Positions 1-64,000 of a stretch of DNA of 64,000 bases are shown here, piece after piece. The stretch lies in the NCBI RefSeq assembly GCF_900091415.1, contig NZ_FMHU01000001.1:1550001-1614000 (forward strand), read 5' to 3'. The notes beneath the pieces were generated by a model. It searched no databases, was not told the origin of the DNA, and saw only the letters and a list, made by a program, of their open reading frames with translations. This DNA is from Micromonospora inyonensis. Lineage in GTDB: Bacteria > Actinomycetota > Actinomycetes > Mycobacteriales > Micromonosporaceae. A program made the translations under genes and the position numbers. Every line of letters starts with the position of its first letter. Positions within the stretch are counted from its first letter, which is position 1.

Positions 1-563
1 AGCTACGGCTGCACAACGGCACCGTCTACCGCTGGAACCGGCCGGTCTACGACATCATGGCCGGCCGCCCCCACCTGCGGGTCGAGAACCGGGTGCTGCC
101 CGCCGGACCCACGGTGGTGGACATGCTGGCCAACGCCGCCTTCTACTTCGGGCTCGCCCGTGGCCTCGCCGAGTCCGACCGTCCCATCTGGAGCCAGCTC
201 ACCTTCAGCTCCGCCGAGGAGAACTTCCACGTCGCCGCCCGGCGCGGCCTGGGTGCGGTGCTGCACTGGCCCCGGCTGGGCGACGTGCCGGTGAGCCAGC
301 TGGTGCTCGACGTGCTGCTGCCGAAGGCGGCGACCGGGCTGGACCGGTTCGGCGTCGACCCGGCGGAGCGCGACCGTCTGCTCGGCATCATCGAGCAGCG
401 CTGCCGCACCGGCCGTAACGGTGCGGTCTGGCAGACCGAGACGGTCTGGGCGGCGGAGCGGCACCGGGGCATGGACCGCGACGCGGCACTGCACCACATG
501 GTGCGGCGCTACGCCGAGCTGCAACGCACCAACGAACCGGTGCACACCTGGCCGGTGGACTGA
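1..563 (+). CDS. glutamate-cysteine ligase family protein, C-terminal part (5' end outside window)
   Basis: The reading frame is open from base 3 to a TGA at 561-563 and gives about 186 residues of the C-terminal half of an ATP-dependent carboxylate-amine ligase of the glutamate-cysteine ligase (GCS2) type. Visible family signatures are HNGTVYRWNRP, PHLRVENRVLPAGPTVVDM and a helical tail ending in EPVHTWPVD. Full-length actinobacterial members are about 480-500 residues, so roughly two thirds lies upstream. Whether it makes gamma-glutamylcysteine or acts on another amine cannot be told from this fragment. No terminator hairpin is evident in the 100 bases after the stop. Confidence 0.75.
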   Translation, partial: LRLHNGTVYRWNRPVYDIMAGRPHLRVENRVLPAGPTVVDMLANAAFYFGLARGLAESDRPIWSQLTFSSAEENFHVAARRGLGAVLHWPRLGDVPVSQLVLDVLLPKAATGLDRFGVDPAERDRLLGIIEQRCRTGRNGAVWQTETVWAAERHRGMDRDAALHHMVRRYAELQRTNEPVHTWPVD

Positions 564-664
564 GGTCGTCGGTCAGTCGCGGGGCCGCCGGGTCGCGGCG
601 CGGCCTCGCGGACGAGGCTGCGGAGCCGGCTCGGCGGTGGGCGGAGTTCCGGGCACGTCGTCCG

Positions 665-2032
665 TCACCACCCGGTCCGGCTCGGCGGCGGAGCGGCCGG
701 TGGTGGGGTACCCGGGCCGTCCGGGGCGTCGGTCGGTCCGGCCGTCCCGAGGCTCGACGTGCCGGCGGGCGGCTCCTCGCGACGCGGCCGGGGAACTCTC
801 GACGTGGACCTGGCGGCACGACGGCGTGCCGTGCCGGTGTCGGCGGTGCCGGTGCCGGTGTCGGTGTCGGTGTCGGTGTCGACAGTGCCGGCGGTGGTGG
901 CGGTGCCGGCCGGACCGGCGGAGTTACCGGCGTCGGCATCCCGACCGGGGTCGGCGACCGGACCCCGGCCGACGCCAGGGAGGACGGGGTCGGTGCCGGT
1001 CGGGTCCGGGCCGGTGGGCCCGGCCGGAGACGACGCGGCGGCATCGGTCGTACCGACCCCGACCGAGGTCGGGTCGGCGTCGCCCGTCGCGGTGTCGCCC
1101 TCGGGGCCGATCGCGCCGACGCTGGTACCAGCACCGGCGGTCGCCTCGTCCCGTCGCTGGGCCAGGGCGGCGACCAGGACCGAGCCGGCGACACCGGTGA
1201 CCACCGCGTACGCGGCGACGAGCTGTGCGGAGAGTTGCTCGGCGCCGATCCCGGGCAGCCGGGGCGCGGTCAGCAGACAGGCGACGGCGACCAGGAACGG
1301 CCCCGCCGCCCCGGAGGCCGCCGCCCCGACCCGTCGGTACGTCGACCGGGCGGCCCGGCGTGCCGTGAGCGCGCCGATGACCAGGGCGGAGCCGAGCGAC
1401 AGCACCGCCGCCAGCCAGGAGAGGTGGTCACCGAGCCGGATCCCCGGACGGTCGGCGAGCTGCCAGAACCCGAGCTGGGCGCTGGTCATGCCGCGACCTA
1501 CGAGCACCCCGTCGACGACCGCGGCCACCGCGAGCGCCCAGAGCCAGCCGACGCTGGCGACGATGTTGGCCGCGGCCGGGGGCGAGCGTTGGGCCCAGAT
1601 CGCGACGAGGAAGCCGACCAACAGGCCCGCCCCGGCGTACGCGGCGGCCATGGTCTGCGGGGCGGCGGTGTCGGTGGGAGCGGCCACGCGGGCCGGCACC
1701 GCCACGAGCAGTACGGCCACCAGCGCGCCGAACGTCGCCCCCAGGGCGGCCGGGATCCCGCTCGGACGGCTCCGGGAGTGGGCCCCTCCGGTGGACCGCC
1801 GGGCCAGGCGCTGCGCCCCCACCGCCCCGGCGATGGTCGAGGTGGCCGCGATCCAGGTGGCCCAGCCCAGGCTCGTCGCCCAGAGCGTGTCGGGCGAGCC
1901 GCCGGCCCCCGGGTCCGGGGGTGTCCAGCTGATGATGCCCAGCCCGTAGCCGAAGCCGAGTTGGGTGGCACCCGCTCCGGCGGCGATGCCGACCGCGGTC
2001 GCCAGCGCTCCTCCCCAGCCCCGTACGGCCAT
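665..2032 (-). CDS. multi-pass membrane protein with Thr/Pro-rich tail, unknown function
   Basis: No recognised family. The protein has about eight hydrophobic helices rich in Ala, Val and Leu over its first 330 residues, followed by a low-complexity cytoplasmic or surface tail of about 120 residues rich in Thr, Asp, Gly and Pro. The tail includes an alternating Thr-Asp/Thr-Gly run encoded by a short GTGTCG-type repeat near 845-890. The start is uncertain: ATG at 2032 begins directly before the first helix and is preferred; an upstream ATG at 2137 would add an Arg/Pro-rich stretch that looks non-coding. Neither has a clear ribosome site. It is divergent from the PASTA gene at 2244. Confidence 0.65.
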   Translation of the reverse strand: MAVRGWGGALATAVGIAAGAGATQLGFGYGLGIISWTPPDPGAGGSPDTLWATSLGWATWIAATSTIAGAVGAQRLARRSTGGAHSRSRPSGIPAALGATFGALVAVLLVAVPARVAAPTDTAAPQTMAAAYAGAGLLVGFLVAIWAQRSPPAAANIVASVGWLWALAVAAVVDGVLVGRGMTSAQLGFWQLADRPGIRLGDHLSWLAAVLSLGSALVIGALTARRAARSTYRRVGAAASGAAGPFLVAVACLLTAPRLPGIGAEQLSAQLVAAYAVVTGVAGSVLVAALAQRRDEATAGAGTSVGAIGPEGDTATGDADPTSVGVGTTDAAASSPAGPTGPDPTGTDPVLPGVGRGPVADPGRDADAGNSAGPAGTATTAGTVDTDTDTDTGTGTADTGTARRRAARSTSRVPRPRREEPPAGTSSLGTAGPTDAPDGPGTPPPAAPPPSRTGW

Positions 2033-2243
2033 GCCGGGCAGCGTTCCCGCGGCCCATCGGGCGACCTGGTGGTACGGGGACGGGCGGGCAGGTCGGCCGG
2101 GGGAACCGCCGATCGCCCCACGGTCACGGCACGTCATCCGGACGACAGGGCGGGCGGTGCCGACCTTTCGCGACGGACAGCCGTTATCTGGGTAGTTCGG
2201 AGTGTTGCGGGCCGGATGGCAGCCCGGTCGGGAAGGACGTGCC

Positions 2244-3023
2244 GTGAGCGACGATCGCCAGGAGCCGTGGACCGGAGGGGTCCCCGGGAACCGTCACGTC
2301 CCGCCGCCGGGCGGTCGCCCTCCTCCCGAGCGTCGGGATGGCGCACCGGGGGCACCGTCAGGACGTCGGGAGCCGACGGTGGAGTCGTCGGCGTCGCCCG
2401 GCGGACCGGGGGCGCGGCCCGCGACCACCTCCTGGTCGGGCCGGGCGGAGGTGCCGCCGCCGAGGTCCGTACGGCAGGAGGCCCCGGGCGAGTGGTACGT
2501 GGAGGAGCAGGGCGACCGACGGTGGTGGATGCCGATCCTGGTGGCCTCGGTGGCGCTGACCGTCCTCGCCACGCTGGGTCTGGGCCTGTGGTTGGTCGTC
2601 CGAACCGGATCGGACGGGACTCCCCGGGCACCCCTGCCCTCGCCGAGCCCCGCTCCGCCGACGGCCGGCCCGCCGACCACCGGGGCGGCGACCACACCGG
2701 CCCGGGTCCCCATGCCGGACCTGGTGGGGCTGCCCAGGTCGGCGGCCGAGGCGGCGTTGGACCGGCTGGGACTGGGGTACCGGTCGGAACTGCGCCGGTC
2801 GGGACGACCGGCCGGGACGGTGATCGGGACCGAGCCGCAGGCGGGTGAGCGGGTACCGCTCGGCACCGACGTCACCCTGGTCGTCTCCGAGGGCAGCGGG
2901 CCGTCCACCTTGCCGACGACGCCGGATCGGACGTCGGCCCCCACTCCGACCGCCACCCGCGCCCCGACCACCGGCGCGACCGGAGGAGCCGTCACCACAT
3001 CCGTCGGCGCGATCCCACGATGA
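2244..3023 (+). CDS. membrane-anchored PASTA-domain protein
   Basis: Starts at a GTG with GGAAGGA 7 bases upstream. The 259-residue protein has a disordered, Pro/Gly-rich cytoplasmic N-terminus (about 1-90), one transmembrane helix starting at WWMPILVASVALTVLATLG, a Pro/Thr linker, and one extracellular PASTA domain that begins VPMPDLVGLPRSAAEAALD and ends TLVVSEG, then a Thr-rich tail. PASTA domains bind muropeptides or uncrosslinked peptidoglycan in PknB-type kinases and PBPs. This protein lacks a kinase or transpeptidase domain, so a wall-sensing or scaffolding role is inferred only. Its last 32 bases overlap the convergent gene on the other strand. Confidence 0.75.
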   Translation: MSDDRQEPWTGGVPGNRHVPPPGGRPPPERRDGAPGAPSGRREPTVESSASPGGPGARPATTSWSGRAEVPPPRSVRQEAPGEWYVEEQGDRRWWMPILVASVALTVLATLGLGLWLVVRTGSDGTPRAPLPSPSPAPPTAGPPTTGAATTPARVPMPDLVGLPRSAAEAALDRLGLGYRSELRRSGRPAGTVIGTEPQAGERVPLGTDVTLVVSEGSGPSTLPTTPDRTSAPTPTATRAPTTGATGGAVTTSVGAIPR

Positions 3024-3441
3024 CGAGGCCGGTCAGGGAGACGGCCAGCCCGAGCAGGCCGGAGAGGATCAGGGACTGGTGGAGATCCTCCGCCGTGCCG
3101 CCCGACGCGCCGGGTCCGGCGCCCCACGCCGGAGCGGGACGGCCGGTGCCGATGGGTGTGCCACCGGGCGGCTCCGGCAGTGCGCCCTCCGGCTGTCCCG
3201 CACCCGTTCCGGGCCGGTGGCCCCCGGTGCCGGGCGGCGTGGAGCCGCCGTCCGGCGGAGGCGCGTCGTACGCGGACGGGCTCGGTGGGGTCGGAACGGT
3301 CAGTTGGGTGGTGGAGTGGGCCGGTACCCGGACCACGACCACGAGCGCGGTCGCGGCGCCGATCAGGACGAGCAGGCCGGCGGCGTAGCTGACACGGGAC
3401 AGGGAACGCCGACGGACGGCGGTGCGGTTGAGCATGGTCAT
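2992..3441 (-). CDS. small membrane protein with Pro-rich extracellular loop
   Basis: 149 residues, no family recognised. An N-terminal helix (SYAAGLLVLIGAATALVVVV, residues about 17-36) is followed by a Pro/Gly/Thr-rich segment of about 70 residues and a second helix near the C-terminus (ILSGLLGLAVSLTGLVIVG), ending in basic RRRMW. This leaves a Pro-rich loop outside and both ends inside. ATG at 3441 or ATG at 3435 could start it; an upstream ATG at 3516 is less likely. It converges on and overlaps the PASTA gene by 32 bases. Confidence 0.55.
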   Translation of the reverse strand: MTMLNRTAVRRRSLSRVSYAAGLLVLIGAATALVVVVRVPAHSTTQLTVPTPPSPSAYDAPPPDGGSTPPGTGGHRPGTGAGQPEGALPEPPGGTPIGTGRPAPAWGAGPGASGGTAEDLHQSLILSGLLGLAVSLTGLVIVGSRRRMW

Positions 3442-3539
3442 CCCAGGGTCAGGGTCCGGGACGTGCGGGGTGTCACCTGCCGGGGTGGGCACACCCAGTC
3501 TATGGGCACCGCCCACCCGTATTCGGGGAAATGCCCAGC

Positions 3540-3827
3540 TCAGCCCACGCGGACGGGGGTTCTGGCCGCCGGTCGTCGGGTGGTCCGGACGGTGTGCGGC
3601 CGAGGTTCCGGCGCGGCCTGCACCCGCACCAGACCGGCGCGTTGCACGAAGATCGTTCTTCGGTTGACCGCGTCTCCTGCCGCGTTCAGCTCGTAGCCGT
3701 CGATCCAGAGCCAGCCGTCGAAGGCCGGCCAGTCCAGCACACGGATCACACGGAACAGAATCGACCGGCGGAACTGCACACTTGCCGCACGAGTCACGTG
3801 CAGTACGTCACCAGAGCGGGGAAGCAC
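3540..3827 (-). CDS. conserved hypothetical protein (actinobacterial, about 95 residues)
   Basis: The GTG start at 3827 has AGGAG five bases upstream and begins VLPRSGDVLHVTRAASVQF. The core (SILFRVIRVLDWPAFDGWLW, IDGYELNAAGDAVNRRTIFV) is one I recognise as a widely conserved small protein of Micromonospora and Streptomyces with no assigned function. It is probably a compact beta-rich fold. The gene stands alone on its strand, with 98 bases to the next gene downstream. Confidence 0.65.
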   Translation of the reverse strand: MLPRSGDVLHVTRAASVQFRRSILFRVIRVLDWPAFDGWLWIDGYELNAAGDAVNRRTIFVQRAGLVRVQAAPEPRPHTVRTTRRPAARTPVRVG

Positions 3828-4523
3828 ATCGGCTCCTGTGAGGGATCGGCCGGCGACGGGCCGGCGGGAGGCGTGAACGGGAGACCGGCCCGGAGCGGTG
3901 GTGCCGCTGGGGCGAACCGGCATGGTGAGGTGGTGTTGGTCGGGACGCGCCCGCGGTGGCGGGACGCGCCCGACCAGCACCCGGTGCTTCCGGTTACCGC
4001 TCCCACCGCCGAAGCCGACAGGCGTCCAGCGGCGAAGTCCTTACCCCGGAGGCAGGTCTGTTTGTCCTGTTCGGGCAGGAGCCGTCCTGATCTTCCGTGA
4101 CGCCGCGACCGCGCTGCGGAACCAGATCGAAACGGTGAGTAACCCGAGCCATGCGGACAGACTGCACGAGTGGCAGGGCACATGCAAGTTGCACGTCGAC
4201 TTTTGCCGATACCTGAACGGTCCGCCCCCGGACCGCCTCTATCGTCGACGCTTGATGCCGTGGTCAGGGAACCGGCACACTGGACGCCGGTTTCTTGCCG
4301 CCGCGGCCGGCTGATGACCGCAACCAAGCCCGCCGCGAACGATCGCCCGCCGGTCGACGGTCGCGCCCTCGGCGGGCGAGTCAGTACGGGCGCGATCGAC
4401 CGGAGGTACCCCCGGTGAGCGCGAGAAGTGCTTGCGACCCCCGCCGCCGTACGACAGAGCCTGGGACAACACGCGGAAGGAGTGAGCCGGCAAGCCGCAG
4501 GGTCCTGGGGGAGGGACGACCCG
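3828..4523. other. 696-base stretch without a convincing gene
   Basis: Open frames here are Arg/Pro/Gly-rich and lack family signatures or good ribosome sites. The part from about 4100 to 4290 is less GC-rich than its surroundings. It must hold the promoters of the divergent genes at 3827 and 4524, but I could not pick out a -35/-10 pair with confidence. Confidence 0.4.
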
Positions 4524-5405
4524 GTGAGTGAACGCCGAAGCCCCACGATCCGACGTCGCCGGCTCGGCGCGGAACTGCGCCGGCTGCGTGAGGCAGCCGG
4601 GACCACCATCGAGGCCGTGGCCGAGCGGTTGGAGTGCTCGGCGTCGAAGGTCTCGCGTATCGAGACCGGCCACACCTCGGTCACCCCTCGCGACGTGCGG
4701 GACATGCTCGCGATCTACGGGGTGCCGGAGGCCGAGAGCGAGGAGCTGGTGCAGATCGCCCGGGAGGCGCGCCAGCGGGGATGGTGGCACCCGTACAATT
4801 CGGTGCTCTCCGGGGCGTACGTCGGGCTGGAGGACGCCGCCGGTTCGATGCGGGCGTACGAACAGCAGGTGGTGCCGGGACTGCTCCAGACAGCCGACTA
4901 CGCCCGGGCGATGATCGAGCTCGCCCGCCCGGACATGCCGGCCGACGAGGTGGACCAGAGGGTGCGTGTCCGTTCCAACCGCCAGTCGTTACTGACCCAG
5001 GACGTTCCGATCGATCTTTGGGTGGTGCTCGATGAGGCGGTGGTGAGCCGGCCGGTGGGCAGTGACGAGGTGATGCGTGCGCAGATGGCCCGGCTGGTGG
5101 AACTGGCCGAGCTGCCGAACGTCACCATCCAGGTGCTGCCCTTCCACGTCGGGGCTCATGCGGCCATGGACGGCTCGTTCACGATCCTCGACTTCCCCGA
5201 GCCCGGTGATCCGGATGTCGTGTATGCGGAAAACGCCACGGGTGGGCTCTTCCTGGAGAAGAGCGACGAGCTTCGGCGCTACAACTACATCTTCGACCAG
5301 ATTCGAACCCAGGCCATGCTACCGGAGGCGTCCATCGCACACATCGCAGAACTGGCAGAGGAGCCGTTGTGGAAATGGCGACCAAGAGGGTCCTCGCGGA
5401 CCTGA
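4524..5405 (+). CDS. XRE-family HTH regulator with DUF5753 domain
   Basis: 293 residues from a GTG with a GGGGGAGGGA ribosome site. Residues about 12-66 form an XRE-type helix-turn-helix (LGAELRRLREAAGTTIEAVA, then CSASKVSRIETG). The rest is the DUF5753 effector region (YEQQVVPGLLQTADYARAMI, NVTIQVLPFHVGAHAAMDGS). This is the architecture of Streptomyces regulators of the WhiJ type, which work with small DUF397 partners in developmental or secondary-metabolism control. Exactly such a partner follows with a 37-base overlap. Another in-frame GTG at 4482 has AAGGA too close to it. Target genes unknown. Confidence 0.85.
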   Translation: MSERRSPTIRRRRLGAELRRLREAAGTTIEAVAERLECSASKVSRIETGHTSVTPRDVRDMLAIYGVPEAESEELVQIAREARQRGWWHPYNSVLSGAYVGLEDAAGSMRAYEQQVVPGLLQTADYARAMIELARPDMPADEVDQRVRVRSNRQSLLTQDVPIDLWVVLDEAVVSRPVGSDEVMRAQMARLVELAELPNVTIQVLPFHVGAHAAMDGSFTILDFPEPGDPDVVYAENATGGLFLEKSDELRRYNYIFDQIRTQAMLPEASIAHIAELAEEPLWKWRPRGSSRT

Positions 5406-5596
5406 CGCACGCATCGTGGTTCAAGAGCTCGCGCAGCGGGCCGAACTGCGACAACTGCGTGGAGGTGGCGTTCGTGACCGGGGCGGTCGGGGTCCGTGAC
5501 TCGAAGGACCCGACCGGGCCTGCCCTGGTGTTCGCCCCCGGTGACTGGCTCGCCTTCGTCGGCGGCACCAGGCGGGAGGCGTTCGGCCGCGGCTGA
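5369..5596 (+). CDS. DUF397 domain protein
   Basis: 75 residues. The signature is WFKSSRSGPNCDNCVEVAF, then VRDSKDPTGPALVF and a Trp-containing end, the standard DUF397 pattern. DUF397 proteins are encoded next to DUF5753 regulators and are thought to modulate them. The reading frame starts inside the regulator gene (GTG at 5369, GAGGAG upstream; ATG at 5375 is an alternative), so the two are translationally coupled. Confidence 0.85.
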   Translation: MEMATKRVLADLTHASWFKSSRSGPNCDNCVEVAFVTGAVGVRDSKDPTGPALVFAPGDWLAFVGGTRREAFGRG

Positions 5597-5869
5597 GCCG
5601 CCGGCGGACCGGACGGCGTGACGGCGGTGGAGGCCGGTCCCGTACCCGTAGCCTCCACCGCCGGTGTGACGGCGCGGCGCGGTCCCCGTGTCCCGGCAGC
5701 GAGGCCGGGGCGGGGGCCGCGCCCTCGTCGTGTCCGGCGTCGACGCGGGTCCGGTGACGGTGGCCCGGAACCCGTCGCCACTTCCGTCCCACCTCGTTGT
5801 ACCTCTCGTCATCGGTCGGCCGAGCGGTCGGCCAGGGCGGATCCGCAACCGAGCGAGGCAGGTGGACGG

Positions 5870-6277
5870 ATGACGACGATCGGATCAGAGAACCTCACCA
5901 ACGGGCCGGGCAAGCCGGAGCGGTTCGGCGGCAAGTACCGCGGTGCCCGCCGGGACACCGTCCTGACCGAGGTGGTCTCCACCGACTCCGACCTCGGGAG
6001 CCGGGAGAGCGGCAGCGTCACCGCGCCCGACCAGGCCGGGCCGCTCTCCCTGCCGTCGCTGGACACCAACCCGCTCACCGAGCCGTCGTTCCCGCCGACG
6101 GGGTGGCCGGTCGAGCCCACCGAGGCGTTGGCGGACCATCCGCTCCTGCGTGGCCTGCTGATGGAGTTGCCGCCCCGGGGCAGCGTGCCGCCGCCCGGCT
6201 GGCTGGACCGCTGGTTCGAGGCGACCCGGGCCATCCTGGAACTGCTGTACGTGCAGGGTGGCGGTCGCGGGCGCTGA
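5870..6277 (+). CDS. hypothetical protein, 135 residues
   Basis: ATG at 5870 follows GAGGCAGGTGGA. The N-terminal two thirds is polar and probably disordered ([18 protein letters not shown] is a recognisable patch). The C-terminal 45 residues look folded: [20 protein letters not shown], then an amphipathic helix [19 protein letters not shown]. No family is recognised. It lies 273 bases after the DUF397 gene on the same strand and may or may not be co-transcribed with it. Confidence 0.5.
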
Positions 6278-6318
6278 TCCCACCGCCGCCCCGCGCGGGT
6301 CATCCCGCAGCGTTATTG

Positions 6319-6361
6319 ATACTTTAGTATGTTTTGTTGGACACAGATGGCGGCCTAGCCT
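6319..6361 (+). promoter_or_regulatory. candidate promoter with AT-rich palindrome for the S8 protease gene
   Basis: An unusually AT-rich patch (about 6313-6340) contains the inverted repeat ATACT-TT-AGTAT at 6319-6330. Directly downstream is a -35-like TTGTTG (6334-6339), a 16-base spacer and a -10-like TAGCCT (6356-6361), about 70 bases before the protease start. The palindrome sits where an activator or repressor could bind. Confidence 0.35.
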
Positions 6362-6431
6362 CAGCTTGATCGGCGATCTTCGATTTTCCCGAGTGGGGGG
6401 ACCGTGTGCCGGTCGGAGGGGAGGTAGGGAG

Positions 6432-8285
6432 ATGCGTCTCCCACGCAGGTCGATTCTGGTTGGGGTGGCCGCCGTGTCGATGGCGGCGACCGCCACGCCG
6501 GCGCTGGCCGCAGAGCCTGTCGGTAGCATCCTGAGAGCCGGCGGTGCCACCGCCGTCGCCGACAGCTACATCGTTGTGTTCAAGGACACCACGGTCGCCC
6601 GGACCAAGGTGAGCGACAACGCCAAGCGGCTGGTCGACAAGCACGGCGGCCAGGTCGCCCGGACCTACAGCGCCGCGCTGCGCGGCTTCGAGGTCCAAGG
6701 CGACGCCAAGACCGCGGCCCGGATCGCGGCGGACCCCGCCGTCGCGTACGTCGAGCAGAACCACACGGTCAGCATCGCCGCCACCCAGAGCCCGACGCCC
6801 TCGTGGGGTCTGGACCGGTCCGACCAGCGGGCACTGCCGCTGGACAACTCGTACACGTACCCCGGTACGGCGAGCAACGTCACCGCCTACATCGTCGACA
6901 CCGGCATCCGGACCACCCACAGCGACTTCGGTGGCCGGGCGGTCTGGGGCACCAACACGGCAGACACCAACAACACCGACTGCAACGGGCACGGCACGCA
7001 CGTCGCCGGCACGGTCGGCGGTACGGCGTACGGTATCGCCAAGGGTGTCAAGCTGGTCGCCGTCAAGGTGCTCAACTGCCAGGGCAGCGGCACCAACGCC
7101 GGCGTCATCGGCGGCGTGGACTGGGTGACCGCGAACGCGCAGAAGCCGGCCGTGGCCAACATGAGCCTCGGCGGTGGCGCCAACGCGACGCTCGACACCG
7201 CGGTCCGCAACTCCATCGCCTCGGGTGTGACCTACGGTCTGGCCGCCGGCAACAGCAACAACGACGCCTGCACCGGCTCGCCGGGTCGTACCCCCGAGGG
7301 CATCACGGTCGGCGCGACGACCAACACCGACGCCCGGTCGTCCTTCTCGAGCTTCGGCAGCTGCCTGGACATCTTCGCGCCGGGCTCGTCGATCGTCTCG
7401 GCGTGGAACACCAGCGACACCGCCACCAACAACATCAGCGGCACCTCGATGGCCACGCCGCACGTGGTCGGCGCGGCGGCCCTGGTGGCCGGCGCCAACC
7501 CGACCTGGACCCCGCAGCAGGTCCGGGACAAGCTGGTCAACGACACCACGAGCGGTGTGGTGACCAACCCCGGGACGGGTTCGCCGAACAAGCTGCTCTA
7601 CGTCGCCAACAGCGACACCCCGCCGACGAACGACTTCTCCGTCTCGGTCTCGCCGGCCTCCGGCTCGACCGCGCCGGGCGGTGCGGTGACCGCCACCGTC
7701 AACACCGCCACCACCAACGGTTCCGCCCAGTCGGTGAGCCTCTCGGCCAGCGGGCTGCCCTCCGGGGCGACCGCCTCGTTCAACCCGGCCACCGTCACCT
7801 CGGGTGCCTCCTCGGCGCTGACCATCAGGACCTCGGAGAGCACCCCGGCCGGCACCTACTCGGTGACCGTGACCGGCACCGCGGCCTCGGGCAGCCGGAC
7901 CGCGACCTACTCGCTGACGGTGACCGGCAACGGTGGCGGCAGCTGCTCCGGCACCAACGACACCGACGTGGCGATCCCGGACCCGGGCACCGCCACCAGC
8001 TCGATCACCATCTCCGGCTGCGGCCGGGCCGCCTCGGCCACCTCGACCGTGTCGGTGAACATCGTGCACACCTACCGTGGTGACCTGGTCATCGACCTGA
8101 TCGCCCCGGACGGCACCGCGTACCGCCTGAAGAACTACTCCCTCTTCGACGGCGCGGACAACGTCATCGCCACCTACCCGGCGAACCTCGCCGGTGAGGC
8201 GGCCGACGGCACCTGGCGTCTCCAGGTGCGGGACGTCTTCAGCGGCGACACGGGCAACATCAACACCTGGTCGCTGAACCTGTAA
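6432..8285 (+). CDS. secreted subtilisin-family (S8, proteinase K-like) protease with C-terminal P domain
   Basis: 617 residues; ATG follows GAGGTAGGGA. Order: Sec signal peptide (about 1-27, ending TPALAA), inhibitor I9 propeptide (45-115, SYIVVF to AYVEQN), S8 catalytic domain (about 120-395), a repeat-like Ig/beta linker (400-498), and a proprotein-convertase P-type domain (about 505-617). Catalytic residues are D156 (IVDTG), H187 (NGHGTHVAG), N274 (AAGN, oxyanion) and S339 (GTSMATPHV). The propeptide chaperones folding and is then removed. P domains in bacterial proteases often aid stability or substrate docking. It is followed by a strong terminator, so the gene is monocistronic. Confidence 0.95.
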
Positions 8286-8301
8286 CAGAACCACAGCACA
8301 C

Positions 8302-8327
8302 GGGGCTCCTCCTCCGGGAGGAGCCCC
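8302..8327 (+). terminator. rho-independent-type hairpin after the S8 protease
   Basis: A perfect 11-base-pair stem (8302-8312 with 8317-8327) and 4-base loop lie 16 bases after the stop. It also sits just beyond the end of the convergent glycosyltransferase gene and can serve both strands. No long T run follows, as is usual in high-GC actinobacteria. Confidence 0.75.
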
Positions 8328-8345
8328 TTCGCGTGTGGGGCGGGG

Positions 8346-9149
8346 TCAGACGGCGAAGGTCGACAGGCGCTCGGCGGCCGGTGCCGGCGGACGGGCCTTC
8401 CACAAGCCGGTCTTCTGCGCGCCGAGTCGGGCCAGGTAGGCCGGGTTGAGGATGACGTACCGCTTCCAGAGCCGCTTCGGCTCCAGACCGAGCCGCCAGA
8501 ACCACTCCAGTCCGGCCCGCTGCATCCACGGCGGGGGGTTGCGCAGCAGCCCGGCGTGGTAGTCGAAGGCCGCCCCGACCGCCATCAGCGGCATGTCCAG
8601 CAGCGGTCGCATGGCGTACGTGAAGACTTCCTGGCGCGGGCAGCCCAGCCCGACCAGGACGAGCCGCGCCCCGCTCGCCCGGATCCGGTCGGCGATCTCG
8701 ACGTCCTCGCCCGGCTGCACCTGACGGAACTTCGACGGCTCCACCCCGGCGATCTTCAGGGCCGGGAACATCCGCTCCAGCGCCGGGATCAGGCGGCTCA
8801 GCGTCTCCTCCGTGGAACCGTAGAGGTAGACCGGCAGGCCCTCGTCGGCGAACCGGGCGAGCACCCGCAGGGTCAGCTCCGGGCCGTACACCCGGTCGTC
8901 CAGTCCGGCGGAGTGCAGCAGGTTGAGCGCCCAGCGCACCGGCTGACCGTCCGGGGTGACCACGTCGAAGGAGTTCAGCCGGGCGTTGTGCGCCGGGTCG
9001 AGGACACCGGTCATCACGCCGTGCACGGCCAACGCGGTCAGCGCCATCGGCCGCCGCTCGCGGGCGGCCAGGACCACCTCCTCGGTGGCGGCGGCGTAGT
9101 CGGTGGCGTCCACCAGGACGCCGAGCACGTTGCGCTTGCGCGAGGTCAT
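8346..9149 (-). CDS. WecG/TagA/CpsF-family glycosyltransferase
   Basis: 267 residues. Family hallmarks are the N-terminal [56 protein letters not shown] and [14 protein letters not shown]. The C-terminal region is basic and amphipathic ([18 protein letters not shown]), the membrane-docking tail of this family. Members transfer N-acetylmannosaminuronate or N-acetylmannosamine from a UDP sugar to a polyprenyl-linked acceptor in surface glycan synthesis. The start overlaps the stop of the upstream epimerase by 4 bases, so both are one transcription unit. The exact sugar is not predictable. Confidence 0.85.
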
Positions 9150-10219
9150 GACTGCGGCACCCACTTCTCCACGTTGGCCTCGTAGATCTCCCGCAGGATC
9201 ATCGGTACGTCGTAGACCTGCTTCCAGTCCGGGTAGTCCCGCTGGAACGCCTCGTTGGACCCGATCCACCACTTGTGGTCGCCGACCCGGTTGGCCTCGA
9301 CGTACTCGGTGGTCATCTCCTGGCCGGTGATCTGCTCGGCCAGCGCGAAGGCCTCGCGGTGGGAGGTGTTGGAGTGCCGGCCGCCGCCGAGGTTGTACAC
9401 CGCCGCCGAGCGCGGGTTGCGGAAGAACGCCTCGAACGCCGAGACCACGTCCGAGCTGTGGATGGCGTCCCGGACCATCTTGCCCTGGTACCCGAAGATC
9501 TTGTACGTCCGGCGCTCCATGTTGCAGCGCATCACGTACGCCAGGAAGCCGTGCAGCTCGGTGGCCGAGTGCGCGGGGCCGGTGAGCGTGCCGCCCCGGA
9601 AGCAGGCGGTCCTCATGTCGAAGTAGCGCCCGTACTCCTGGACCATGACGTCGGCGGCGACCTTCGAGGCCCCGAAGATCGAGTGCAGGCAGGAGTCGAT
9701 GGACATGTCCTCCCGGATGCCCTGCTCGTACGGGTGCCCCGGCTCGATCTCCCAGCGCGTCTCCAACTCGACCAGGGGCAGGCTGTTCGGCCGGTCGCCG
9801 TAGACCTTGTTGGTCGAGCAGTGGATCACCGCCGCGTCGATGCAGTGCTCCCGGACGTTCTGCAGCACGTTGAGGGTGCCCGCCGCGTTCACGTCGAAGT
9901 CGGTGAACGGGTCCCGCACCGCCCAGTCGTGCGAGGGCTGAGCGGCGGTGTGGATCACCACGACCACGTCCCGGCCGTAGCGGCGGAACAGCGCCGCCAG
10001 CGCGTCCCGGTCGCGGATGTCGATGCCGTGGTGCGAGTACGCCGCGCCGAGCTCGTCGGCGAGCCGGCGCACGTTCCACGCGGTGGACGCCTCGGCGCCG
10101 AAGAACTCCTGCCGCATGTCGTTGTCGATGCCGACCACCTGGAGACCGAGACCGGCGAAGTGCCGAACCGCCTCCGAGCCGATCAGACCGCCCGAACCGG
10201 TCACCACCGCGACACTCAC
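9146..10219 (-). CDS. NAD-dependent sugar epimerase/dehydratase (CDP-paratose 2-epimerase-like)
   Basis: 357 residues with the start at GTG 10219 (GGAG seven bases upstream); a GTG at 10231 would add four residues. It is an extended SDR with the N-terminal nucleotide motif [12 protein letters not shown], an acidic residue after beta-2 (GIDND), and the [12 protein letters not shown] and [12 protein letters not shown] segments typical of CDP-paratose/CDP-tyvelose 2-epimerases. The YxxxK catalytic pair is not in the textbook spacing: the region reads [11 protein letters not shown], so the Tyr position is occupied by Phe. It is co-translated with the WecG-type transferase and presumably supplies or modifies its nucleotide sugar. 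Confidence 0.8.
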
Positions 10220-10299
10220 ACGCCACTCCACGGGTCGTTAGGGGGCAGAGGGAACCACCGGAGCATAACGTGACGATCCGTGCCGTCCCGTAGACGCGG

Positions 10300-10327
10300 C
10301 AAGGGCCCCGCAACTGCGGAGCCCTTG
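10300..10327 (-). terminator. hairpin 3' of tRNA-Leu
   Basis: Stem of 7 base pairs (10300-10306 with 10321-10327) continued by 4 more pairs inside, just beyond the encoded CCA end of the tRNA on the minus strand. Confidence 0.55.
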
Positions 10328-10332
10328 ACTTC

Positions 10333-10418
10333 TGGTGGGGAAGGAGGGAGTTGAACCCTCACGCCCTTTCGGGCACACGGACCTGAACCGTGCGCGTCTG
10401 CCATTCCGCCACTTCCCC
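10333..10418 (-). tRNA. tRNA-Leu(CAG)
   Basis: Class II tRNA of 86 bases including an encoded CCA. The acceptor stem pairs GGGGAAG at 10412-10418 with CTTCCCC near 10337, and the discriminator is A. The anticodon loop reads TTCAGGT (anticodon CAG). There is a long variable arm and a T arm with GGTTCAACTC. A tRNA-Leu gene beside fhaA is also found in Mycobacterium tuberculosis, which supports synteny. Confidence 0.95.
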
Positions 10419-10656
10419 GTGGCATGACCCGGATCACTCTAATGCGTGCCGCCCTCGCTGTCGCCAGTGGGGGTGGCCCGGACATCGTACGTGCTCCCGG
10501 CCGTTGCCACGATCGGTTACCGTTCGTGGCGGGGAGAAGAGTAGCACGACGATCAGGGCCCGTCCGAACGGGCCGAGAGCAGGCGGCCGAGCGGCGTGTG
10601 AGCTGCGCGAGCGACGGCCGGATACCATCATGTCCTCGGGACCCGAGGAGGAGCCG

Positions 10657-11418
10657 GTGAGCGTGCTGCAACGCTTCGAGAAGCGTCTGGAAGGCCTGGT
10701 CGAAGGAGCCTTCGCCAAGGTCTTCAAGGGTGTTGTCCACCCCGTGGAGATCCTGAACGCCATGCAGCGGGAGGCTGAGGCGCACAAGGCGATCCTGGCT
10801 GGTGGGCGCACTCTCGTGCCCAACCGCTACGTGATCGATCTCTCGCCGTACGACCACAGCCGGCTGGCGCCGTACGCCGCCGCGCTCGCCCAGGAGCTGG
10901 CCCAGTCTCAGGCCGAGTTCATCGGCGAGCAGGCGTGGACGGTCTACGGCGACGTGATCGTCGAGATCGAGCGCGGCGAGGGGCTGGACACGGGCATGTT
11001 CCGGGTCACGGCCGAGGTCTACACCGGCGGCGAGGTGGCCCCGGTGTCGGCTCCCGGCTACGACGCCGGGCCGCCCGGATACCCCGCGTACGACCAGGGT
11101 GGCGGCTACGGCCCGCCCCCCGGCCACGGTGGCGCGCGCAACGTCCGGCTGGTTTCCGGCGACGGTCGCACCTACCCGCTCCAGATGGGCTCGACGGTGA
11201 TCGGCCGGGGCGACCAGGCCAACCTGCGCCTGCCCGACGTCGGCATCTCCCGCCGACACGCCCGGCTGGACTTCGACGGTGGTCAGGTCGTGCTCACCGA
11301 CCTTGGTTCGACCAACGGCACGATGGTCAACGGTCAGCGGGTCTCCGCCGTCGCGCTAAGCCCGGGCGACATGATCCAGCTCGGTACCACCACCCTGACC
11401 TTCCGCGTGGACGGCTGA
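10657..11418 (+). CDS. fhaA: FhaA, DUF3662 and FHA domain protein
   Basis: 253 residues from GTG (GAGGAGGAG upstream), beginning VSVLQRFEKRLEGLVEGAFA. The N-terminal DUF3662 domain spans about 1-115. A Gly/Tyr/Pro-rich linker (125-160) leads to an FHA domain at about 170-253 with the core STVIGRGDQANLRLPD, SRRHARL and LGSTNGTMVNG; the conserved Gly, Arg, Ser, His and Asn of the phosphothreonine pocket are all present. In mycobacteria FhaA binds phosphorylated kinases and the MurJ-type flippase partner to control peptidoglycan synthesis. An in-frame ATG at 10630 is a possible earlier start. First gene of a seven-gene operon. Confidence 0.93.
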   Translation: MSVLQRFEKRLEGLVEGAFAKVFKGVVHPVEILNAMQREAEAHKAILAGGRTLVPNRYVIDLSPYDHSRLAPYAAALAQELAQSQAEFIGEQAWTVYGDVIVEIERGEGLDTGMFRVTAEVYTGGEVAPVSAPGYDAGPPGYPAYDQGGGYGPPPGHGGARNVRLVSGDGRTYPLQMGSTVIGRGDQANLRLPDVGISRRHARLDFDGGQVVLTDLGSTNGTMVNGQRVSAVALSPGDMIQLGTTTLTFRVDG

Positions 11419-11424
11419 CCCGCC

Positions 11425-11913
11425 TTGCCCGAACTCGTCATCACCGTCGCCCGGTTCGGGTTCCTCATCCTCCTGTGGATCTTCGTGTTCACGGTGGTGG
11501 GGGTGATCCGGCGGGACCTCTTCGCAGGTGCCCGCTCCGGCCGGCTGGTGGCCGCCCCCCGTTCGGTCGGCGCCGCCACCAACCAGGCGGCGGCGAAACC
11601 CGCCAAGGTCAAGCGGGGGCGGGCCGCCCACCAGCTCGTGGTCACCGCCGGGCAACTCGCCGGCACCCGGATCACCCTGGGCGAAGCGCCGATAACCATC
11701 GGCCGGGCGGAGGACTCCACCCTGGTCATCACCGATGACTACGCCTCCGCACGCCACGCCCGGCTGCTGCCCCGTGACGGGCAGTGGTTCGTCGAGGACC
11801 TCGGCTCGACTAACGGCACCTATCTGGATCGCGCTAAGGTCACCGGACCAACCCCCGTCCCCCTCGGCGTGCCGATCCGTATCGGCCGCACTTCTCTCGA
11901 ATTACGGCCATGA
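11425..11913 (+). CDS. fhaB: FhaB (FipA-type), membrane-anchored FHA protein
   Basis: 162 residues from a TTG start 6 bases after fhaA. One N-terminal helix (ARFGFLILLWIFVFTVVGVI) anchors a basic linker and a C-terminal FHA domain (about 70-162) with ITIGRAEDSTLVI, SARHARL and LGSTNGTYLD. The pocket residues are intact. In M. tuberculosis the orthologue links FtsZ and FtsQ after phosphorylation by PknA. The stop overlaps the start of pstP by 4 bases. Confidence 0.92.
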   Translation: MPELVITVARFGFLILLWIFVFTVVGVIRRDLFAGARSGRLVAAPRSVGAATNQAAAKPAKVKRGRAAHQLVVTAGQLAGTRITLGEAPITIGRAEDSTLVITDDYASARHARLLPRDGQWFVEDLGSTNGTYLDRAKVTGPTPVPLGVPIRIGRTSLELRP

Positions 11914-13319
11914 CTCTGACCCTGCGCTATGCGGCCCACAGCGACCGCGGTCTGATCCGAGACGGTAACCAGGACTCCGTCTACGCCGGACCGCGGCTAC
12001 TCGCCGTCGCCGACGGCATGGGCGGCATGGCCGCCGGTGACGTCGCCAGCAACATCGTCATCGGTGCCATGGCGCCGCTCGACGAGGACGTCCCGGGGGA
12101 CGCACTCGTCGACGCGTTGCGACAGGCCGTGGACACCGCCAACCAGCAGCTCCGTGACACGGTGGACGCCAATCCCCAGCTGGAGGGGATGGGAACCACG
12201 CTCACCGCGATCCTCTTCTCCGGCACCAAGCTCGGCATGGTGCACATCGGAGACTCGCGGGCGTATCTCCTCCGTAACGGCGAGTTCGCCCAGGTCACCA
12301 AGGACGACACCTACGTCCAGATGCTCGTCGACGAGGGCCGGATCAGCGCCGAGGAGGCGAGTAGCCACCCCCAGCGCTCGCTGCTCACCCGCGCGCTGGA
12401 CGGCCGGGACATCGACCCGGAGTACAGCGTCCGGCAGGTCCTTCCCGGCGACCGGTACCTCATCTGCAGCGACGGCCTCTCCGGCGTGGTCAGCGCGGAG
12501 ACCATCGCGGACACGATGCGTGAGTACACCGACCCGCAGCAGTGCGTCGAGCGGCTGGTGCAGCTGGCGCTCCGTGGCGGTGGGCCGGACAACATCACCG
12601 TGATCATCGCCGACGCGACCGACCACGACATCGTCGAGGCCAGCCCGATCGTCGGCGGCGCGGCCGCCCGCGACCGGGGCATGGCCACCTCGGCGGACGT
12701 CTCCACCCCGGCGGCCCGCGCCTCGGCCCTGAACGCGCCCCGTCCGCCGGTTCCCGAGGAGCCCTCGGCGAACCGCGACGACGAGCCGGAGCGCCGCCGG
12801 CACCGGCCGCTGCGTACGGCCCTGCTGCTGGTCGTCCTGCTCGCCCTCCTCGGCGGCGGTCTCTTCGCCGGCTGGAGCTACACCCAGCGGCAGTACTACG
12901 TCGGCGCCACGGACGACGGCCAGCTCGCCGTCTTCCAGGGCGTCCCCGGGCAGATCGCCGGCCTCGACCTCTCCAACGTCCACCGCACCAGCGCCGCCGA
13001 CCTGGAGGACCTCACCCCGGCCGCCCAGGAGCGGGTGAAGCAGGGCATCCAGGCCAAGAGCGAGTCGGACGCCACCCGGCGGCTGGCCGAGCTGACCGAC
13101 GACGACCCGGCCAACCCGAACCTGAAGCCGATCTGCCCGCCGAGCCCCACCACCAGCCCCACCGTGACCACGCCGGTGCCCACGGCGACCCCGGCCGCCG
13201 GTGGCCGGGTGACCCCGACGCCCTCGGCCGCGCCGAGCGTCACCCCGACCCCGGACGCCCTGCCCACCGATACGGTTCCGCCGGTCCTCGAACCGGCGGG
13301 CTGCCGGTCGCCCGAGTGA
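11910..13319 (+). CDS. pstP: PstP, PP2C-type Ser/Thr phosphatase
   Basis: 469 residues. The catalytic PP2C domain (about 1-240) shows the metal-binding Asp motifs RDGNQDS, VADGMGGMAAGD, HIGDSRAYL and GGGPDNITVII. A single transmembrane helix at about 302-325 (TALLLVVLLALLGGGLFAGW) is followed by an extracellular region of about 80 residues and a Thr/Pro-rich tail. It dephosphorylates PknA, PknB and their substrates and so counterbalances the kinases encoded downstream in the same operon. Length and architecture are normal for the family. Confidence 0.95.
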   Translation: MTLTLRYAAHSDRGLIRDGNQDSVYAGPRLLAVADGMGGMAAGDVASNIVIGAMAPLDEDVPGDALVDALRQAVDTANQQLRDTVDANPQLEGMGTTLTAILFSGTKLGMVHIGDSRAYLLRNGEFAQVTKDDTYVQMLVDEGRISAEEASSHPQRSLLTRALDGRDIDPEYSVRQVLPGDRYLICSDGLSGVVSAETIADTMREYTDPQQCVERLVQLALRGGGPDNITVIIADATDHDIVEASPIVGGAAARDRGMATSADVSTPAARASALNAPRPPVPEEPSANRDDEPERRRHRPLRTALLLVVLLALLGGGLFAGWSYTQRQYYVGATDDGQLAVFQGVPGQIAGLDLSNVHRTSAADLEDLTPAAQERVKQGIQAKSESDATRRLAELTDDDPANPNLKPICPPSPTTSPTVTTPVPTATPAAGGRVTPTPSAAPSVTPTPDALPTDTVPPVLEPAGCRSPE

Positions 13320-13347
13320 GCGCCGGCCCGACCCCGAGGATCCGACC

Positions 13348-14835
13348 GTGACCGCCCAGGCCACCCCGGCAGCCTCGCCCGGCACGACGGGCGAGCAGCC
13401 CGGCGTACGCCTGGCCCGATCCCGGCGCAACGCCGAGCTGTCCCTGCTCGCGGTGGCCATGGTGCTGGTCGCCGCGTACGGGGGCATGGTCGAGGCGAAC
13501 GTGCTCGACAAGGTCACCGGCGACTTCTGGATCCCGGCCGTCGCGCTCTCCGCCGTCTTCCTCGGCCTGCACGTGGTGATCCGGTATCTCGCGCCCTTCG
13601 CCGACCCGGCCCTGCTTCCCGCCGTGGCCCTGCTCAACGGCATCGGCGTCGGCTTCCTGCGCCGGCTCGACCTGGCCGACGCGCCGGCCGCCGAGCGGGC
13701 CGACCTGGCGATCTTCGCCGGCACGGGTGGTCGGCAGCTGGCCTGGACGCTGGTCTCGGTGATGCTCGCGGCGGGCTTGCTGGTGCTCATGCGGGACCAC
13801 CGCGCGGTGTCCCGGTACGCGTACACGCTGGGCCTCGCCGGCATCGTGCTGGTGATGATCCCCGCCGTGCTGCCCAACCGGTTCTCCGAGATCAACGGTG
13901 CCAAGCTCTGGATCCGGGTCGGCAGCTTCTCCATCCAGCCCGGCGAGTTCGCCAAGCTCGCGCTGCTGGTCTTCTTCGCCTACTACCTGGTGCGCAAGCG
14001 CGAGGTCCTGTCGCTGGCCAGCCGCCGGTTCCTCGGCATCGACTTCCCCCGGGGACGGGATCTCGGCCCGGTGGTCGTGGTCTGGCTGATCAGCCTCATG
14101 GTGCTGGTCTTCGAGAAGGACCTCGGCACCTCGCTGCTCTACTTCGGCATGTTCGTGGTCACGCTCTACATCGCCACCGAGCGGGTGAGCTGGCTGTTGA
14201 TCGGTCTGTTGCTCTTCTTCGGCGGGGCCTACCTCGCCTACTTCCTGGGCAGCACGGTCGGCGGACCGTTCGCCAACTTCTACCTCCGGGCCGAGATCTG
14301 GCTGGACCCGTTCGCCGACCCGCTCAACGACGGCTACCAGCTGGTGCAGGGGTTGCTCGCGCTCGGCACCGGCGGCCTGTTCGGGGCCGGTCCGGGCGGC
14401 GGGGCCCCGGACGTCCTGCCCGAGGTGCAGAACGACTTCATCTTCGCCGGCATCGGTGAGGAGATCGGACTCTTCGGCCTCTCCGCCCTCCTGGTGGTCT
14501 ACCTGTTGATCGTCCAGCGCGGGCTGCGGGCCGCCCTCACCGTCCGGGACTCGTTCGGCAAGCTGCTCGCCGGCGGTCTCGCCTTCACCCTCGGCCTCCA
14601 GGTCTTCGTGATCGTCGGCGGGATCAGCGGGCTCATCCCGCTCACCGGCCAGACCACGCCGTTCCTCTCCGCCGGTGGTTCCTCCCTGATGGCGAACTGG
14701 CTGCTGGTCGGCGTCCTGCTGCGTATCTCGGACGCCGGCCGGCGTCCGGTCTCCGGTGGGTCGGCCGCCCGACCGGGCAGCGCCGGTCCACCCGAGCAGC
14801 TCCACGGTGCCCCTACGGAGGTGATCCGCCCGTGA
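13348..14835 (+). CDS. rodA: SEDS-family peptidoglycan glycosyltransferase (RodA/FtsW)
   Basis: 495 residues with about 10-12 hydrophobic helices. SEDS signatures are FSIQPGEFAKLALLVFFAY, LVFEKDLGTSLLYF, ALGTGGLFGAGPGGG and QNDFIFAGIGEEIGLFG. The family polymerises lipid II glycan strands together with a class B PBP, and its partner pbpA overlaps by 4 bases downstream. The position in the fha-pst-pbpA-pkn cluster identifies it as RodA rather than the division-cluster FtsW. Confidence 0.93.
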   Translation: MTAQATPAASPGTTGEQPGVRLARSRRNAELSLLAVAMVLVAAYGGMVEANVLDKVTGDFWIPAVALSAVFLGLHVVIRYLAPFADPALLPAVALLNGIGVGFLRRLDLADAPAAERADLAIFAGTGGRQLAWTLVSVMLAAGLLVLMRDHRAVSRYAYTLGLAGIVLVMIPAVLPNRFSEINGAKLWIRVGSFSIQPGEFAKLALLVFFAYYLVRKREVLSLASRRFLGIDFPRGRDLGPVVVVWLISLMVLVFEKDLGTSLLYFGMFVVTLYIATERVSWLLIGLLLFFGGAYLAYFLGSTVGGPFANFYLRAEIWLDPFADPLNDGYQLVQGLLALGTGGLFGAGPGGGAPDVLPEVQNDFIFAGIGEEIGLFGLSALLVVYLLIVQRGLRAALTVRDSFGKLLAGGLAFTLGLQVFVIVGGISGLIPLTGQTTPFLSAGGSSLMANWLLVGVLLRISDAGRRPVSGGSAARPGSAGPPEQLHGAPTEVIRP

Positions 14836-16343
14836 ACGCACCGCTCCGTCGGGTCGGCGTGGTCGTCCTGGTCCTGTTCGGCCTGCTCTTCATGAACCTG
14901 AACTGGATTCAGGCGTACAAGGCCGACGAGTACCGCACCAGCGACTACAACGGCCGGGTCCAGGTTGCCGAGTACGACCGCAAGCGCGGCAACATCGAGG
15001 CCGGCGGTACTCCGGTGGCCACCAGCAAGGAGACCAACGGCAGCCTCAGGTACCTGCGGACCTACCCGGCCGGGCCGAAGTACGCGCACGTGCTCGGCTT
15101 CAAGCCGGTCAACCTCGGGGACACCGGCATCGAGCGGGCCGAGGACGACTTCCTCGCCGGCACCAGCGACCAGCTCTTCGCCGACCGGTTCCGGGACATG
15201 CTCCGGGTCACCGGCGAGCCGTCCGGTGGCGGGAACGTGCTGCTCTCCATCTCGAAGCGGGCGCAGGACACGGCGTACACCCAGTTGGCCAACAACGAAC
15301 TGGGCGCGACCAGGGGGGCGGCGATCGCGCTGGACCCGCGTACCGGGGCGGTCCAGGCGCTGGTCTCCATGCCCAGCTTCGACCCGAACCCGCTGGCCAG
15401 CCACGAAACCAGCGCGGCGTCGGCGGCGTACAACAAGCTGGAGGGCGACCCGGCCGGTCCGCTGCGGAACCGGGCGCTGGGCGAGACGCTGCCACCCGGA
15501 TCGACCTTCAAGATCGTGGTGGCCGCCGCCGCACTCGAGAACGGCGTCGGCAAGCAGACCATGATCCCGGCGGGCCCCAGCTACACCGCCCCGACCTCCG
15601 GTACGCCGATCCGCAACGCCGTCCCGTCGATCTGCCCGGAGGACGAGGTGACCCTGATGAACGCGGTCACCGAGTCGTGCAACACCGGCTTCGCCCAGCT
15701 CGGCGTCCGGCTCGGGGCCGACACGGTCAAGGAGAAGGCCCGCCAGTTCGGCTTCGAGCAGGAGGACCTGACCATCGGCCACCTCGACGAAGCCGGTCTG
15801 CCGGTGGCCCCCAGCCGTACCGGGGAGATGAAGAACCCGGACGGCGGGGACGACCCGGCCGGGCTGGCGCAGTCGTCGATCGGCCAGTTCGACGTCCGGA
15901 TGACCCCGTTGCAGGGTGCCCTGATCGCCGCCGCGGTGGCGAACAACGGCACCCAGATGCGGCCCTACCTGGTCCAGCAGCTGCTCGGCCCGGACCGGAC
16001 GACCAACTACTACACCGCCGACCCGAAGCAGCTCCGGCAGCCGATCAGCGGTCAGGTCGCCAACGACCTGCGGGACATGATGGTCAACGTGGTGACCGAG
16101 GGCACCGGCCGCAAAGCCCGGATCGACGGGTATACCGTCGGCGGCAAGACCGGCACCGCGCAGGCCGGGGAGAACACCGACGACCACGGCTGGTTCATCG
16201 GCTTCGCCCTCGACAAGGACGGCAAGCCGGTCTCCGCGGTCTGCGTCATGCTGGAGTCGGCGGGCCAGGGCGGCAGCGCCGAGGCGGCCCGGATCGCCGG
16301 GCAGATCATGCGGGCGGCCATCGCGGATCCCGGAGGGCGGTGA
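14832..16343 (+). CDS. pbpA: PbpA, class B penicillin-binding protein (transpeptidase)
   Basis: 503 residues: an N-terminal membrane anchor (VGVVVLVLFGLLFMNLNWIQ), a dimerisation/linker region, and a transpeptidase domain from about 140. Active-site motifs are S224-T-F-K (PPGSTFK), S282-C-N (ESCNTGF) and K439-T-G (GGKTGTAQ). It cross-links stem peptides made accessible by RodA. In mycobacteria PbpA is phosphorylated by PknB. The start is coupled to rodA (GTGA overlap), and pknA begins 3 bases after its stop. Confidence 0.95.
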   Translation: MNAPLRRVGVVVLVLFGLLFMNLNWIQAYKADEYRTSDYNGRVQVAEYDRKRGNIEAGGTPVATSKETNGSLRYLRTYPAGPKYAHVLGFKPVNLGDTGIERAEDDFLAGTSDQLFADRFRDMLRVTGEPSGGGNVLLSISKRAQDTAYTQLANNELGATRGAAIALDPRTGAVQALVSMPSFDPNPLASHETSAASAAYNKLEGDPAGPLRNRALGETLPPGSTFKIVVAAAALENGVGKQTMIPAGPSYTAPTSGTPIRNAVPSICPEDEVTLMNAVTESCNTGFAQLGVRLGADTVKEKARQFGFEQEDLTIGHLDEAGLPVAPSRTGEMKNPDGGDDPAGLAQSSIGQFDVRMTPLQGALIAAAVANNGTQMRPYLVQQLLGPDRTTNYYTADPKQLRQPISGQVANDLRDMMVNVVTEGTGRKARIDGYTVGGKTGTAQAGENTDDHGWFIGFALDKDGKPVSAVCVMLESAGQGGSAEAARIAGQIMRAAIADPGGR

Positions 16344-16346
16344 CAC

Positions 16347-17825
16347 ATGCTCAGCCCCGGCGTCCAGCTCGGCAACCGCTACCGTCTCGACGAGCGGATC
16401 GCCAGTGGTGGCATGGGCGACGTCTGGCGCGGCACCGACCAGGTGCTCGGCCGGGTCGTCGCGGTCAAGAGTCTGCTTCCCGCGTTGCTGGACGAGCCGG
16501 GGTTCGCCGAGCGGTTCCGCGGTGAGGCGCGCACCATGGCGACCATCAACCACCCCGGTGTGGTCGACATCTACGACTTCGGCAGTGACCAGCAGATCGC
16601 CTTCCTGATCATGGAGTACGTCGAGGGGGACGCCCTCTCGGCGACCCTCAACCGGGTCGGCCGGCTCACCCCCGCCCGGACGATGGCGCTGGTGGCCCAG
16701 GCCGCGGATGCCCTGCACGCCGCCCACGGCAAGGGCATCGTGCACCGTGACGTGAAGCCCGGGAACCTGCTGGTCCGTCCGAACGGCACGCTGGTGCTGA
16801 CCGACTTCGGCATCGCCCGGTCCGAGCTGGTCGGCCAGCTCACCGCCGCCGGATCGGTGCTCGGCACCGCCTCGTACATCTCCCCGGAGCAGGCGGCGGG
16901 CGCGGTGGCCACCGCGGCCTCCGACGTCTATGCCCTCGGGGTGGTCGCCTACCAGTGCCTCGCCGGTCGTCGGCCGTTCGAGGGGGACAACCCCCTGGAG
17001 ATCGCGATGCGGCACGTCCGGGAGACCCCGCGTCCGCTGCCGGGGGACATCCCGCCGCCGGTCCGCGCGCTCGTCGACCGGGCGATGGCCAAGGACCCGA
17101 CGGCCCGCTGGCCGAGCGCCGCCGCCCTGGCCGGTGCGGCCCGGCAGGTCAAGGCTGCCCTCGCCCACCAGAACCGCCCGGGTGGTCGGGCCCGGCCGGT
17201 CTCCGTCGCTCCTTCGTCGCCGGCGACCCCGCCGGCCACCTCGCAGGCGCGGGCGCAGGTCCCGCCCCCGCAGCGGCAGCAGCCCCGGCCGCCGGTCGTA
17301 CCGCAGGCCCGGCCGCAGCCGCAGCCGCAGCCGCAGGCCCGGCCGCCGGCGGCGGCGCGTCCGGTCGCCTCGGTCCCGGTGTCCCCGCCCCGCCCCGCGC
17401 CGCCGGTCACGCACCGCCCGGTCGCTGCGCATCCGGTCACCCCGTCGCGTCCGCCGGTGGCGCACCCCGGCTACCCCCGGGGCGCGGCCTCCGTCCCGTC
17501 GGCTCCGCCGCGCCAGGTCGGCTACGCTCACCAGCCCGGTCCGCCGCTTCCGCCGGACAGCGGGCCGCGCGCCCGGACCGTCCTGGTCGTCATCGCGCTC
17601 GCCGTGCTGGTCCTGATCTGTTCCGGCGTGATTTCCTACAGCATGCAGGACGGCGACGACTCGACGGCCAGCTCGGCCGGCCTGCTCCCGTCACCGAACG
17701 TGACGTCTGCAGCACCGACGGAGAGCGGAGATGACGGCGGCACCCCGTCGTCGTACCGTCGGGTGGGACTGCCCGTGCCGGCTGGCGACGGGACGACGAC
17801 GAGCGAAGGACGACAGACGCGATGA
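16347..17825 (+). CDS. pknA: PknA, transmembrane Ser/Thr protein kinase
   Basis: 492 residues. The Hanks-type kinase domain (12-270) has the glycine loop ASGGMGDVW, K41 (AVK), HRDVKPGN with D135 and DFG with D153. A Pro/Gln/Arg-rich low-complexity segment (about 280-405) precedes a transmembrane helix at about 412-432 (TVLVVIALAVLVLICSGVI), then a short Ser/Thr-rich outside tail without PASTA domains, as in other PknA proteins. Phosphorylates division and growth proteins including FHA partners. Overlaps pknB by 4 bases. Confidence 0.93.
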   Translation: MLSPGVQLGNRYRLDERIASGGMGDVWRGTDQVLGRVVAVKSLLPALLDEPGFAERFRGEARTMATINHPGVVDIYDFGSDQQIAFLIMEYVEGDALSATLNRVGRLTPARTMALVAQAADALHAAHGKGIVHRDVKPGNLLVRPNGTLVLTDFGIARSELVGQLTAAGSVLGTASYISPEQAAGAVATAASDVYALGVVAYQCLAGRRPFEGDNPLEIAMRHVRETPRPLPGDIPPPVRALVDRAMAKDPTARWPSAAALAGAARQVKAALAHQNRPGGRARPVSVAPSSPATPPATSQARAQVPPPQRQQPRPPVVPQARPQPQPQPQARPPAAARPVASVPVSPPRPAPPVTHRPVAAHPVTPSRPPVAHPGYPRGAASVPSAPPRQVGYAHQPGPPLPPDSGPRARTVLVVIALAVLVLICSGVISYSMQDGDDSTASSAGLLPSPNVTSAAPTESGDDGGTPSSYRRVGLPVPAGDGTTTSEGRQTR

Positions 17826-19642
17826 CTGCGCAGGCCCGCCTGCTGGGTGGCAGGTACCAGGTCGGCGAGCTCCTCGGCTACGGCGGTATGGCCGAGGTGC
17901 ACCGCGGTCGCGACCTGCGGCTCGGCCGGGACGTCGCGATCAAGATGCTCCGGGCGGACCTGGCTCGCGACGCGACCTTCCAGATGCGGTTCCGCCGGGA
18001 GGCGCAGAACGCCGCCTCGCTCAACCACCCCGCGATCGTCGCCGTCTACGACACCGGCGAGGAGACCGCCCCCACCGGCGAGACCCTGCCCTTCATCGTC
18101 ATGGAGTTCGTCAACGGACGGACGCTCAAGGAGGTGCTGGGCGCGGAGGGCCGCCTCCAGCCCCGCCGGGCGTTGGAGATCACCGCCGACATGTGTGCGG
18201 CGCTGGAGTTCAGCCACCGGCACGGCATCATCCACCGGGACATCAAGCCCGGCAACGTGATGCTCACCCTGACCGGCCAGGTCAAGGTGATGGACTTCGG
18301 TATCGCCCGGGCGCTGGCCAGCGGTGCCACCACGATGACCCAGACCAGCGCCGTGATCGGCACCGCCCAGTACCTCTCCCCGGAGCAGGCCCGGGGCGAG
18401 GCGGTGGACGCCCGGTCGGACGTCTACGCCGCCGGCTGCGTCCTGTTCGAGCTGGTCTGTGGCCATCCGCCGTTCGTCGGGGACAGCCCGGTCAGCGTCG
18501 CCTACCAGCACGTCCGGGAGGCTCCGCCGACGCCGAGCGACATCAACCCGGACGTCACCCCCCCGATCGACGCGATCGTGCTGAAGGCGCTGTCGAAGAA
18601 CCCGCTCAACCGGTACCAGAGCGCCGGGGAGATGCGGGCCGACCTCCTCCGGGCCGCCGCCGGGCGTCCGGTGGCCGCCACGCCGGTGCTCCGCGAGGAC
18701 GAGACGGCAGCGATGGGGCCCGCACCTGCGGCAGCCGCCTTCCCGGCTGCGGCGACCGCCCCGCAGACCCGGCAGATTCCCGCCCGGGTGGGCGACCCGC
18801 GCCGACGCCGCGCCTCGTCCTGGGTGATCGCCACCCTCGCCGGCCTCGGCGTGCTCGCGGTGATCGCCCTGGTCGCCGGCCTGCTCCTGCTCCAGAACCG
18901 GGAGACCACCGTCCAGGTGCCCACCCTGCTCGGCAAGAGCCAGCAGGCGGCGATCGCCGACCTGACGGCCGCGAAGCTGCGGTACGAGGTGGGCACGCCG
19001 GTGCTCAGCAGCGACTGCAAGAAGGACACCGTCGCCGAGCAGGATCCGCCGGCCGACGAGAAGATCAACGAGAACGAGACGGTCACGCTGCACATGTGCG
19101 GCGGCAAGCCGGTCGTCACCATCCCGGGCAACCTGGAGGGATCCCGCTACGAGAACGTCGAGGCGCAGCTCAAGGCACTGAAGCTCGTTCCGGAGCGCAA
19201 GGACGTCAACAGCGACGAGCCCGAGGGGCTGGTCGTCAAGCTCACCCCGACCTCAGGGAAGAGCGTCCCGGAGGGCAGCAAGGTCGTCGTCGAGGTCTCC
19301 CGGGGCAACGTCCGCCAGGTGCCGGACGTGGTCGGCGAGAGCGAGGAGGACGCCAAGGAGGAGCTGCGCGAGGCCGGCTACGAGGTCAAGGTGCGCAAGG
19401 GCGACGAGGTGCCGAAGGACCAGGCGGGGCGGGTGACCAACCAGACCCCGAAGGGCGGGTCGTCGCTGGCCCGGGGGCAGACGGTGACCATCACGGTCAG
19501 CCAGCCGGCGCCCGAACCCGACCCGAGTGGCACGCCGCCGACGGACGGGACGACCCCGACCCCGACGCCGACCGACGGTGGGCGGGGCGGCAGCCTGCCG
19601 TTCCCGACCATGCCGCCCCGCGACGACTCCTCCTGGAGCTGA
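17822..19642 (+). CDS. pknB: PknB, PASTA-domain Ser/Thr protein kinase
   Basis: 606 residues. Kinase domain 12-275 with [10 protein letters not shown]41, HRDIKPGN (D140) and DFG (D158). The activation loop carries [15 protein letters not shown] with the tandem Thr usually autophosphorylated. A transmembrane helix spans about 335-358. Outside are three PASTA domains (about 362-428, 429-495 and 496-562), then a Pro/Thr tail. PASTA domains sense muropeptide or lipid II. Many M. tuberculosis-type PknBs have four PASTA units, so this one is a shorter version. Last gene of the operon; it converges on trpG. Confidence 0.95.
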
Positions 19643-19708
19643 CACCGGCCCGGCGAGACGGGAGAACCCTCCCCGGACCGACCCGGCCGGGCCGGGCCCA
19701 CCGGGCCG

Positions 19709-20359
19709 TCAGACGGTGGCGAAGGCGGCCAGGCGGCGGGCATCGACCTCGGCGGCCAGCTCCGGCGCACGCTCCCGGGCTGCGGTGAAGCCGCAGGTGG
19801 CGAGCCAGTTGGCCAGCATCAGGTGGCCGCCCTCGGTGAGCACCGACTCCGGGTGGAACTGGACCCCCTCCACGGGCAGGGTGCGGTGGCGCATCGCCAT
19901 CACCACCCCGGAACCGGTCCAGCCGGTCACCTCCAGCTCGTCCGGCAGGGTCTCGGGGAGCACCGCCAGCGAGTGGTACCGCGTGGCGGTGAACGGGTCG
20001 GGCAGCCCGGCCAGGACACCGGTCGAGGAGTGCCGTACCAGCGAGGTCTTGCCGTGCAGCAGCTCCGGGGCGCGGGCCACGGTGGCACCGAACGCCTCGC
20101 CGATGGCCTGATGGCCGAGGCAGACACCGAAGATCGGCAGCTCACCGGCGTACCGGTGGACGACGTCCAGGCAGATGCCGGCCCGGTCCGGGCTGCCCGG
20201 ACCGGGGGAGAGCAGGATGCCGGCCGCGCCGATCCGACCCACCTCGTCGATGTCGATCTCGTCGTTGCGGCGCACCTCGCAGTCCACGCCGAGTTGGCCG
20301 AGGTACTGCACCAGGTTGAAGACGAACGAGTCGTAGTTGTCGATCACCAGTACGCGCAT
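19709..20359 (-). CDS. trpG: aminodeoxychorismate/anthranilate synthase glutamine amidotransferase subunit (TrpG/PabA)
   Basis: 216 residues; a class I glutamine amidotransferase domain. Start ATG 20359 has AGGTGA upstream. N-terminal MRVLVIDNYDSFVFNLVQYL is typical. The catalytic triad is C80 (GVCLGHQAIGE), H169 and E171 (VQFHPES), and the oxyanion motif is SPGPGSP. It supplies ammonia from glutamine to chorismate for folate or tryptophan synthesis; a lone TrpG/PabA next to pknB also occurs in mycobacteria. It is the last gene of a four-gene minus-strand operon (gap to the upstream gene 4 bases). Confidence 0.93.
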   Translation of the reverse strand: MRVLVIDNYDSFVFNLVQYLGQLGVDCEVRRNDEIDIDEVGRIGAAGILLSPGPGSPDRAGICLDVVHRYAGELPIFGVCLGHQAIGEAFGATVARAPELLHGKTSLVRHSSTGVLAGLPDPFTATRYHSLAVLPETLPDELEVTGWTGSGVVMAMRHRTLPVEGVQFHPESVLTEGGHLMLANWLATCGFTAARERAPELAAEVDARRLAAFATV

Positions 20360-20363
20360 CGAC

Positions 20364-20651
20364 TCACCTGTCCGGAGAGGGGGGTGGGGTGTTGTTCTGC
20401 TCCGTGTCGTACGGCAGGTCGTGCTCGTCACCGGGCGGCTCGCCACCGGGCACCCCGGGGTCTCCCCCGGCCGGGCCGCCGGGCACCTCGGCGTCCTGGG
20501 TGACCTGCACGTCGTCGAAGGGGAGCAGCGGTTCGGCCCAGGGGAAGACGACGTACCAGAGCAGCGCGACCGTCGCCGAGGCGAGCAGCACCGAGCCGAC
20601 CAGCTTGCCGGGGAGGCCGAACGGGAGTTTCCGCCAGATCCACGCGTACAC
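20364..20651 (-). CDS. small single-pass membrane protein between sortase and trpG
   Basis: 95 residues from a GTG. One N-terminal helix (LVGSVLLASATVALLWYVVF) follows a short cytoplasmic MYAWIWRKLPFG. The rest is an acidic, Pro/Gly-rich tail of about 50 residues. It sits 4 bases from the sortase stop and 4 bases from the trpG start, so it is certainly co-transcribed. No LPxTG-like signal is present. Function unknown; a role near the sortase is inferred from position only. Confidence 0.75.
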   Translation of the reverse strand: MYAWIWRKLPFGLPGKLVGSVLLASATVALLWYVVFPWAEPLLPFDDVQVTQDAEVPGGPAGGDPGVPGGEPPGDEHDLPYDTEQNNTPPPSPDR

Positions 20652-20655
20652 GACC

Positions 20656-21999
20656 TCAGCCCCCCAGTTCGGCCGGGCGACCCGCCGACTTGTCCTGTGA
20701 GCGTTCCATCTCGGCGTGGATGATCAGCCGTTCGTAGTTGTCGAACTTCGGGTTGCAGGTGGTGAGGGTGAGCATCCGCCTGGTCGGCTTGGCCCCCGGC
20801 CTGCCGGGGACGGGTGCGACCACCTCGACCTGCGACGGCTTGACGATCCGGGTCTGGGAGACGCGGTACACGTACCACTTCTCCTTGGTCTCGACCACGA
20901 TCGCGTCACCGTCGTCCAGCTCGTCCAGCCGCCAGAAGGTGGCCCGGTTGCGGTGGCCGGCGACGGAGAAGTTGCCCAGCTCACCGGGCATGGCGCTCTT
21001 CGGGTAGTGCCCCGGCGCGTACCGGATGTCCTTCTGGGTGACGCCCTCCACCACGATCCAGTTCTTGTCGAGGCTGGGGATGTGGAGCCCGGCGATCGGC
21101 TTGCCGTTCACCGGTGCCGGCGTCGTGCGGGGACTCGGGGTCGCCGACGGTGCCACGGTGGGGTCGCCCTGCGGGCCCCACGACTGTTCCAGCTGCTGGC
21201 TGAGGTCGTTCTGGTGGGCGTCGACGATGGCGGACTTGCCCCACACCTCGTACCCGGCGAAGAGGAGCACCACCAGGCCGAAGGTGATGAGGACCTCACC
21301 ACTGACCCGGATGCCGCCGCGCAGCCGGGACCAGACCGTGGGACGGGTCAGCTCCGAGTAGACGCTGCGGTAGCCCCCGTCGGTCTGCTCCGGGCGCAGC
21401 TGCACCACCCGCTCACCCCGGCGGGGCTGCGGTGGGGCGGTGTCGGGTCCGGTGGTGGCCGGCTCGTCGTCGCGGGCCGGGAGAGGCGGAACGGCGCCCA
21501 TCAGGGCCGTCGTGTCGGGACCCGGGGCTGCTGCGCGCCGGCCGAGCGCCGTGATGACCACGGTCGGCCCCTCGATGTCGCCGCCCGGTCGCCGGTGGCT
21601 GGCCGGCGCGGCCGTGCCGGCTGGCGGCCGGTCGTTGGCCGGCGCCGTCGTACCGGCCGGGTCCGGACGTCGGCCGGGGCCGGGAGCGGCGGGGCGAGCG
21701 GACGGGTTACCGGGCCAGCGTGGCGGCGCGGACGGGTGGGCCGGCGGCGGGGAGGTCGGCGGTGCCCACGGCGGCGGCACCGGTGGCCGGGCGGATCGGG
21801 GTGGAGCGGCGGGCGGAGCCGTGGACACGGGCGGGGCGCTGGGCCGCGGCGGAACCGGGTCCGGCCAGCGCCCGGCGGCGGGCTCTCGCGGGCCGCTGGG
21901 GCGGTCCACCCGGGGGAGGACGGCGGTGGGCTCCTCCGGGTGACCGGCCTGGTGCCAACCCGGGCGCTCCCCCCGCCGGTCGTCGGACGTCCCGGTCAC
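20656..21999 (-). CDS. class E sortase
   Basis: 447 residues. The first 220 are a Pro/Ala/Arg-rich cytoplasmic region, longer than is usual for class E enzymes. A transmembrane helix ([20 protein letters not shown]) follows, then the extracellular sortase domain with catalytic H349 (SVAGHRNR), C415 (TLTTCNP) and R424 (NYERLI). Class E sortases of high-GC actinobacteria cleave LAxTG-type signals and attach proteins to peptidoglycan; no substrate with such a signal is evident nearby. GTG start overlaps the stop of the DUF881 gene by 4 bases. Confidence 0.92.
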
Positions 22000-22796
22000 C
22001 GGGGCACCTTCGCCGAGCGGAGCGTTGTCGAACCCTCGAAGGCCGGCACGCTGACCGTGGAGACGGTCTCGCGGTAGCCGAGCTGGTAGTGGTCGACCGC
22101 GTCCTTGAACAACCGGACTCCCTCAGAAGCGGCGAGGGCCTGCTGGAGCGCAGCGGGGTCGCCGATTGCTACGATCTTGAATGGAGGGGAGTACACCCGG
22201 CCGTGCAAGAGCAGGGTGTTACCTACGCAGCGTACCGCGCTGGTGGTCAGGACGCGGACGTTCATGATTGACATGGCCTCCGCGCCGCCGGCCCAGAGCG
22301 CGTTCACGACCGCTTGGACGTCCCCCTGGTGGACGACCAGGTCGTCGTTGCTCGCCCCTTCGGGCAGGCTCTCGAGCCGCCGGGCGTCGTCGAGTTCGAC
22401 GGTGACCCCCGGGCCGGTGAGCGCGGTGAACCCGGCGGACTGCCGGCCGGCCGCCGCCCGGCCACGTTCCGCCGCGATCGGCTGGTCGGTGTCGGCGAGC
22501 GCCTCGGTCTGCCGTTCCACGTCCGCCCGGAGTCGCGCCGCCTCCGTTTCCCGCGCCGCCACCCGTTCCCGGGTGTCGTCGATGAGCTGGGTGAGCTGCG
22601 GCCGGCGGTCCTCGCGCAGGGCGGTGCCCCCGGCGGTGGTGGCGGTGGTGGTGAAGAGCAGCCCGGCCGCGGCGGCGATCAGGGGTACGCCGAGCGACCA
22701 CCCCGGACGTCGCTGGCGCGGTCGTCGGGGCAGCAGTCCGGCCACGGCCCGCCGGAGCACCTTCTGCCAGGACGCCGCGCCGGATGTGTACTCCAC
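21996..22796 (-). CDS. DUF881 family membrane protein
   Basis: 266 residues; GTG start with AAGGAG upstream. One transmembrane helix (about 36-56), an extracellular coiled-coil helix ([20 protein letters not shown] onward, about 68-110), then the DUF881 core with [35 protein letters not shown] and [13 protein letters not shown]881 proteins are conserved beside division genes in actinobacteria (Rv0012 occupies the same place); their biochemical role is unknown. First gene of the operon ending in trpG, divergent from crgA. Confidence 0.85.
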
Positions 22797-23009
22797 CGCG
22801 CGCTCCTTCCCGTGGTCACCCGTCAGGACGGGCTCGGCACCCGACCAGTTCCGCTCTTTTCGGTCACTACCTGCATTCGATCGACCCCGTTCATGGCCTC
22901 AACGGGTCTTCCGGACTACGCTAGCTTTCGAAACATTATTGGCCATGGACCGTCGCCCCCGCGCCCGGTTGTCAGGCCGGACGAGGTCGTATTCCCTCTG
23001 GAGAGCGTC

Positions 23010-23273
23010 GTGCCCAAGTCACAGGTCCGCAAGAAGAAGGTGTACACCCCGCCGACGGACGTGCGTCCGACGACCACCGCGGCGACGCGCAAGCCCAGCC
23101 CGGTCTGGCTGCCGCTCCTGGCGATCGCGCTGATCGTCTTCGGGATCGGCTGGCTGGTGGTCTACTACCTCTCCGAGCAGGCCTACCCGGTCGCCACGTG
23201 GGGCTACTGGAACCTCGCAGTCGGCTTCGGCGCCATGGTCGCCTCGCTGATCGTGCTCTCCCGCTGGCGCTGA
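23010..23273 (+). CDS. crgA: CrgA, cell division/septation protein
   Basis: 87 residues from GTG with GGAG six bases upstream: VPKSQVRKKKVYTPPTDV is the typical basic N-terminus. Two transmembrane helices follow (PVWLPLLAIALIVFGIGWLV and LAVGFGAMVASLIVL). CrgA recruits PBPs and FtsQ/FtsI-type proteins to the septum and delays Z-ring assembly in Streptomyces. The family length of 80-100 residues fits. The stop codon lies in the loop of a perfect hairpin. Confidence 0.92.
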   Translation: MPKSQVRKKKVYTPPTDVRPTTTAATRKPSPVWLPLLAIALIVFGIGWLVVYYLSEQAYPVATWGYWNLAVGFGAMVASLIVLSRWR

Positions 23274-23283
23274 GCGCCAGCGG
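23261..23283 (+). terminator. hairpin spanning the crgA stop codon
   Basis: A perfect 10-base-pair stem (23261-23270 with 23274-23283) whose three-base loop is the crgA TGA. Proposed terminator or mRNA 3' stabiliser. Confidence 0.5.
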
Positions 23284-23644
23284 TCCTCGGCGTCCCGGTC
23301 CGCGCCCCCGAAGGTTCCGGCGTGGCCGGGACCACGCCGTGGCCTGACCATGGCGTCTCCGCCGTGGCCCGACCGTGGTGCGCGGGCGCGACATGTCACC
23401 ACGCGGAACCCCCGATCTGCGCAGGTCGGACGGCCCTTCTAAGGTGTCCGCAGGGCAGCGCAGCCCGGTGCGAGGTTCCTCACGTTACTACCGGGTAACC
23501 TTGAGCGTAGGCTGCACTGCATGACCGAGCGGAGCGAGGTCATCGACCGGTCAGGTCAGGGTCGCGGTGGGCAGCCGGCGGCGCGACATCCCGACGCCGG
23601 TCGCCGAACCGCTCGCCAGGCAGCAGACCGTGGAGGCCAACGCT
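23284..23644. other. 361-base intergenic stretch before the Fe-S oxidoreductase
   Basis: No gene supported. A short frame from ATG 23521 begins with the near-palindrome GACCGAGCGGAGCGAGGTC and lacks a ribosome site. The region must hold the promoter for the downstream gene; TTGAGC near 23500 is the only -35-like element I noticed, with no clear -10 partner. Confidence 0.4.
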
Positions 23645-25840
23645 ATGGGCAGCGTCCAGCTCGTCACGACGATCCTCGCCGCCGCCATCACCGCTCTGGC
23701 GGTGTGGGTGGCCGTACAGGCGGTGCTGCGCATCGTGGCAGTCGTCCGGCTCGGGCAGCCGGACCCCGGACGGTTCGGTGACCCGGTCACCCGGACGAGG
23801 ACGATGCTGGCCGAGACGGCCGGGCACACCCGCATGTTGCGCTGGAGCGTGGTCGGTGCCGCGCACTGGTTCGTCATGGTCGCCTTCGTCGTCCTGTCGC
23901 TGCTGGTCCTCGAGGCGTACTTCGAGGTGGTCTCGCCCACCGGCGGCCTGCCGCTGATCGGTGGCTGGACGGTCTACGGGCTGGTCACCGAGCTGATCGC
24001 CATCTTCGGTGTGGTCGGCATCGTGGTGCTGATCGCGATCCGGATCCGCAACCGGCCCAGCCGGACTGGCGGACGTTCCCGGTTCACCGGCTCGACCATG
24101 TGGCAGGGCTACTTCGTCGAGGCGGTGGTTCTCGCCGTCCTGATCATGGGTTTCCTGATCCGGGGCTTCAAGGTCGCCACCGACCACTTCGAGTACCCGA
24201 CCTGGGCCACCCCGGTCAGCCACGCCGTCGGCGCGCTGCTGCCGAACTGGGAGGCCGGGGTCAGCGTCGCGGCCCTCATCAAGATCATGATTTCGATGAC
24301 CTGGCTCATCGTGATCGCGCTGAACGTGACCATGGGGGTGGCCTGGCACCGCTTCCTGGCCTTCTTCAACATCTTCTTCAAGCGTGACCCGGGCCGGGCC
24401 GGTTCCGGTCTCGGCGCGCTCCGCCCCATGACGAGCAACGGCAAGCCGCTGGACTTCGAGGAGGCCGACCCCGAGTCCGACCAGTTCGGGGTGGCCCAGG
24501 TCGAGCAGTTCACCTGGAAGGGCCTGCTCGACTTCAGCACCTGCACCGAGTGCGGTCGCTGCCAGTCGCAGTGCCCGGCGTGGAACACCGGCAAGCCCCT
24601 CTCACCGAAGCTGCTCGTGCTCAGCCTGCGCGACCACGCGTACGCGAAGGCGCCGTACCTGCTGGCCGGGGGCGGCAAGGACCTCACCGGCGAGGAGAAG
24701 GCCACCGCGGCCCAACTCGCCCACGTCGACGTGCTCGCCCTCGCCGAGGCGGAGAAGCCGCTGATCGGCGGGGCCGAGGAGGGCGGGATCATCGACCCGG
24801 ACGTGCTCTGGTCCTGCACCACCTGCGGGGCCTGCGTCGAGCAGTGCCCGGTCGACATCGAGCACGTCGACCACATCGTCGACATGCGGCGCTACCAGGT
24901 GCTGATCGAGTCGAGCTTCCCCTCCGAGGCCGGCGTGATGCTGCGCAACCTGGAGAACAAGGGCAACCCCTGGGGCGCTCCGCAGAACACCCGGGAGGAC
25001 TGGACCAAGGGCCTCGACTTCGAGGTGCCCCGGGTCGGCGAGGCGGAGGACTTCGAGTACCTGTTCTGGGTCGGCTGTGCCGGCGCGTTCGAGGACCGGG
25101 CCAAGAAGACGACCCGTGCCGTCGCCACGCTGCTGCACGAGGCCGGCGTCTCCTTCGCCATCCTCGGCGAGGGGGAGACCTGCACCGGTGACCCGGCCCG
25201 CCGGATCGGCAACGAGTTCGTCTTCCAGATGCTCGCCCAGCAGAACGTGGAGACCCTGAACGAGGCGTTCGACGGCCGCGAGAAGAGCAGGCGCAAGATC
25301 GTCGCGACCTGTCCGCACTGCTTCAACACGCTCGGCAACGAGTACGGTCAGCTCGGCGGCGAGTTCGAGGTGGTGCACCACACGCAGCTCCTGGCCCACC
25401 TGGTCGCCACCGGCAAGCTCACCCCGGTCCAGCCCGTCGACGGCGGGGTCACCTACCACGACCCGTGCTACCTGGGCCGGCACAACCGGGTCTTCGCCCC
25501 GCCGCGCGAGGTGCTCGGTTCCTCCGCCTCGGAGGGCGTCACCGAGATGCCGCGCAACAGCGAGCGCTCCTTCTGCTGCGGTGCCGGTGGGGCGCGGATG
25601 TGGATGGAGGAGCGGATCGGTAAGCGGATCAACGTGGACCGCGTCGAGGAGGCGATGTCCACCGGCGCGAAGACCATCGCGGTCGGTTGCCCGTTCTGCT
25701 CGACGATGCTGAACGACGGGGTCAACGGCAAGGGGGCCGGGGAGCAGGTCGAGGTCGTCGACGTGGCGAGCGTGCTGCTCCGCTCGGTGAGGCCGGAGCA
25801 GAACCGCGACGGCCAGCAGGCCGAGCCGGTCGCCGGCTGA
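23645..25840 (+). CDS. membrane-bound Fe-S oxidoreductase (heterodisulfide reductase-related)
   Basis: 731 residues; ATG with GGAGG 8 bases upstream. The N-terminal 270 residues carry about six transmembrane helices of the NarI/b-type cytochrome sort. Then comes a 4Fe-4S ferredoxin pair: CTECGRCQSQCPAW (about 300) and CTTCGACVEQCPVD (about 391). The C-terminal half has two CCG domains (GCAGAFEDRAKK; CPHCFNTLGNEY; YHDPCYLGRHN; SFCCGAGGARMW) like HdrB/GlpC/LldE. M. tuberculosis Rv0338c is the same type. It probably passes electrons between a quinone and a soluble partner; the donor is unknown. No accessory redox gene is adjacent. Confidence 0.9.
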   Translation: MGSVQLVTTILAAAITALAVWVAVQAVLRIVAVVRLGQPDPGRFGDPVTRTRTMLAETAGHTRMLRWSVVGAAHWFVMVAFVVLSLLVLEAYFEVVSPTGGLPLIGGWTVYGLVTELIAIFGVVGIVVLIAIRIRNRPSRTGGRSRFTGSTMWQGYFVEAVVLAVLIMGFLIRGFKVATDHFEYPTWATPVSHAVGALLPNWEAGVSVAALIKIMISMTWLIVIALNVTMGVAWHRFLAFFNIFFKRDPGRAGSGLGALRPMTSNGKPLDFEEADPESDQFGVAQVEQFTWKGLLDFSTCTECGRCQSQCPAWNTGKPLSPKLLVLSLRDHAYAKAPYLLAGGGKDLTGEEKATAAQLAHVDVLALAEAEKPLIGGAEEGGIIDPDVLWSCTTCGACVEQCPVDIEHVDHIVDMRRYQVLIESSFPSEAGVMLRNLENKGNPWGAPQNTREDWTKGLDFEVPRVGEAEDFEYLFWVGCAGAFEDRAKKTTRAVATLLHEAGVSFAILGEGETCTGDPARRIGNEFVFQMLAQQNVETLNEAFDGREKSRRKIVATCPHCFNTLGNEYGQLGGEFEVVHHTQLLAHLVATGKLTPVQPVDGGVTYHDPCYLGRHNRVFAPPREVLGSSASEGVTEMPRNSERSFCCGAGGARMWMEERIGKRINVDRVEEAMSTGAKTIAVGCPFCSTMLNDGVNGKGAGEQVEVVDVASVLLRSVRPEQNRDGQQAEPVAG

Positions 25841-26306
25841 GCCGAGACCGTTCGCGGGTCCACGGCACACGCCCGGATCACCGGGGCGCTCGCCCTGCAC
25901 GCCCGTACCGCCACCGACGTTTTCAGCCGTGGTCCACGTGACCACCGTCACCGAGGACGTCTCACCGGCCTCTCTGGAGGTGCTGGCCACCCGTACCGGA
26001 CGGTCGCGCTTCCCGGTGGTGCAGCGCCGGCGGGTGCGCGGCTTCGTGCACGTCAAGGACGTGCTCGGGTACGTCGGCGCGAGCCGCCGTGCCCCGGTGC
26101 CCGCCGAGGTGTACCGGCCGCTGGCCGTGGTGCCGCTGGACCGTACCCTGGCCGACCTGCTGCTCTCGATGCGCCGCGAGGGACGGCACATGGTGCTGGT
26201 CAGCGACGGACGGCGACCGCTCGGTGTGGTGACCCTCGACGATGTCCTGGCCGCCATCGTCGGCGGAATCGGTACGAAGGGTGCCCGCGTGGTCGCCGGA
26301 GCATGA
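25841..26306 (+). pseudogene. remnant of a CNNM/CorC-type (hemolysin-like) CBS-pair membrane protein
   Basis: An open frame of 125 residues from GTG 25929 encodes only the CBS pair of such proteins (VTTVTEDVSPASLEVLATRT, GFVHVKDVLGY, PLAVVPLDRTLADLLLSMRR, PLGVVTLDDVLAAIVGG). The DUF21 membrane part is missing. Just upstream, in another frame (25841-25925), HARITGALALHARTATDVF reads like the segment that normally precedes the CBS pair. So a frameshift near 25920 plus loss of the 5' two thirds is the best explanation. The remnant abuts the stop of the Fe-S gene. Translation of the CBS fragment alone cannot be excluded. Confidence 0.6.
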
Positions 26307-26323
26307 AACGAGACCCCCTCGCC

Positions 26324-26352
26324 TTGATATCGCCCCGCGGCTTCCCTAATGT
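26324..26352 (+). promoter_or_regulatory. sigma-A-like promoter for the first NlpC/P60 gene
   Basis: TTGATA (26324-26329), a 17-base spacer and TAATGT (26347-26352): one of the best housekeeping promoter matches I found in the window. The predicted start near 26359 gives a leader of about 80 bases, with no c-di-AMP riboswitch motif in it. Confidence 0.6.
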
Positions 26353-26440
26353 GGGGCACCGGCCGCTGTGGATCGTCTGCCCCGCCATCCTCTCCCTCGC
26401 GGGGCGCCCGGTGGTCTGGTCGCCAAAGGAGTTCGTGCCG

Positions 26441-27451
26441 GTGGCAACCCTGCCCCCTCAGCGTCACGCACCGGATCGACTCCCCACTCGTCCGGGTGGG
26501 CTCCGTCGGTTCGTTCGTACCCTGGTCACCCTGTCCGCCGCCGTCGTGGTCGGCACCGGACTGCTCGCTGCTCCCGCGCACGCCGCGCCCACTCCCGAGG
26601 AGATCGAGGCGCAGATCGACAAGCAGTGGGAGCAGCTGGAGCCCACGATCGAGAAGTACAACGAGGTCCGCAGCCAGCTCAAGGTCAACGTGAAGAAGTC
26701 GGCCGACCTGGAGAAGAAGATCCAGCCGCTCGCGCTGCAGAGCGACGTGGCCATGAACCGGATCGGCGCCCTGGCCTCCCGGCACTACATGACCGGCCCA
26801 TCGCAGGAGATCGGCGCGCTGCTGGTCAGCGCGAAGCCGGGCACCCTGGCGGAGCAGATGGGCATGCTCGACCGACTCGCCGCCCACCAGCGCAAGGAGC
26901 TCCAGGGCGTGCTGGCGATCCAGGCGAGGTACGAAGCCGAGAAGCAGAAGCTCGACGCCCTCATCACCAGCCAGACCCAGCAGGAGAAGGACCTGGCGGC
27001 GAAGAAGATCAAGATCGATACGGAGATCAAGCGGCTCCGGGCGTCCATGCCGAAAACTGCGGTCAGCGCCCCCGGCTGCCCGCTGATCAAGGGCGTTGTC
27101 AGCAGCAAGGCCAACACCGCCATCAGGACCGCCTGCGCCCAGGTCGGTGACCCGTACGTCTGGGGCGCCACCGGGCCCAACTCGTTCGACTGCTCCGGGC
27201 TCACGCAGTACGCCTACCAGGCCGCAGGCATCCACCTGACCCACTTCACCGGCGCGCAGTGGCGCGAGACCAAGTCGATCAGCCGCTCCGAGGCCCGCCC
27301 CGGTGACCTGGTCTTCTTCTTCAGCGACCTGCATCACGTCGGGCTCTACCTGGGCAACGGCATCATGGTGCACGCCCCCCGGGCCGGTAAGCCGGTGCAG
27401 GTGGCCAGCATCAACCACATGCCGGTCGCGGGCTTCCGCCGCCCGTACTGA
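26441..27451 (+). CDS. secreted NlpC/P60 peptidoglycan endopeptidase with N-terminal coiled coil (first of two)
   Basis: 336 residues from GTG 26441 (AAAGGAG 9 bases upstream; GTG 26435 also possible). A twin-Arg-free Sec signal (FVRTLVTLSAAVVVGTGLLA, cleaved after AHA) is followed by a long coiled coil (about 52-205), then an NlpC/P60 domain with catalytic Cys about 251 (FDCSGLTQYAY), His (HHVGLYLGNG) and a polar third residue (MVHAPRAG). It is a RipA/PcsB-like enzyme that cuts D-Glu to meso-Dap bonds in stem peptides. The downstream paralogue at 27838 has the same plan. Confidence 0.92.
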   Translation: MATLPPQRHAPDRLPTRPGGLRRFVRTLVTLSAAVVVGTGLLAAPAHAAPTPEEIEAQIDKQWEQLEPTIEKYNEVRSQLKVNVKKSADLEKKIQPLALQSDVAMNRIGALASRHYMTGPSQEIGALLVSAKPGTLAEQMGMLDRLAAHQRKELQGVLAIQARYEAEKQKLDALITSQTQQEKDLAAKKIKIDTEIKRLRASMPKTAVSAPGCPLIKGVVSSKANTAIRTACAQVGDPYVWGATGPNSFDCSGLTQYAYQAAGIHLTHFTGAQWRETKSISRSEARPGDLVFFFSDLHHVGLYLGNGIMVHAPRAGKPVQVASINHMPVAGFRRPY

Positions 27452-27466
27452 CCGATCCATCCTGAC

Positions 27467-27503
27467 GACGGGGGTCCCCGGCCAGTGGCCGAGGACCCCC
27501 GTC
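27467..27503 (+). terminator. hairpin terminator after the first NlpC/P60 gene
   Basis: Perfect 11-base-pair outer stem (27467-27477 with 27493-27503) plus an inner GGCC/GGCC stem, starting 16 bases after the stop codon. It separates the two tandem hydrolase genes into independent transcripts. Confidence 0.75.
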
Positions 27504-27575
27504 GCGATGGGCCAACGAACGGCACCCACAGTGGTTACTGTCGGAAATCGGCAGGTGGCACTCCCGCGAAGCGTG

Positions 27576-27605
27576 TTGCGGATCGACGACGGCCGTCCCT
27601 AGTCT
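27576..27605 (+). promoter_or_regulatory. candidate promoter feeding the c-di-AMP riboswitch
   Basis: TTGCGG (27576-27581), 18-base spacer, TAGTCT (27600-27605). Transcription would begin near 27612, about 50 bases before the riboswitch. Confidence 0.45.
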
Positions 27606-27660
27606 CGGCACTTGCCGAGCCGGTGACAGGTCCGCCATTCGGAGGCGGCGACGGCTCGAC

Positions 27661-27811
27661 ACCGCCGAGTCGCACGACGCACGTCGCCACAACGAGAAAC
27701 GTCACCACAGCAGAGCGAGCCGGGGAACCACCAGCACCATCGGGGTGAATCCGTACGCCAGGTAGGGCGCTCCCTTCCCGCCCGAACCCGTCAGCTAACC
27801 CGGTAGGCGGT
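27661..27811 (+). promoter_or_regulatory. ydaO/yuaA-type c-di-AMP riboswitch
   Basis: Conserved core segments of the ydaO family appear in order: GAGCCGGGGAACC (27717 on), CGGGGTGAATCC (27741-27752), GGTAGGGCGCTCCCTTCCCG, CCGAACCCGTCAGCTAACCC and GGTAGGCGG. The outer P1 stem can form from ACCGCC (27661-27666) and GGCGGT (27806-27811). The ribosome site AAGGAG at 27821 lies 10 bases downstream. In actinobacteria this class typically precedes rpf and NlpC/P60 wall-hydrolase genes and represses when c-di-AMP is high; that is the arrangement here. Confidence 0.9.
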
Positions 27812-27837
27812 CAACGGAAGAAGGAGTACGGAGCCCG

Positions 27838-28878
27838 GTGGCACACCATGCCCCGCGGCCACCGTCCGCCCGGTCGGCCACGGCTGCCCGGACGACGGCT
27901 GCGCCGCGTCCATGCTGGTCCCGCTTCACCACCGTCATCACCGTCCTCGCCGGAGCCGCCGTCCTCGTGACGGGCGGTGCCGGCGCGGCCCGCGCCGAAC
28001 CCTCGGTAGCCGAGATCGAACGCCAGATCGACCGGGAGTGGAACGCCCTCGAGCCGGTCATCGAACAGCACAACGCCACCCGGCAGGCGCTCGCCGCCAA
28101 ACGGCGGCAGGCGGCGGCCCTCACCGCCCGGATCGAGCCGCTGCGACGCCAGATCGACCAGGCGATGAGCAAGGTCGGCGGGCTCGCGGTGCGGGCGTAC
28201 AAGGGGGAGAACGCTTCCGCCCTGAACGCCATGCTGGCCAACCCGTCGCCAGCCACCGTCGTCCACCAGCTCGAACTGCTCGACCAGTTCGCCCGCCGGC
28301 AGCAGGACGACATCCGGCACGTGGTCGGGTTGCGAGACCAGCTCAGCGCCCGCAAAGCGCCGCTCGACCGGCTGATCGCACAGCTCGGTCAGGCCGAACG
28401 CCAACTGGACGCCAAGCGGCGGCAGATCGACGCTGACATCGCCCGCCTGCAGAAAATGCGCCTGAAGGCGTACGGTGACGGTGGTGGCACCAGCCTGCGC
28501 CCCGCCCCCTGCCCTGCCGTCTACCCGGGCGGCGCCGCCGGCCGGGCCGTCGGCTTCGCCTGCGCCCAGATCGGCAAGCCCTACGTCTGGGGGGCCGAGG
28601 GGCCGAACGCGTACGACTGTTCCGGGCTCACCCTCGCCGCCTGGGCGCGGGCCGGGGTCAGACTGCCGCACAACGCCGCCCAGCAGCGGCGGGCGACCGC
28701 CCCGGTGAGCCGGAACGAGCTACGCCCCGGCGACCTCGTCTTCTACTACGCCGACCTGCACCACGTCGGCATGTACGTCGGCAACGGCTGGCTGGTGCAC
28801 GCCTCCCGGGCCGGCGCGCCGGTGAAGATGAAGCGCGTCGACGACGGCCCGGTGCACAGTTACGGTCGGCCGGGCTGA
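27838..28878 (+). CDS. secreted NlpC/P60 peptidoglycan endopeptidase, riboswitch-controlled (second of two)
   Basis: 346 residues from GTG 27838, directly behind the c-di-AMP riboswitch. Signal sequence (FTTVITVLAGAAVLVTGGAG), coiled-coil stalk (about 55-220, PSVAEIERQIDREWNALEPV is near-identical in plan to its neighbour), then the NlpC/P60 domain with catalytic Cys 261 (YDCSGLTLAAW), His (HHVGMYVGNG) and VHASRAG. It is a paralogue of the gene at 26441 from tandem duplication with later divergence. Its expression should rise when c-di-AMP falls. Confidence 0.93.
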   Translation: MAHHAPRPPSARSATAARTTAAPRPCWSRFTTVITVLAGAAVLVTGGAGAARAEPSVAEIERQIDREWNALEPVIEQHNATRQALAAKRRQAAALTARIEPLRRQIDQAMSKVGGLAVRAYKGENASALNAMLANPSPATVVHQLELLDQFARRQQDDIRHVVGLRDQLSARKAPLDRLIAQLGQAERQLDAKRRQIDADIARLQKMRLKAYGDGGGTSLRPAPCPAVYPGGAAGRAVGFACAQIGKPYVWGAEGPNAYDCSGLTLAAWARAGVRLPHNAAQQRRATAPVSRNELRPGDLVFYYADLHHVGMYVGNGWLVHASRAGAPVKMKRVDDGPVHSYGRPG

Positions 28879-28885
28879 GGTGGTA

Positions 28886-28931
28886 GCAGGGGACCCCTGT
28901 TACCGCTTTTTGTGTAGCAGGGGTCCCCTGC
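28886..28931. repeat. long palindromic intergenic element, probable bidirectional terminator
   Basis: Arms 28886-28903 and 28914-28931 pair over 18 bases (one G-U) around a 10-base T-rich loop. Each arm also contains its own palindrome (CAGGGGACCCCTG and CAGGGGTCCCCTG), so a cruciform or alternative folds are possible. It lies between the converging NlpC/P60 and dcd genes. I have a memory of similar elements dispersed in Micromonospora genomes but see no second copy in this window. Confidence 0.6.
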
Positions 28932-29000
28932 AGGCACCTGACGAAGCGGAGCGAACACCATCGCCAGCACCGGACCGAGGGGTGGCGGGGGGCGCGACGT

Positions 29001-29579
29001 TCAGCGGGTGGGCCAGGTACGCCAGTTCCGCCAGGCCCGGCTCGGGGTGGGCCCACGCTGCCCCTGGTAGCGCGAGCCGTAGACGGCGGAGCCGTACGGA
29101 TGCTCGGCCGGCGAGGAGAGCCGGAAGATGCAGAGCTGACCGACCTTCATGCCGGGCCAGAGGGTGATCGGCAGATTGGCCACGTTGGAGAGTTCCAACG
29201 TCACGTGACCGGAGAAGCCCGGGTCGATGAAACCGGCGGTGGAGTGGGTCAGCAGGCCGAGCCGGCCCAGGCTCGACTTGCCCTCCAACCGGCCCGCGAG
29301 TTGGTCGCCGAGCGAGATGACCTCCAGCGTGGAGGCGAGCACGAACTCGCCGGGGTGCAGCACGAAGGGCTCCCCCTCGGGGACCTCCACCAGCGAGGTG
29401 AGGTCGTCCTGCTGCCGCGCCGGGTCGATGTGGGTGTAGAGGTGGTTGTTGAAGACCCGGAAGAGCCGGTCCAGGCGTACGTCGATGCTGGAGGGCTGCA
29501 CCAGACTCGCCTCGAACGGTTCCAGCGCCAGCGTGCCAGCCTTGATCTCGCTGACGAGGTCGCGGTCGGAGAGCAGCAT
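29001..29579 (-). CDS. dcd: dCTP deaminase (bifunctional dCTP deaminase/dUTPase type)
   Basis: 192 residues, ATG 29579. Family segments: [63 protein letters not shown] with the catalytic SSLGR and [16 protein letters not shown]. Length matches M. tuberculosis Dcd (190), which makes dUMP straight from dCTP. The enzyme is a cytosolic homotrimer feeding thymidylate synthesis. A LexA-like site lies in the 95-base region shared with the divergent gene at 29675. Confidence 0.95.
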
Positions 29580-29646
29580 CGCACCACCATAGCGAGGACC
29601 ATCGGCCCCACGATCCGGCGGGTGACCAGCGCGTCGGGCTGCGTTT

Positions 29647-29668
29647 TCGTACGCGTGTTCGATAGGAT
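29647..29668 (+). promoter_or_regulatory. LexA (SOS)-box-like palindrome overlapping a -10 element
   Basis: TCGTACGCGTGTTCGA (29647-29662) differs from the actinobacterial LexA consensus TCGAAC-N4-GTTCGA at one of twelve fixed positions. It is directly followed by TAGGAT (29663-29668), a -10-like hexamer 6 bases before the ATG of the downstream gene, which suggests a leaderless mRNA. Confidence 0.45.
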
Positions 29669-29674
29669 GTCGGT

Positions 29675-30229
29675 ATGGCTTCCTGGTCCGAGTTCGCCGC
29701 CGACGAGCCCCGCCTCGCCGACGCGATCCGCCTTCTCATGCAGCAGTACGGCCCGGGCTTCGGCTACCTGGCCACGGTCCGGGCCGACGGTGGCCCCCGG
29801 GTCCATCCGGTCTCCCCGGTCATCACCGACGAGGGGCTCTTCTGCTTCGTCATCGACTCGCCCAAGCGCCGCGACCTGGAGCGCGACGGGCGGTACGCGC
29901 TGCACTCGTTCCCGCCGGAGGAGAGCGACGACGAGGCGTACGTGGCCGGACACGCCCGTCCGGTCACCGACCACGCCCGGGTGGCCCGGCTGGCGGAGAA
30001 CTTCCGGGCCGAGCCCCGGGCGGACTGGCGGCTGTTCGAGTTCACCGTCGACGTGGCCATGCTCGCCCGGCGCGATCACGTCGGGGTGGAGGCTCCCGGT
30101 GCGCGGCAGGGCGGCCCGGCGGTGCAGGTCTGGCTGGATCCCCGGGCGAGTGACACTTCGGCGGCCGGTCAGCCGGCCGTACCGGGACGGACCGGGCGAC
30201 GACGGGCCGCGCACCGGGCCGCGGCCTGA
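29675..30229 (+). CDS. pyridoxamine 5'-phosphate oxidase-family flavin/F420-binding protein
   Basis: 184 residues from ATG 29675, apparently leaderless. PNPOx-like split-barrel features: [40 protein letters not shown] and [16 protein letters not shown]. Such proteins bind FMN, F420 or heme and many lack a known substrate. The C-terminal 30 residues are basic and Ala/Arg-rich. The ribosome site is absent, consistent with the -10 element lying 6 bases upstream. Confidence 0.8.
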
Positions 30230-30240
30230 GCCCGGACACG

Positions 30241-30275
30241 CCGATGCCGGCTCCGCGGGACGGAGCCGGCATCGG
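30241..30275. terminator. bidirectional hairpin between convergent genes
   Basis: Perfect 15-base-pair stem (30241-30255 with 30261-30275) and 5-base loop, 11 bases after the PNPOx-family stop and 14 bases beyond the metalloprotease stop on the other strand. Confidence 0.8.
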
Positions 30276-30289
30276 GTGCGTCGGGCACG

Positions 30290-31282
30290 TCAGGCGGCGC
30301 GGTACGCGTTCCACGCGGTCAGCATGCGGCTGGCCTGCCCCGGGGTGAACTGGTACATGCACGAGTCGTACGTGTAGTCCATGAAGTTGGTGATCGGGTC
30401 CAGGCCGGCGGTGGAGCAGGTGTCCCGGCCGGTCGGGCATTCGAACGCCGGCGACGCCTCCGCCGGCGTGTCCGAGACACTGTCGCCCGAGCTGGCGCAG
30501 CCGCCCTGGAAGGTGTGGTACAGGTTCAGCCAGTGGCCCACCTCGTGGGTGCCGGTGTCGCCCTGGTTGTAGTTGGTGGCGGTACCGCCCGGCAGTGACT
30601 CGCTCAGCACGACGACGCCGTCCATGCTGCTGAGCCGACGGGTCGGGAAGGTCGCCCAGCCGAGCAGGTCGTCGCTGAGCTCACCCAGATAGATGTTCAG
30701 GGTGTCCTTGCCGCCCTCGCGGAGCGAGGTCTTCATCGAGCGCTCGGCCGAGGAGCCCTGCACGATCGGGTACCACGACGGGTTGGTCACCCGGTTGATC
30801 TTCTGGAGCTGGAAGGCGAACGCGGTGGCCGTACCGCCGGTCGCGCCGCTGAAGGACTGGTTCAGCACGCTGATCTGGGAGCTGACCATCGAGTCCGGGA
30901 TGTTACCCCCGGCCCGGGTGCTGTCCCGCTGGATCACGTGTACCACGACCGGGATCGTGATCGAGGCCGTCGCCGCCGGACCCTGCTTCAGGTCGGTCCG
31001 CTTGGCCCGTGCGGCCAGCGCGGCGGCCAGGTCGGCCTCGCGCTCACGGACCTGCGTCGCGGTCAGCTCGTTCGGCTCGTGCTTGGCGACGCCACCGGCC
31101 TTGATCTTTGCGTCGGAGTGGGTGTCGGCCGGCTCGGCGCAGGCCTCGTCCGCGTGGCCCGGGTGGCCCGCGTGAGCCGCCGCAGGGGCGACGCCGACCG
31201 CCGCCGTGCTGAGCAGCAGGGCGAGGGTCGTGGTTGCGACTCCGGCCACACGCCGGGTCAGCAGGTTGGGACGAAGTCCCAT
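30290..31282 (-). CDS. secreted M43-family (pappalysin-like) zinc metalloprotease
   Basis: 330 residues, ATG 31282 behind GAGGTGG. Signal peptide 1-37 (ending PAAAHA), a propeptide-like helical region (about 50-100), and the metzincin domain from about 105. Zinc site: H246-E247-V-G-H250-W-L-N-L-Y-H256; Met-turn at M301 (NFMDYTYDSCM). Cysteines around 262-308 match the disulfide pattern of cytophagalysins. It probably degrades extracellular protein, like the S8 protease at 6432. Monocistronic. Confidence 0.92.
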   Translation of the reverse strand: MGLRPNLLTRRVAGVATTTLALLLSTAAVGVAPAAAHAGHPGHADEACAEPADTHSDAKIKAGGVAKHEPNELTATQVREREADLAAALAARAKRTDLKQGPAATASITIPVVVHVIQRDSTRAGGNIPDSMVSSQISVLNQSFSGATGGTATAFAFQLQKINRVTNPSWYPIVQGSSAERSMKTSLREGGKDTLNIYLGELSDDLLGWATFPTRRLSSMDGVVVLSESLPGGTATNYNQGDTGTHEVGHWLNLYHTFQGGCASSGDSVSDTPAEASPAFECPTGRDTCSTAGLDPITNFMDYTYDSCMYQFTPGQASRMLTAWNAYRAA

Positions 31283-31656
31283 GTGTCCACCTCTTTCTGC
31301 CGGCGTGACGTGGGGTCTGTCACACCGCGGCTGAGAACGTGTGGCAGAGGTTACAGCTGATAGACACATTTGAGAATGGCCATCTGTTGCCGCGCGGTAA
31401 CGGTTTGGCGCGTCCGGTCGGTGAAGCCTTCAGCGTCACGCCGTGGGCCTTTTGAAGACAACGAACGGATCCCCACCGATGCAGTGCAGGGCGCGGGCAT
31501 CCCCTGAGGGTGGTGGCCGAGAGGGTGTCGGCGTCCGTCCATGTTGGCCAATACCGGCGGAGGCCGGAAGTGCCCCGTCTGGGACGGCGAGCAGGGCCAG
31601 CCACGGCCGGCGGTTGTGGGTGCGACCGCCTCCGCCGGCCCGGCCCGCAGCGACGG
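31283..31656. other. 374-base intergenic stretch
   Basis: No supported gene. It carries the promoter region of the metalloprotease (AT-richer around 31340-31380) and the downstream part of the CPBP pseudogene locus. Short open frames in it are Arg/Pro-rich without ribosome sites. Confidence 0.35.
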
Positions 31657-32561
31657 TCAGCTCGCCTGATGGACTGGCCCTTCGCCGTGGACCGGGCGTT
31701 GTGCGGATGCCGGGTCGGGGGCCGACGGCCGGCCACCGAGCAACGGCGGTGGGGTGCCGTGGCGGGTCGAACGCAAGCCAGCGACGAGCAGTATGACGGC
31801 GGCGGTCATGACGCCGGTGGTCACCACCGCCGCCACCAGGCCCTGCGCGGCCGGGGTCGCGGACGCCAGGTTGTACCCCGCGTGCCAGCAGGCTGCGGCG
31901 ATGACGCTGCCGCCGGCCCGGTTGTAGACGTAGGCGAGCACGAGCGCACCCGCCGCCATGCCGAGGAAGAACCCGACCAGGGTGACGAGGTCGAAGCCGC
32001 GGAAACTCTCCAGGATCACGAAGAGCGGCGCGTGCCACCCCGCCCATACCAGCGCGGTCAGCAGAGCGGCCCGGGTCGGCCCGAACCGCCGTTGGAGCCG
32101 CTCTTGGAGGAACCCGAGCCAGCCAGCCTCCTCGCCGAGCCCGTTGACCAGGACCAGCGCGGCGAGGACCGGCAGTGCCCCAGCAGCCGTGCCGCTGATC
32201 GCGAACAGAGCTCCGCCGGCGGGCCAGTCGCTCCCGGCGATTCGCTGGCCGAGCAGGACCGCTGCGAGCAGGATGAGCGGACTGAGGACCAGCAGCACGG
32301 TCCGCCAGCCTCCCCGCCAGAGCAGCAGGCGGTGGCCGTAGCGGCGCAGGGCCGGTCCACCTCCGATGGCCGCCGTGATGGCGAGGGCCGCCAGCAGCGG
32401 CCGAGCAGCCCCGGCAGGTGCGTCGGCCACGCGTCGCCGGGGCGGACCACGCCGCCGCGCAGCGCGATCGGCAGCCACCAACTCCACGACAGCAGGTAGG
32501 CCAGCACGACGAAACAGCCGATCGGCCTTTGCCGCGCAAGCCGTCGCAGGTACCCGGTCAT
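31657..32561 (-). pseudogene. CPBP-family intramembrane protease, single-base frameshift near 32400
   Basis: The natural start is ATG 32561 (MTGYLRRLARQRPIGCFVVL). That frame runs through HLPGLLG and then goes wrong. The remaining 240 residues (PLLAALAITAAIGGGPALRR onward) continue in a different frame. Restoring one C in the GGCCGCTGC at about 32398-32402 (to GGCCCGCTGC) rejoins them. Family motifs lie after the break: the EExxxR-type EEAGWLGF (Leu where Arg is usual), the VWAGWHAPL histidine and ACWHAGYN. These membrane proteases process peptides or prenylated proteins. Either a real inactivating deletion or a sequencing error in a GC run. Confidence 0.75.
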
Positions 32562-32885
32562 AGCTGCATCCGACCAGGCCATCGACGGGTGTGACAGGGC
32601 CGGAAGTCCCGGCAGCCAGGGACCGTCGTAGCTTCCAGTGAACAACCGCTGCTGAGGCGTTGCTCAAGGCCGTTCTTCAGACGTGGCGATCGTCGGACCT
32701 GATGTCGGGCGTGTCGATGATCGGCGGACAGCGAAGTCTTCGGTAGGTGGCTCTCTCAGCCCGCCCGGTCCCGTTCGCGTGAAGCGGCCGTGCGACTTCC
32801 CCGCAGCTTCGGTCGGAGGGAGGGCGGGTAAAGGAGGGGTACCTTGGTGCGGACGGCGAGCCGCTCAGGTACAGTGGTGCCGCCT
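32562..32885. other. 324-base intergenic stretch before tRNA-Gly
   Basis: No gene supported. The last 40 bases should hold the tRNA promoter; TACAGT at 32872-32877 is a good -10 candidate 9 bases before the tRNA, with TTGGTG upstream at a loose spacing. Confidence 0.4.
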
Positions 32886-32959
32886 GCGGGTGTAGTTCAA
32901 TGGCAGAACATCAGCTTCCCAAGCTGACAGTGCGGGTTCGATTCCCGTCACCCGCTCCA
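32886..32959 (+). tRNA. tRNA-Gly(CCC)
   Basis: Acceptor stem GCGGGTG (32886-32892) pairs with CACCCGC (32949-32955). Discriminator T and an encoded CCA at 32957-32959. Anticodon loop TTCCCAA gives anticodon CCC; T arm GGTTCGATTCC. No attachment-site duplication or integrase is visible nearby. Confidence 0.95.
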
Positions 32960-32962
32960 CCA

Positions 32963-33002
32963 CGAGGCCCCAGCTCAGGACACGTTTCCTGGGCGGGCCT
33001 CG
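32963..33002 (+). terminator. hairpin after tRNA-Gly
   Basis: An 8-pair stem (32963-32970 with 32995-33002) continued by 7 more pairs across a two-base bulge, starting 4 bases after the CCA end. Confidence 0.6.
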
Positions 33003-33197
33003 GTCGTTGCTGCGGCTTCCGGCGCGCGCGTGCCCGCTGCGTGTCCGATCCTGGCTCTAGCTTTTTTCCTGGTCGACCGGTTCGAGGCCGGGCCGGAGCC
33101 ATCATCGGCCCACCCCGGTGCGGTGAATGCGGTGGTGCCGCTGGTCGATCCGTCGGTACCGTTCGGCCTCACGAGGATTCCGAGTGGTGAGGTCGAC

Positions 33198-33581
33198 ATG
33201 AGCAGCGGTGACGGCACGATGGTGCTGTGGCGTCCGACCGGCCCGGAGGAGTTGGCCCTCATACGCGGGTCGGGGTGGCGTTGCTGGCCTCCACGCCTGC
33301 CGGAACAGCCGATCTTCTACCCCGTCCTGAACGAGGACTACGCGATCATGATCGCGCGGGACTGGAACGTGCCGGCGTCCGGTGCCGGCTACGTCACCCG
33401 TTTCCGGGTGGACGCGCAGTTCGTGAGTCGCTACCCGGTGCGGCAGGCCGGCGGGAAGACCATCCTCGAACTGTGGGTACCGGCCGAGGAACTGGACGAG
33501 TTCAACGCGCACATCGTGGGCCTGATCGAAGTCGTCCACGAGTTCCACCAGCCACGCCAGGTCGTCCTCGCCGTCGGGTGA
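33198..33581 (+). CDS. conserved hypothetical protein (often annotated ADP-ribosylation/crystallin J1-like)
   Basis: 127 residues from ATG 33198 with GGTGAGG upstream; ATG 33219 is an alternative. The pattern VLWRPTGPEELALIRGSGW, PPRLPEQPIFYPVLNEDYA, RDWNVPASGAGYVTRFRVDA and LELWVPAEELDEFNAHIVG belongs to a family I know from many actinobacteria and plant-associated bacteria, usually annotated by weak similarity only. No catalytic residues can be assigned. It is followed by a separately started oxidoreductase gene. Confidence 0.7.
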   Translation: MSSGDGTMVLWRPTGPEELALIRGSGWRCWPPRLPEQPIFYPVLNEDYAIMIARDWNVPASGAGYVTRFRVDAQFVSRYPVRQAGGKTILELWVPAEELDEFNAHIVGLIEVVHEFHQPRQVVLAVG

Positions 33582-33642
33582 CCCCCTTTCGGAGCTGCCG
33601 GGCGGCAGGTCGGCCGGAAATCGCAGGCCGTAGGGTGTGATC

Positions 33643-34521
33643 ATGCGCATCGGCATCGTGATCCTCCCCGACCAGCGTTGGTCCGAGGCGCAGCGGCGCT
33701 GGCGGCAGGCCGAGGACTGGGGTTTCGACCACGCCTGGACGTACGACCACCTCGGCTGGCGTGACCTGGTGGACGGCCCCTGGTTCGATTCGATGTCGAC
33801 GCTGACCGCCGCCGCGTTGGTGACCTCGCGGATCCGGCTGGGTACGCTGGTCGCCTCGCCCAACTTCCGGCACCCGGCCGCCTTCGCCCGGCAGGTGACC
33901 ACGCTGGACGACATCTCCGGCGGGCGACTGCTGCTGGGCATCGGCGCGGGTGGCATCGGGTTCGACGCCACCGTGCTCGGCGGGGACACCCTGCCGCCCC
34001 GGCGTCGGGTGGACCGGTTCGGCGAGTTCACCGAACTGCTCGACCTGGTGCTCCGGCAGGACGGCGTGACCTGGCGCGGCGAGTGGTTCTCGGCCGTGGA
34101 CGCCCGGAACAATCCCGGCTGCGTGCAGATGCCGAGGGTGCCGTTCGTGGTCGCCGCCAACGGTCCGCGCTCGATGCGGTTGGTCGCCCGGTTCGGTCAG
34201 GGCTGGGTCACCACCGGCACCGGCGGAGACGACCTGGACACCTGGTGGGAGTCGGTGGCGGCGCTCTGCGCCCGGATGGACGCGACCCTGGACGAGGCCG
34301 GACGTGACCCGGCCACCCTCGACCGGTACCTGTCGCTGGACGCTGCCCCGGTCTTCTCCATGACCAGCGCGGACTTCTTCGCCGAAGCGGTCGAGCGGGC
34401 CGCCCGGCTCGGGTTCACCGACGTGGTGACCCACTGGCCCCGGCTGAGCAGCTGGTACGCCGGGGACGAGAACGTGCTCGCCGAGGTCGCGGAACGCCTG
34501 CCGGAGCTGCGCCGGATCTGA
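33643..34521 (+). CDS. LLM-class flavin-dependent oxidoreductase (luciferase-like)
   Basis: 292 residues from ATG 33643 (an in-frame GTG at 33637 is possible). A TIM-barrel of the bacterial luciferase family: MRIGIVILPDQRWSEAQRRW, DHAWTYDHLGWRDL, RIRLGTLVASPNFRHPAAFA, DDISGGRLLLGIGAGG and VAANGPRSMRLVARFGQGW. In actinobacteria such enzymes use F420 or FMN; the substrate is unknown. Converges on the ASCH gene. Confidence 0.88.
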   Translation: MRIGIVILPDQRWSEAQRRWRQAEDWGFDHAWTYDHLGWRDLVDGPWFDSMSTLTAAALVTSRIRLGTLVASPNFRHPAAFARQVTTLDDISGGRLLLGIGAGGIGFDATVLGGDTLPPRRRVDRFGEFTELLDLVLRQDGVTWRGEWFSAVDARNNPGCVQMPRVPFVVAANGPRSMRLVARFGQGWVTTGTGGDDLDTWWESVAALCARMDATLDEAGRDPATLDRYLSLDAAPVFSMTSADFFAEAVERAARLGFTDVVTHWPRLSSWYAGDENVLAEVAERLPELRRI

Positions 34522-34590
34522 GCCACCCGTTGGTCAGCCCGTGAGGGCAACCGGCCGTTGACGCCCGGCCGGGCCAGCCGGCGGGACCGG

Positions 34591-35022
34591 TCAGGTGCCC
34601 AGGTCGCCGGTGGCGATGCCACCCGTCCCGGCCGACACCAGCCGCAGGCGGACGCAGACGACGGGCGTGTCGTCGGTGACCGTGCTCCCCTCGCCGGCCC
34701 AGAAGCGGAGGTGACCGGCGCGCCACTCGTCGAGGTCCCGGTGGCCCTCGCCCTCTGAGCGGGCGAAGTCCCATTTCACGTCCGCGAAGCGGACCACGTC
34801 CACAGCGGTGACCTCGACGACGCCGACCAGTGCGTCGTGGTCGTCGACCAGGGCCAGCCGTTCGCCGACGTACTCCAGTTCCTCGCCCTCCGTGGCGTAC
34901 TCGCTGAGCAGCCCGGTCGTGGCGGTCTTCACTCCGGCCAGCACGAGGCTGTTGAGGTCGCTCCGCATGGGGCCGGGCGTGCCGAGGGCGAGACTGCGCA
35001 GGTCACCGATCCTTGGCCACAT
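34591..35022 (-). CDS. ASCH domain protein
   Basis: 143 residues from ATG 35022. The ASCH (PUA-like RNA-binding) fold is suggested by LVLAGVKTATTGLLSEYATE, GERLALVDDHDALVGVVEVT, the RFADVKWDFARSEGEGHRDL block and WRAGHLRFW. This group includes N4-acetylcytidine amidohydrolase (YqfB-like) and RNA-binding members; which applies is open. Same strand as the phosphoribosyltransferase 98 bases upstream. Confidence 0.8.
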   Translation of the reverse strand: MWPRIGDLRSLALGTPGPMRSDLNSLVLAGVKTATTGLLSEYATEGEELEYVGERLALVDDHDALVGVVEVTAVDVVRFADVKWDFARSEGEGHRDLDEWRAGHLRFWAGEGSTVTDDTPVVCVRLRLVSAGTGGIATGDLGT

Positions 35023-35120
35023 TCCGCCGAGGCTACGCGACCCACCGCCCGGCCGTCGCGGGAATTGCGGCAGCCCGTGCCGGCAGCCCGTCCCGGCGGA
35101 CGTGGAGGCCGGCCGGGAGG

Positions 35121-35672
35121 TCAGCTCCCGAGACGGTCGGCGTCGAGCAGGGCCCGGACGCGCAGTTCGGCGTTGACCTGCGACGGGCAGTCGGTGACCA
35201 CCACGGCGGTGCCGACCGGCTCCGCGCCCCGGGCCGCGCAGAGCTGGTAGAGCGCCCGGACCTGCGCCCCGGTGGCGAGCCAGTCGTCGACCACCAGCAC
35301 CCGGTCGCCCGGCCCGAGGTGGCGGTCGCGGACGCCGAGGGTGACCCGACGGCCCCGGAAGTCGGGTGTGCTCTGCGCCCAGGTGGTCGGGCCGGGCGGC
35401 TGCTGTCCGTCCGTGGGCTTGTGCGCCGGGACGAAACCCACCCCGAGTGCGGTGGCGGCGAGCGGACCGAGGAGCAGGCCGGTGACGGCGGGCGAGACGA
35501 CGACGGTGGGTGCGGCGGCGCGGAACGGTGCCACCAGCGCCGGGCCGATCTCGGCGAGGACGGACGGGTCGCGCCACCAGCCGGAGATGTCGCTGACCAG
35601 ATGGCTGCTCTCCGGACCGGGGTCCGACCAGCGGAACAGCTGGACGAGGCGCTGGCTCAGCTCGGTGGACAT
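35121..35672 (-). CDS. purine/pyrimidine phosphoribosyltransferase-family protein
   Basis: 183 residues. The PRPP-binding loop is RVLVVDDWLATGAQVRALY (the 13-residue PRTase motif with the two acidic residues). VVVSPAVTGLLLGPLAATAL resembles the xanthine/adenine phosphoribosyltransferase beta-strand that precedes the substrate hood. Purine salvage is likely, but the base is not evident. Runs toward the ASCH gene; possibly co-transcribed. Confidence 0.82.
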   Translation of the reverse strand: MSTELSQRLVQLFRWSDPGPESSHLVSDISGWWRDPSVLAEIGPALVAPFRAAAPTVVVSPAVTGLLLGPLAATALGVGFVPAHKPTDGQQPPGPTTWAQSTPDFRGRRVTLGVRDRHLGPGDRVLVVDDWLATGAQVRALYQLCAARGAEPVGTAVVVTDCPSQVNAELRVRALLDADRLGS

Positions 35673-35843
35673 CGCACTATCCTGCCCGTCTGCTGTCGGG
35701 GCCCGGCGGTGCGACTCTGCCTCGGATGATCGGCCATACGTATCCCCGCGAAATATGACATATACCTATGATCAGGTTGACTTCCGAAGTGCTTCTCTCG
35801 CTACGGTACGAACCGTTTTGTAAGTAACCGGAAGGACTGGTCG

Positions 35844-36497
35844 ATGGCTGGCAGGCACCCTCGGATCCGGATGTTCTCCTCGCCCGCAGGCATCGCGGCC
35901 TCGGCGGCCGTCGCCGTGGCGGTGGCCGTCGGTGGAACGGTCGGGGCGGTGCACCTGACCTCGGCGGAACCGGATCTCGCCGGGTCGGGACCGGTGGTGG
36001 CGACGCCGGCTCCGCCGTCGCCGGAGAGCCCCGCTCCGTCCTCGTCGTCGGTCAGCCCGTCTCCGGAGACCGCCGCGTCGCCGACCGTCGGCCCCACACC
36101 CACCCGCCCGACCGCCGCCTCGCGGGGTAAGCCGCGGGCCCGGGTGACCTCGACGCCGTCGAAGCGGGCCACCGCGAAGCCGGCCGCGCCGAAGCGGGCC
36201 GCCCCGACGGTGGTCGAGAGCGGGACCTGCGGCGCGTCCTTCTACGCCGAGGGGCAGATGACCGCGAACGGCGAGACGTTCGACCCGTCGGCGATGACCG
36301 CCGCGCACAAGACGCTGCCGTTCGGCACCCGGGTACGGGTGACCAACCCCGCCACCGGGGCCTCGGTGACCGTACGGATCAACGACCGGGGGCCGTACAT
36401 CGACGGTCGTTGCATCGATCTGTCCCGGGCGGCGTTCGGCGCGATCGCCCCCCTCGACCTCGGCCACCTCACCGTCTCCTACGCGGTGCTCGGCTGA
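35844..36497 (+). CDS. RlpA-like double-psi beta-barrel protein, membrane-anchored
   Basis: 217 residues from ATG 35844 (GGAAGGA upstream). An N-terminal hydrophobic helix ([20 protein letters not shown]) precedes a Ser/Pro/Thr/Lys-rich linker of 80 residues and an RlpA-type barrel at about 125-217: [31 protein letters not shown] [34 protein letters not shown]. RlpA proteins cleave or bind denuded glycan strands. Upstream, an AT-rich region has TTGACT (35777) and an inverted repeat ACGGT-ACGA-ACCGT (35803-35816) that could be its promoter and operator. Confidence 0.88.
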
Positions 36498-36592
36498 GTC
36501 GGCTCGCGTATCGGCTGGTCACCGCGGTCCGTGCGGTCAGAAACGGCTCGGACGACGGGCCAGGATCATGCGCTGATCAACCTCCATAGGGC

Positions 36593-37720
36593 ATGCTGTG
36601 CTGCGTACTCACGCATCCCTTCCAGCGGCTCCGTAGTCCGCTGAGCCCCGGATCCCGCGCCGGTCTCGGCGCGGCTCTCGTTCTGCTCGGGTTCATCTGG
36701 GCGGTCGAGGCGGCCGACGGCAACGGGGCGCACTACCTCGGGCTGATGGCCGCCGCGCCGGTGCTCGCGGCGGTCTTCGCCACCTGGCGGGTGGTGCTCG
36801 CGGTGGGTGCGGCGGCCACCGCCGGCGCGGTGGCGTTCGCGTTCTCCGAGCCGCGCGTCTCGCTGGACACCGCCACCAACGTCGCCGCGATCGCGCTGGT
36901 GACCGCGCTGGTGGCGGTGGTGGCCGGGGTGCGGCAACGGCAGGCCAGGCAGATCGCCGAGTTGTCCAAACTGGCGTCGGTCGCCCAGCAGGCGGTACTG
37001 CGTCCGCTCGGCCCGCAGGTCGGGACGTTGGCCGTGGCGGCCCGCTACATCTCCTCCACGGCCACCGCCGAGATCGGCGGCGACCTGTACGAGGCGATCG
37101 ACACCCCGTACGGCGTGCGAATGATCATCGGAGACGTGCGGGGCAAGGGCCTGGACGCGGTCCGGCTGGCCAGCATCGTGCTCGGCTCGTACCGGCACGT
37201 GGCACACGAGCGGGCTGACCTGCGGGCGGTCGTGTCCGACCTGGACCGCGCGGTGGCGCGCAGCGTCGGCGACGAGGACTTCGTGACCGCCGCGGTGGTC
37301 GAGGAGCGGGGCGGGACGCTCACCATCGTCAACTGCGGGCACCCGTCGCCGCTGCTGCTGCGCCGGGGATGCGTGATCCCGCTCGAACCACCCGCCCCCG
37401 CGCCCCCGCTCGGCTTCATGCCCGTGGTGCAGCCCCGGGTGGAGCGGCTGGAACCGGGCGACCGGTTGCTGCTCTTCACCGACGGTCTCGGCGAGGCCCG
37501 CCGGGACGGCGAGTTCTTCCCCACCGCCGACCGGGCCTGGCGGCTGCTCGGGCACGGAACGGTGGCGGACGGGCTGGCCTCGCTGGAGACCGCCCTGGTC
37601 GAGTGGGTGAATGGCCGGCTGGACGACGACATCGCCCTGGTCCTGATGGAGTACGCGGGCCCGCGCAGCGACGCGACGGCAGCCGTGCCGAGCTGGGAGG
37701 TGGGCGCCACCGAGGGCTGA
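36593..37720 (+). CDS. membrane PP2C (SpoIIE-type) Ser phosphatase
   Basis: 375 residues from ATG 36593. Three to four transmembrane helices fill residues about 20-115; a short linker helix ([20 protein letters not shown]) leads into the SpoIIE catalytic domain (135-365) with [64 protein letters not shown] and DDDIALVLM. Metal-binding Asp residues are present. Such enzymes usually dephosphorylate anti-sigma-factor antagonists; no sigma or anti-sigma gene is adjacent, so the target is unknown. Confidence 0.9.
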
Positions 37721-37758
37721 ATGCCCGGTGTGTGTCCGCTGTCACTTTCATCAGCGGC

Positions 37759-37788
37759 TTGTCGCTGCCTACCCGCGAGTAATACAGT
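37759..37788 (+). promoter_or_regulatory. candidate promoter for the acyl-CoA dehydrogenase gene
   Basis: TTGTCG (37759-37764), 18-base spacer, TACAGT (37783-37788), about 48 bases before the start codon. Confidence 0.35.
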
Positions 37789-37835
37789 CGGGGTTACTGA
37801 TCGGTAACACCTGTCCGGAAGCGGGGCCAGTGATC

Positions 37836-39692
37836 ATGACCCACTACAAGAGCAACCTGCGGGATCTCGAGTTCAACCTGTTCGAGGTCTTCGGGGTGGA
37901 CCGGGCGTTCGGCCAGGAGCCGTACTCGGATCTCGACGTCGACACCGCACGGAGCTTCCTCGCGGAGATGGACCGGCTCGCCCGCGAGGATCTGGCCGCC
38001 AGCTACACCGACAGTGACCGCAATCCCCCGGTCTTCGACCCGGCCACGCACACCGCGCCGCTGCCGGAACCGTTCAAGAAGTCGTACCAGGCCTTCATGG
38101 ACTCGGAGTTCTGGCGGCTGGACCTCCCCCCGGCGCTGGACGGGGGCAATGCGCCCCGGGCGCTCTGGTGGTCGCTGGCCGAGCTGATCCTCGGCGCCAA
38201 CGCCCCGGTCTGGATGTACGCCTCCGGCCCGTCCTTCGCGCACGTCCTGTTCGTCGAGGGCACCGAGCAGCAGAAGCGGTGGGCGAAGCTCTTCGTCGAC
38301 AAGCAGTGGGGCTCCACTATGGTGCTCACCGAGCCGGACGCCGGCTCGGACGTCGGCGCCGGCCGGACCCGGGCCATCCCGCAGCCGGACGGCTCCTGGC
38401 ACATCGAGGGCGTCAAGCGCTTCATCACCTCCGGTGAGCACGAGCTGAGCGAGAACATCGTCCACTACGTGCTGGCCCGCCCGGTGAGCGTCGAGGGCGT
38501 CGGCGGCCCGGGGACCAAGGGCCTCTCGCTCTTCGTGGTGCCGAAGTACCACTTCGACGAGGAGACCGGTGAGCTGGGCGAGCGCAACGGCGTCTTCGCC
38601 ACCAACGTCGAGCACAAGATGGGCCTGAAGGTCTCCAACACCTGCGAGATGACCTTCGGCGAGCACGGCGTACCGGCCAAGGGCTGGCTGCTGGGCGAGA
38701 AGCACGACGGCATCCGGCAGATGTTCATGATCATCGAGAACGCGCGGATGATGGTCGGCTCGAAGGCCATCGCCACCCTCTCCACCGGCTACCTGAACGC
38801 CCTCGAGTACGCCAAGAGCCGCGTGCAGGGTGCCGACCTGCTCCAGATGGCCGACAAGACCGCACCCCGGGTCACCATCACCCGCCACCCGGACGTCCGC
38901 CGCTCGCTGATGCTCCAGAAGGCGTACGCCGAGGGCCTGCGCGCCCTGGTCTGCTACACCGCCTCCTGGCAGGACCAGGTGGCCATCGCCGAGGCGGCCG
39001 GGGACGAGGCGGCGACGAAGACCGCGAAGCGGGTCAACGACCTGCTCCTGCCGTTGGTCAAGGGGGTCGGCTCGGAGCGGGCGTACGAGTTGCTCGGGCA
39101 CGAGTCCCTGCAGACGTTCGGCGGCTCCGGCTTCCTCCAGGACTACCCGATCGAGCAGTACGTCCGGGATTCCAAGATCGACACTCTGTACGAGGGCACC
39201 ACCGCCATCCAGAGCCTCGACCTCTTCTTCCGGAAGATCGTCCGGGACAAGGGCAAGGCGCTGATGACCGTCTCGGGCGAGATCCAGGAGTTCATCGCCA
39301 GCGAGGGCGGCAACGGACAGCTCAAGGAGGAGCGGGCCGCGCTCGGCAAGGCGCTCGCCGAGGTGCAGACCATCCTCGGCGTGCTGACCGGCTGGCTGGG
39401 CGAGGCGCAGGCCAGCGAGCCGCGTGCCGTGTACAAGGTGGGCCTGAGCAGCCGCCGCCTGCTGCTGGCGCTCGGCGACGTGGTGGTCGGCTGGCTGCTC
39501 CAGCGGCAGGCGGACGTCGCCCTGCGCGCCCTGGGCGGCGAGGTGTCCGCCACCGACCGGGCGTTCTACACCGGCAAGGTGGCGGCGGCGAAGTTCTTCG
39601 CCCGCGAGGTGCTGCCCCGCATCGGCGCCGACCGGCGCATCATCGAGAACACCGACCTCGACCTGATGGACCTCCCGGAGGAGGCGTTCTGA
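37836..39692 (+). CDS. FadE5-like acyl-CoA dehydrogenase
   Basis: 618 residues from ATG 37836. Architecture: N-terminal extra domain (about 1-80), acyl-CoA dehydrogenase N, middle and C domains, and the additional C-terminal Acyl-CoA_dh_C domain. Motifs: [20 protein letters not shown] (FAD/substrate), [10 protein letters not shown], and the catalytic base in [20 protein letters not shown] (Glu about 451). Length and the long C-terminal extension match M. tuberculosis FadE5 (about 610), which oxidises a wide range of acyl-CoA chains. Monocistronic, with a strong terminator after it. Confidence 0.92.
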
Positions 39693-39724
39693 GCCGGATG
39701 TTCCGACCATCCTGATTCCCTTTC

Positions 39725-39756
39725 GACGGCCGGCGCGCACCTGCGTGCCGGCCGTC
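39725..39756 (+). terminator. hairpin after the acyl-CoA dehydrogenase
   Basis: Perfect 10-base-pair stem (39725-39734 with 39747-39756) extended by further inner pairs, 32 bases after the stop codon. Confidence 0.75.
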
Positions 39757-39877
39757 ACCGTTCCCAGCGGGTGGGGTAGGGGCCGCCATCGCGGGTATGC
39801 GTGGCCGGAGCATCGTCCGCGTACGCGACGGTGTCCGGAGAAAGCCCAGAGCCACCGCACGGGGGAGTGCAGCGCAC

Positions 39878-40147
39878 ATGGGCATTGGTAGCGGCATCTT
39901 TCTCATCGCCCTGGGGGCGATCCTGACGTTCGCCGTACGGGCCAACGTCTGGTGGGTCGACCTGCGTGCCGTCGGCTGGGTGTTCATCCTCGCCGGCCTG
40001 GCCGTCCTGCTCACCACCCTCTGGTTCTGGCAGGACCGGCGGAAGCGGGCCCGGACCCTCATCGTGGAGGAGAACCGGCTCTCCCACCCGACCGCGATGA
40101 TGCCCCCGCCGCCCGATCCGCCCCCGCCGACGGCGCCACCCTCCTGA
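39878..40147 (+). CDS. DUF6458 family small membrane protein (copy 1)
   Basis: 89 residues from ATG 39878 behind GGGGGAG. MGIGSGIFLIALGAILTFAV starts the protein, a second helix (VGWVFILAGLAVLLTTLWFW) follows after 12 residues, then a basic cytoplasmic segment and a Pro-rich tail. Function unknown. A paralogue sits at 40863 with the same first 17 residues apart from one change, separated only by the SixA-like gene. Confidence 0.82.
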   Translation: MGIGSGIFLIALGAILTFAVRANVWWVDLRAVGWVFILAGLAVLLTTLWFWQDRRKRARTLIVEENRLSHPTAMMPPPPDPPPPTAPPS

Positions 40148-40175
40148 GCCGCCGGGTCCGGGGGAACGCGATCGA

Positions 40176-40201
40176 ACCGCCCGCGCTCAGGCGCGGGCGG
40201 T
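40176..40201. terminator. bidirectional hairpin between DUF6458 gene 1 and sixA-like gene
   Basis: Perfect 11-base-pair stem (40176-40186 with 40191-40201), 4-base loop that contains the end of the convergent gene's stop codon. Confidence 0.65.
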
Positions 40202-40744
40202 GTGTCGTTCGACGACCGGTGCGGGCACGGTGCCGAGGTCCGCCCAGGCCCCGGTGACCCGGTGCACCACGACACCGCTGGTCCGCAGGCCCTCCCGGTC
40301 GGCGCCGGCCCGGTCGAGGGCGATCGACAGCAGCGAGATGCCCGGGTTGTGGCCGACCAGCAGGACCGTGCCGGCGTCCGGCTCGACGGCCCGGAGCAGA
40401 TCCAGCAGGTCGGCGGTATCCGCCGCGTACACGGCCGGCTCGTGACGGACCCGGGGTGCCCGGTCGCTTCCGTCCGGCGCGCCGGCCATCCCGCCCTCGG
40501 CTGGCACACCGGCCATCCCGCCCTCGGCCGCCTGCCAGGTCTGCCGGGTGCGCCGCGCGGGCGAGCAGACCACCACGTCGGGCCGGAAGCCGTGCCGGGC
40601 CAACCACGCGCCGGCCGCGGCGGCGTCGGCCTGCCCACGTACGGTCAACGCCCGGTCCCGGTCGGCGACGTCACCCTCCGGGGTCGCCGCCTTTCCGTGC
40701 CGGAGCAGCACGAGTGTGTGTCCGGTGACCCTACCCTGCGTCAT
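40187..40744 (-). CDS. SixA-like histidine phosphatase
   Basis: 185 residues. The RHG motif (LVLLRHGKAATPEGDVADRD) gives the catalytic His; RHGFRPDVVVCSPARRTRQT and LLVGHNPGISLLSIAL supply the second His and Arg. SixA dephosphorylates phosphohistidine in signalling proteins; other members act on small phosphates. Residues about 75-92 contain an internal duplication (AEGGMAGVPAEGGMAGAP) that lies on a surface loop and may be variable between strains. Confidence 0.85.
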   Translation of the reverse strand: MTQGRVTGHTLVLLRHGKAATPEGDVADRDRALTVRGQADAAAAGAWLARHGFRPDVVVCSPARRTRQTWQAAEGGMAGVPAEGGMAGAPDGSDRAPRVRHEPAVYAADTADLLDLLRAVEPDAGTVLLVGHNPGISLLSIALDRAGADREGLRTSGVVVHRVTGAWADLGTVPAPVVERHTARA

Positions 40745-40862
40745 GGTCCCAGCTTGCCTGATTGGCGATCTCCGCGCTCGGGTAAGTCGGTGTGTGCCGC
40801 AACCTCATCCAGTGGCCGCGGCGGTAACCGAACGCCAGCAGAACGCCAAGGAGGGCGACACG

Positions 40863-41144
40863 ATGGGCATCGGCAGCAGTATCTTCCTCATCGCGCTGGG
40901 CGCGATCCTCGCATTCGCGGTCGACGCCAACCTGGGTTGGCTCAGCCTGAACACCGTCGGCTGGGTGCTGATGCTCGCCGGCCTGGTGGGCCTGATCATG
41001 ACCGCCTACTTCTGGAACACCCGCCGTCGGACCGTCGTGGCCGCGCCGCGGGAACGGGTCGTCGAGGAGCGCGTGGTGCCGGCGCAGGACGACCGCGTGG
41101 TCCAGGAGTACCGCGAGGTGCGCCGCCCCGGTCACCAGGTCTGA
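40863..41144 (+). CDS. DUF6458 family small membrane protein (copy 2)
   Basis: 93 residues from ATG 40863 with AAGGAGG. MGIGSSIFLIALGAILAFAV, then VGWVLMLAGLVGLIMTAYFW, followed by a charged tail (RERVVEERVVPAQDDRVVQE). The membrane part is close to that of copy 1 while the tails are unrelated, so the duplicated part is the two-helix core. Divergent from the sixA-like gene. Confidence 0.85.
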   Translation: MGIGSSIFLIALGAILAFAVDANLGWLSLNTVGWVLMLAGLVGLIMTAYFWNTRRRTVVAAPRERVVEERVVPAQDDRVVQEYREVRRPGHQV

Positions 41145-41157
41145 TCCCACCGCTCAC

Positions 41158-41190
41158 CCGGGGGCTGCGCGTACGCCGCGGAGCCCCCGG
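41158..41190. terminator. bidirectional hairpin after DUF6458 gene 2
   Basis: Perfect 9-base-pair stem (41158-41166 with 41182-41190) with a GC-rich loop, between converging genes. Confidence 0.65.
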
Positions 41191-41229
41191 AAGCACGTCC
41201 GGGCACCGGAGGTGTGGTGGTGGCGAGGC

Positions 41230-41907
41230 TCAGGCGAAGAGGGCGAAGTAGATCGCGATGTGGTGACAGATCGCCGCCACCAGGGTGCAGGCGTGGAAGA
41301 ACTCGTGGTGCCCGAAGACGGTCGGCCACGGGTTGGGCCGGCGCAGCGCGTAGAAGACCGCGCCGATGCTGTAGGCCGCGCCCCCGACCGCCAGCAGGAC
41401 CAGGGCGGTCACCCCGCCCCGGTGCAGGATGTCCGGGAGGATGGCCACCGAGACCCAGCCGAGCGCCAGGTAGAGCGGGGCGGAGACCCAGCGCGGCGCG
41501 TGTGGCCAGACCACCTTCAACGCCACCCCGCCCAGCGCCCCGCCCCAGACCAGGGCGAGCATGATCGTCGCCTTACGGTCGTCGAGCAGCAGCAGGCAGA
41601 ACGGGGTGTACGTGCCGGCGATGAACAGGAAGATCATCGAATGGTCCATCCGGCGCATGATCTGGAAGCCCCGTTCCGACCAGACCCGCCGGTGGTAGAG
41701 CGCGCTGGTGCCGAAGAGCCCGCACACGGTGACGCTGTAGATCAGGCAGCTCACCAGCGGCGCCCAACCCGGCCGGGTCGCCGCGACCGAGCAGAGGACG
41801 ATGCCGCAGACCAGTGCGACGAAGAACGCGTAGGTGTGCAACCAGCCGCGCATCCGCGGCTTGCCGATGTCGACCGGCCTGATCCGTACGTTGGTCGGGG
41901 TGGTCAC
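41230..41907 (-). CDS. PAQR/hemolysin III family membrane protein
   Basis: 225 residues with seven helices. Conserved metal ligands and motifs: LFGTSALYHRRVW, MRRMDHSMIFLFIAGTYTPF, GHHEFFHACTLVAAICHH. The family (YqfA, hemolysin III, adiponectin receptors) may act as metal-dependent membrane hydrolases. The only usable start in the frame is GTG 41907, immediately behind GAGGAG with almost no spacer; the next candidate is ATG 41853, which still precedes the first helix. Confidence 0.88.
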   Translation of the reverse strand: MTTPTNVRIRPVDIGKPRMRGWLHTYAFFVALVCGIVLCSVAATRPGWAPLVSCLIYSVTVCGLFGTSALYHRRVWSERGFQIMRRMDHSMIFLFIAGTYTPFCLLLLDDRKATIMLALVWGGALGGVALKVVWPHAPRWVSAPLYLALGWVSVAILPDILHRGGVTALVLLAVGGAAYSIGAVFYALRRPNPWPTVFGHHEFFHACTLVAAICHHIAIYFALFA

Positions 41908-42002
41908 CTCCTCAGGTTACGGCACCGTAAGTTACTTCCAGGTAGTGGAATGTGTCACGTCCACCCGTACGCGGTCGAACCCCCGTCCGCCAGGATGACG
42001 GC

Positions 42003-42713
42003 ATGCGGATCCGTCCCGTCGGTGCGCACGCGCTGCTGCTCGACTGTGCCGAGCCCGAGCCCGGTTCCGACCCGGAGCCCGAGCCCGGTTCCGGCGGTGC
42101 GGTCCGGTCCGTGGTGGACCCTGCCGGGCAGGTCGAGGCCTGGCGGGCCGAACTCTGGCGACGCCGGGAGGCCGGTGAGCTGACCGCCGTCGAGATCGTC
42201 CCGGCCGCCACCACCGTGCTGCTCGACGGCGTACCGGACCCGACGGCCACCGCCGCCCGGATAGCCACCTGGACCCCGCGACCCGTCGACAGCGCCGACA
42301 CCGCCAATCGCGCCGACAGCAGCGCGGACACCGCCCGCGCCGTCCGGGTGCCCGTCACCTACGACGGGGAGGACCTGCCCCGCGTCGCCGGCCACTGGGG
42401 CGTGGACGTGCCCGAGGTGGTCCGTCGGCTCACCGGCACCGAGTTCCGGGTCGCCTTCTGTGGCTTCGCGCCCGGATTCGCGTACCTCACCGGGCTGCCG
42501 GCGGAGTGGGCCGTGCCCCGCCTGGCCACCCCCCGTCCCCGGGTGCCCGCCGGCTCGGTCGCCCTCGCCGGTCCGTACGCCGGGATCTATCCGACCGCCT
42601 CCCCCGGCGGGTGGCTGCTGGTCGGCCGGACCGACCTGCCCCTGTTCGACGTGCGCGCCGACCCGCCCGCCACGCTCGCCCCCGGCACCCGGGTCCTGCT
42701 GGTGACAACGTGA
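42003..42713 (+). CDS. pxpB: 5-oxoprolinase subunit PxpB (KipI/allophanate hydrolase subunit 1 family)
   Basis: 236 residues from ATG 42003. Family block: FRVAFCGFAPGFAYLTGLP, PRPRVPAGSVALAGPYAGIY and SPGGWLLVGRTDLPLFD. It forms an ATP-dependent complex with PxpA and PxpC that opens 5-oxoproline to glutamate. Unusual: near the N-terminus it has an acidic/Pro insertion (EPEPGSDPEPEPGSGG) from a 24-base tandem duplication, plus a further loop near 95-115. Overlaps pxpC by 4 bases (GTGA). Confidence 0.9.
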   Translation: MRIRPVGAHALLLDCAEPEPGSDPEPEPGSGGAVRSVVDPAGQVEAWRAELWRRREAGELTAVEIVPAATTVLLDGVPDPTATAARIATWTPRPVDSADTANRADSSADTARAVRVPVTYDGEDLPRVAGHWGVDVPEVVRRLTGTEFRVAFCGFAPGFAYLTGLPAEWAVPRLATPRPRVPAGSVALAGPYAGIYPTASPGGWLLVGRTDLPLFDVRADPPATLAPGTRVLLVTT

Positions 42714-43558
42714 TCGAGGTCCTCCGCGCCGGGGCGCTCACCACCGTCCAGGACCAGGGGCGACCCGGCTGGGCGCACCTCGGCGTACCCCGGTCGGGAG
42801 CCCTCGACCCGGCGGCGCTGCGGCTGGGCAACCGGCTGGTCGGCAACCCGGAGGCCGCCGCCGGCCTGGAGATCACGCTCACCGGCTGCGACCTGCGCCT
42901 GCACCGCGCCGGCACGGTCGCGGTCACCGGCGCGGAGGCCGACGTCCGGGTCGACCGGCGGCCGGCGGACCCTGGCCGCCCGCTGTCCCTGCCCGCCGGG
43001 GCGGTGCTGCGGATCGGCCCCGCCCGCCACGGTCTGCGCAGCTACCTCGCCGTCTCCGGCGGCATCACGGTCGAAACGGTGCTCGGCAGCCGCGCCACGG
43101 ACACCCTCTCCGGCCTCGGCCCGCCCCCGGTCCGCGACGGTGACCGGCTCCCCCTCGGCCCGGTCACCGGCCCGCCCGCCCCGGTGGACTTCACCGCCGC
43201 CCCGGCTCCCGCCGCCGAACTGCGGCTGACGCTGCGTCCCGGCCCCCGGGACGACTGGTTCACCCCCGTCGCCTGGCACCGGCTGCTGCACACGGCGTAC
43301 CAGGTCAGTCCGATGAGCGACCGGATCGGTGCGCGACTGCTCGGCGCGCCCCTGCCCCGCGCGGTGGCCGGCGAACTGCCCAGCGAACCGGTCGTGCTCG
43401 GGGCGGTGCAGGTCCCGGCGGACGGGCAACCGTTGATCTTCCTCGCCGACCACCCCACCACCGGCGGATACCCCGTCGTCGGGGTGGTGGACGACGTCAC
43501 CCCGCTCGCGCAGGCCCGTCCGGGTACTACCGTCAGCTTCCATGGACCTCAACGCTGA
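42710..43558 (+). CDS. pxpC: 5-oxoprolinase subunit PxpC (KipA/biotin-dependent carboxyltransferase family)
   Basis: 282 residues from GTG 42710, which overlaps the pxpB stop. Signatures: VLRAGALTTVQDQGRPGWAH, GVPRSGALDPAALRLGNRLV, RSYLAVSGGI, SDRIGARLLG, and PIIFLADHPTTGGYPV-like QPLIFLADHPTTGGYPVVGV. Cyclophilin-like fold that works with PxpB to phosphorylate and open 5-oxoproline. Its 3' end overlaps pxpA by 17 bases. Confidence 0.9.
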   Translation: MIEVLRAGALTTVQDQGRPGWAHLGVPRSGALDPAALRLGNRLVGNPEAAAGLEITLTGCDLRLHRAGTVAVTGAEADVRVDRRPADPGRPLSLPAGAVLRIGPARHGLRSYLAVSGGITVETVLGSRATDTLSGLGPPPVRDGDRLPLGPVTGPPAPVDFTAAPAPAAELRLTLRPGPRDDWFTPVAWHRLLHTAYQVSPMSDRIGARLLGAPLPRAVAGELPSEPVVLGAVQVPADGQPLIFLADHPTTGGYPVVGVVDDVTPLAQARPGTTVSFHGPQR

Positions 43559-44297
43559 TCTCGGCGAGGGCTTCGGCATCTGGCGGCTCGGCGACGACGA
43601 GGCGCTGCTGGAACTCGTCACCTCCGCCAACGTGGCCTGTGGCTTCCACGGCGGTGACCCGTCCACCATGCGTCGCGTCTGCGCCGCCGCCGCCGAGCGG
43701 GGAGTCGCGATCGGGGCCCAGGTCGGTTACCGGGACCTCGCCGGCTTCGGCCGCCGGCACATCGCGTACGCCTTCGAGGAGCTGCGCGACGAGATCACGT
43801 ACCAGCTCGGCGCGCTGGAGGCGTTCTGCCGGCCGTACCGGACCCGGGTCCGCTACCTCAAGCCGCACGGCGCGCTCTACCACGCCGCCGCCTGCCAGGA
43901 GTCGCAGGCCGCCGCGGTGGTCGCCGCGATCAGCGACTACGACTCGGACCTGCCGGTGCTCTGCCCGCCGGGTTCGGTGCTCGCCCAGCTCGCCACCGGG
44001 GCCGGGCTGCGGGTGGTCGCCGAGGGCTTCGCCGACCGGGGTTACCTCGCCAACGGTGCCCTGGTGCCCCGCTCCGCCCCCGGTGCCCTGGTCACCGACC
44101 CGCAGGAGATCGCCGAACGGGCGGTCCGGATGGCCACCGAGCGGGCCGTGACCGCCGTCGACGGCAGCGTCGTCCCCTGCCCGGTCGAGTCGATCTGCCT
44201 GCACGGCGACACCCCCGGCGCGGTGCAGGCGGCAGCCCTGGTGCGCGCCGCCCTCATCGACGCCGGGGTGCCACTACGCCCGTTCAGCACGTCGTGA
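43542..44297 (+). CDS. pxpA: 5-oxoprolinase subunit PxpA (LamB/YcsF family)
   Basis: 251 residues, ATG 43542. Typical MDLNADLGEGFGIWRLGDDE, SANVACGFHGGDPSTM, GAQVGYRDLAGFGRR, KPHGALYH and ICLHGDTPGAVQAA. It is the hydrolase-like TIM-barrel subunit of the PxpABC complex. The gene order B-C-A with overlaps makes one operon. A 5-oxoproline scavenging route fits a proteolytic soil actinomycete. Confidence 0.93.
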   Translation: MDLNADLGEGFGIWRLGDDEALLELVTSANVACGFHGGDPSTMRRVCAAAAERGVAIGAQVGYRDLAGFGRRHIAYAFEELRDEITYQLGALEAFCRPYRTRVRYLKPHGALYHAAACQESQAAAVVAAISDYDSDLPVLCPPGSVLAQLATGAGLRVVAEGFADRGYLANGALVPRSAPGALVTDPQEIAERAVRMATERAVTAVDGSVVPCPVESICLHGDTPGAVQAAALVRAALIDAGVPLRPFSTS

Positions 44298-44337
44298 ATC
44301 GGCCGGTGAGCCGGGCGGATCGTCCGCGCTCGGCGGG

Positions 44338-44775
44338 TCAGTCGAGGCAGAACTCGTTGCCCTCGGGGTCGGCCATCACGATGTGACCGGTGCCGAGCGG
44401 GGGAGCGGGCTCGAAGCGCCGGAGCCGGGTGGCGCCGCGGGAGACGAGCCGCTCGGCCTCCGCCTCCAGGGCCGCCATCCGTGCGTCCCCCTGGAGCCCG
44501 GGGGCGGCTCGCACGTCGAGGTGCACGCGGTTCTTGGCCTGCTTGCCCTCCGGCACCCGCTGGAAGAACAGGCGCGGCCCGGAGCCGTCGGGGTCGGCCA
44601 CCGCCGAGGCGTCGTTGCGATTCTCGGGCGGCACGCCCATCGCCTCCAGTGCCTGCTCCCACGACTCGAATCCCCCGGGCGGGGCCTGCAACCGGTAGCC
44701 GAGGGCCTCGGCCCAGAACGCCGCCAAGGCGGCCGGGTCGGCGCAGTCGAAAGTGATCTGGACGTCGCGGGCCAT
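44338..44775 (-). CDS. VOC (glyoxalase/bleomycin resistance) family protein
   Basis: 145 residues in the VOC beta-alpha-beta fold: VQITFDCADPAALAAFWAEA at the N-terminus, FFQRVPEGKQAKNRVHLDVR at the centre and GHIVMADPEGNEFCLD at the end. His, Glu positions of a metal site are present (HLDV, EFCLD). These small actinobacterial VOC proteins have no assigned substrate. It runs directly after the DinB-family gene on the same strand with a 1-base gap. Confidence 0.85.
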   Translation of the reverse strand: MARDVQITFDCADPAALAAFWAEALGYRLQAPPGGFESWEQALEAMGVPPENRNDASAVADPDGSGPRLFFQRVPEGKQAKNRVHLDVRAAPGLQGDARMAALEAEAERLVSRGATRLRRFEPAPPLGTGHIVMADPEGNEFCLD

Positions 44776-44776
44776 C

Positions 44777-45361
44777 TCAGCTCGCCTCCTGTCGGGTCGA
44801 CCGGTGGGTGTGCGGGTAGAGGTCGCGGAGCAGGCACACCTCGGACAGATGGTGGATCAGCTCGCGGTTGATGTGCAGCACCAGCGCTGCCAGCGGACGC
44901 TCGGCGTACGGCCCCTCCGCCTGCCCGCACGGGCGGGCGAGACCGGACCCGCCGAGCGACTCGACCCCGGCCAGCCACCTGGCGTACTCCGTGTCGAGCT
45001 GGGCCAGCGCCCCGGCCGCGGTGGCGGCGTACTCGAACGACTGGTAGTCGGTGGGGGCGCGGCCGAAGTGCGCGGCGTTGCGTACCGCGAGCACGCCGAC
45101 GATCACGTGCCCGAGTCGCCAGGCGATCGTCGTGACCGGTGCCGGGTCGGGCTCCGGGAACGCGAAGTCGATGGTCATCGCACCGGACCCGGCCCGCACC
45201 GGTGCGGTGCCGGTGCCGCGCGGGCGCACGTTCCAGCAGCCGGGCGTCGGCTCCCAGAGGTACTCGTCGTCGGTGAGCCCGTCGAGACGGGGGCGCAGGT
45301 GGTTGGTCCAGTGCCAGGCGATCTGTTCTCGGAGCAGGGAGTTCCAGTTCTGGTCGTTCAT
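44777..45361 (-). CDS. DinB-family protein (putative thiol-dependent transferase fold)
   Basis: 194 residues, ATG 45361. Four-helix DinB bundle with metal-ligand His residues: IAWHWTNHLRPRLDGLTDDE, TTIAWRLGHVIVGVLAVRNA and LIHHLSEVCLLRDLYPH. Related enzymes use mycothiol or bacillithiol, so an S-transferase role is possible. Forms an operon with the VOC gene and is divergent from a WYL regulator 61 bases away. Confidence 0.85.
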   Translation of the reverse strand: MNDQNWNSLLREQIAWHWTNHLRPRLDGLTDDEYLWEPTPGCWNVRPRGTGTAPVRAGSGAMTIDFAFPEPDPAPVTTIAWRLGHVIVGVLAVRNAAHFGRAPTDYQSFEYAATAAGALAQLDTEYARWLAGVESLGGSGLARPCGQAEGPYAERPLAALVLHINRELIHHLSEVCLLRDLYPHTHRSTRQEAS

Positions 45362-45422
45362 GGTTCCAGCCTCCCGCGAATAGCGGACAGGATCGTTCCG
45401 TGATCCGTGGAACGATCAGCAT

Positions 45423-46382
45423 GTGACCGTCGAGGCAACGACCGAACGGGTGCTGCGGTTGCTGGGGCTGCTGCAACGACGACCGTCCTGGACCGCCGCC
45501 GAACTCGCCGCCGAGCTGCGGGTCACCGACCGCTCGGTGCGTCGCGACGTGGAGCGGCTGCGCGCGCTCGGCTACCCCGTGCACGCGACGGCCGGCGTCG
45601 GCGGCGGCTACCAGCTCGGCGCGGGCACCCGGCTGCCACCGCTGCTGCTCGACGACGAGGAGGCGATCGCCACGGCGGTCTCCCTGCGGCTGGCGGCGGG
45701 AGGCACGGTCGCCGGGGCGGGCGAGGCGGCACTGCGCGCGCTCGCGAAGGTCGACCAGGTGATGCCGTCCCGGCTGCGCGCCGAGGTGCGGGCGGTGCAC
45801 GGCGCCACCGAGACCCTCGTCGGCCCCGGAATCGAAATCGACGCGGAGGTGCTGGTGACGCTCGCGCGGGCCTGCCGTGACGCCGTACGGGTGCGGTTCC
45901 GGTACGCCGGCCGCGACGGCGAGGAGCGCGAGCGTACGGTCGAGCCGGTGCGGATGGTCACCACCGGCCGACGTTGGTACCTGATGGCCCGGGACGTCGA
46001 ACGCGACGACTGGCGCACCTTCCGGCTGGACCGGATGCGCGAGGTGACGGCGACGACCTGGCGCTTCCGGCCGAGCGAGCATCCGGACCCGGTCGCCTAC
46101 GTGCAGCGGTCCGTGACCGGGGCACCGTACCGGTATCTCGCCCGGGTACGGGTGCACGCCCGGCCCGACCAGGTGCGGGAACTGGTGCCACCCCAGGTGG
46201 GGCGCGTCGAGGACGACCGCGAGGGATGGTGCGTGCTCATCGTCGGCGGGGACCACCTGGACTGGCTCGCCGCGCACGTGGCCCGACTGGGCTACGAGGC
46301 CGAGGTGCTGGAGCCGCCGGAGCTACGGGAGGCCGCCGCCCTGCTCGCCCGTCGCCTCGCGGCGCTGGGCGGGGCCGGCTGA
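45423..46382 (+). CDS. HTH/WYL-domain transcriptional regulator
   Basis: 319 residues from GTG 45423. N-terminal winged helix (RVLRLLGLLQRRPSWTAAEL, RVTDRSVRRDVERLRALGY), a linker, then the WYL domain (about 140-215) with RRWYLMARDVERDDWRTFRL and the WCX C-terminal extension to 315. WYL regulators of this YafY type respond to nucleic acids or small ligands. It is divergent from the DinB-VOC pair, its probable target. The last codons and the TGA are duplicated just downstream. Confidence 0.9.
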   Translation: MTVEATTERVLRLLGLLQRRPSWTAAELAAELRVTDRSVRRDVERLRALGYPVHATAGVGGGYQLGAGTRLPPLLLDDEEAIATAVSLRLAAGGTVAGAGEAALRALAKVDQVMPSRLRAEVRAVHGATETLVGPGIEIDAEVLVTLARACRDAVRVRFRYAGRDGEERERTVEPVRMVTTGRRWYLMARDVERDDWRTFRLDRMREVTATTWRFRPSEHPDPVAYVQRSVTGAPYRYLARVRVHARPDQVRELVPPQVGRVEDDREGWCVLIVGGDHLDWLAAHVARLGYEAEVLEPPELREAAALLARRLAALGGAG

Positions 46383-46406
46383 GCGGCGCTGGGCGGGGCC
46401 GGCTGA
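46359..46406 (+). repeat. perfect 24-base tandem duplication spanning the WYL stop codon
   Basis: Copies at 46359-46382 and 46383-46406 are identical and each ends in TGA. The first copy supplies the stop of the WYL gene; the second lies after it and forms one arm of the terminator hairpin. Confidence 0.9.
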
Positions 46407-46429
46407 CGGACCTGCTCACCCGGCCCCGC
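46393..46429. terminator. hairpin between convergent WYL and NHL genes
   Basis: 10-base-pair stem (46393-46402 with 46420-46429) with a 17-base loop, in the 52-base convergent gap. The left arm is part of the duplicated 24-base unit. Confidence 0.5.
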
Positions 46430-46434
46430 GACAG

Positions 46435-48268
46435 CTAGGCATCCAGACCGCGCAGCACCAGTGGCAGGCGGGCCGGGCCATCGTCGACCACCCGTACCGG
46501 CACGCCCCAGTCCTGCCGGGTCAGGTGGCAGGCACCGTGCTCGTCGTCCACGTCGCAGGTGGCGGCCTGAGCGGTCACCTGGAGCACACCGGCGCTGACG
46601 GACCCGTCCACCACCAGGCGACGGGACAGTTCCGTCCCGGTGCCGGCCCCTTCCACCAGCAGCTCCGGCGGAGACGCCGAGACCACCAGCCGGGTCGACG
46701 GACCGAAGCTCTCGTCCATCTTCTGGCCGGGCGGGGGCGTGAAGATCACGTCCAGGGTGACCTCGCCGGAGCCGATCTCGGTGGGCGGACGCTCCGTCCG
46801 GTGCCGCGGGCCGTCCACCGTGCTCGCCCCGACCGCGGAGAGCGCGCCCGGCGCGAGCCGGGTCAGCCGGTGCGCGGCCGACTCGACCACCAGGACGTCA
46901 CCGTCCGGGGTCAGCACCAGGTCGCTCGGTTCGGCGAGCCCGTCGGCGACCGTCGACACCATCCTGGTCGCCGGGTCGAAGCGCCGGACGGCCCCGTTGT
47001 ACGTGTCGGCGACCAGCACCGAGCCGTCGGGCAGCGCGCACACGCCCAACGGGTGCTGGAGCAGCGCCTGCCCGGCCGGGCCGTCGACGTGCCCGAAGTC
47101 GAAGAGCCCCTGCCCGACCGCCGTGCCGAGGACGCCGTTCTCGACGTAGCGGAGGGCGCTGGTCTCGCTGTCGGCCACCCAGAGACGCCGGCCGTCGGCC
47201 GAGACGGAGAGCCCGGACGGCTGGGCCATCCACGCCTCGGCCACCGGGCCGTCCCGCAGTGCCTCGACGGTGGTCCCCGCGTACATGCCGGCGGTCCGCT
47301 TGATGGGGTCGAACCACCAGAGCTGGTGGATGCCGGCCATCGCGACCACGGTCCGGTCCTCGTACCAGGCGAGGTCCCAGGGGGAGGAGAGGTCGATCGA
47401 GCGGGCGTCGTGCGCGTGGTCGTCGACCGTGGAACGCCACTGCCGTCCGGTGCCCGCGACGGTGACCACCTCGCCGCTGTCGAGGCGTACGCCGCGCAGC
47501 AGGTGGTTGACGGTGTCCGCGACCACCAGGTCGTACCCGGCGACTTCGGCGACGTGCGCGGGCAGCAGGCAGAGGCCCTGCGGCTCGGAGAAGGTCGCGG
47601 TGCCGGCTGGGCCGTCGGCGCTGCCCCGCACGCCGGTGCCGATCCGGCGGACGACCGTCTCGCCGTCGGGGGCCAGCTCCACCAGCGAGTGCCGGGCCGA
47701 GTCCGAGACCAGCAGATTTCCGCCGTCGAGCACCACGGCCTTGCCGGGGAAGCGCAGGGTGGTCTCCGGTTCCACCGGCGGCACGTACGGCCCGTCGCCC
47801 CGATGCAGCGTCCCCTTGGCCTCGTGTACGGCGATCAGCTCGTCGATCAGCCGGGACAGCCCTTCGGCGTGGCCCTCGCCGGCCATGGTCGCGACCACGT
47901 ACCCCTCGGGGTCGACCACCGCCAGCGTCGGCCACGCCTTCGCCGCGTACTGCCGCCACATGTCCAGCTCGGGGTCGTCCAGGACGGGATGGTGCACCCC
48001 GTACCGCTCGACCGCCGCCGCCAGGGCATCCGGGTCCTTCTCGTGCTCGAACTTCGGCGAGTTGCACCCCGACGACGACCAGCACGTCGCCGTACTTCTC
48101 CTCCAGCGGACGCAGCTCGTCCAGCACGTGCAGGCAGTTGATGCAGCAGAAGGTCCAGAAATCCAACAAGACGCAGCGACCTCGGAGATCCCGCAGGGTC
48201 AGGTTCCGTCCGCCGGTGTTCAACCACTGGCGGCCCCGCAGCTCGGGGGCGCGTACGCGTGCGCTCAT
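46435..48268 (-). pseudogene. thioredoxin-like/NHL-repeat protein (NHLRC2-like), single-base frameshift near 48062
   Basis: The N-terminus begins at ATG 48268 (MSARVRAPELRG) and shows a thioredoxin-like domain with the redox motif FWTFCCINCLHVLDELRPLE. After VVVGV the frame is lost. The rest (HHPVLDDPELDMWRQYAAKA onward, about 520 residues: end of the thioredoxin domain, then six-bladed NHL propeller repeats such as FSEPQGLCLL and HPLGVCALPDGSVLVADTYN) continues in another frame. An extra T on the plus strand in GAGTTGCACC (48059-48068) explains it: removing it gives GV-HSPKFEHEKD. A natural inactivation or a sequencing error; the propeller part could still start at GTG 47997. Confidence 0.8.
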
Positions 48269-48402
48269 CACCCCATCGTGCCGTACCAGCGGCCCTGAGC
48301 CAGCCCGGCGGGGGGAGGGAGAGGCGTACACCATTTCCGGAAGCTGGGGAAGCGCTGAGCAGCTCCCGCCCTCCTTGCCGCCCTCGTGCCCTGCACGGCG
48401 AA

Positions 48403-48452
48403 GCCCGCCCGGCCGTCTCCCCTGGGAGGGAAGACGGCCAGGACGGGCGGGC
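48403..48452. terminator. hairpin between the 48546 gene and the NHL locus
   Basis: 16-base left arm (48403-48418) pairs with 48432-48439 and 48445-48452 across a 5-base bulge. It lies 94 bases after the stop of the upstream minus-strand gene. Confidence 0.5.
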
Positions 48453-48545
48453 CTGGAGCGTCAGGCGGTGGGCCGGCCAGAGCCAGGGCAGGTGCCTCGA
48501 CTTCCCATCGCCTGGTGTGGGGGCAGTTCTTGCCGGGAGCGACGC

Positions 48546-49058
48546 CTACTCGGGCAGCGCAGACTGAGCACTGACTACCGGGGGCCATGTACGGACTCCT
48601 TCGGGGAATCGGTAATCGGGGTGTGGGTCGGTCTCCGGCTCGCGGCTGGCACCGGACGCGACGGTTACGTGAAGGTAGACCGTCGAACCGTCCGCGCAGT
48701 TGATCCGCAGTGCAGACGGTGACAACCACACTCCGGCCAAGTCACACGTCTCCCAGCTCCTGAAGACGGGTGGGCGCGCGTGATCGAGAAGTTGCGTGGT
48801 GAAGACGAGCATCCGGACTGCTCGCTGCGTGGGGGGTGGCATCTCCGCCGGAAGCGGCACCGGCTCGGGTGCCGGGCGCGGCTCGACGGTGGCCGAGAGC
48901 ATCGCGGAGGATCCCGACCGGTAGGTGACCTTCACACCGGGCGGAGACTGGCCACCCGGCTTGGTGTCCCTGCCGTATCGGGACACCTCCACCACGTCCG
49001 GGTGGTCGCACGCGCCGTACAGGGCTGCCAGGGCGTCCAGCACCTCGGTAACCTGCAT
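48546..49058 (-). CDS. conserved hypothetical protein of Micromonosporaceae small-gene clusters
   Basis: 170 residues, ATG 49058. The pattern MQVTEVLDALAALYGACDHP, VVEVSRYGRDTKPGG, GVKVTYRSGSSAML and PEMP-like LPAEMPPPTQRAVRMLVF is one I recall from Micromonospora genomes near XRE/DUF397 loci, but no function is known. The C-terminal part is beta-rich and ends DPHPDYRFPEGVRTWPP. It lies 89 bases behind the gene at 49148, on the same strand. Confidence 0.65.
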   Translation of the reverse strand: MQVTEVLDALAALYGACDHPDVVEVSRYGRDTKPGGQSPPGVKVTYRSGSSAMLSATVEPRPAPEPVPLPAEMPPPTQRAVRMLVFTTQLLDHARPPVFRSWETCDLAGVWLSPSALRINCADGSTVYLHVTVASGASREPETDPHPDYRFPEGVRTWPPVVSAQSALPE

Positions 49059-49147
49059 CTACCGTCTCCGATCTTCGTATCCGGGCAGCTCACGGGCGGG
49101 CTAAGTCTAGGTGCGCGGCGGCGGTGCTCTCGCTCGGTGCGTGCGGG

Positions 49148-49402
49148 TCACCCGTCGATCCTGCGCCGGGGCGGGCGAGCCCAGCGAACGAATCGATCCA
49201 GCAGGTTCTCGTCGTAGGGCAGGTCGGGTAGGGCCGCCGCCATGGTCACGCCGAGGTCGACCACCAGGCCGAGCCGGTCGTCCGCGTACAGGTCCAACAG
49301 GTGCAGCTTCGCGGGCTGGCACGGCCACGGCGCACCGCACGCCCGGCATCGCCAGGACGGGCGGGCGGCGACGTGGTCACGCCCTCGGCGGTACGCCGTC
49401 AT
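49148..49402 (-). CDS. small Cys-motif protein (CxxC...PWPC), copy A
   Basis: 84 residues, ATG 49402. The N-terminal third holds WRCRACGAPWPCQPAKLHLL: two CxxC-like pairs that could hold a zinc ion. A helix-rich C-terminus follows (LLDLYADDRLGLVVDLGVTM). It overlaps the upstream gene by 26 bases. The same Cx2Cx3PWPC pattern occurs in that neighbour, so they are probably distant paralogues. Function unknown. Confidence 0.65.
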   Translation of the reverse strand: MTAYRRGRDHVAARPSWRCRACGAPWPCQPAKLHLLDLYADDRLGLVVDLGVTMAAALPDLPYDENLLDRFVRWARPPRRRIDG

Positions 49403-49697
49403 CCGGCCACACCTCCCCCGCGAGCATCCGGGCGTCGGCGCGGTTGAGCCTCAGCCACCAGAGGAAGCGACCGATCAGGGCCAGCGCGCTGATCCGGATC
49501 AGTTCCGTCCGGACCAGCCGGGCCTCCTCCGTCATCCGCAGCACCGCCACGGTCCGCTCGGCGGGGGTGGTCAGCGCCAGAGCGTCGCGGAACGTAGGGC
49601 ACGGCCAGGGCCTCGCGCACTCTTCGCAGTGCAGCGTCAGCCAGCCGCGCCGGTGGACCAGGGTCAGGTCGACCGGCTTCAGCCGGATCTCCGTCAC
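49377..49697 (-). CDS. small Cys-motif protein (CxxC...PWPC), copy B
   Basis: 106 residues from GTG 49697 (4-base overlap with the upstream stop; a second GTG at 49700 is possible). HCEECARPWPCPTFRDALAL parallels copy A. The rest is helical (IRISALALIGRFLWWLRLNR). A short zinc-binding element with a helical tail is plausible; no known family is recognised. Confidence 0.65.
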   Translation of the reverse strand: MTEIRLKPVDLTLVHRRGWLTLHCEECARPWPCPTFRDALALTTPAERTVAVLRMTEEARLVRTELIRISALALIGRFLWWLRLNRADARMLAGEVWPDDGVPPRA

Positions 49698-50095
49698 CAC
49701 CGCCGGCCCCCGTTTCCACGCCGGTCCTGGGCCAGCGTCGTGAACGTCGCGGCGTTCGGCCAGATGATCTGCGTGACCTCCGCCGACCCGGCTGCCCGCC
49801 GTGCGGCGGCGGACATCGAGAAGGGCCCGATCGGACGAAGGGGCGGCCAGGGAACCATCGGCGGGACCGGCTTGGGCTCCGGCGCGGGTTTCGGATTGGG
49901 CTTCGGCTTCTTCTCCCTGGCGTGATGGTGGCGGCCGGGATCAGGCGGCGCGGCGAGTGGACCGGGTGGGGTCGGATGCCGGCGGTCCGGGCAGCGCCGC
50001 CACGACGGCAGCCCACACGAGCAGGCGAGCCGCCACCTGCGGAGTACCGGACGGTGACGCGGGGCGAACGGAACCGGACGTGGCGATCGTGACAT
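49694..50095 (-). CDS. Pro/Lys-rich small protein heading a divergent small-gene operon
   Basis: 133 residues, ATG 50095 with a GGGGG site. The N-terminal part is basic with Cys residues (WRLACSCGLPSWRRCPDRRH), the middle is a Lys-Pro/Glu-Pro run (about 70-90), and the C-terminus contains AARRAAGSAEVTQIIWPNAA. Possibly another distant relative of the Cys-motif proteins downstream. The 88-base gap to the divergent XRE gene would hold both promoters. Confidence 0.55.
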   Translation of the reverse strand: MSRSPRPVPFAPRHRPVLRRWRLACSCGLPSWRRCPDRRHPTPPGPLAAPPDPGRHHHAREKKPKPNPKPAPEPKPVPPMVPWPPLRPIGPFSMSAAARRAAGSAEVTQIIWPNAATFTTLAQDRRGNGGRRW

Positions 50096-50183
50096 GCCCC
50101 CAGCTTTCCGACCGTGTCCGGATGAATACACTGCGTTGCAAATGGAGTGGGCGACGTCCGGGACGTTCGAGGACGGAGGCAGG

Positions 50184-50927
50184 ATGAATCGGGCCGTCAT
50201 GGTCGCGATGCACGAGGCCGGCGAGACGGCCGACAGCCTTGCAGGTCAGATAGGCGTAGACCCCAAAACCGCCCAACGCTGGGTCACACACGGACGGATT
50301 CCCCAGACCCGGCATCGCGCCCAGGTTGCTGCCATTCTCGGGAAGGACATCGATGAGCTGTGGCCGGACGCACTCAAGCGTCGCGAGCCGGCCTGGTTCC
50401 GGCCATGGACCGATGTCGAACGTGAAGCTGTCGGCCTGCGGTGCTACGAATCCTCCGTGATTCCGGGACTCCTTCAGACCGAGGCGTACGCCCGCGCCGT
50501 ACTGGCGAGCGGCCCACTGGCTGCGGAAGTGGGCAGCTACGTCGAAACGCGCCTGCGTCGGCAGACAGACGTGTTCGAGAGGCCCCGCCCTCCGCTGACG
50601 GTGTTCGTCATGGATGAAGCCGCTCTCCGCAGAGGTGATCCCGAGATCCTGCATCCGCAGCTTGACCACCTGGTCGCGATGGCCCAGCGGCCGAGTGTGA
50701 TGGTGCACGTGCTTCCTCTCGGTGCGGGCCTACATCCGGGTCAGGCCGGACCGTTTGTCATCGCGACCACTGGCGACGAGGACGTCGGCTACCTGGATGA
50801 CCAGGCCGCCGGGCGCATCACGAATGACGTTGGTCCCCTTTGGGCAGTCTGGGATACCGTGAGGTCGCTAGCTCTTCCGCGCGACCAGACCATCGACTAT
50901 CTGAGGGCACGAGCATGGCTGACCTGA
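50184..50927 (+). CDS. XRE-type HTH regulator with DUF5753 domain (second copy)
   Basis: 247 residues from ATG 50184 (GGAGGC upstream). A short N-terminal helix-turn-helix (MHEAGETADSLAGQIGVDPK, TAQRWVTHGRIPQTRHRAQV) is followed by the DUF5753 region (RCYESSVIPGLLQTEAYARA; VMVHVLPLGAGLHPGQAGPF). The HTH lacks the usual long N-terminal extension seen in the copy at 4524, and the two share little sequence outside the GLLQTE and VxVLP blocks. Coupled to a DUF397 gene by a 13-base overlap. Confidence 0.85.
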   Translation: MNRAVMVAMHEAGETADSLAGQIGVDPKTAQRWVTHGRIPQTRHRAQVAAILGKDIDELWPDALKRREPAWFRPWTDVEREAVGLRCYESSVIPGLLQTEAYARAVLASGPLAAEVGSYVETRLRRQTDVFERPRPPLTVFVMDEAALRRGDPEILHPQLDHLVAMAQRPSVMVHVLPLGAGLHPGQAGPFVIATTGDEDVGYLDDQAAGRITNDVGPLWAVWDTVRSLALPRDQTIDYLRARAWLT

Positions 50928-51109
50928 TCCACGCCCGTTGGCGCAAGAGCACTCGTAGCAGCTCGAATGGCGGCAACTGTGTCGAGGTCGCGGACAACCT
51001 GCTGGACATCGTCGCTGTCCGCGATTCCAAGAACCCAGCCGGTCCGGCTTTGACTTTCAGCCCGGCAGCGTGGCGCGCGTTCATCGCCCAACTCGCCGAG
51101 CGAGCCTGA
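50915..51109 (+). CDS. DUF397 domain protein (second copy)
   Basis: 64 residues, ATG 50915 after GAGGG, overlapping the regulator. WRKSTRSSSNGGNCVEVADN, VRDSKNPAGPALTFSPAAW are standard DUF397. Close in size to the copy at 5369 but not recently duplicated. Confidence 0.87.
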   Translation: MADLIHARWRKSTRSSSNGGNCVEVADNLLDIVAVRDSKNPAGPALTFSPAAWRAFIAQLAERA

Positions 51110-51560
51110 ACCAGATCCGCCGATCTTCCGAGTGCCCATGCTGCACACGAGCGGGCGCTGGTTAGCGGCCCCGGTCTCGTTGGGTCAGGCTCGTTGTGAC
51201 CGATCGGCAGGTTCGCCCGCCTCGGAGGCCGCCAGGAGGCCGAGTACGGGCACACGTCCCGGCCGTTCGGCAACTGCGCGCGCGGTCTGCCGGCAGCTGA
51301 ATCTCCAACGGTCCTGCCCGGCGGTGGTCTTATCCCTTCACCTGGGGCTGCCAGATGACGCCGGTAACGGTCACATGCGCATACGTCATATCCAGGGCTG
51401 GCATCCGGTCGATGCGCATCATCCCGCGCCGGGTTCCCCACTTAATGCATATGTACGCGCCCTGGCGTCATCGCTTGGTGCTGGGCACCGAACGGATCGC
51501 CACGGTCAGTTGCTCTCGACGGAGGGAGCCGTGCCTTCGGGCTTCCACAGCCCGAGAAGG
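51110..51560. other. 451-base stretch without a supported gene
   Basis: Open frames on both strands here are short or Arg/Pro-rich with no ribosome sites or family matches. An AT-richer patch with several ATG/CAT triplets lies at about 51370-51450. The end is occupied by a terminator. Confidence 0.4.
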
Positions 51561-51561
51561 A

Positions 51562-51593
51562 ACGTGCGGCGGACCTCCCGGTCCGCCGCACGT
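51562..51593 (-). terminator. strong hairpin after the LppU-like gene
   Basis: Perfect 14-base-pair stem (51562-51575 with 51580-51593) and 4-base loop, 18 bases beyond the stop of the minus-strand gene at 51611. Confidence 0.8.
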
Positions 51594-51610
51594 CGTCCGT
51601 CGTCCGCTGG

Positions 51611-54301
51611 TCAGCCGGCCTTGGCCGGTCCCAGGCAGAGCACCCGGGTCGGGGAGCTGCCGGGCAGCTCCACGCGGGGCTGGGTCTGGTCGGTGCACTT
51701 GGCCTTGTCGTCGACCCTAGAGATGATCTTGAATGCGCCCTGCTCGCCGCAGTTGGCGGCCACCGCGCCCTCGCCGGACTGCTTGACGCAGGAGCCGACG
51801 GCCGGGTTGAAGGCGGGTGCGTCCGAGCCGCCGAGCTTGCCGAGCGCCCAGAGCGCGCCGAGCGGCACGACCAGGATGAGGACGGCAGCGGTGAGGACCG
51901 CCATCAGCACCCTTCCGTTGCGGACCTTCGGGGTCGGCTGCTCGGCCGGCTTGCTCTCGGTCGCCTCCGGTTTGAAGGAGTCGAACCGGCCCTGGTCGCC
52001 CTGGGGGGCGTCGCCCAGGTCCCAGAGGGGACGCTCCGGCTGGTCGCCCGGGGTCGGGAAGGCCGCCGGGAAGCCCCGCGTGGCGTCCGGCGATCCGTGG
52101 CCCGGATCGTGGCCCATGGCACCGGGGCTGACCGGTGCCGCCGGACCGCCGTACCGGTCGCCGGAGGGGGCTGGCTCGCCGTGCGGCTTGGTGCCGTTGA
52201 CCGGGCGCTGGTTGGTCACCGGGTCGTTGAACGTGGGCACTCCGGGCGGGAAGGGCTGCAACGCCGGATGCGGGACCGGCGGCGCGGCGGCAGCGGCATG
52301 CCCGTCACCGAAGCCCGGCTGGTCGCGCTCGTCGAACCGGGCGCCCGGTCCGTTGTCGAACCGCCCGGGGCCGTCGAAGCGGTCACCCGGTCCACCGTCG
52401 AACCGCTCGCCGGGGCCAGCGTCGAAGCGGTCGGCAGGCCCGCCGTCGAACCTGGAGGGCTGGCCCCCGTCGAAGCGGGGATCGGCCGGGCCGTCGAAGC
52501 GGCCGGGGCCGCTGTCGAAGCGGGAGTCGGCCGGGCCGTCGAAGCGGCCGGGGCCGCCGTCGAACCGGGACTCGGGCTCGCCGTCGAACCGGCCGCCGGC
52601 CTCGCCATCCGGGCCGAAGCGGTGGGACTCCGGCTGGCCACCGTGGTCGATCTGGTCCGGACCGTCGGCGGGACGGGCCGGTCGACCGTAGACCCGGGGC
52701 TGCGGGGCCGGCATGGAGGGCTGGTGCAGGGCCTGGTCGGCCGGGGGCATCACCCGGCTGGAGACCGGTACGGAGGCGCTGGCCGAGACACTGCCACCGG
52801 CGTCGCCCCCGGTCGGCTCGGGTGAGGTGCGCGGGTGCGGGATGGCCGGTGCGCTGGCCTGGGCGGCCTCGGCTCCCCAACCGTCACCCGGCTGCGGGGC
52901 GTCGTACCCGCCCTCGCGCCCGGCCTGCTCGCCGTATGGCGGCTGCTCGCCGTATGGCGGCTGGTCGGCGGGCGGGGCGAACGGGGCCGGCGGCGCGTAG
53001 TCGGCGGGGGGTGACGCGGCCAGGCTGGCACCGGGCACTCGCGCCTCCTGCGGAGGCAGCGGTACGGCGTTGGCGGGCGAGATGCCCGGCCCCGGTGCCG
53101 GCTGGTACATCGGCGGGTTCTCGGCGCGGGACGGCTCCCAGGCCGGCGCGGCGGGTTCGGCCTGGGCCGGCTCCGCACCCCCGGCCTTGCCCCACACCTC
53201 GTCGGCCGACCATGGTTCCCCCTCCGGGACGACCGGACGGGCGGGGACGGCGTCGTCACCGGGGCGGGCGCCTCCGGCACCCCACGCCGGGACGTCAGCG
53301 CGGCCCACCGAGGCGGTGGCGCGGGCCGGCGGTGCGGGCGGCTCGGCCGGCGGCCAGGCCTCGGTCGGGCGGGACTGGTCGCCCGGCGCGTCCCAGCCGG
53401 ACTGCTGCGGTTCCGCCTGCTGCGGCACGGACGCGGCACCCCAGGCGGCCGTCGGCGGCTGCTCGTCGGCAGGGGTCCACGGCTGGGGCTGCTGGTTGGT
53501 CGGCTGCGGGGCTGGGGCCGCGCCCCAGGCAGCCGGCTGCGGGTCGCCATGGGGACGGACGGACGCCGCACCCCGGGCCGCCGGCGGCTGCTCGTCCTGC
53601 TGGGGGACGGGGGCCGCACCCCAGGCGTCCTGCTGCGGCTGGTCGCCCTGCGGAGCCCACTCGGCCGGCTGCTCGTTGGGCGGACCCCAGGTCGCGGGCT
53701 GGGGCAGGGTGCCCTGCGGGCTCCACCCGGCGGCGGGCGGCTGGTCGCCGGCCGACCCCCACGGTGCGGGCTGCTGCGGGCTCCGTGCCGGCGGCTGCTC
53801 GCCGGGTGCGGGCCACGGCTGCTGCGTGGTGCCCGGCCCCGGCCAGTTCTGCGGGGCGGACTCGCCCTGCGCCCTCCAACCGGGCTGTCCGCCACCCTGC
53901 GGGGCCTCGCCCCGGGGCGGCTGCTGCGGCACCGACGCGGCCGCCCATGCGGTGGTCGGCTGCTGCTGGTCGGCCTGGGGGTTCCAGGTGCCCGGCTGCT
54001 GCCCGGCCGGGCCACCCCACGGCTGGCCCTGCCCGGCCGGCGGCCCCCACGGGCCGGGCTGGGGCTCGCCGGGTGCTTTCCAGCCCACGGTCGGCGGTGC
54101 CTCACCGGGCGCGCTCCAGGCCGGAGCGGGGGAATTCGGTCGTGCGGCCGGCGGTGGCGGTGCCCAGCCCAGGTCGGGGGCGGCTGTGCCGTACCCGTGC
54201 TCCTGCTGCGCTGACCGGTCGCCGTACGGCGCCGGTCCACCGGCGCCCGGCGACACCTCGTCCGGCTCCTGGCCGGGGTGGTGCGGGCCCTCGGACGTCA
54301 T
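51611..54301 (-). CDS. very large Pro/Gln/Trp-rich membrane protein with LppU-like C-terminal domain
   Basis: 896 residues, ATG 54301 with GGAGGAGG upstream. About 800 residues are low-complexity: Pro/Gln/Ala/Trp-rich segments (for example QQPGTWNPQADQQQ and repeated WGAA), then 12 RFDG-type units (about 570-660). One transmembrane helix follows (VLMAVLTAAVLILVVPLGAL, about residues 803-822), then a compact 70-residue outside domain with four Cys (GSCVKQSGEGAVAANCGEQG, KCTDQTQP, VLCLGP) typical of LppU/SCO3897-type proteins. The long disordered cytoplasmic part is unusual for that family. Possibly a phosphorylation or wall-linked scaffold; unknown. Confidence 0.8.
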   Translation of the reverse strand: MTSEGPHHPGQEPDEVSPGAGGPAPYGDRSAQQEHGYGTAAPDLGWAPPPPAARPNSPAPAWSAPGEAPPTVGWKAPGEPQPGPWGPPAGQGQPWGGPAGQQPGTWNPQADQQQPTTAWAAASVPQQPPRGEAPQGGGQPGWRAQGESAPQNWPGPGTTQQPWPAPGEQPPARSPQQPAPWGSAGDQPPAAGWSPQGTLPQPATWGPPNEQPAEWAPQGDQPQQDAWGAAPVPQQDEQPPAARGAASVRPHGDPQPAAWGAAPAPQPTNQQPQPWTPADEQPPTAAWGAASVPQQAEPQQSGWDAPGDQSRPTEAWPPAEPPAPPARATASVGRADVPAWGAGGARPGDDAVPARPVVPEGEPWSADEVWGKAGGAEPAQAEPAAPAWEPSRAENPPMYQPAPGPGISPANAVPLPPQEARVPGASLAASPPADYAPPAPFAPPADQPPYGEQPPYGEQAGREGGYDAPQPGDGWGAEAAQASAPAIPHPRTSPEPTGGDAGGSVSASASVPVSSRVMPPADQALHQPSMPAPQPRVYGRPARPADGPDQIDHGGQPESHRFGPDGEAGGRFDGEPESRFDGGPGRFDGPADSRFDSGPGRFDGPADPRFDGGQPSRFDGGPADRFDAGPGERFDGGPGDRFDGPGRFDNGPGARFDERDQPGFGDGHAAAAAPPVPHPALQPFPPGVPTFNDPVTNQRPVNGTKPHGEPAPSGDRYGGPAAPVSPGAMGHDPGHGSPDATRGFPAAFPTPGDQPERPLWDLGDAPQGDQGRFDSFKPEATESKPAEQPTPKVRNGRVLMAVLTAAVLILVVPLGALWALGKLGGSDAPAFNPAVGSCVKQSGEGAVAANCGEQGAFKIISRVDDKAKCTDQTQPRVELPGSSPTRVLCLGPAKAG
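52331..52590 (-). repeat. in-frame repeat array encoding RFDG-type units
   Basis: Twelve RFD motifs spaced 6-8 residues (RFDGGPG, RFDGPADS, RFDGGPAD and variants) encoded by imperfect GTCGAACC-containing units. A coding minisatellite in a disordered domain; copy number may vary between strains. Confidence 0.8.
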
Positions 54302-54580
54302 GGCTGCGCCTCCTCCATCACATGTCGGCCGCCGACGCCGATCGGGTGCCGTCGGCTTGGTCGCCGGCATAGCCGGCTGGCCGGCTGTGCCGCGCTCCCC
54401 CGCACCGTATCCGGTGGCCGCCCGTGGCACTCGGGGAGCACCGGCCGTCACTCCGCGTCGCCGTATGGTGTCGAGCGGTTTCTATCCGCTCGACGTCCTC
54501 CGGCAGGGCGGGAACGACCGTGCCCCACCGTACCGGGCGCTCGTGCGAGGGCGGAATCCCGGTGCCGAAGGGTCTGAAAG
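54302..54580. other. promoter and leader region of the LppU-like gene
   Basis: No gene supported. The region contains the ribosome site of the minus-strand gene and the space up to the terminator of the 47-residue gene (344 bases in all between genes). Confidence 0.35.
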
Positions 54581-54616
54581 CCGACGACCCGCCCGGGGGT
54601 CCGGGCGGGTCGTCGG
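54581..54616 (-). terminator. very strong hairpin after the 47-residue gene
   Basis: Perfect 16-base-pair stem (54581-54596 with 54601-54616) and 4-base loop, 30 bases beyond the stop on the minus strand. Confidence 0.85.
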
Positions 54617-54645
54617 TCTGGAGGAGATGAGGAGTGGCGTCGCCG

Positions 54646-54789
54646 TCAGCGCATGCTGATGTGACGCTGCGCGATGGCGAGGATCTCGTCGCGGACCGAG
54701 GGCGAGTTGGCGGAACGCAGCGCGTGCTCGATGGCACGGGCGCGGCGGTTGGCGTTGCGGCGGTTGCGGATTCGCTCGATCATGCTCAC
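54646..54789 (-). CDS. 47-residue basic helical protein
   Basis: A small gene that is easily overlooked. GTG 54789 (or ATG 54783 two codons later) follows a good GGAGGAGAG site. The product starts MSMIERIRNRRNANRRARAI and ends DEILAIAQRHISMR: a strongly basic helix followed by a more neutral helix, without signal or membrane segment. I recall near-identical proteins in Micromonospora genomes, unannotated in function. The gene has its own terminator, so it is probably a short single-gene transcript. RNA or DNA contact is plausible from charge only. Confidence 0.75.
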   Translation of the reverse strand: MSMIERIRNRRNANRRARAIEHALRSANSPSVRDEILAIAQRHISMR

Positions 54790-55004
54790 GGGTCTCTCCT
54801 CCTGGCTATTCGGTTGTCAGCCCGTCGTGTCTCCATTGAAGCGCAGATCGACGCCAAACTCCAACGAATCAAAGGTGAGATGAGCCACCGACCTAACGAT
54901 CGAAGGTGGACGGGGGGGTGCGCCGAGGTTTCCTGTGGCCGGACGGTGACGGCCGGTGTGCCGGGAGTAACCCCGGCGCACCGGCCGTCGAGAGCACGGA
55001 CCCG

Positions 55005-56429
55005 TCAGGTCCAGGCGAGCAGCGCCGCCTCCGGATCGGTCAGGAAGTCACCGATGTCCCGCAGGAACTTCGAGCCCAGCTCGCCGTCGATGATCCGATG
55101 GTCGAAGGAGAGACCCAGCGTGGTCACCTGACGCGGCCGGACCTTGCCCTTGTGCACCCAGGGCATCTCGCGGACCGCGCCGAACGCCAGGATGGCCGAC
55201 TCGCCCGGAGGCAGGATCGGCGTACCGGTGTCCACCCCGAAGACGCCGACGTTGGTGATGGTCAGCGTGCCACCGGACATGTCGGTCGGGGAGGTCTTCC
55301 CCGCCTTCGCCGTCTGCACCAGGGCGGTCATCGCGTCGGCCAGTTCCCGCAGCGAGAGCCGGCCGGCGTCCTTGATGTTCGGCACGATCAGGCCGCGCTC
55401 GGTGGCCGCCGCGATGCCCAGGTTGACGTACTCCTTGACCACGATCTCGTCGCCGGCCCAGGTCGAGTTGACCATCGGGTGCCGCTGCACCGCCAGCAGC
55501 ACCGCCTTGGCGACCAGCAGCAGTGGCGAGACCCGGACGTCCCGCCACTCCCGCCTGGTCCGGAGCCGGTCCAGCGCCTTCATCGCCCGGGTCACGTCCA
55601 CGGTCAGGAACTCCGTGACGTGCGGGGCGGTGAACGCCGACGCGGACATGTTCTCGGCGGTGAGCTTGCGCACTCCCTTGACCGGGATCCGCCGCTCGCG
55701 GTCCGCGCCGAAGGCCGCCGCCGTGGTCGCCGGGGCGGCGGTCACCACGGTCGGGACCGTCGCCGCGGTCCCGTCCGCCGCCCGCTGGACGTCCTCCCGG
55801 GTGATCGAACCGAGCGGACCCGAGCCGGTCACCGTGGTGAGGTCGACCCCGAGGTCCCGGGCGAGCTTGCGCACCGGCGGCTTGGCCAGCACCAGCCCAC
55901 CGGTCGTCGCGTGCCCGTTGGCCGCCGGAGCGGTACGGGGCGCGGCCGGTGCCTGTGCCGGCGGCGTGGCCTGTGCCGGTACCTGCGCGGTCGTCTTGCG
56001 CGGGCGGCGCTTGGCGGCCGTGCTGCGCGGCCCGTAGCCGACCAGCACGGCGGTCCGTCCGCCCGGGGCGGGGCCGCCGATCAGGCCGGGCTCGACCGCG
56101 CCCTCGCTCGGGGCCACGTCCACCGCCGCCAGCGCGGCGGCCGACGGGGTGGGGGTGGCCTCCTCCTCCACCGGCCCCGCGCCCGGGTCGGTGTCGATCG
56201 CGATGATCGGCGTACCGACCTCGACCGTGGAACCCTCCGGGTGGAAGATCGCCCGGACCTGCCCGGCCCACTTCGCCGGAATCTCCACCGCCGCCTTGGC
56301 CGTCTCGACCTCGACGATCGGCTGGTTCAGCTCGATGGTGTCCCCGACCTTGACCAGCCAGGCCAGGATCTCGCCCTCGGTCAGCCCCTCGCCCAGGTCG
56401 GGCAGGTTGAACTCCTTGATCCGCGACAT
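55005..56429 (-). CDS. bkdC: branched-chain 2-oxoacid dehydrogenase E2 (dihydrolipoyl acyltransferase)
   Basis: 474 residues, ATG 56429 (a GTG at 56438 overlapping the E1beta stop is possible). One lipoyl domain (1-80) with the lipoylated K45 in VEVETAKAAVEI; an Ala/Pro linker; a peripheral-subunit-binding domain (PPVRKLARDLGVDLTTVTGS, about 190-225); and the acyltransferase domain with catalytic H444 (SFDHRIIDGELGS) near the C-terminus. The complex makes acyl-CoA starters for branched fatty acids. Last gene of the E1alpha-E1beta-E2 operon. Confidence 0.93.
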   Translation of the reverse strand: MSRIKEFNLPDLGEGLTEGEILAWLVKVGDTIELNQPIVEVETAKAAVEIPAKWAGQVRAIFHPEGSTVEVGTPIIAIDTDPGAGPVEEEATPTPSAAALAAVDVAPSEGAVEPGLIGGPAPGGRTAVLVGYGPRSTAAKRRPRKTTAQVPAQATPPAQAPAAPRTAPAANGHATTGGLVLAKPPVRKLARDLGVDLTTVTGSGPLGSITREDVQRAADGTAATVPTVVTAAPATTAAAFGADRERRIPVKGVRKLTAENMSASAFTAPHVTEFLTVDVTRAMKALDRLRTRREWRDVRVSPLLLVAKAVLLAVQRHPMVNSTWAGDEIVVKEYVNLGIAAATERGLIVPNIKDAGRLSLRELADAMTALVQTAKAGKTSPTDMSGGTLTITNVGVFGVDTGTPILPPGESAILAFGAVREMPWVHKGKVRPRQVTTLGLSFDHRIIDGELGSKFLRDIGDFLTDPEAALLAWT

Positions 56430-56434
56430 GCCGC

Positions 56435-57424
56435 TCACCAGCCGAAGGTGCGGTCGACGGCGTCGAGCACCCGGTCGAGGTCGGGCAGGTACTCCTCCTC
56501 CACCCGGGCCGCCGGGTAGGGGATGTCGTAGCCGGTCACCCGCAGCACCGGGGACTCCAGGGAGTAGAAGCACTCCTCGGTGATCCGGGCCGCGATCTCC
56601 GAGCCCAGGCCCAGGTTGCCCGGGGCCTCGTGCACCACCACGCAGCGACCGGTGCGGCCTACCGACTCGTACACCGGGGCGAGATCCAGCGGGGAGAGCG
56701 TGCGCAGGTCGACGACCTCCAGCTCCCGGCCGTCCTCGGCGGCGGCGGTCGCCGCGTCCAGGCAGGTCCGCACCATCGGGCCGTACGCCAGCACGGTGGC
56801 GTCCGTGCCGGGCCGCACCACCCGGGCCGCGTGCAGCGGGTACGCCTCCGACAGCGGCGCGTCCAGCTCCACCGGACCCTTCTCCCAGTAGCGCCGCTTC
56901 GGCTCCAGGAAGACGATCGGGTCGTCCGAGGCGATCGCCTGCTGGATCATCACGTACGCGTCCTGCGGGGTGGCGCAGGAGACCACCTTGAGCCCGGCGG
57001 TGTGCGAGAAGTACGCCTCCGGCGACTCGGAGTGGTGCTCCACCGCGCCGATGCCCCCGCCGAACGGGATGCGGATCACCATCGGGATGTTCAACTTGCC
57101 GCGCGAGCGGTAGTGCATCTTCGCCACCTGCGACACGATCTGGTCGTACGCGGGGTAGACGAAGCCGTCGAACTGGATCTCGCAAACCGGCCGGTAGCCC
57201 CGGATGGCCAGGCCGACCGCGGTGCCGATGATCCCGGACTCGGCCAGCGGGGTGTCGATCACCCGCTGGTCGCCGAAGTCCTTCTGGAGCCCGTCGGTGA
57301 TCCGGAAGACGCCGCCGAGCTTGCCGACGTCCTCGCCCATGATGACGACCTTGGAGTCCTGCTCCAAGGCCCTGCGCAGGCCGGTGTTGAGGGCCTTGCC
57401 GATGGAGAGCGTCTCCGTGGCCAT
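56435..57424 (-). CDS. bkdB: branched-chain 2-oxoacid dehydrogenase E1 beta subunit
   Basis: 329 residues, ATG 57424. Transketolase-like pyrimidine domain: KVVIMGEDVGKLGGVFRITD, GLAIRGYRPVCEIQFDGFVY, HSESPEAYFSHTAGLKVVSC, EPKRRYWEKGPVEL, then the C-terminal domain (VVDLRTLSPLDLAPVYESVG). It completes the TPP site with E1alpha. Overlaps the E1alpha stop by one base (TGATG) and is separated from E2 by a 5-base gap at the chosen start. Confidence 0.93.
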   Translation of the reverse strand: MATETLSIGKALNTGLRRALEQDSKVVIMGEDVGKLGGVFRITDGLQKDFGDQRVIDTPLAESGIIGTAVGLAIRGYRPVCEIQFDGFVYPAYDQIVSQVAKMHYRSRGKLNIPMVIRIPFGGGIGAVEHHSESPEAYFSHTAGLKVVSCATPQDAYVMIQQAIASDDPIVFLEPKRRYWEKGPVELDAPLSEAYPLHAARVVRPGTDATVLAYGPMVRTCLDAATAAAEDGRELEVVDLRTLSPLDLAPVYESVGRTGRCVVVHEAPGNLGLGSEIAARITEECFYSLESPVLRVTGYDIPYPAARVEEEYLPDLDRVLDAVDRTFGW

Positions 57425-58605
57425 CAGTGGGCACCCCCCTCGAACGAGGCTTCGTAGCTGGTGAACCGCGCCCGCTGCTCGTCGAGCTCGGGGGACCCGT
57501 TCGGGTAGACGTGGTCGAACATCGTCACCGGTTCCGGGTCCGGCATGGCCAGCACCCGTTCCCGCAGGTGCACCGCCTCGCGGCGGGCCTGCTCGTCGAC
57601 CTCGGCGAAGAAGTCGGCGTCGACGATCTGCTGCTTCTCCAGGAACGCCTTCATCCGGGCGATCGGGTCCTTGGCCTGCCAGGCCTCGACCTCGCTGGCG
57701 ATCCGGTACCGGGTCGGGTCGTCGGAGGTGGTGTGCGCCCCCATCCGGTAGGTGTACGCCTCGATCAGGCTCGGGCCCTGCCCGTTCCGGGCGTTGTCCA
57801 GCGCGTGCCGGGTCACCGCGTACGAGGCGAGCACGTCGTTGCCGTCCACCCGTACGCCGGGGAAGCCGAAGCCGGCGGCGCGGCGGTAGAGCGGCACACG
57901 GGTCTGCCGCTCCAGCGGCTCGGAGATCGCGTACTGGTTGTTCTGGCAGAAGAAGACCAGCGGCGCGTTGAACACGCTGGACCAGACGAACGCCTCGTTG
58001 ACGTCGCCCTGGCTGGTCGCCCCGTCACCGAAGTAGGCGATCACCGCCTCGCCGTCGTCGCCGCCGGTCCGGCCGTCCATGGCGACGCCCATGGCGTACC
58101 CGGTCGCGTGCAGGGTCTGCGCCCCGATCACGATCGTGTACATGTTGAACTTGAACTCGTTCGGGTCCCAACCGCCCTGGTCGACACCACGGAAGAGGCC
58201 GAGCGGCATGATCGGGTCGATGCCCCGGCAGTAGAGGACGCCGTGCTCCCGGTAGGTCGGGAAGGCCATGTCCTGCGGCCGCAGCGCCCGCCCGGAGCCG
58301 ACCTGGGCCGCCTCCTGGCCGAGCAGGCTGGCCCAGAGGCCCAGCTCGCCCTGTCGCTGCAACGCGGTCGCCTCGGCGTCCAGCTTGCGCACCAGCACCA
58401 GGTCCCGGTAGAGCCCGCGGTACTCCTCGTCGGTGAAATCGACGCGGTACTCGACACCGTCCGGGCCGGTGACGCTCTCGATCCGCTCCCCGGTGGGGGT
58501 GAGCAACTGCACCAGCTCGGGGTCGGCGCCCTTCGCTGCGGCCCGCTTGGATCTGGGTGCCGCCCGTCTGCTGCGGGTGGTGACCCCGGGGTCGCCCTTT
58601 GCCAT
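57424..58605 (-). CDS. bkdA: branched-chain 2-oxoacid dehydrogenase E1 alpha subunit
   Basis: 393 residues, ATG 58605 with GGGAGAG upstream. A basic N-terminal extension of about 30 residues (TRSRRAAPRSKRAAAK) precedes the TPP-binding domain. The TPP motif is IAYFGDGATSQGDVNEAF to CQNNQYAIS; the regulatory-loop region is SYRMGAHTTSDDPTRYR-like YRMGAHTTSDDPTRYRIASE. The E1alpha-E1beta-E2 order matches the Bkd complex of mycobacteria and Streptomyces; the E3 gene is elsewhere. Confidence 0.93.
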   Translation of the reverse strand: MAKGDPGVTTRSRRAAPRSKRAAAKGADPELVQLLTPTGERIESVTGPDGVEYRVDFTDEEYRGLYRDLVLVRKLDAEATALQRQGELGLWASLLGQEAAQVGSGRALRPQDMAFPTYREHGVLYCRGIDPIMPLGLFRGVDQGGWDPNEFKFNMYTIVIGAQTLHATGYAMGVAMDGRTGGDDGEAVIAYFGDGATSQGDVNEAFVWSSVFNAPLVFFCQNNQYAISEPLERQTRVPLYRRAAGFGFPGVRVDGNDVLASYAVTRHALDNARNGQGPSLIEAYTYRMGAHTTSDDPTRYRIASEVEAWQAKDPIARMKAFLEKQQIVDADFFAEVDEQARREAVHLRERVLAMPDPEPVTMFDHVYPNGSPELDEQRARFTSYEASFEGGAH

Positions 58606-59083
58606 CCGTCTCTCCCTGTCGTGTCTGCGCCGGCACCGGGGATTGCCCGACCGCGCAACTCGTGCGCCCGCCCGGCAGGTGCCGGGGGGTCTCCTGGCAG
58701 CCGCCCCTGGCCCCTTTGTGGGGGTTGCCGTGCGGCGTGAGCCGGATTCTGGCCGAACCCGGTTCGGGAGCGACGGCAGCCGGCCGGGCCTCCGCGGGTG
58801 TGCGAGGGCCACGGCTGCGTCGCCGTCGTGGGTCCATATTCGCAGAGAGTGGTGAGCGGGCCCACACTACGCCCGCCCTGATCGACAACGGGCGGTCGGA
58901 ATCACGGCTCCGCGGGACTCCGGGGCGCGGGCGGCGCGGGTGCCGGACGAAAGGGTGTGTCGACACGCTGTGCAGGGTGGCGGACGGAGGGTGACTGGTC
59001 CAGGCTGATTCGGGGAAGAGATGACCGCCGGAGGGCGGCTCGTCCCGTATCGTCCTGCGACCCGACCGGGAGGAGGGGCCACG
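58606..59083. other. 478-base divergent promoter region
   Basis: Holds the promoters of the E1alpha operon and of the Pro-rich gene at 59084. Open frames here are Arg/Gly-rich without ribosome sites. No clear operator or riboswitch motif was identified. Confidence 0.4.
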
Positions 59084-59749
59084 GTGTCCGAGAGCGACGC
59101 TCCCGGTCCTCCGCTGCTCGGCCGGCACCGTGCCGCCGGATCGGCCGGCTACCGCCGGGTCATCGGTACGCACCGGGTCCCGGGTTCGTCCGGCCCGCCG
59201 CGCGGCTACCTGTTCACCGTCGCCCTGCTCGCCGGCACCGCCTCCATGCCGATCCTCGCCGCGATCAGCGCCGGATCGGCCACCGTGGGAGGCACCGCGG
59301 TGCCGAACGCCGACACGCCGTTCATCCCGACACCCTCCCGGGGGCCGGTGGTGGTCGGGCCGCCCCGGCCGGTGGCCCCGACCGTGATGCCCGTCCCGAC
59401 CCGCTCGCCGGGCGGTCGTGCCCCCTCCGCCGCGCCGGTCGGGGGCACGTCGCCGACCTCGTACCGGCCGACGGGCGCACCTCCGGACCGGCCGTCGCCG
59501 CCGGAGCCCACACCCTCCCGGACGCCCCGCCCCGCGCCGACGACACCGTCCCCGACCGCCTCCCCGGTGCCGGAACCCACGCCCACTCCGAAGCCCACGC
59601 CAACCCCCAGCGACACCTGTGCCGAGTCACCCGATCCGAACTGCGGCCCGTCGCCGTCCCCGAACTCGCCGTCGCCGTCCACGCTCCGGGCGGGGTGGCC
59701 GACCAGCGAGGCGTACATCGAGTGGGGTCGACGTCGCCACCGGACGTGA
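59084..59749 (+). CDS. single-pass membrane protein with long Pro/Thr/Ser-rich extracellular region
   Basis: 221 residues from GTG 59084 (GGGAGGAGG upstream). A basic N-terminus and a hydrophobic helix (GYLFTVALLAGTASMPILAA) lead to about 150 residues of Pro/Thr/Ser-rich sequence with charge-poor repeats, two Cys (SDTCAESPDPNCG) and a conserved-looking end (RAGWPTSEAYIEWGRRR). Wall-spanning or heavily glycosylated surface protein by composition; no family recognised. Confidence 0.6.
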   Translation: MSESDAPGPPLLGRHRAAGSAGYRRVIGTHRVPGSSGPPRGYLFTVALLAGTASMPILAAISAGSATVGGTAVPNADTPFIPTPSRGPVVVGPPRPVAPTVMPVPTRSPGGRAPSAAPVGGTSPTSYRPTGAPPDRPSPPEPTPSRTPRPAPTTPSPTASPVPEPTPTPKPTPTPSDTCAESPDPNCGPSPSPNSPSPSTLRAGWPTSEAYIEWGRRRHRT

Positions 59750-59833
59750 GGACCGGCCCTGAGGACCCCGGAGGACCGGGCCGCGACCCCGGACGGTACG
59801 GCGCGCCCCGGCGCGGGCGGGCGGCTGGCGCGC

Positions 59834-60397
59834 GTGGTCACCGAGGCCACCGCCCCGGCGGTGCTGGTCACCGTCCTGCTCGTCACGGTCGGCTGGCGCA
59901 GCGCCCCCACAGGGCTGGGCGGGCTGGGCTGGGGGTTGCTCGCCACCGTCTTCGCCAGCGGCATCCCGATCGCCTACATCCTCGGCGGGGTGCGCCGGGG
60001 CCGGCTGACCGACCATCACGTCAGGATCCGTGAGCAGCGCCGGATCCCGCTGCTGGTCGGGCTCGCGTCAGCGGCCGGCGGACTCGCCCTGCTCGCCGCT
60101 CTCGGTGCGCCCCGACCGGTGCTCGCCCTGGTCGCCGCCGGAGTGATCGGGCTGGTGGTGGCGTCGTCGGTGAGCCACTGGTGGAAGATGTCGATCCACT
60201 CGGCGGTGGCCGCGGGCGCGCTGGTCGTCCTGGCGTCGACCTTCGGTCCGCGGCTGCTGGTCGGCTCGCCCCTGCTCGTCCTGGTGGGCTGGTCGCGGGT
60301 GCGCCTGGGTAACCACACCGTCGGCCAGGTGGTGACCGGTGCCGGCCTCGGTGCCCTTGTCGCGGTCACCGTCTTCACGCCCCTGCACGAGCCCTGA
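59834..60397 (+). CDS. PAP2-like (phosphatidic acid phosphatase-related) membrane protein
   Basis: 187 residues from GTG 59834, six predicted helices. The sequence VSHWWKMSIHSAVAAGALVV and GWSRVRLGNHTVGQVVTGAG matches the C2/C3 region of actinobacterial PAP2-like proteins (SR-x-x-x-x-x-H-x-x-x-D-type, here SRVRLGNHTVGQVV with Gln where the Asp is usual). So the phosphatase chemistry may be altered. The true start could be a non-standard codon up to 84 bases upstream. Runs convergently toward the NUDIX regulator. Confidence 0.7.
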   Translation: MVTEATAPAVLVTVLLVTVGWRSAPTGLGGLGWGLLATVFASGIPIAYILGGVRRGRLTDHHVRIREQRRIPLLVGLASAAGGLALLAALGAPRPVLALVAAGVIGLVVASSVSHWWKMSIHSAVAAGALVVLASTFGPRLLVGSPLLVLVGWSRVRLGNHTVGQVVTGAGLGALVAVTVFTPLHEP

Positions 60398-60400
60398 TCC

Positions 60401-61093
60401 CTAGGTCCGGGCCGACGGACGGAGCATCGGCGGGTGCAACAGGGTGGCGGGACCGCGCCGGAAGAGTCGGGCCGGGCGGCCCCGCCCGCCCTCGGTGCTC
60501 CGTCCCGCCGGCTCGACGAACCCCGGGGTGCCGGTGACCTTGCGGTGGAAGTTGCGCGGGTCGAGGGCGGTGTCCCAGACCGTCTCGTAGACCGCGCGCA
60601 GCTGGGCGACGGTGAACTCGGGCGGGCAGAACGCGGTCGCCAGCGCGGTGTACTCCAGCTTGGCCCGGGCGCGTTCCAGCCCGTCGGCCAGGATCCGCCC
60701 GTGGTCGAAGGCGAGCCGTGCCCGGTCGAGCCGGTTGACCGGCACCCAGTCGGCGGCGGCCGCGTCCGACCCGGCGACCGGGGTCGGTAGGTCGGGCAGG
60801 AGGGCGAGCCAGGCCACGGTGACCACCCGGCCGCGCGGATCCCGGCTCGGCCGGCCGTACGTGCCCAGCTGCTCCAGGTGCCCGGCGGGTTGGGGTAGCC
60901 CGGTCTCCTCGGTCAGCTCGCGGACGGCCGCGTCGACCAGGTCCTCGTCGATGCCGACGAATCCGCCGGGCAGTGCCCAGCGACCCTCGTACGGTGGCAC
61001 GCCCCGCCGGACCAGCAGGACGTGCAACTCGTCGGCGCGGACGGTCAGCACCACCAGGTCGGCGGTCACCGCGAACGGCGGGTAGTCGGCCAC
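60401..61093 (-). CDS. NrtR-type NUDIX/winged-helix transcriptional regulator
   Basis: 230 residues from GTG 61093 (AAGGTGGTGA upstream). N-terminal NUDIX domain (1-140) with an intact Nudix box at about 44-66 (GGFVGIDEDLV, then AAVRELTEETGL), so hydrolase activity may be retained. The C-terminal wHTH (about 145-205) has AKLEYTALATAFCPPEFTVA, QLRAVYETVWDTALDPRNFH and RKVTGTPGFVEP, the NrtR signature. NrtR proteins sense ADP-ribose and control NAD metabolism genes. It is divergent from an SPFH-NAD kinase operon, with palindromic sites between. Confidence 0.88.
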   Translation of the reverse strand: MADYPPFAVTADLVVLTVRADELHVLLVRRGVPPYEGRWALPGGFVGIDEDLVDAAVRELTEETGLPQPAGHLEQLGTYGRPSRDPRGRVVTVAWLALLPDLPTPVAGSDAAAADWVPVNRLDRARLAFDHGRILADGLERARAKLEYTALATAFCPPEFTVAQLRAVYETVWDTALDPRNFHRKVTGTPGFVEPAGRSTEGGRGRPARLFRRGPATLLHPPMLRPSART

Positions 61094-61097
61094 GTCT

Positions 61098-61152
61098 TTA
61101 TCACCACCTTGACGATAACCTAGCAGGCGTTTTATCGTCGTGAAGACGAAAA
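61098..61152. promoter_or_regulatory. two 21-base palindromes, probable NrtR-type operators
   Basis: Site 1 (61098-61118) reads TTATCACC-ACCTT-GACGATAA; site 2 (61132-61152) reads TTATCGTC-GTGAA-GACGAAAA. Both fit TTATCGTC-N5-GACGATAA with two or one mismatches in the arms, and are spaced 34 bases apart centre to centre. They cover the space between GTG 61093 and ATG 61167, so binding would block both divergent genes. Known NrtR operators are also about 21-base palindromes. Confidence 0.6.
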
Positions 61153-61166
61153 AGGGGAGGACGATC

Positions 61167-62228
61167 ATGGCTGACGTCTCGCGGCGGCTCTTCCTGCGCC
61201 ATCTGCGCGGCACCCCGACGAGCTGGGTGCGGCACTCCACCGGCGGTCGGGTCCGTCGGGAGGGCACCGGGCTGTCCTTCTGGTACCGGCCGCTGCACGC
61301 GGTCCTCAGTGAGGTGCCGGTCGACGACCGGGAGCTGCCCCTGCTCTTCCACGCCCGTACCAGCGACTTCGCGGACGTCACCGTGCAGGCCACCGTGACC
61401 TACCGGGTGGCCGACCCGGCGCTCGCCGCGACCCGGCTGGACTTCTCGATCGACCCGCGCACCGGCGCTGCCCGGGCGCGACCGCTCGACCAGGTCGCCA
61501 CGCTCCTCGCCGAGCTGGCCCAGCAACCCGCCCTCGACCTGCTCGCCCGGGTTCCGCTGGCCGAGGCGCTCACCACCATCGCCGGAGTCCGGGAGGCGGT
61601 CTCGGCCGCCCTCGGCACCGAACCCCGACTCGCCGACATCGGGGTCGCCGTGGTCAGCGCCCGGGTGGTCGCCATCCGCCCCGAACCCGAACTGGAACGG
61701 GCACTCCAGACCCCCACCCGCGAGGCGGTGCAGGTGGACGCCGACCGGGCCACGTACGCCCGCCGGGCGCAGGCCGTCGAACAGGAGCGGTCGATCGCGG
61801 AGAACGAACTCCAGAACAAGATCGAGCTGGCCCGCCGGGAGCAGCAGCTCGTGGAGCAGCACGGAGCGAACACCCGCCGCCGCGCGGAACTGGACGCCGC
61901 CGCCGAACTCGCCGCCGCCCAGGGCAAGGCGGAACGTGAGACGGTCGCCAACGCGGCCGCCGCCGAACGCGCCCGGGTGCTCTCCGCCGCCGAGGCCGAG
62001 AAGGAGCGCACCCTCTCTGCCGCGAAGGCCGACGGGGTGCGCGTGCTCGGTCAGGCCGAGGCCGAGGCGGAGACGGCGAAGCTGGCCGCGTACGCCCAGC
62101 TCCCGGTCGAGGTGCTGCACGCCCTCGCGCTCCGTGACCTGGCCGGGCAGCTCCCGCAGATCAGCCAGCTCACCGTCACCCCGGACCTGCTCACCGACCT
62201 GCTGGCCAAGCTCGGCGGTGACCGGTGA
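61167..62228 (+). CDS. SPFH/band-7 domain protein with Ala/Glu-rich coiled coil
   Basis: 353 residues from ATG 61167 (GGGGAGGA upstream; GTG 61140 possible but lies in operator site 2). The SPFH domain (about 10-190) has LRGTPTSWVRHSTGGRVRRE, TVQATVTYRVADPALAATRL and IGVAVVSARVVAIRPEPELE. A long coiled coil rich in Ala, Glu and Arg (about 195-300) follows. No clear transmembrane helix, so it is probably a peripheral oligomeric membrane scaffold of the flotillin/stomatin type. Overlaps the NAD kinase gene by 4 bases. Confidence 0.85.
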   Translation: MADVSRRLFLRHLRGTPTSWVRHSTGGRVRREGTGLSFWYRPLHAVLSEVPVDDRELPLLFHARTSDFADVTVQATVTYRVADPALAATRLDFSIDPRTGAARARPLDQVATLLAELAQQPALDLLARVPLAEALTTIAGVREAVSAALGTEPRLADIGVAVVSARVVAIRPEPELERALQTPTREAVQVDADRATYARRAQAVEQERSIAENELQNKIELARREQQLVEQHGANTRRRAELDAAAELAAAQGKAERETVANAAAAERARVLSAAEAEKERTLSAAKADGVRVLGQAEAEAETAKLAAYAQLPVEVLHALALRDLAGQLPQISQLTVTPDLLTDLLAKLGGDR

Positions 62229-63142
62229 GCGCCACCCTCGCGCCCCGCGTCGTGGTGGTGAGCCGGCGCAGCGAGTTGGACGAGCTGCTCGCCCGGCACG
62301 GCACCCGCGCGGCGGCGGCCTGGTACCTGAAGGCCCGTGGCGGCGACCTGGCCGAGGTGGTCCACCGGCACGAACTGCTCCAGGCGGCGCTGACCACGGT
62401 CGCCGCGGCCGTCCCCGTCGACTGGCGACGCGGTACGGTCACCCGGGAGGACCTGCCCCGCTTCCTCTTCGCCCCGGAGGACGTCGTGGTCGGGGTCGGC
62501 CCGGACGGGCTGGTCGCCAACGTCGCCAAGTACCTCGACCGGCAGCCGGTGATCGGCGTCGACCCGGATCCGGGCCGCAACGCCGGAGTGCTGGTCCGCT
62601 CCACGCCCGCCGAGGTGGCCGGCCTGCTGCGGGCCGTCGCCGCCGGGCGGGCCGGCACCGAGACACGGACCATGGTGCGCGCCGTGCTCGACGACGGTCA
62701 GGAGCTGATCGGTCTCAACGAGGTTTACGTCGGGCACGTCTCCCACCAGTCCGCCCGTTACCTGCTCGCGGAGACCGCCGACGGGCGGACCCGCCGGGAG
62801 CGGCAGTCCTCCTCCGGGCTCGTGGTGGGCAGCGGCACCGGCGCGACCGGTTGGTGTGCGTCGATCGCCCGGGACCGCGCGGAGCCGCCCCGGCTGCCCG
62901 CTCCGGACGAGCCGGCGCTCTGCTGGTTCGTCCGGGAGGCATGGCCGTCCCCGGCCACCGGGGCGGGCCTCACCGCCGGACGGCTGGGCGCCGCCGGCAC
63001 CCTGGAACTGACCGCCGAGTCCGAGGGGCTGGTCGCCTTCGCCGACGGCCTGGAGGCCGACCGGCTCGCCCTCGCCTGGGGGCAGCGGATCACCCTCTCC
63101 GTCGCCCCCCGTCACCTGACACTGGTCACCGGGGCGCACTAG
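62225..63142 (+). CDS. NAD kinase-like protein
   Basis: 305 residues from GTG 62225. NAD kinase fold: VVVVSRRSELDELLARHGT-type N-terminus, the diphosphate loop DVVVGVGPDGLVANVAKYLD (92-95 GPDG in place of the common GGDG), IGVDPDPGRNAGVL, LNEVYVGHVSHQSARY and SSGLVVGSGTGATGW (in place of GSTAYS). So it is a divergent branch of ATP-NAD kinases and its phosphate donor or acceptor might differ. Co-translated with the SPFH gene and controlled by the divergent NUDIX regulator, which points to NAD(H) phosphorylation at the membrane. Confidence 0.82.
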   Translation: MSATLAPRVVVVSRRSELDELLARHGTRAAAAWYLKARGGDLAEVVHRHELLQAALTTVAAAVPVDWRRGTVTREDLPRFLFAPEDVVVGVGPDGLVANVAKYLDRQPVIGVDPDPGRNAGVLVRSTPAEVAGLLRAVAAGRAGTETRTMVRAVLDDGQELIGLNEVYVGHVSHQSARYLLAETADGRTRRERQSSSGLVVGSGTGATGWCASIARDRAEPPRLPAPDEPALCWFVREAWPSPATGAGLTAGRLGAAGTLELTAESEGLVAFADGLEADRLALAWGQRITLSVAPRHLTLVTGAH

Positions 63143-63160
63143 TGGTGGACGCCGCGCGGC

Positions 63161-64000
63161 TCAGTCGTCGGTGAGGTGGTGGCGGTTGGCCTCGATCCAG
63201 GCGTGCAGGGCCTCCGGGTCGTCCGGGTCGACGCCGTCGGCCATGAGCTGGGCCACCGCCGCCGTGGCGGGACTGCGCCGCTCGCCGGTGCTGTAGAGGC
63301 GGGCGAACTCCGGCACCATCTCCTCGATCGCGGTGTCCGTCTGGCTGGCCGCCGGTTCGGGCAGGCCACGTCGCCGGGCGGCGTACCCGGCCCAGCCGCG
63401 CAGCACCCGCGGGAGCAGGGCGGCGTCGTCCATGTCCAGTACGGCCCGCCGGTGCACCCAGTCGAGCAGGAACAGCTCGGCCACCGTCGGGCTCCACCGC
63501 AGCGGGTCGGCGTCCGGGAAGCTCGCCGCGTGGTCCAGGAGCAGGCTCAGGCAGAAGTGCAGGGACGCCAGCTCCGGACCGTCCATGGCGTCCAGTTCGA
63601 ACCGGGCGGCCTCCGGCGAGGCGAGGAACTGGCGTACCAGCTCGGTGCGCTCCGCCGGGGTGAGCGGCTCCGGGTCGACCGGGGCCCGGACGGGGCGGGG
63701 CAGCAGGGCCAGCCGGGCCCCGGCGATCGTCCGGTCGGTGGCGAGCGACCCCTCGCCGGGCAGGTCGCCGAGGTCGTCGGTGATCGCCAGGTGGCGGGAC
63801 ACCTCGCTGTGCAGCCGGGCCGGGTCCTCCGTCCGGAACCAGGTCAGCTCGTCGGTGGCGCACATCTGCCGGACCTGTTCCAGGATCCGTTCGGCCGGTC
63901 CGCCGACGAAGATGTCCTTGGTGATGCCGATGTTGTGGTCGACCAGGGCGACCATGGCGTGCTCCGGTCCGCCGGCCGCCTCGTCGTACGCGAAGGTGGC
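63161..64000 (-). CDS. hypothetical protein, 5' end outside window
   Basis: The frame is open to the window edge (64000). The visible 279 residues begin ATFAYDEAAGGPEHAMVALV and contain DHNIGITKDIFVGGPAERIL, LASLHFCLSLLLDHAASFPD and ELFLLDWVHRRAVLDMDDAA; the end is acidic-helical (LMADGVDPDDPEALHAWIEA). It looks like a soluble, mostly helical protein. An internal ATG at 63955 could be a start but the conserved-looking sequence continues before it. No family recognised. Confidence 0.65.
   Translation of the reverse strand, partial: ATFAYDEAAGGPEHAMVALVDHNIGITKDIFVGGPAERILEQVRQMCATDELTWFRTEDPARLHSEVSRHLAITDDLGDLPGEGSLATDRTIAGARLALLPRPVRAPVDPEPLTPAERTELVRQFLASPEAARFELDAMDGPELASLHFCLSLLLDHAASFPDADPLRWSPTVAELFLLDWVHRRAVLDMDDAALLPRVLRGWAGYAARRRGLPEPAASQTDTAIEEMVPEFARLYSTGERRSPATAAVAQLMADGVDPDDPEALHAWIEANRHHLTDD

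Follow-up and report, generated by a model that had tools for sequence, protein, structure and literature searches.

The locus raises the question of why the gene of an NrtR-type repressor stands opposite an SPFH (Band 7) gene and an NAD-kinase-like gene, and what the three products might do together. The window analysed here is a stretch of 64,000 nucleotides of Micromonospora inyonensis DNA, and the locus lies near its end (Table 1). Comparative sequence analysis demonstrates three things: an NrtR-type repressor gene, tandem palindromes placed on the -35 and -10 elements, and a constant pairing of the SPFH and kinase genes; the trio looks like an undescribed switchable NADP-making unit. Literature searches found no paper on an NrtR–SPFH–NADK2-like trio, in agreement with the remark in the initial annotation that no described system of such make-up was known.

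Table 1. Features of the repressor–SPFH–kinase locus, in window positions.
Feature	Position	Strand	Remarks
NrtR-type repressor gene	60401..61093	-	230 aa; N-terminal Nudix sensor, complete Nudix box; C-terminal NrtR winged helix
Operator 1, TTATCACCACCTTGACGATAA	61098..61118	.	14/16 palindrome positions; right half contains -35 hexamer TTGACG
Sigma-70-like promoter, SPFH–kinase operon	61109..61138	+	TTGACG - 18 - TATCGT
Operator 2, TTATCGTCGTGAAGACGAAAA	61132..61152	.	15/16; 34 bp from operator 1; left half contains -10
Probable ribosome-binding site of SPFH gene, GGGGAGG	61154..61160	+	Read directly
SPFH / Band 7 gene	61167..62228	+	353 aa; Band_7 match, predicted fold
GTGA overlap, SPFH stop/kinase start	62225..62228	+	Read in sequence
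NADK2-like kinase gene	62225..63142	+	305 aa; G-P-D-G-L loop, NE motif, SSSG...GTGATGW region

The gene layout agrees with the initial annotation, which had described a regulator opposite an operon in which a four-base overlap joins an SPFH gene to a divergent NAD kinase gene: the SPFH protein has a Band_7 match (5.3e-15, Pfam), the downstream gene is NAD-kinase-like by its NCBIfam and NADK2 matches, and the overlap is the GTGA of Table 1. The repressor probably starts at GTG 61093; its open frame reaches upstream to 61393, and that longer form would cross the operators. Similarly, the SPFH gene probably starts at ATG 61167, behind GGGGAGG, rather than at the alternative GTG 61140, which sits within operator 2; SPFH relatives align from MADV, an alignment that is not independent on this point because the script's choice of SPFH starts favoured those near the window's. 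With script-chosen starts, the four-base overlap recurs in 51 of the 79 loci testable among the best 80 of 416 kinase matches, and from the GTGA overlap we infer translational coupling of the SPFH and kinase genes.

Two 21-bp palindromes of the form TTATCGTC-N5-GACGATAA lie 34 bp apart between the divergent repressor and SPFH genes, and together they span exactly 61098-61152, the segment that the initial annotation had singled out as a shared promoter. TTGACG-18-TATCGT is the sole promoter-like match across 60350-63250 (mean 0.0 in shuffles). Both operators, at 12/16 or more, are present in 74 of 78 loci; among these 74, the spacing is 34 bp in 68 and the promoter pattern occurs in 73. In operator 1 the TT of TTGACG never varies (74/74), and at the corresponding place of operator 2 it is rare (6/74), as expected of a -35 box. 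Within the 6.9-Mb genome, just these two sites are found at up to two mismatches, while a reversed control pattern gives 0; since the operators are conserved in relatives and are the sole two sites genome-wide, a chance origin is excluded, and a larger regulon, sought in this genome up to two mismatches, was not found. In addition, four genomes in which the repressor (81-84% identical) is relocated carry the double operator both at the repressor promoter and at the operon. These patterns make repression through the two operators very probable.

The switch is not universal. No operator is present at L049, L069 and L027, no site exceeds 11/16 at L019, the sites at L026 reach only 13 and 11, and L098 and L105 have a single operator; thus, the SPFH–kinase pair also occurs without this switch. 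A further point against the model is that second NrtR copies in other genomes are accompanied by related palindromes, which reach 12-14/16 on the same consensus. Outside Actinomycetota, the 8-N5-8 geometry was compared with 300 random sequences per locus having the same dinucleotide tendencies, over five gap lengths and eight loci, with p values uncorrected for the number of tests. Values were about 0.007 for Moraxella, 0.003 for Treponema and 0.010 for the window itself, and 0.10-0.34 for Rhizobium (two records), Methylomonas, Providencia and Roseomonas. Of the two Treponema sites, one is a hairpin that lies 100 bases upstream and looks unrelated, and the N3 value for this locus was 0.017; Cupriavidus gave low values alike for N3 to N6, and Rhizobium was low for N3 (0.010 and 0.030). 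These values are suggestive, and no more, of an operator geometry that may be shared outside Actinomycetota.

The intact Nudix box and NrtR-type winged helix ascribed to the regulator are borne out by Pfam matches to Nudix (PF00293, 1.1e-21) and NrtR_WHD (PF21906, 1.3e-13), both over the curated cut-off. The Nudix box, GGFVGIDEDLVDAAVRELTEETGL, is complete, as it is in 65 of 66 actinobacterial repressor copies tested, and PDB entries 3gz5 and AraR 5bs6 match along the repressor length. An equivalog model with a cut-off of 400 bits gives the protein 134.4, so by sequence the repressor belongs to the NrtR family and not to that equivalog. PADLOC matched it only weakly, to PDC-S07 (1.3e-4), and matched no family to the SPFH protein or the kinase.

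The nearest known arrangement is nrtR-nadABC of M. smegmatis, in which a Nudix and winged-helix repressor likewise adjoins its target operon with a palindrome between them. According to the available text of PMC6800001, that palindrome is 8-N7-8, whereas here two 8-N5-8 palindromes with another half-site lie on the -35 and -10 elements; the MsNrtR box is less conserved and its hydrolase activity undetectable, in contrast to the complete box here. The targets also differ, being SPFH and kinase here and NAD synthesis in NrtR regulons such as that of M. smegmatis. It has been reported in the same text that ADP-ribose frees M. smegmatis NrtR from DNA. By this analogy, ADP-ribose is the probable effector of the present repressor, a rating kept lower because the release was at 50 mM.

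Co-occurrence beyond this strain, on which the initial annotation had made its reading depend, is extensive. In a family sample of 101 genomes, with the kinase called at E <= 1e-100, the SPFH gene accompanies the kinase in 45 of 45 genomes (Fisher 4e-28), and SPFH without kinase occurs in one genome, G002, where SPFH sits at a contig edge. Ten of the 45 have no close repressor copy at the cut-off used, and seven family genomes have a close repressor copy without the kinase (G002 being excluded for its contig edge). The 80 retrieved kinase loci lean to close relatives because they are the best 80 of 416 matches; among them, all 79 testable loci have SPFH upstream of the kinase, and a divergent repressor is found at 71 of 80. 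The repressor is a frequent, not an obligatory, partner of the pair.

The SPFH–kinase pair was found in Actinomycetota, Pseudomonadota and Spirochaetota, partly on plasmids, and plasmid records of Rhizobium, Cupriavidus, Methylomonas, Providencia and Moraxella contain the complete trio, the spread outside Actinomycetota having been sampled solely via plasmid records. Presence is patchy: of 6 genomes from the genus to which the window belongs, 2 are positive, as are 13 of 396 in a phylum sample. Protein distances among the three genes agree (Mantel 0.94-0.96 over 65 loci; 0.86-0.90 over 59 actinobacterial loci), which, calculated without a housekeeping control, weakly supports common inheritance. 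A phage origin gained no support, as no match was found in 50,697 phage records nor in viral contigs.

The kinase-like protein diverges from canonical NAD kinases. The window protein has no match to Pfam PF01513, three of five relatives have none and the other two score 0.012 and 0.018, below the cut-off; the best NCBIfam NAD kinase model matches at 5.4e-7, scoring 29 bits where the cut-off is 316. Human NADK2 (C5orf33; mitochondrial) is matched in the PDB at 8.2e-7, or 8.4e-14 with a profile, and is the top PDB match for the single kinases of the window, Moraxella, Rhizobium and Treponema. It is also the best Foldseek match (6.2e-18) of the predicted fold (pLDDT 93), a moderate one with TM 0.68 by query length, rmsd 6.5 and 18% identity. 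By sequence and by predicted fold, NADK2 is the closest solved relative.

In the 82 members compared, the canonical GGDG is replaced by GQDG (66/82) or GPDG (16/82), with the other three letters invariant and the Asp, residue 94 of the window protein counted from its start codon, kept in all 82. GGDG is present in all NAD kinases according to the available text of PMC8553519, so kinase activity is not assured for a family that reads G[P/Q]DG throughout. The Asn of the NE/D motif is likewise kept in 82/82, followed by E in 75/75 actinobacterial and D in 7/7 other sequences. Conserved region II (TAY) has Trp for Tyr in 82/82 and retains Thr in 81/82, and human NADK2 reads KAW where canonical NAD kinases have TAY. 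The NE...GTG..W region is common to human NADK2 and this family, and a VREP/IREP stretch to human NADK2 and the Moraxella kinase. Human NADK2 differs in having GGDGT rather than G[P/Q]DGL and in its 391- and 398-aa PDB chains against about 300 aa here; unlike it, the present kinase is bacterial and paired with SPFH. That the kinase acts on NAD(H) is moderately probable. PF01513 has four further matches in the host genome, and the two examined are canonical NAD kinases; the cell's NADP supply as such is therefore not missing.

In the SPFH model, which covers the monomer (pTM 0.47), the strands of the domain extend to about residue 172; a single helix of 137 residues (174-310) follows, and a short helical tail comes last. 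Top fold matches include HflK/C-FtsH, flotillin, QmcA-YbbJ, prohibitin, stomatin and major vault protein, cage-formers in which a long helix likewise comes after the SPFH domain. The protein here differs in being paired with a relative of cofactor kinases, in showing no transmembrane helix in the scan, and in its weak sequence similarity to them (best PDB profile match HflK, 3.9e-4). The initial annotation had proposed a membrane-localised unit; a Kyte-Doolittle scan of the window SPFH protein gave no transmembrane segment, attachment by a surface loop or lipid being beyond the reach of such a scan. Three of 86 SPFH proteins attain 1.6, in stretches from residues 147-149, within the SPFH domain. 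A membrane location is an even matter, and an SPFH–kinase complex is likely. Of the earlier reading as a whole, the conserved module and the palindromes in the shared promoter stand, while the membrane location, the physical contact between kinase and SPFH, the NAD kinase activity and ADP-ribose as effector are proposals.

The preferred reading, to which we give a slightly better than even chance, is a self-contained NAD-turnover response unit in which a scaffolded NAD(H) kinase is derepressed by ADP-ribose. The repressor would bind both palindromes and block RNA polymerase at the SPFH–kinase promoter and at its own; NAD cleavage would free ADP-ribose, the Nudix domain would fill and the repressor would leave the DNA, as for M. 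smegmatis NrtR, and repressors with a complete Nudix box may also degrade the signal and hence reset the switch. Coupled expression would then yield an SPFH protein assembling as a ring or cage together with the NADK2-like kinase, which would dock on the assembly and phosphorylate NAD or NADH, so that NADP(H) would be supplied locally or in protected form, over and above the output of the canonical NAD kinases. A bolder extension, which we regard as speculative and rather unlikely, is a bacterial NADP(H) compartment: a flotillin- or vault-like SPFH cage, possibly anchorless, carrying a prokaryotic counterpart of NADK2, switched on by ADP-ribose and portable, that would protect or redirect the NAD pool while NAD is being destroyed. 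The trio would tie NAD breakdown to NADP(H) supply via a dedicated switch, and, in the kinase, mitochondrial NADK2 would have a simple relative in bacteria. The constant pair of SPFH and cofactor-kinase relative, in most cases controlled by an NrtR-type sensor, supplies one client and one signal that can be tested directly; with so clear an operator and so small a module, each step is open to test in ordinary laboratory bacteria.

Four other explanations were weighed. It is unlikely, if the least so of these, that the kinase makes no NADP and instead phosphorylates another ADP-ribosyl compound or serves as an inactive NAD(H)-binding subunit gating SPFH assembly; the substrate might be ADP-ribose or another NAD breakdown product, matching the repressor's probable signal. 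The G[P/Q]DGL loop in 82/82 members, the missed Pfam NAD kinase cut-off for the window protein and 5/5 relatives scanned, and the canonical NAD kinases already in the genome fit this explanation, but the catalytic Asp, the N-E/N-D motif and the G-x-x-W region are retained, resembling active human NADK2, and the invariance of the catalytic residues speaks against a dead enzyme. A general oxidative or respiratory-stress unit, in which the kinase turns NADH to NADPH close to NADH dehydrogenases, in a membrane region ordered by SPFH, is a doubtful option: bacterial HflK-HflC aids aerobic respiration (available text of PMC12005517) and C5orf33 has preliminary NAD(H) kinase activity (available text of PMC8553519), yet the scan found no membrane anchor in SPFH, and no respiratory-chain gene was recognised by eye among the 14 most shared neighbour clusters.

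An anti-phage or anti-NADase role appears improbable. An NADase effector or toxin would cleave NAD, the ADP-ribose set free would induce the pair, and the pair would shelter the pool as NADP or in an SPFH cage. The patchy presence in the genus and phylum samples, the plasmid-borne copies and the repressor as probable ADP-ribose sensor are in line with this, as are the Nudix-HTH repressors on predicted anti-viral ADP-ribosylation operons (available text of PMC9503650), which share the repressor type and the probable signal with this locus; the main text of that paper, searched by term, lacks SPFH, Band-7, flotillin, NAD kinase and NADK. Against it stand the SPFH and kinase genes without a PADLOC family match, the 0 copies in 50,697 phage records, and the failure to recognise a defence gene by eye among the same 14 clusters. 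That the three genes are chance neighbours without a shared function has practically no likelihood: each superfamily is common, and nothing further favours it, while co-occurrence, geometry and operators contradict it, and chance adjacency is rejected on co-occurrence and conserved gene order. The NAD-turnover response unit remains the preferred reading.

A wider conserved locus was also considered and rejected; among the neighbour clusters listed, none holds a fixed place across groups. The two most widely shared clusters are, by eye, ABC ATPase- and SDR enzyme-like, with scattered positions. Neighbours that stay constant within a group do occur, such as the gene at 63161-63955 in Micromonospora and, in Catellatospora, a gene behind the kinase that looks TetR-like by eye.

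On the evidence of sequence comparison, the module of NrtR-type repressor, SPFH gene and NADK2-like kinase gene at the right end of the window is real and widespread. One genome per species was scanned for kinase relatives, and the best 80 of 416 were retained as loci. The SPFH gene precedes the kinase in 79 of the best 80, and in the remaining locus (L036) the contig has just 46 bases ahead of the kinase; among the 79 SPFH copies, L063 (a run of N) and L038 (a split between frames) are disturbed and L042 is cut by the contig start. A divergent repressor accompanies 71 of the same 80 loci and is missing from 7; for the other 2 no upstream DNA is available. Record titles of the loci include Micromonospora, Plantactinospora, Actinoplanes, Catellatospora, Dactylosporangium and Glycomyces, as well as Kribbella, Lentzea, Umezawaea, Antrihabitans, Nocardioides and one Acidimicrobiales MAG. 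Among 101 genomes of the window's family, the kinase is found in 45 at E <= 1e-100 and in 50 at E <= 1e-3, the added five being weak matches; the SPFH gene (E <= 1e-40) is found in 46, including all 45 kinase genomes, and the extra genome without the kinase (G002) carries its SPFH gene at a contig edge. Conserved co-occurrence outside this strain, the lack of which would have refuted the initial annotation, is borne out. A close repressor (E <= 1e-87) lies beside the SPFH gene in 31 of the 45 kinase genomes, as taken from listed coordinates, elsewhere in 4 and nowhere in 10; seven family genomes, G002 not counted, have it without the kinase, and the repressor–kinase association is therefore not exclusive. 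The kinase is rarer further out, with 13 of 396 genomes of the phylum sample at E <= 1e-10, and it is present in 2 of the 6 genomes listed for the genus of the window.

The initial annotation had described a divergent repressor and an SPFH–kinase pair overlapping by four bases, an arrangement that holds, with GTGA as the overlap, but the SPFH start is probably an ATG in place of GTG 61140, because a ribosome-binding site precedes the ATG and 61140 lies inside an operator. The family alignment of SPFH proteins (MADV) is consistent with this start, an agreement that is not independent because the start-picking script favoured starts near the window's. In the PDB, the repressor protein is matched along its length by Nudix regulators, 3gz5 among them, and by AraR 5bs6. 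The window end probably truncates the convergent gene next to the module. Its place near these genes is conserved in Micromonospora loci, and a relative 38–39% identical occurs in two Virgisporangium loci.

Features of the module and of other genes in the window
Feature	Position	Strand	Remarks
NrtR-type repressor gene	61093-60401	-	Nudix domain and NrtR winged helix
Operator 1	61098-61118		14/16 consensus positions
Sigma-70-like promoter TTGACG-18-TATCGT	61109-61138		-35 in right half of operator 1, -10 in left half of operator 2
Operator 2	61132-61152		15/16 consensus positions
SPFH gene	probable ATG start 61167	+	upstream of kinase gene
GTGA overlap of SPFH and kinase-like genes	62225-62228	+	
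Convergent gene	63161-63955	-	no Pfam family above cut-off
NHL-repeat protein gene	46435-47997	-	PF01436, 6.5e-25

Two palindromes with the consensus TTATCGTC-N5-GACGATAA separate the divergent genes. Both are present at at least 12 of 16 positions in 74 of the 78 loci with upstream DNA, spaced by exactly 34 bp in 68 of these 74; L049 and L069 have neither operator and L098 and L105 only the second. Of other loci, L019 has no site above 11 of 16, L027 has none, and L026 has sites at 13 and 11. The promoter is the sole sigma-70-like match within 60350-63250 (mean in shuffles 0.0), and TTGAC[AGT]-N15-19-TATCGT recurs in 73 of the 74 two-operator loci, with a spacer of 18 bases in 68. The TT of the -35 element, which lies outside the palindrome, is constant in operator 1 (74/74) and present at operator 2 in only 6/74. 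The best explanation for so constant an arrangement is a repressor that would sit across both the -35 and the -10 of the SPFH–kinase promoter. A search of the window's whole genome at up to two mismatches gave these two operators and no further site, and the reversed pattern gave none. Regulation through the operators is well supported by these sequence patterns.

In four genomes, a repressor copy 81–84% identical lies far from the operon, and the double operator is kept at both promoters; in seven genomes of family f4, which appears Streptomyces-like, the best copy (69–71% identical) has one site at 14 of 16 and the operon has two sites. The window's genome has a second NrtR-type repressor (L143, G000:C1:1659522-1660214; 63% identical, ~48 kb from the module) with no site of at least 12 of 16 nearby, and none accompanies the only NrtR copies (L133–L136; 64–66%) of four genomes of the genus without the module. 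The sole repressor relative (L137) in G313, whose SPFH–kinase pair is L019, is 47% identical and has no site. Related palindromes with a different half-site, such as TTATAGTC-N5-GACTATAA, accompany the second NrtR copies of five f4 genomes and of one further genome (L138–L141, L144, L145) and score 12–14 of 16 on the module consensus. The palindromes of the Streptomyces-like L138–L141 differ from the module operator by about one base per half-site, and the two form a natural pair for a study of specificity.

The module kinase is NADK2-like, with predicted catalytic residues in place, and not a canonical NAD kinase, because its loop and region II are changed, Asp and Asn are kept, and NADK2 is the top match. 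Matches to the NCBIfam NAD kinase models are weak and fall below cut-off, and human NADK2 comes first in the PDB for the window kinase, for a 74-sequence profile and for single kinases from Moraxella, Rhizobium and Treponema. By fold, the predicted model (pLDDT 93.2, pTM 0.89) is closest to human NADK2 7r4l (E 6.2e-18, query TM 0.68, rmsd 6.5, 18% identity), followed by bacterial NAD kinases. PMC8553519 states that all NAD kinases are marked by GGDG, NE/D and region II, and that the GGDG Asp activates the 2'-hydroxyl. Unlike the canonical enzymes, the module kinases have GQDGLV (66) or GPDGLV (16) in 82 sequences; the Asn of NE/D is constant, and the region II Tyr is Trp in 82/82. The NAD kinase of the initial annotation therefore stands as an NADK2-like protein with catalytic residues kept, but with GGDG and the region II Tyr altered. 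There are four other PF01513 matches in the genome; the two inspected (L001, L002) carry canonical GGDGT and STAY motifs. The biochemical role proposed for the module draws on family knowledge.

The SPFH protein has a clear Band_7 domain, and its model (pLDDT 82.2, pTM 0.47) comprises an SPFH domain, one 137-residue helix and a short tail, with fold matches to HflK/C, flotillin, stomatin, erlin, prohibitin and major vault protein. HflK/C and flotillin form cages, as PMC11260169 describes; the module protein may form one too, possibly on a membrane. No transmembrane helix was found in the window SPFH protein (19-residue hydropathy maximum 1.27); across 86 SPFH proteins the median is 1.17, and 3/86 reach at least 1.6.

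The Nudix box is complete in 65 of the 72 repressors tested. The misses are the actinobacterial L050, by one residue, and every one of the six copies tested from proteobacteria (Rhizobium supplied two), in which REUXEE is replaced by RKLKDK, RKLKEK or RVLKEK; the Treponema repressor, outside this set, has a box that looks complete. Because of this division, the actinobacterial repressor may hydrolyse its own ligand, whereas its proteobacterial counterpart is probably limited to binding. ADP-ribose is a candidate ligand by analogy with other NrtR proteins; PMC6800001 reports M. smegmatis NrtR freed from DNA by 50 mM ADP-ribose. We give the full proposed mechanism slightly better than an even chance.

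The initial annotation knew of no system of this make-up, and none was found in 5.39 million open-access full texts, where SPFH is never co-mentioned with NAD kinase or NADK, nor SPFH with NAD kinase and Nudix, nor SPFH with NADK and operon; as far as searched the module is undescribed, with a prior mention possible in the subscription literature. NrtR and NAD kinase are co-mentioned in a plant and mammal NAD review and in a curcumin–bedaquiline study, and a C. glutamicum table of PMC2807442 lists NrtR and a flotillin-like protein apart.

Beyond Actinomycetota, 57 records of a plasmid collection match the window kinase and 69 the Cupriavidus kinase. The divergent trio has the same layout in plasmid records of Rhizobium (L114, L119), Methylomonas (L113), Providencia (L116) and Moraxella (L117), and in Cupriavidus (L111), an unannotated record read from our own ORF calls. 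Roseomonas has the SPFH–kinase pair with no Nudix gene found, and Treponema saccharophilum has the pair with a Nudix gene ~4 kb off. Public annotations call the kinase 'sugar kinase', 'hypothetical protein' or 'ATP-NAD kinase PpnK-type protein'. Kinase queries gave no match in 50,697 phage records or in viral contigs. On the T. saccharophilum plasmid (L112:2-829 and 4806-6912), a promoter-like TTGACA-N17-TAATAT, picked by eye, lies at the SPFH–kinase genes, with a palindrome AAAGTAGT-N5-ACTACTTT just downstream. Several plasmids (L117:5926-8787, L118:5926-8787 and match records H71–H80) carry the kinase gene, either complete or reduced to a 3' fragment. In the two records whose annotation was read, L117 and L118, tetR(H)-tet(H) follows directly behind the kinase gene, which would fit acquisition of the tet(H) segment from a chromosome carrying the module.
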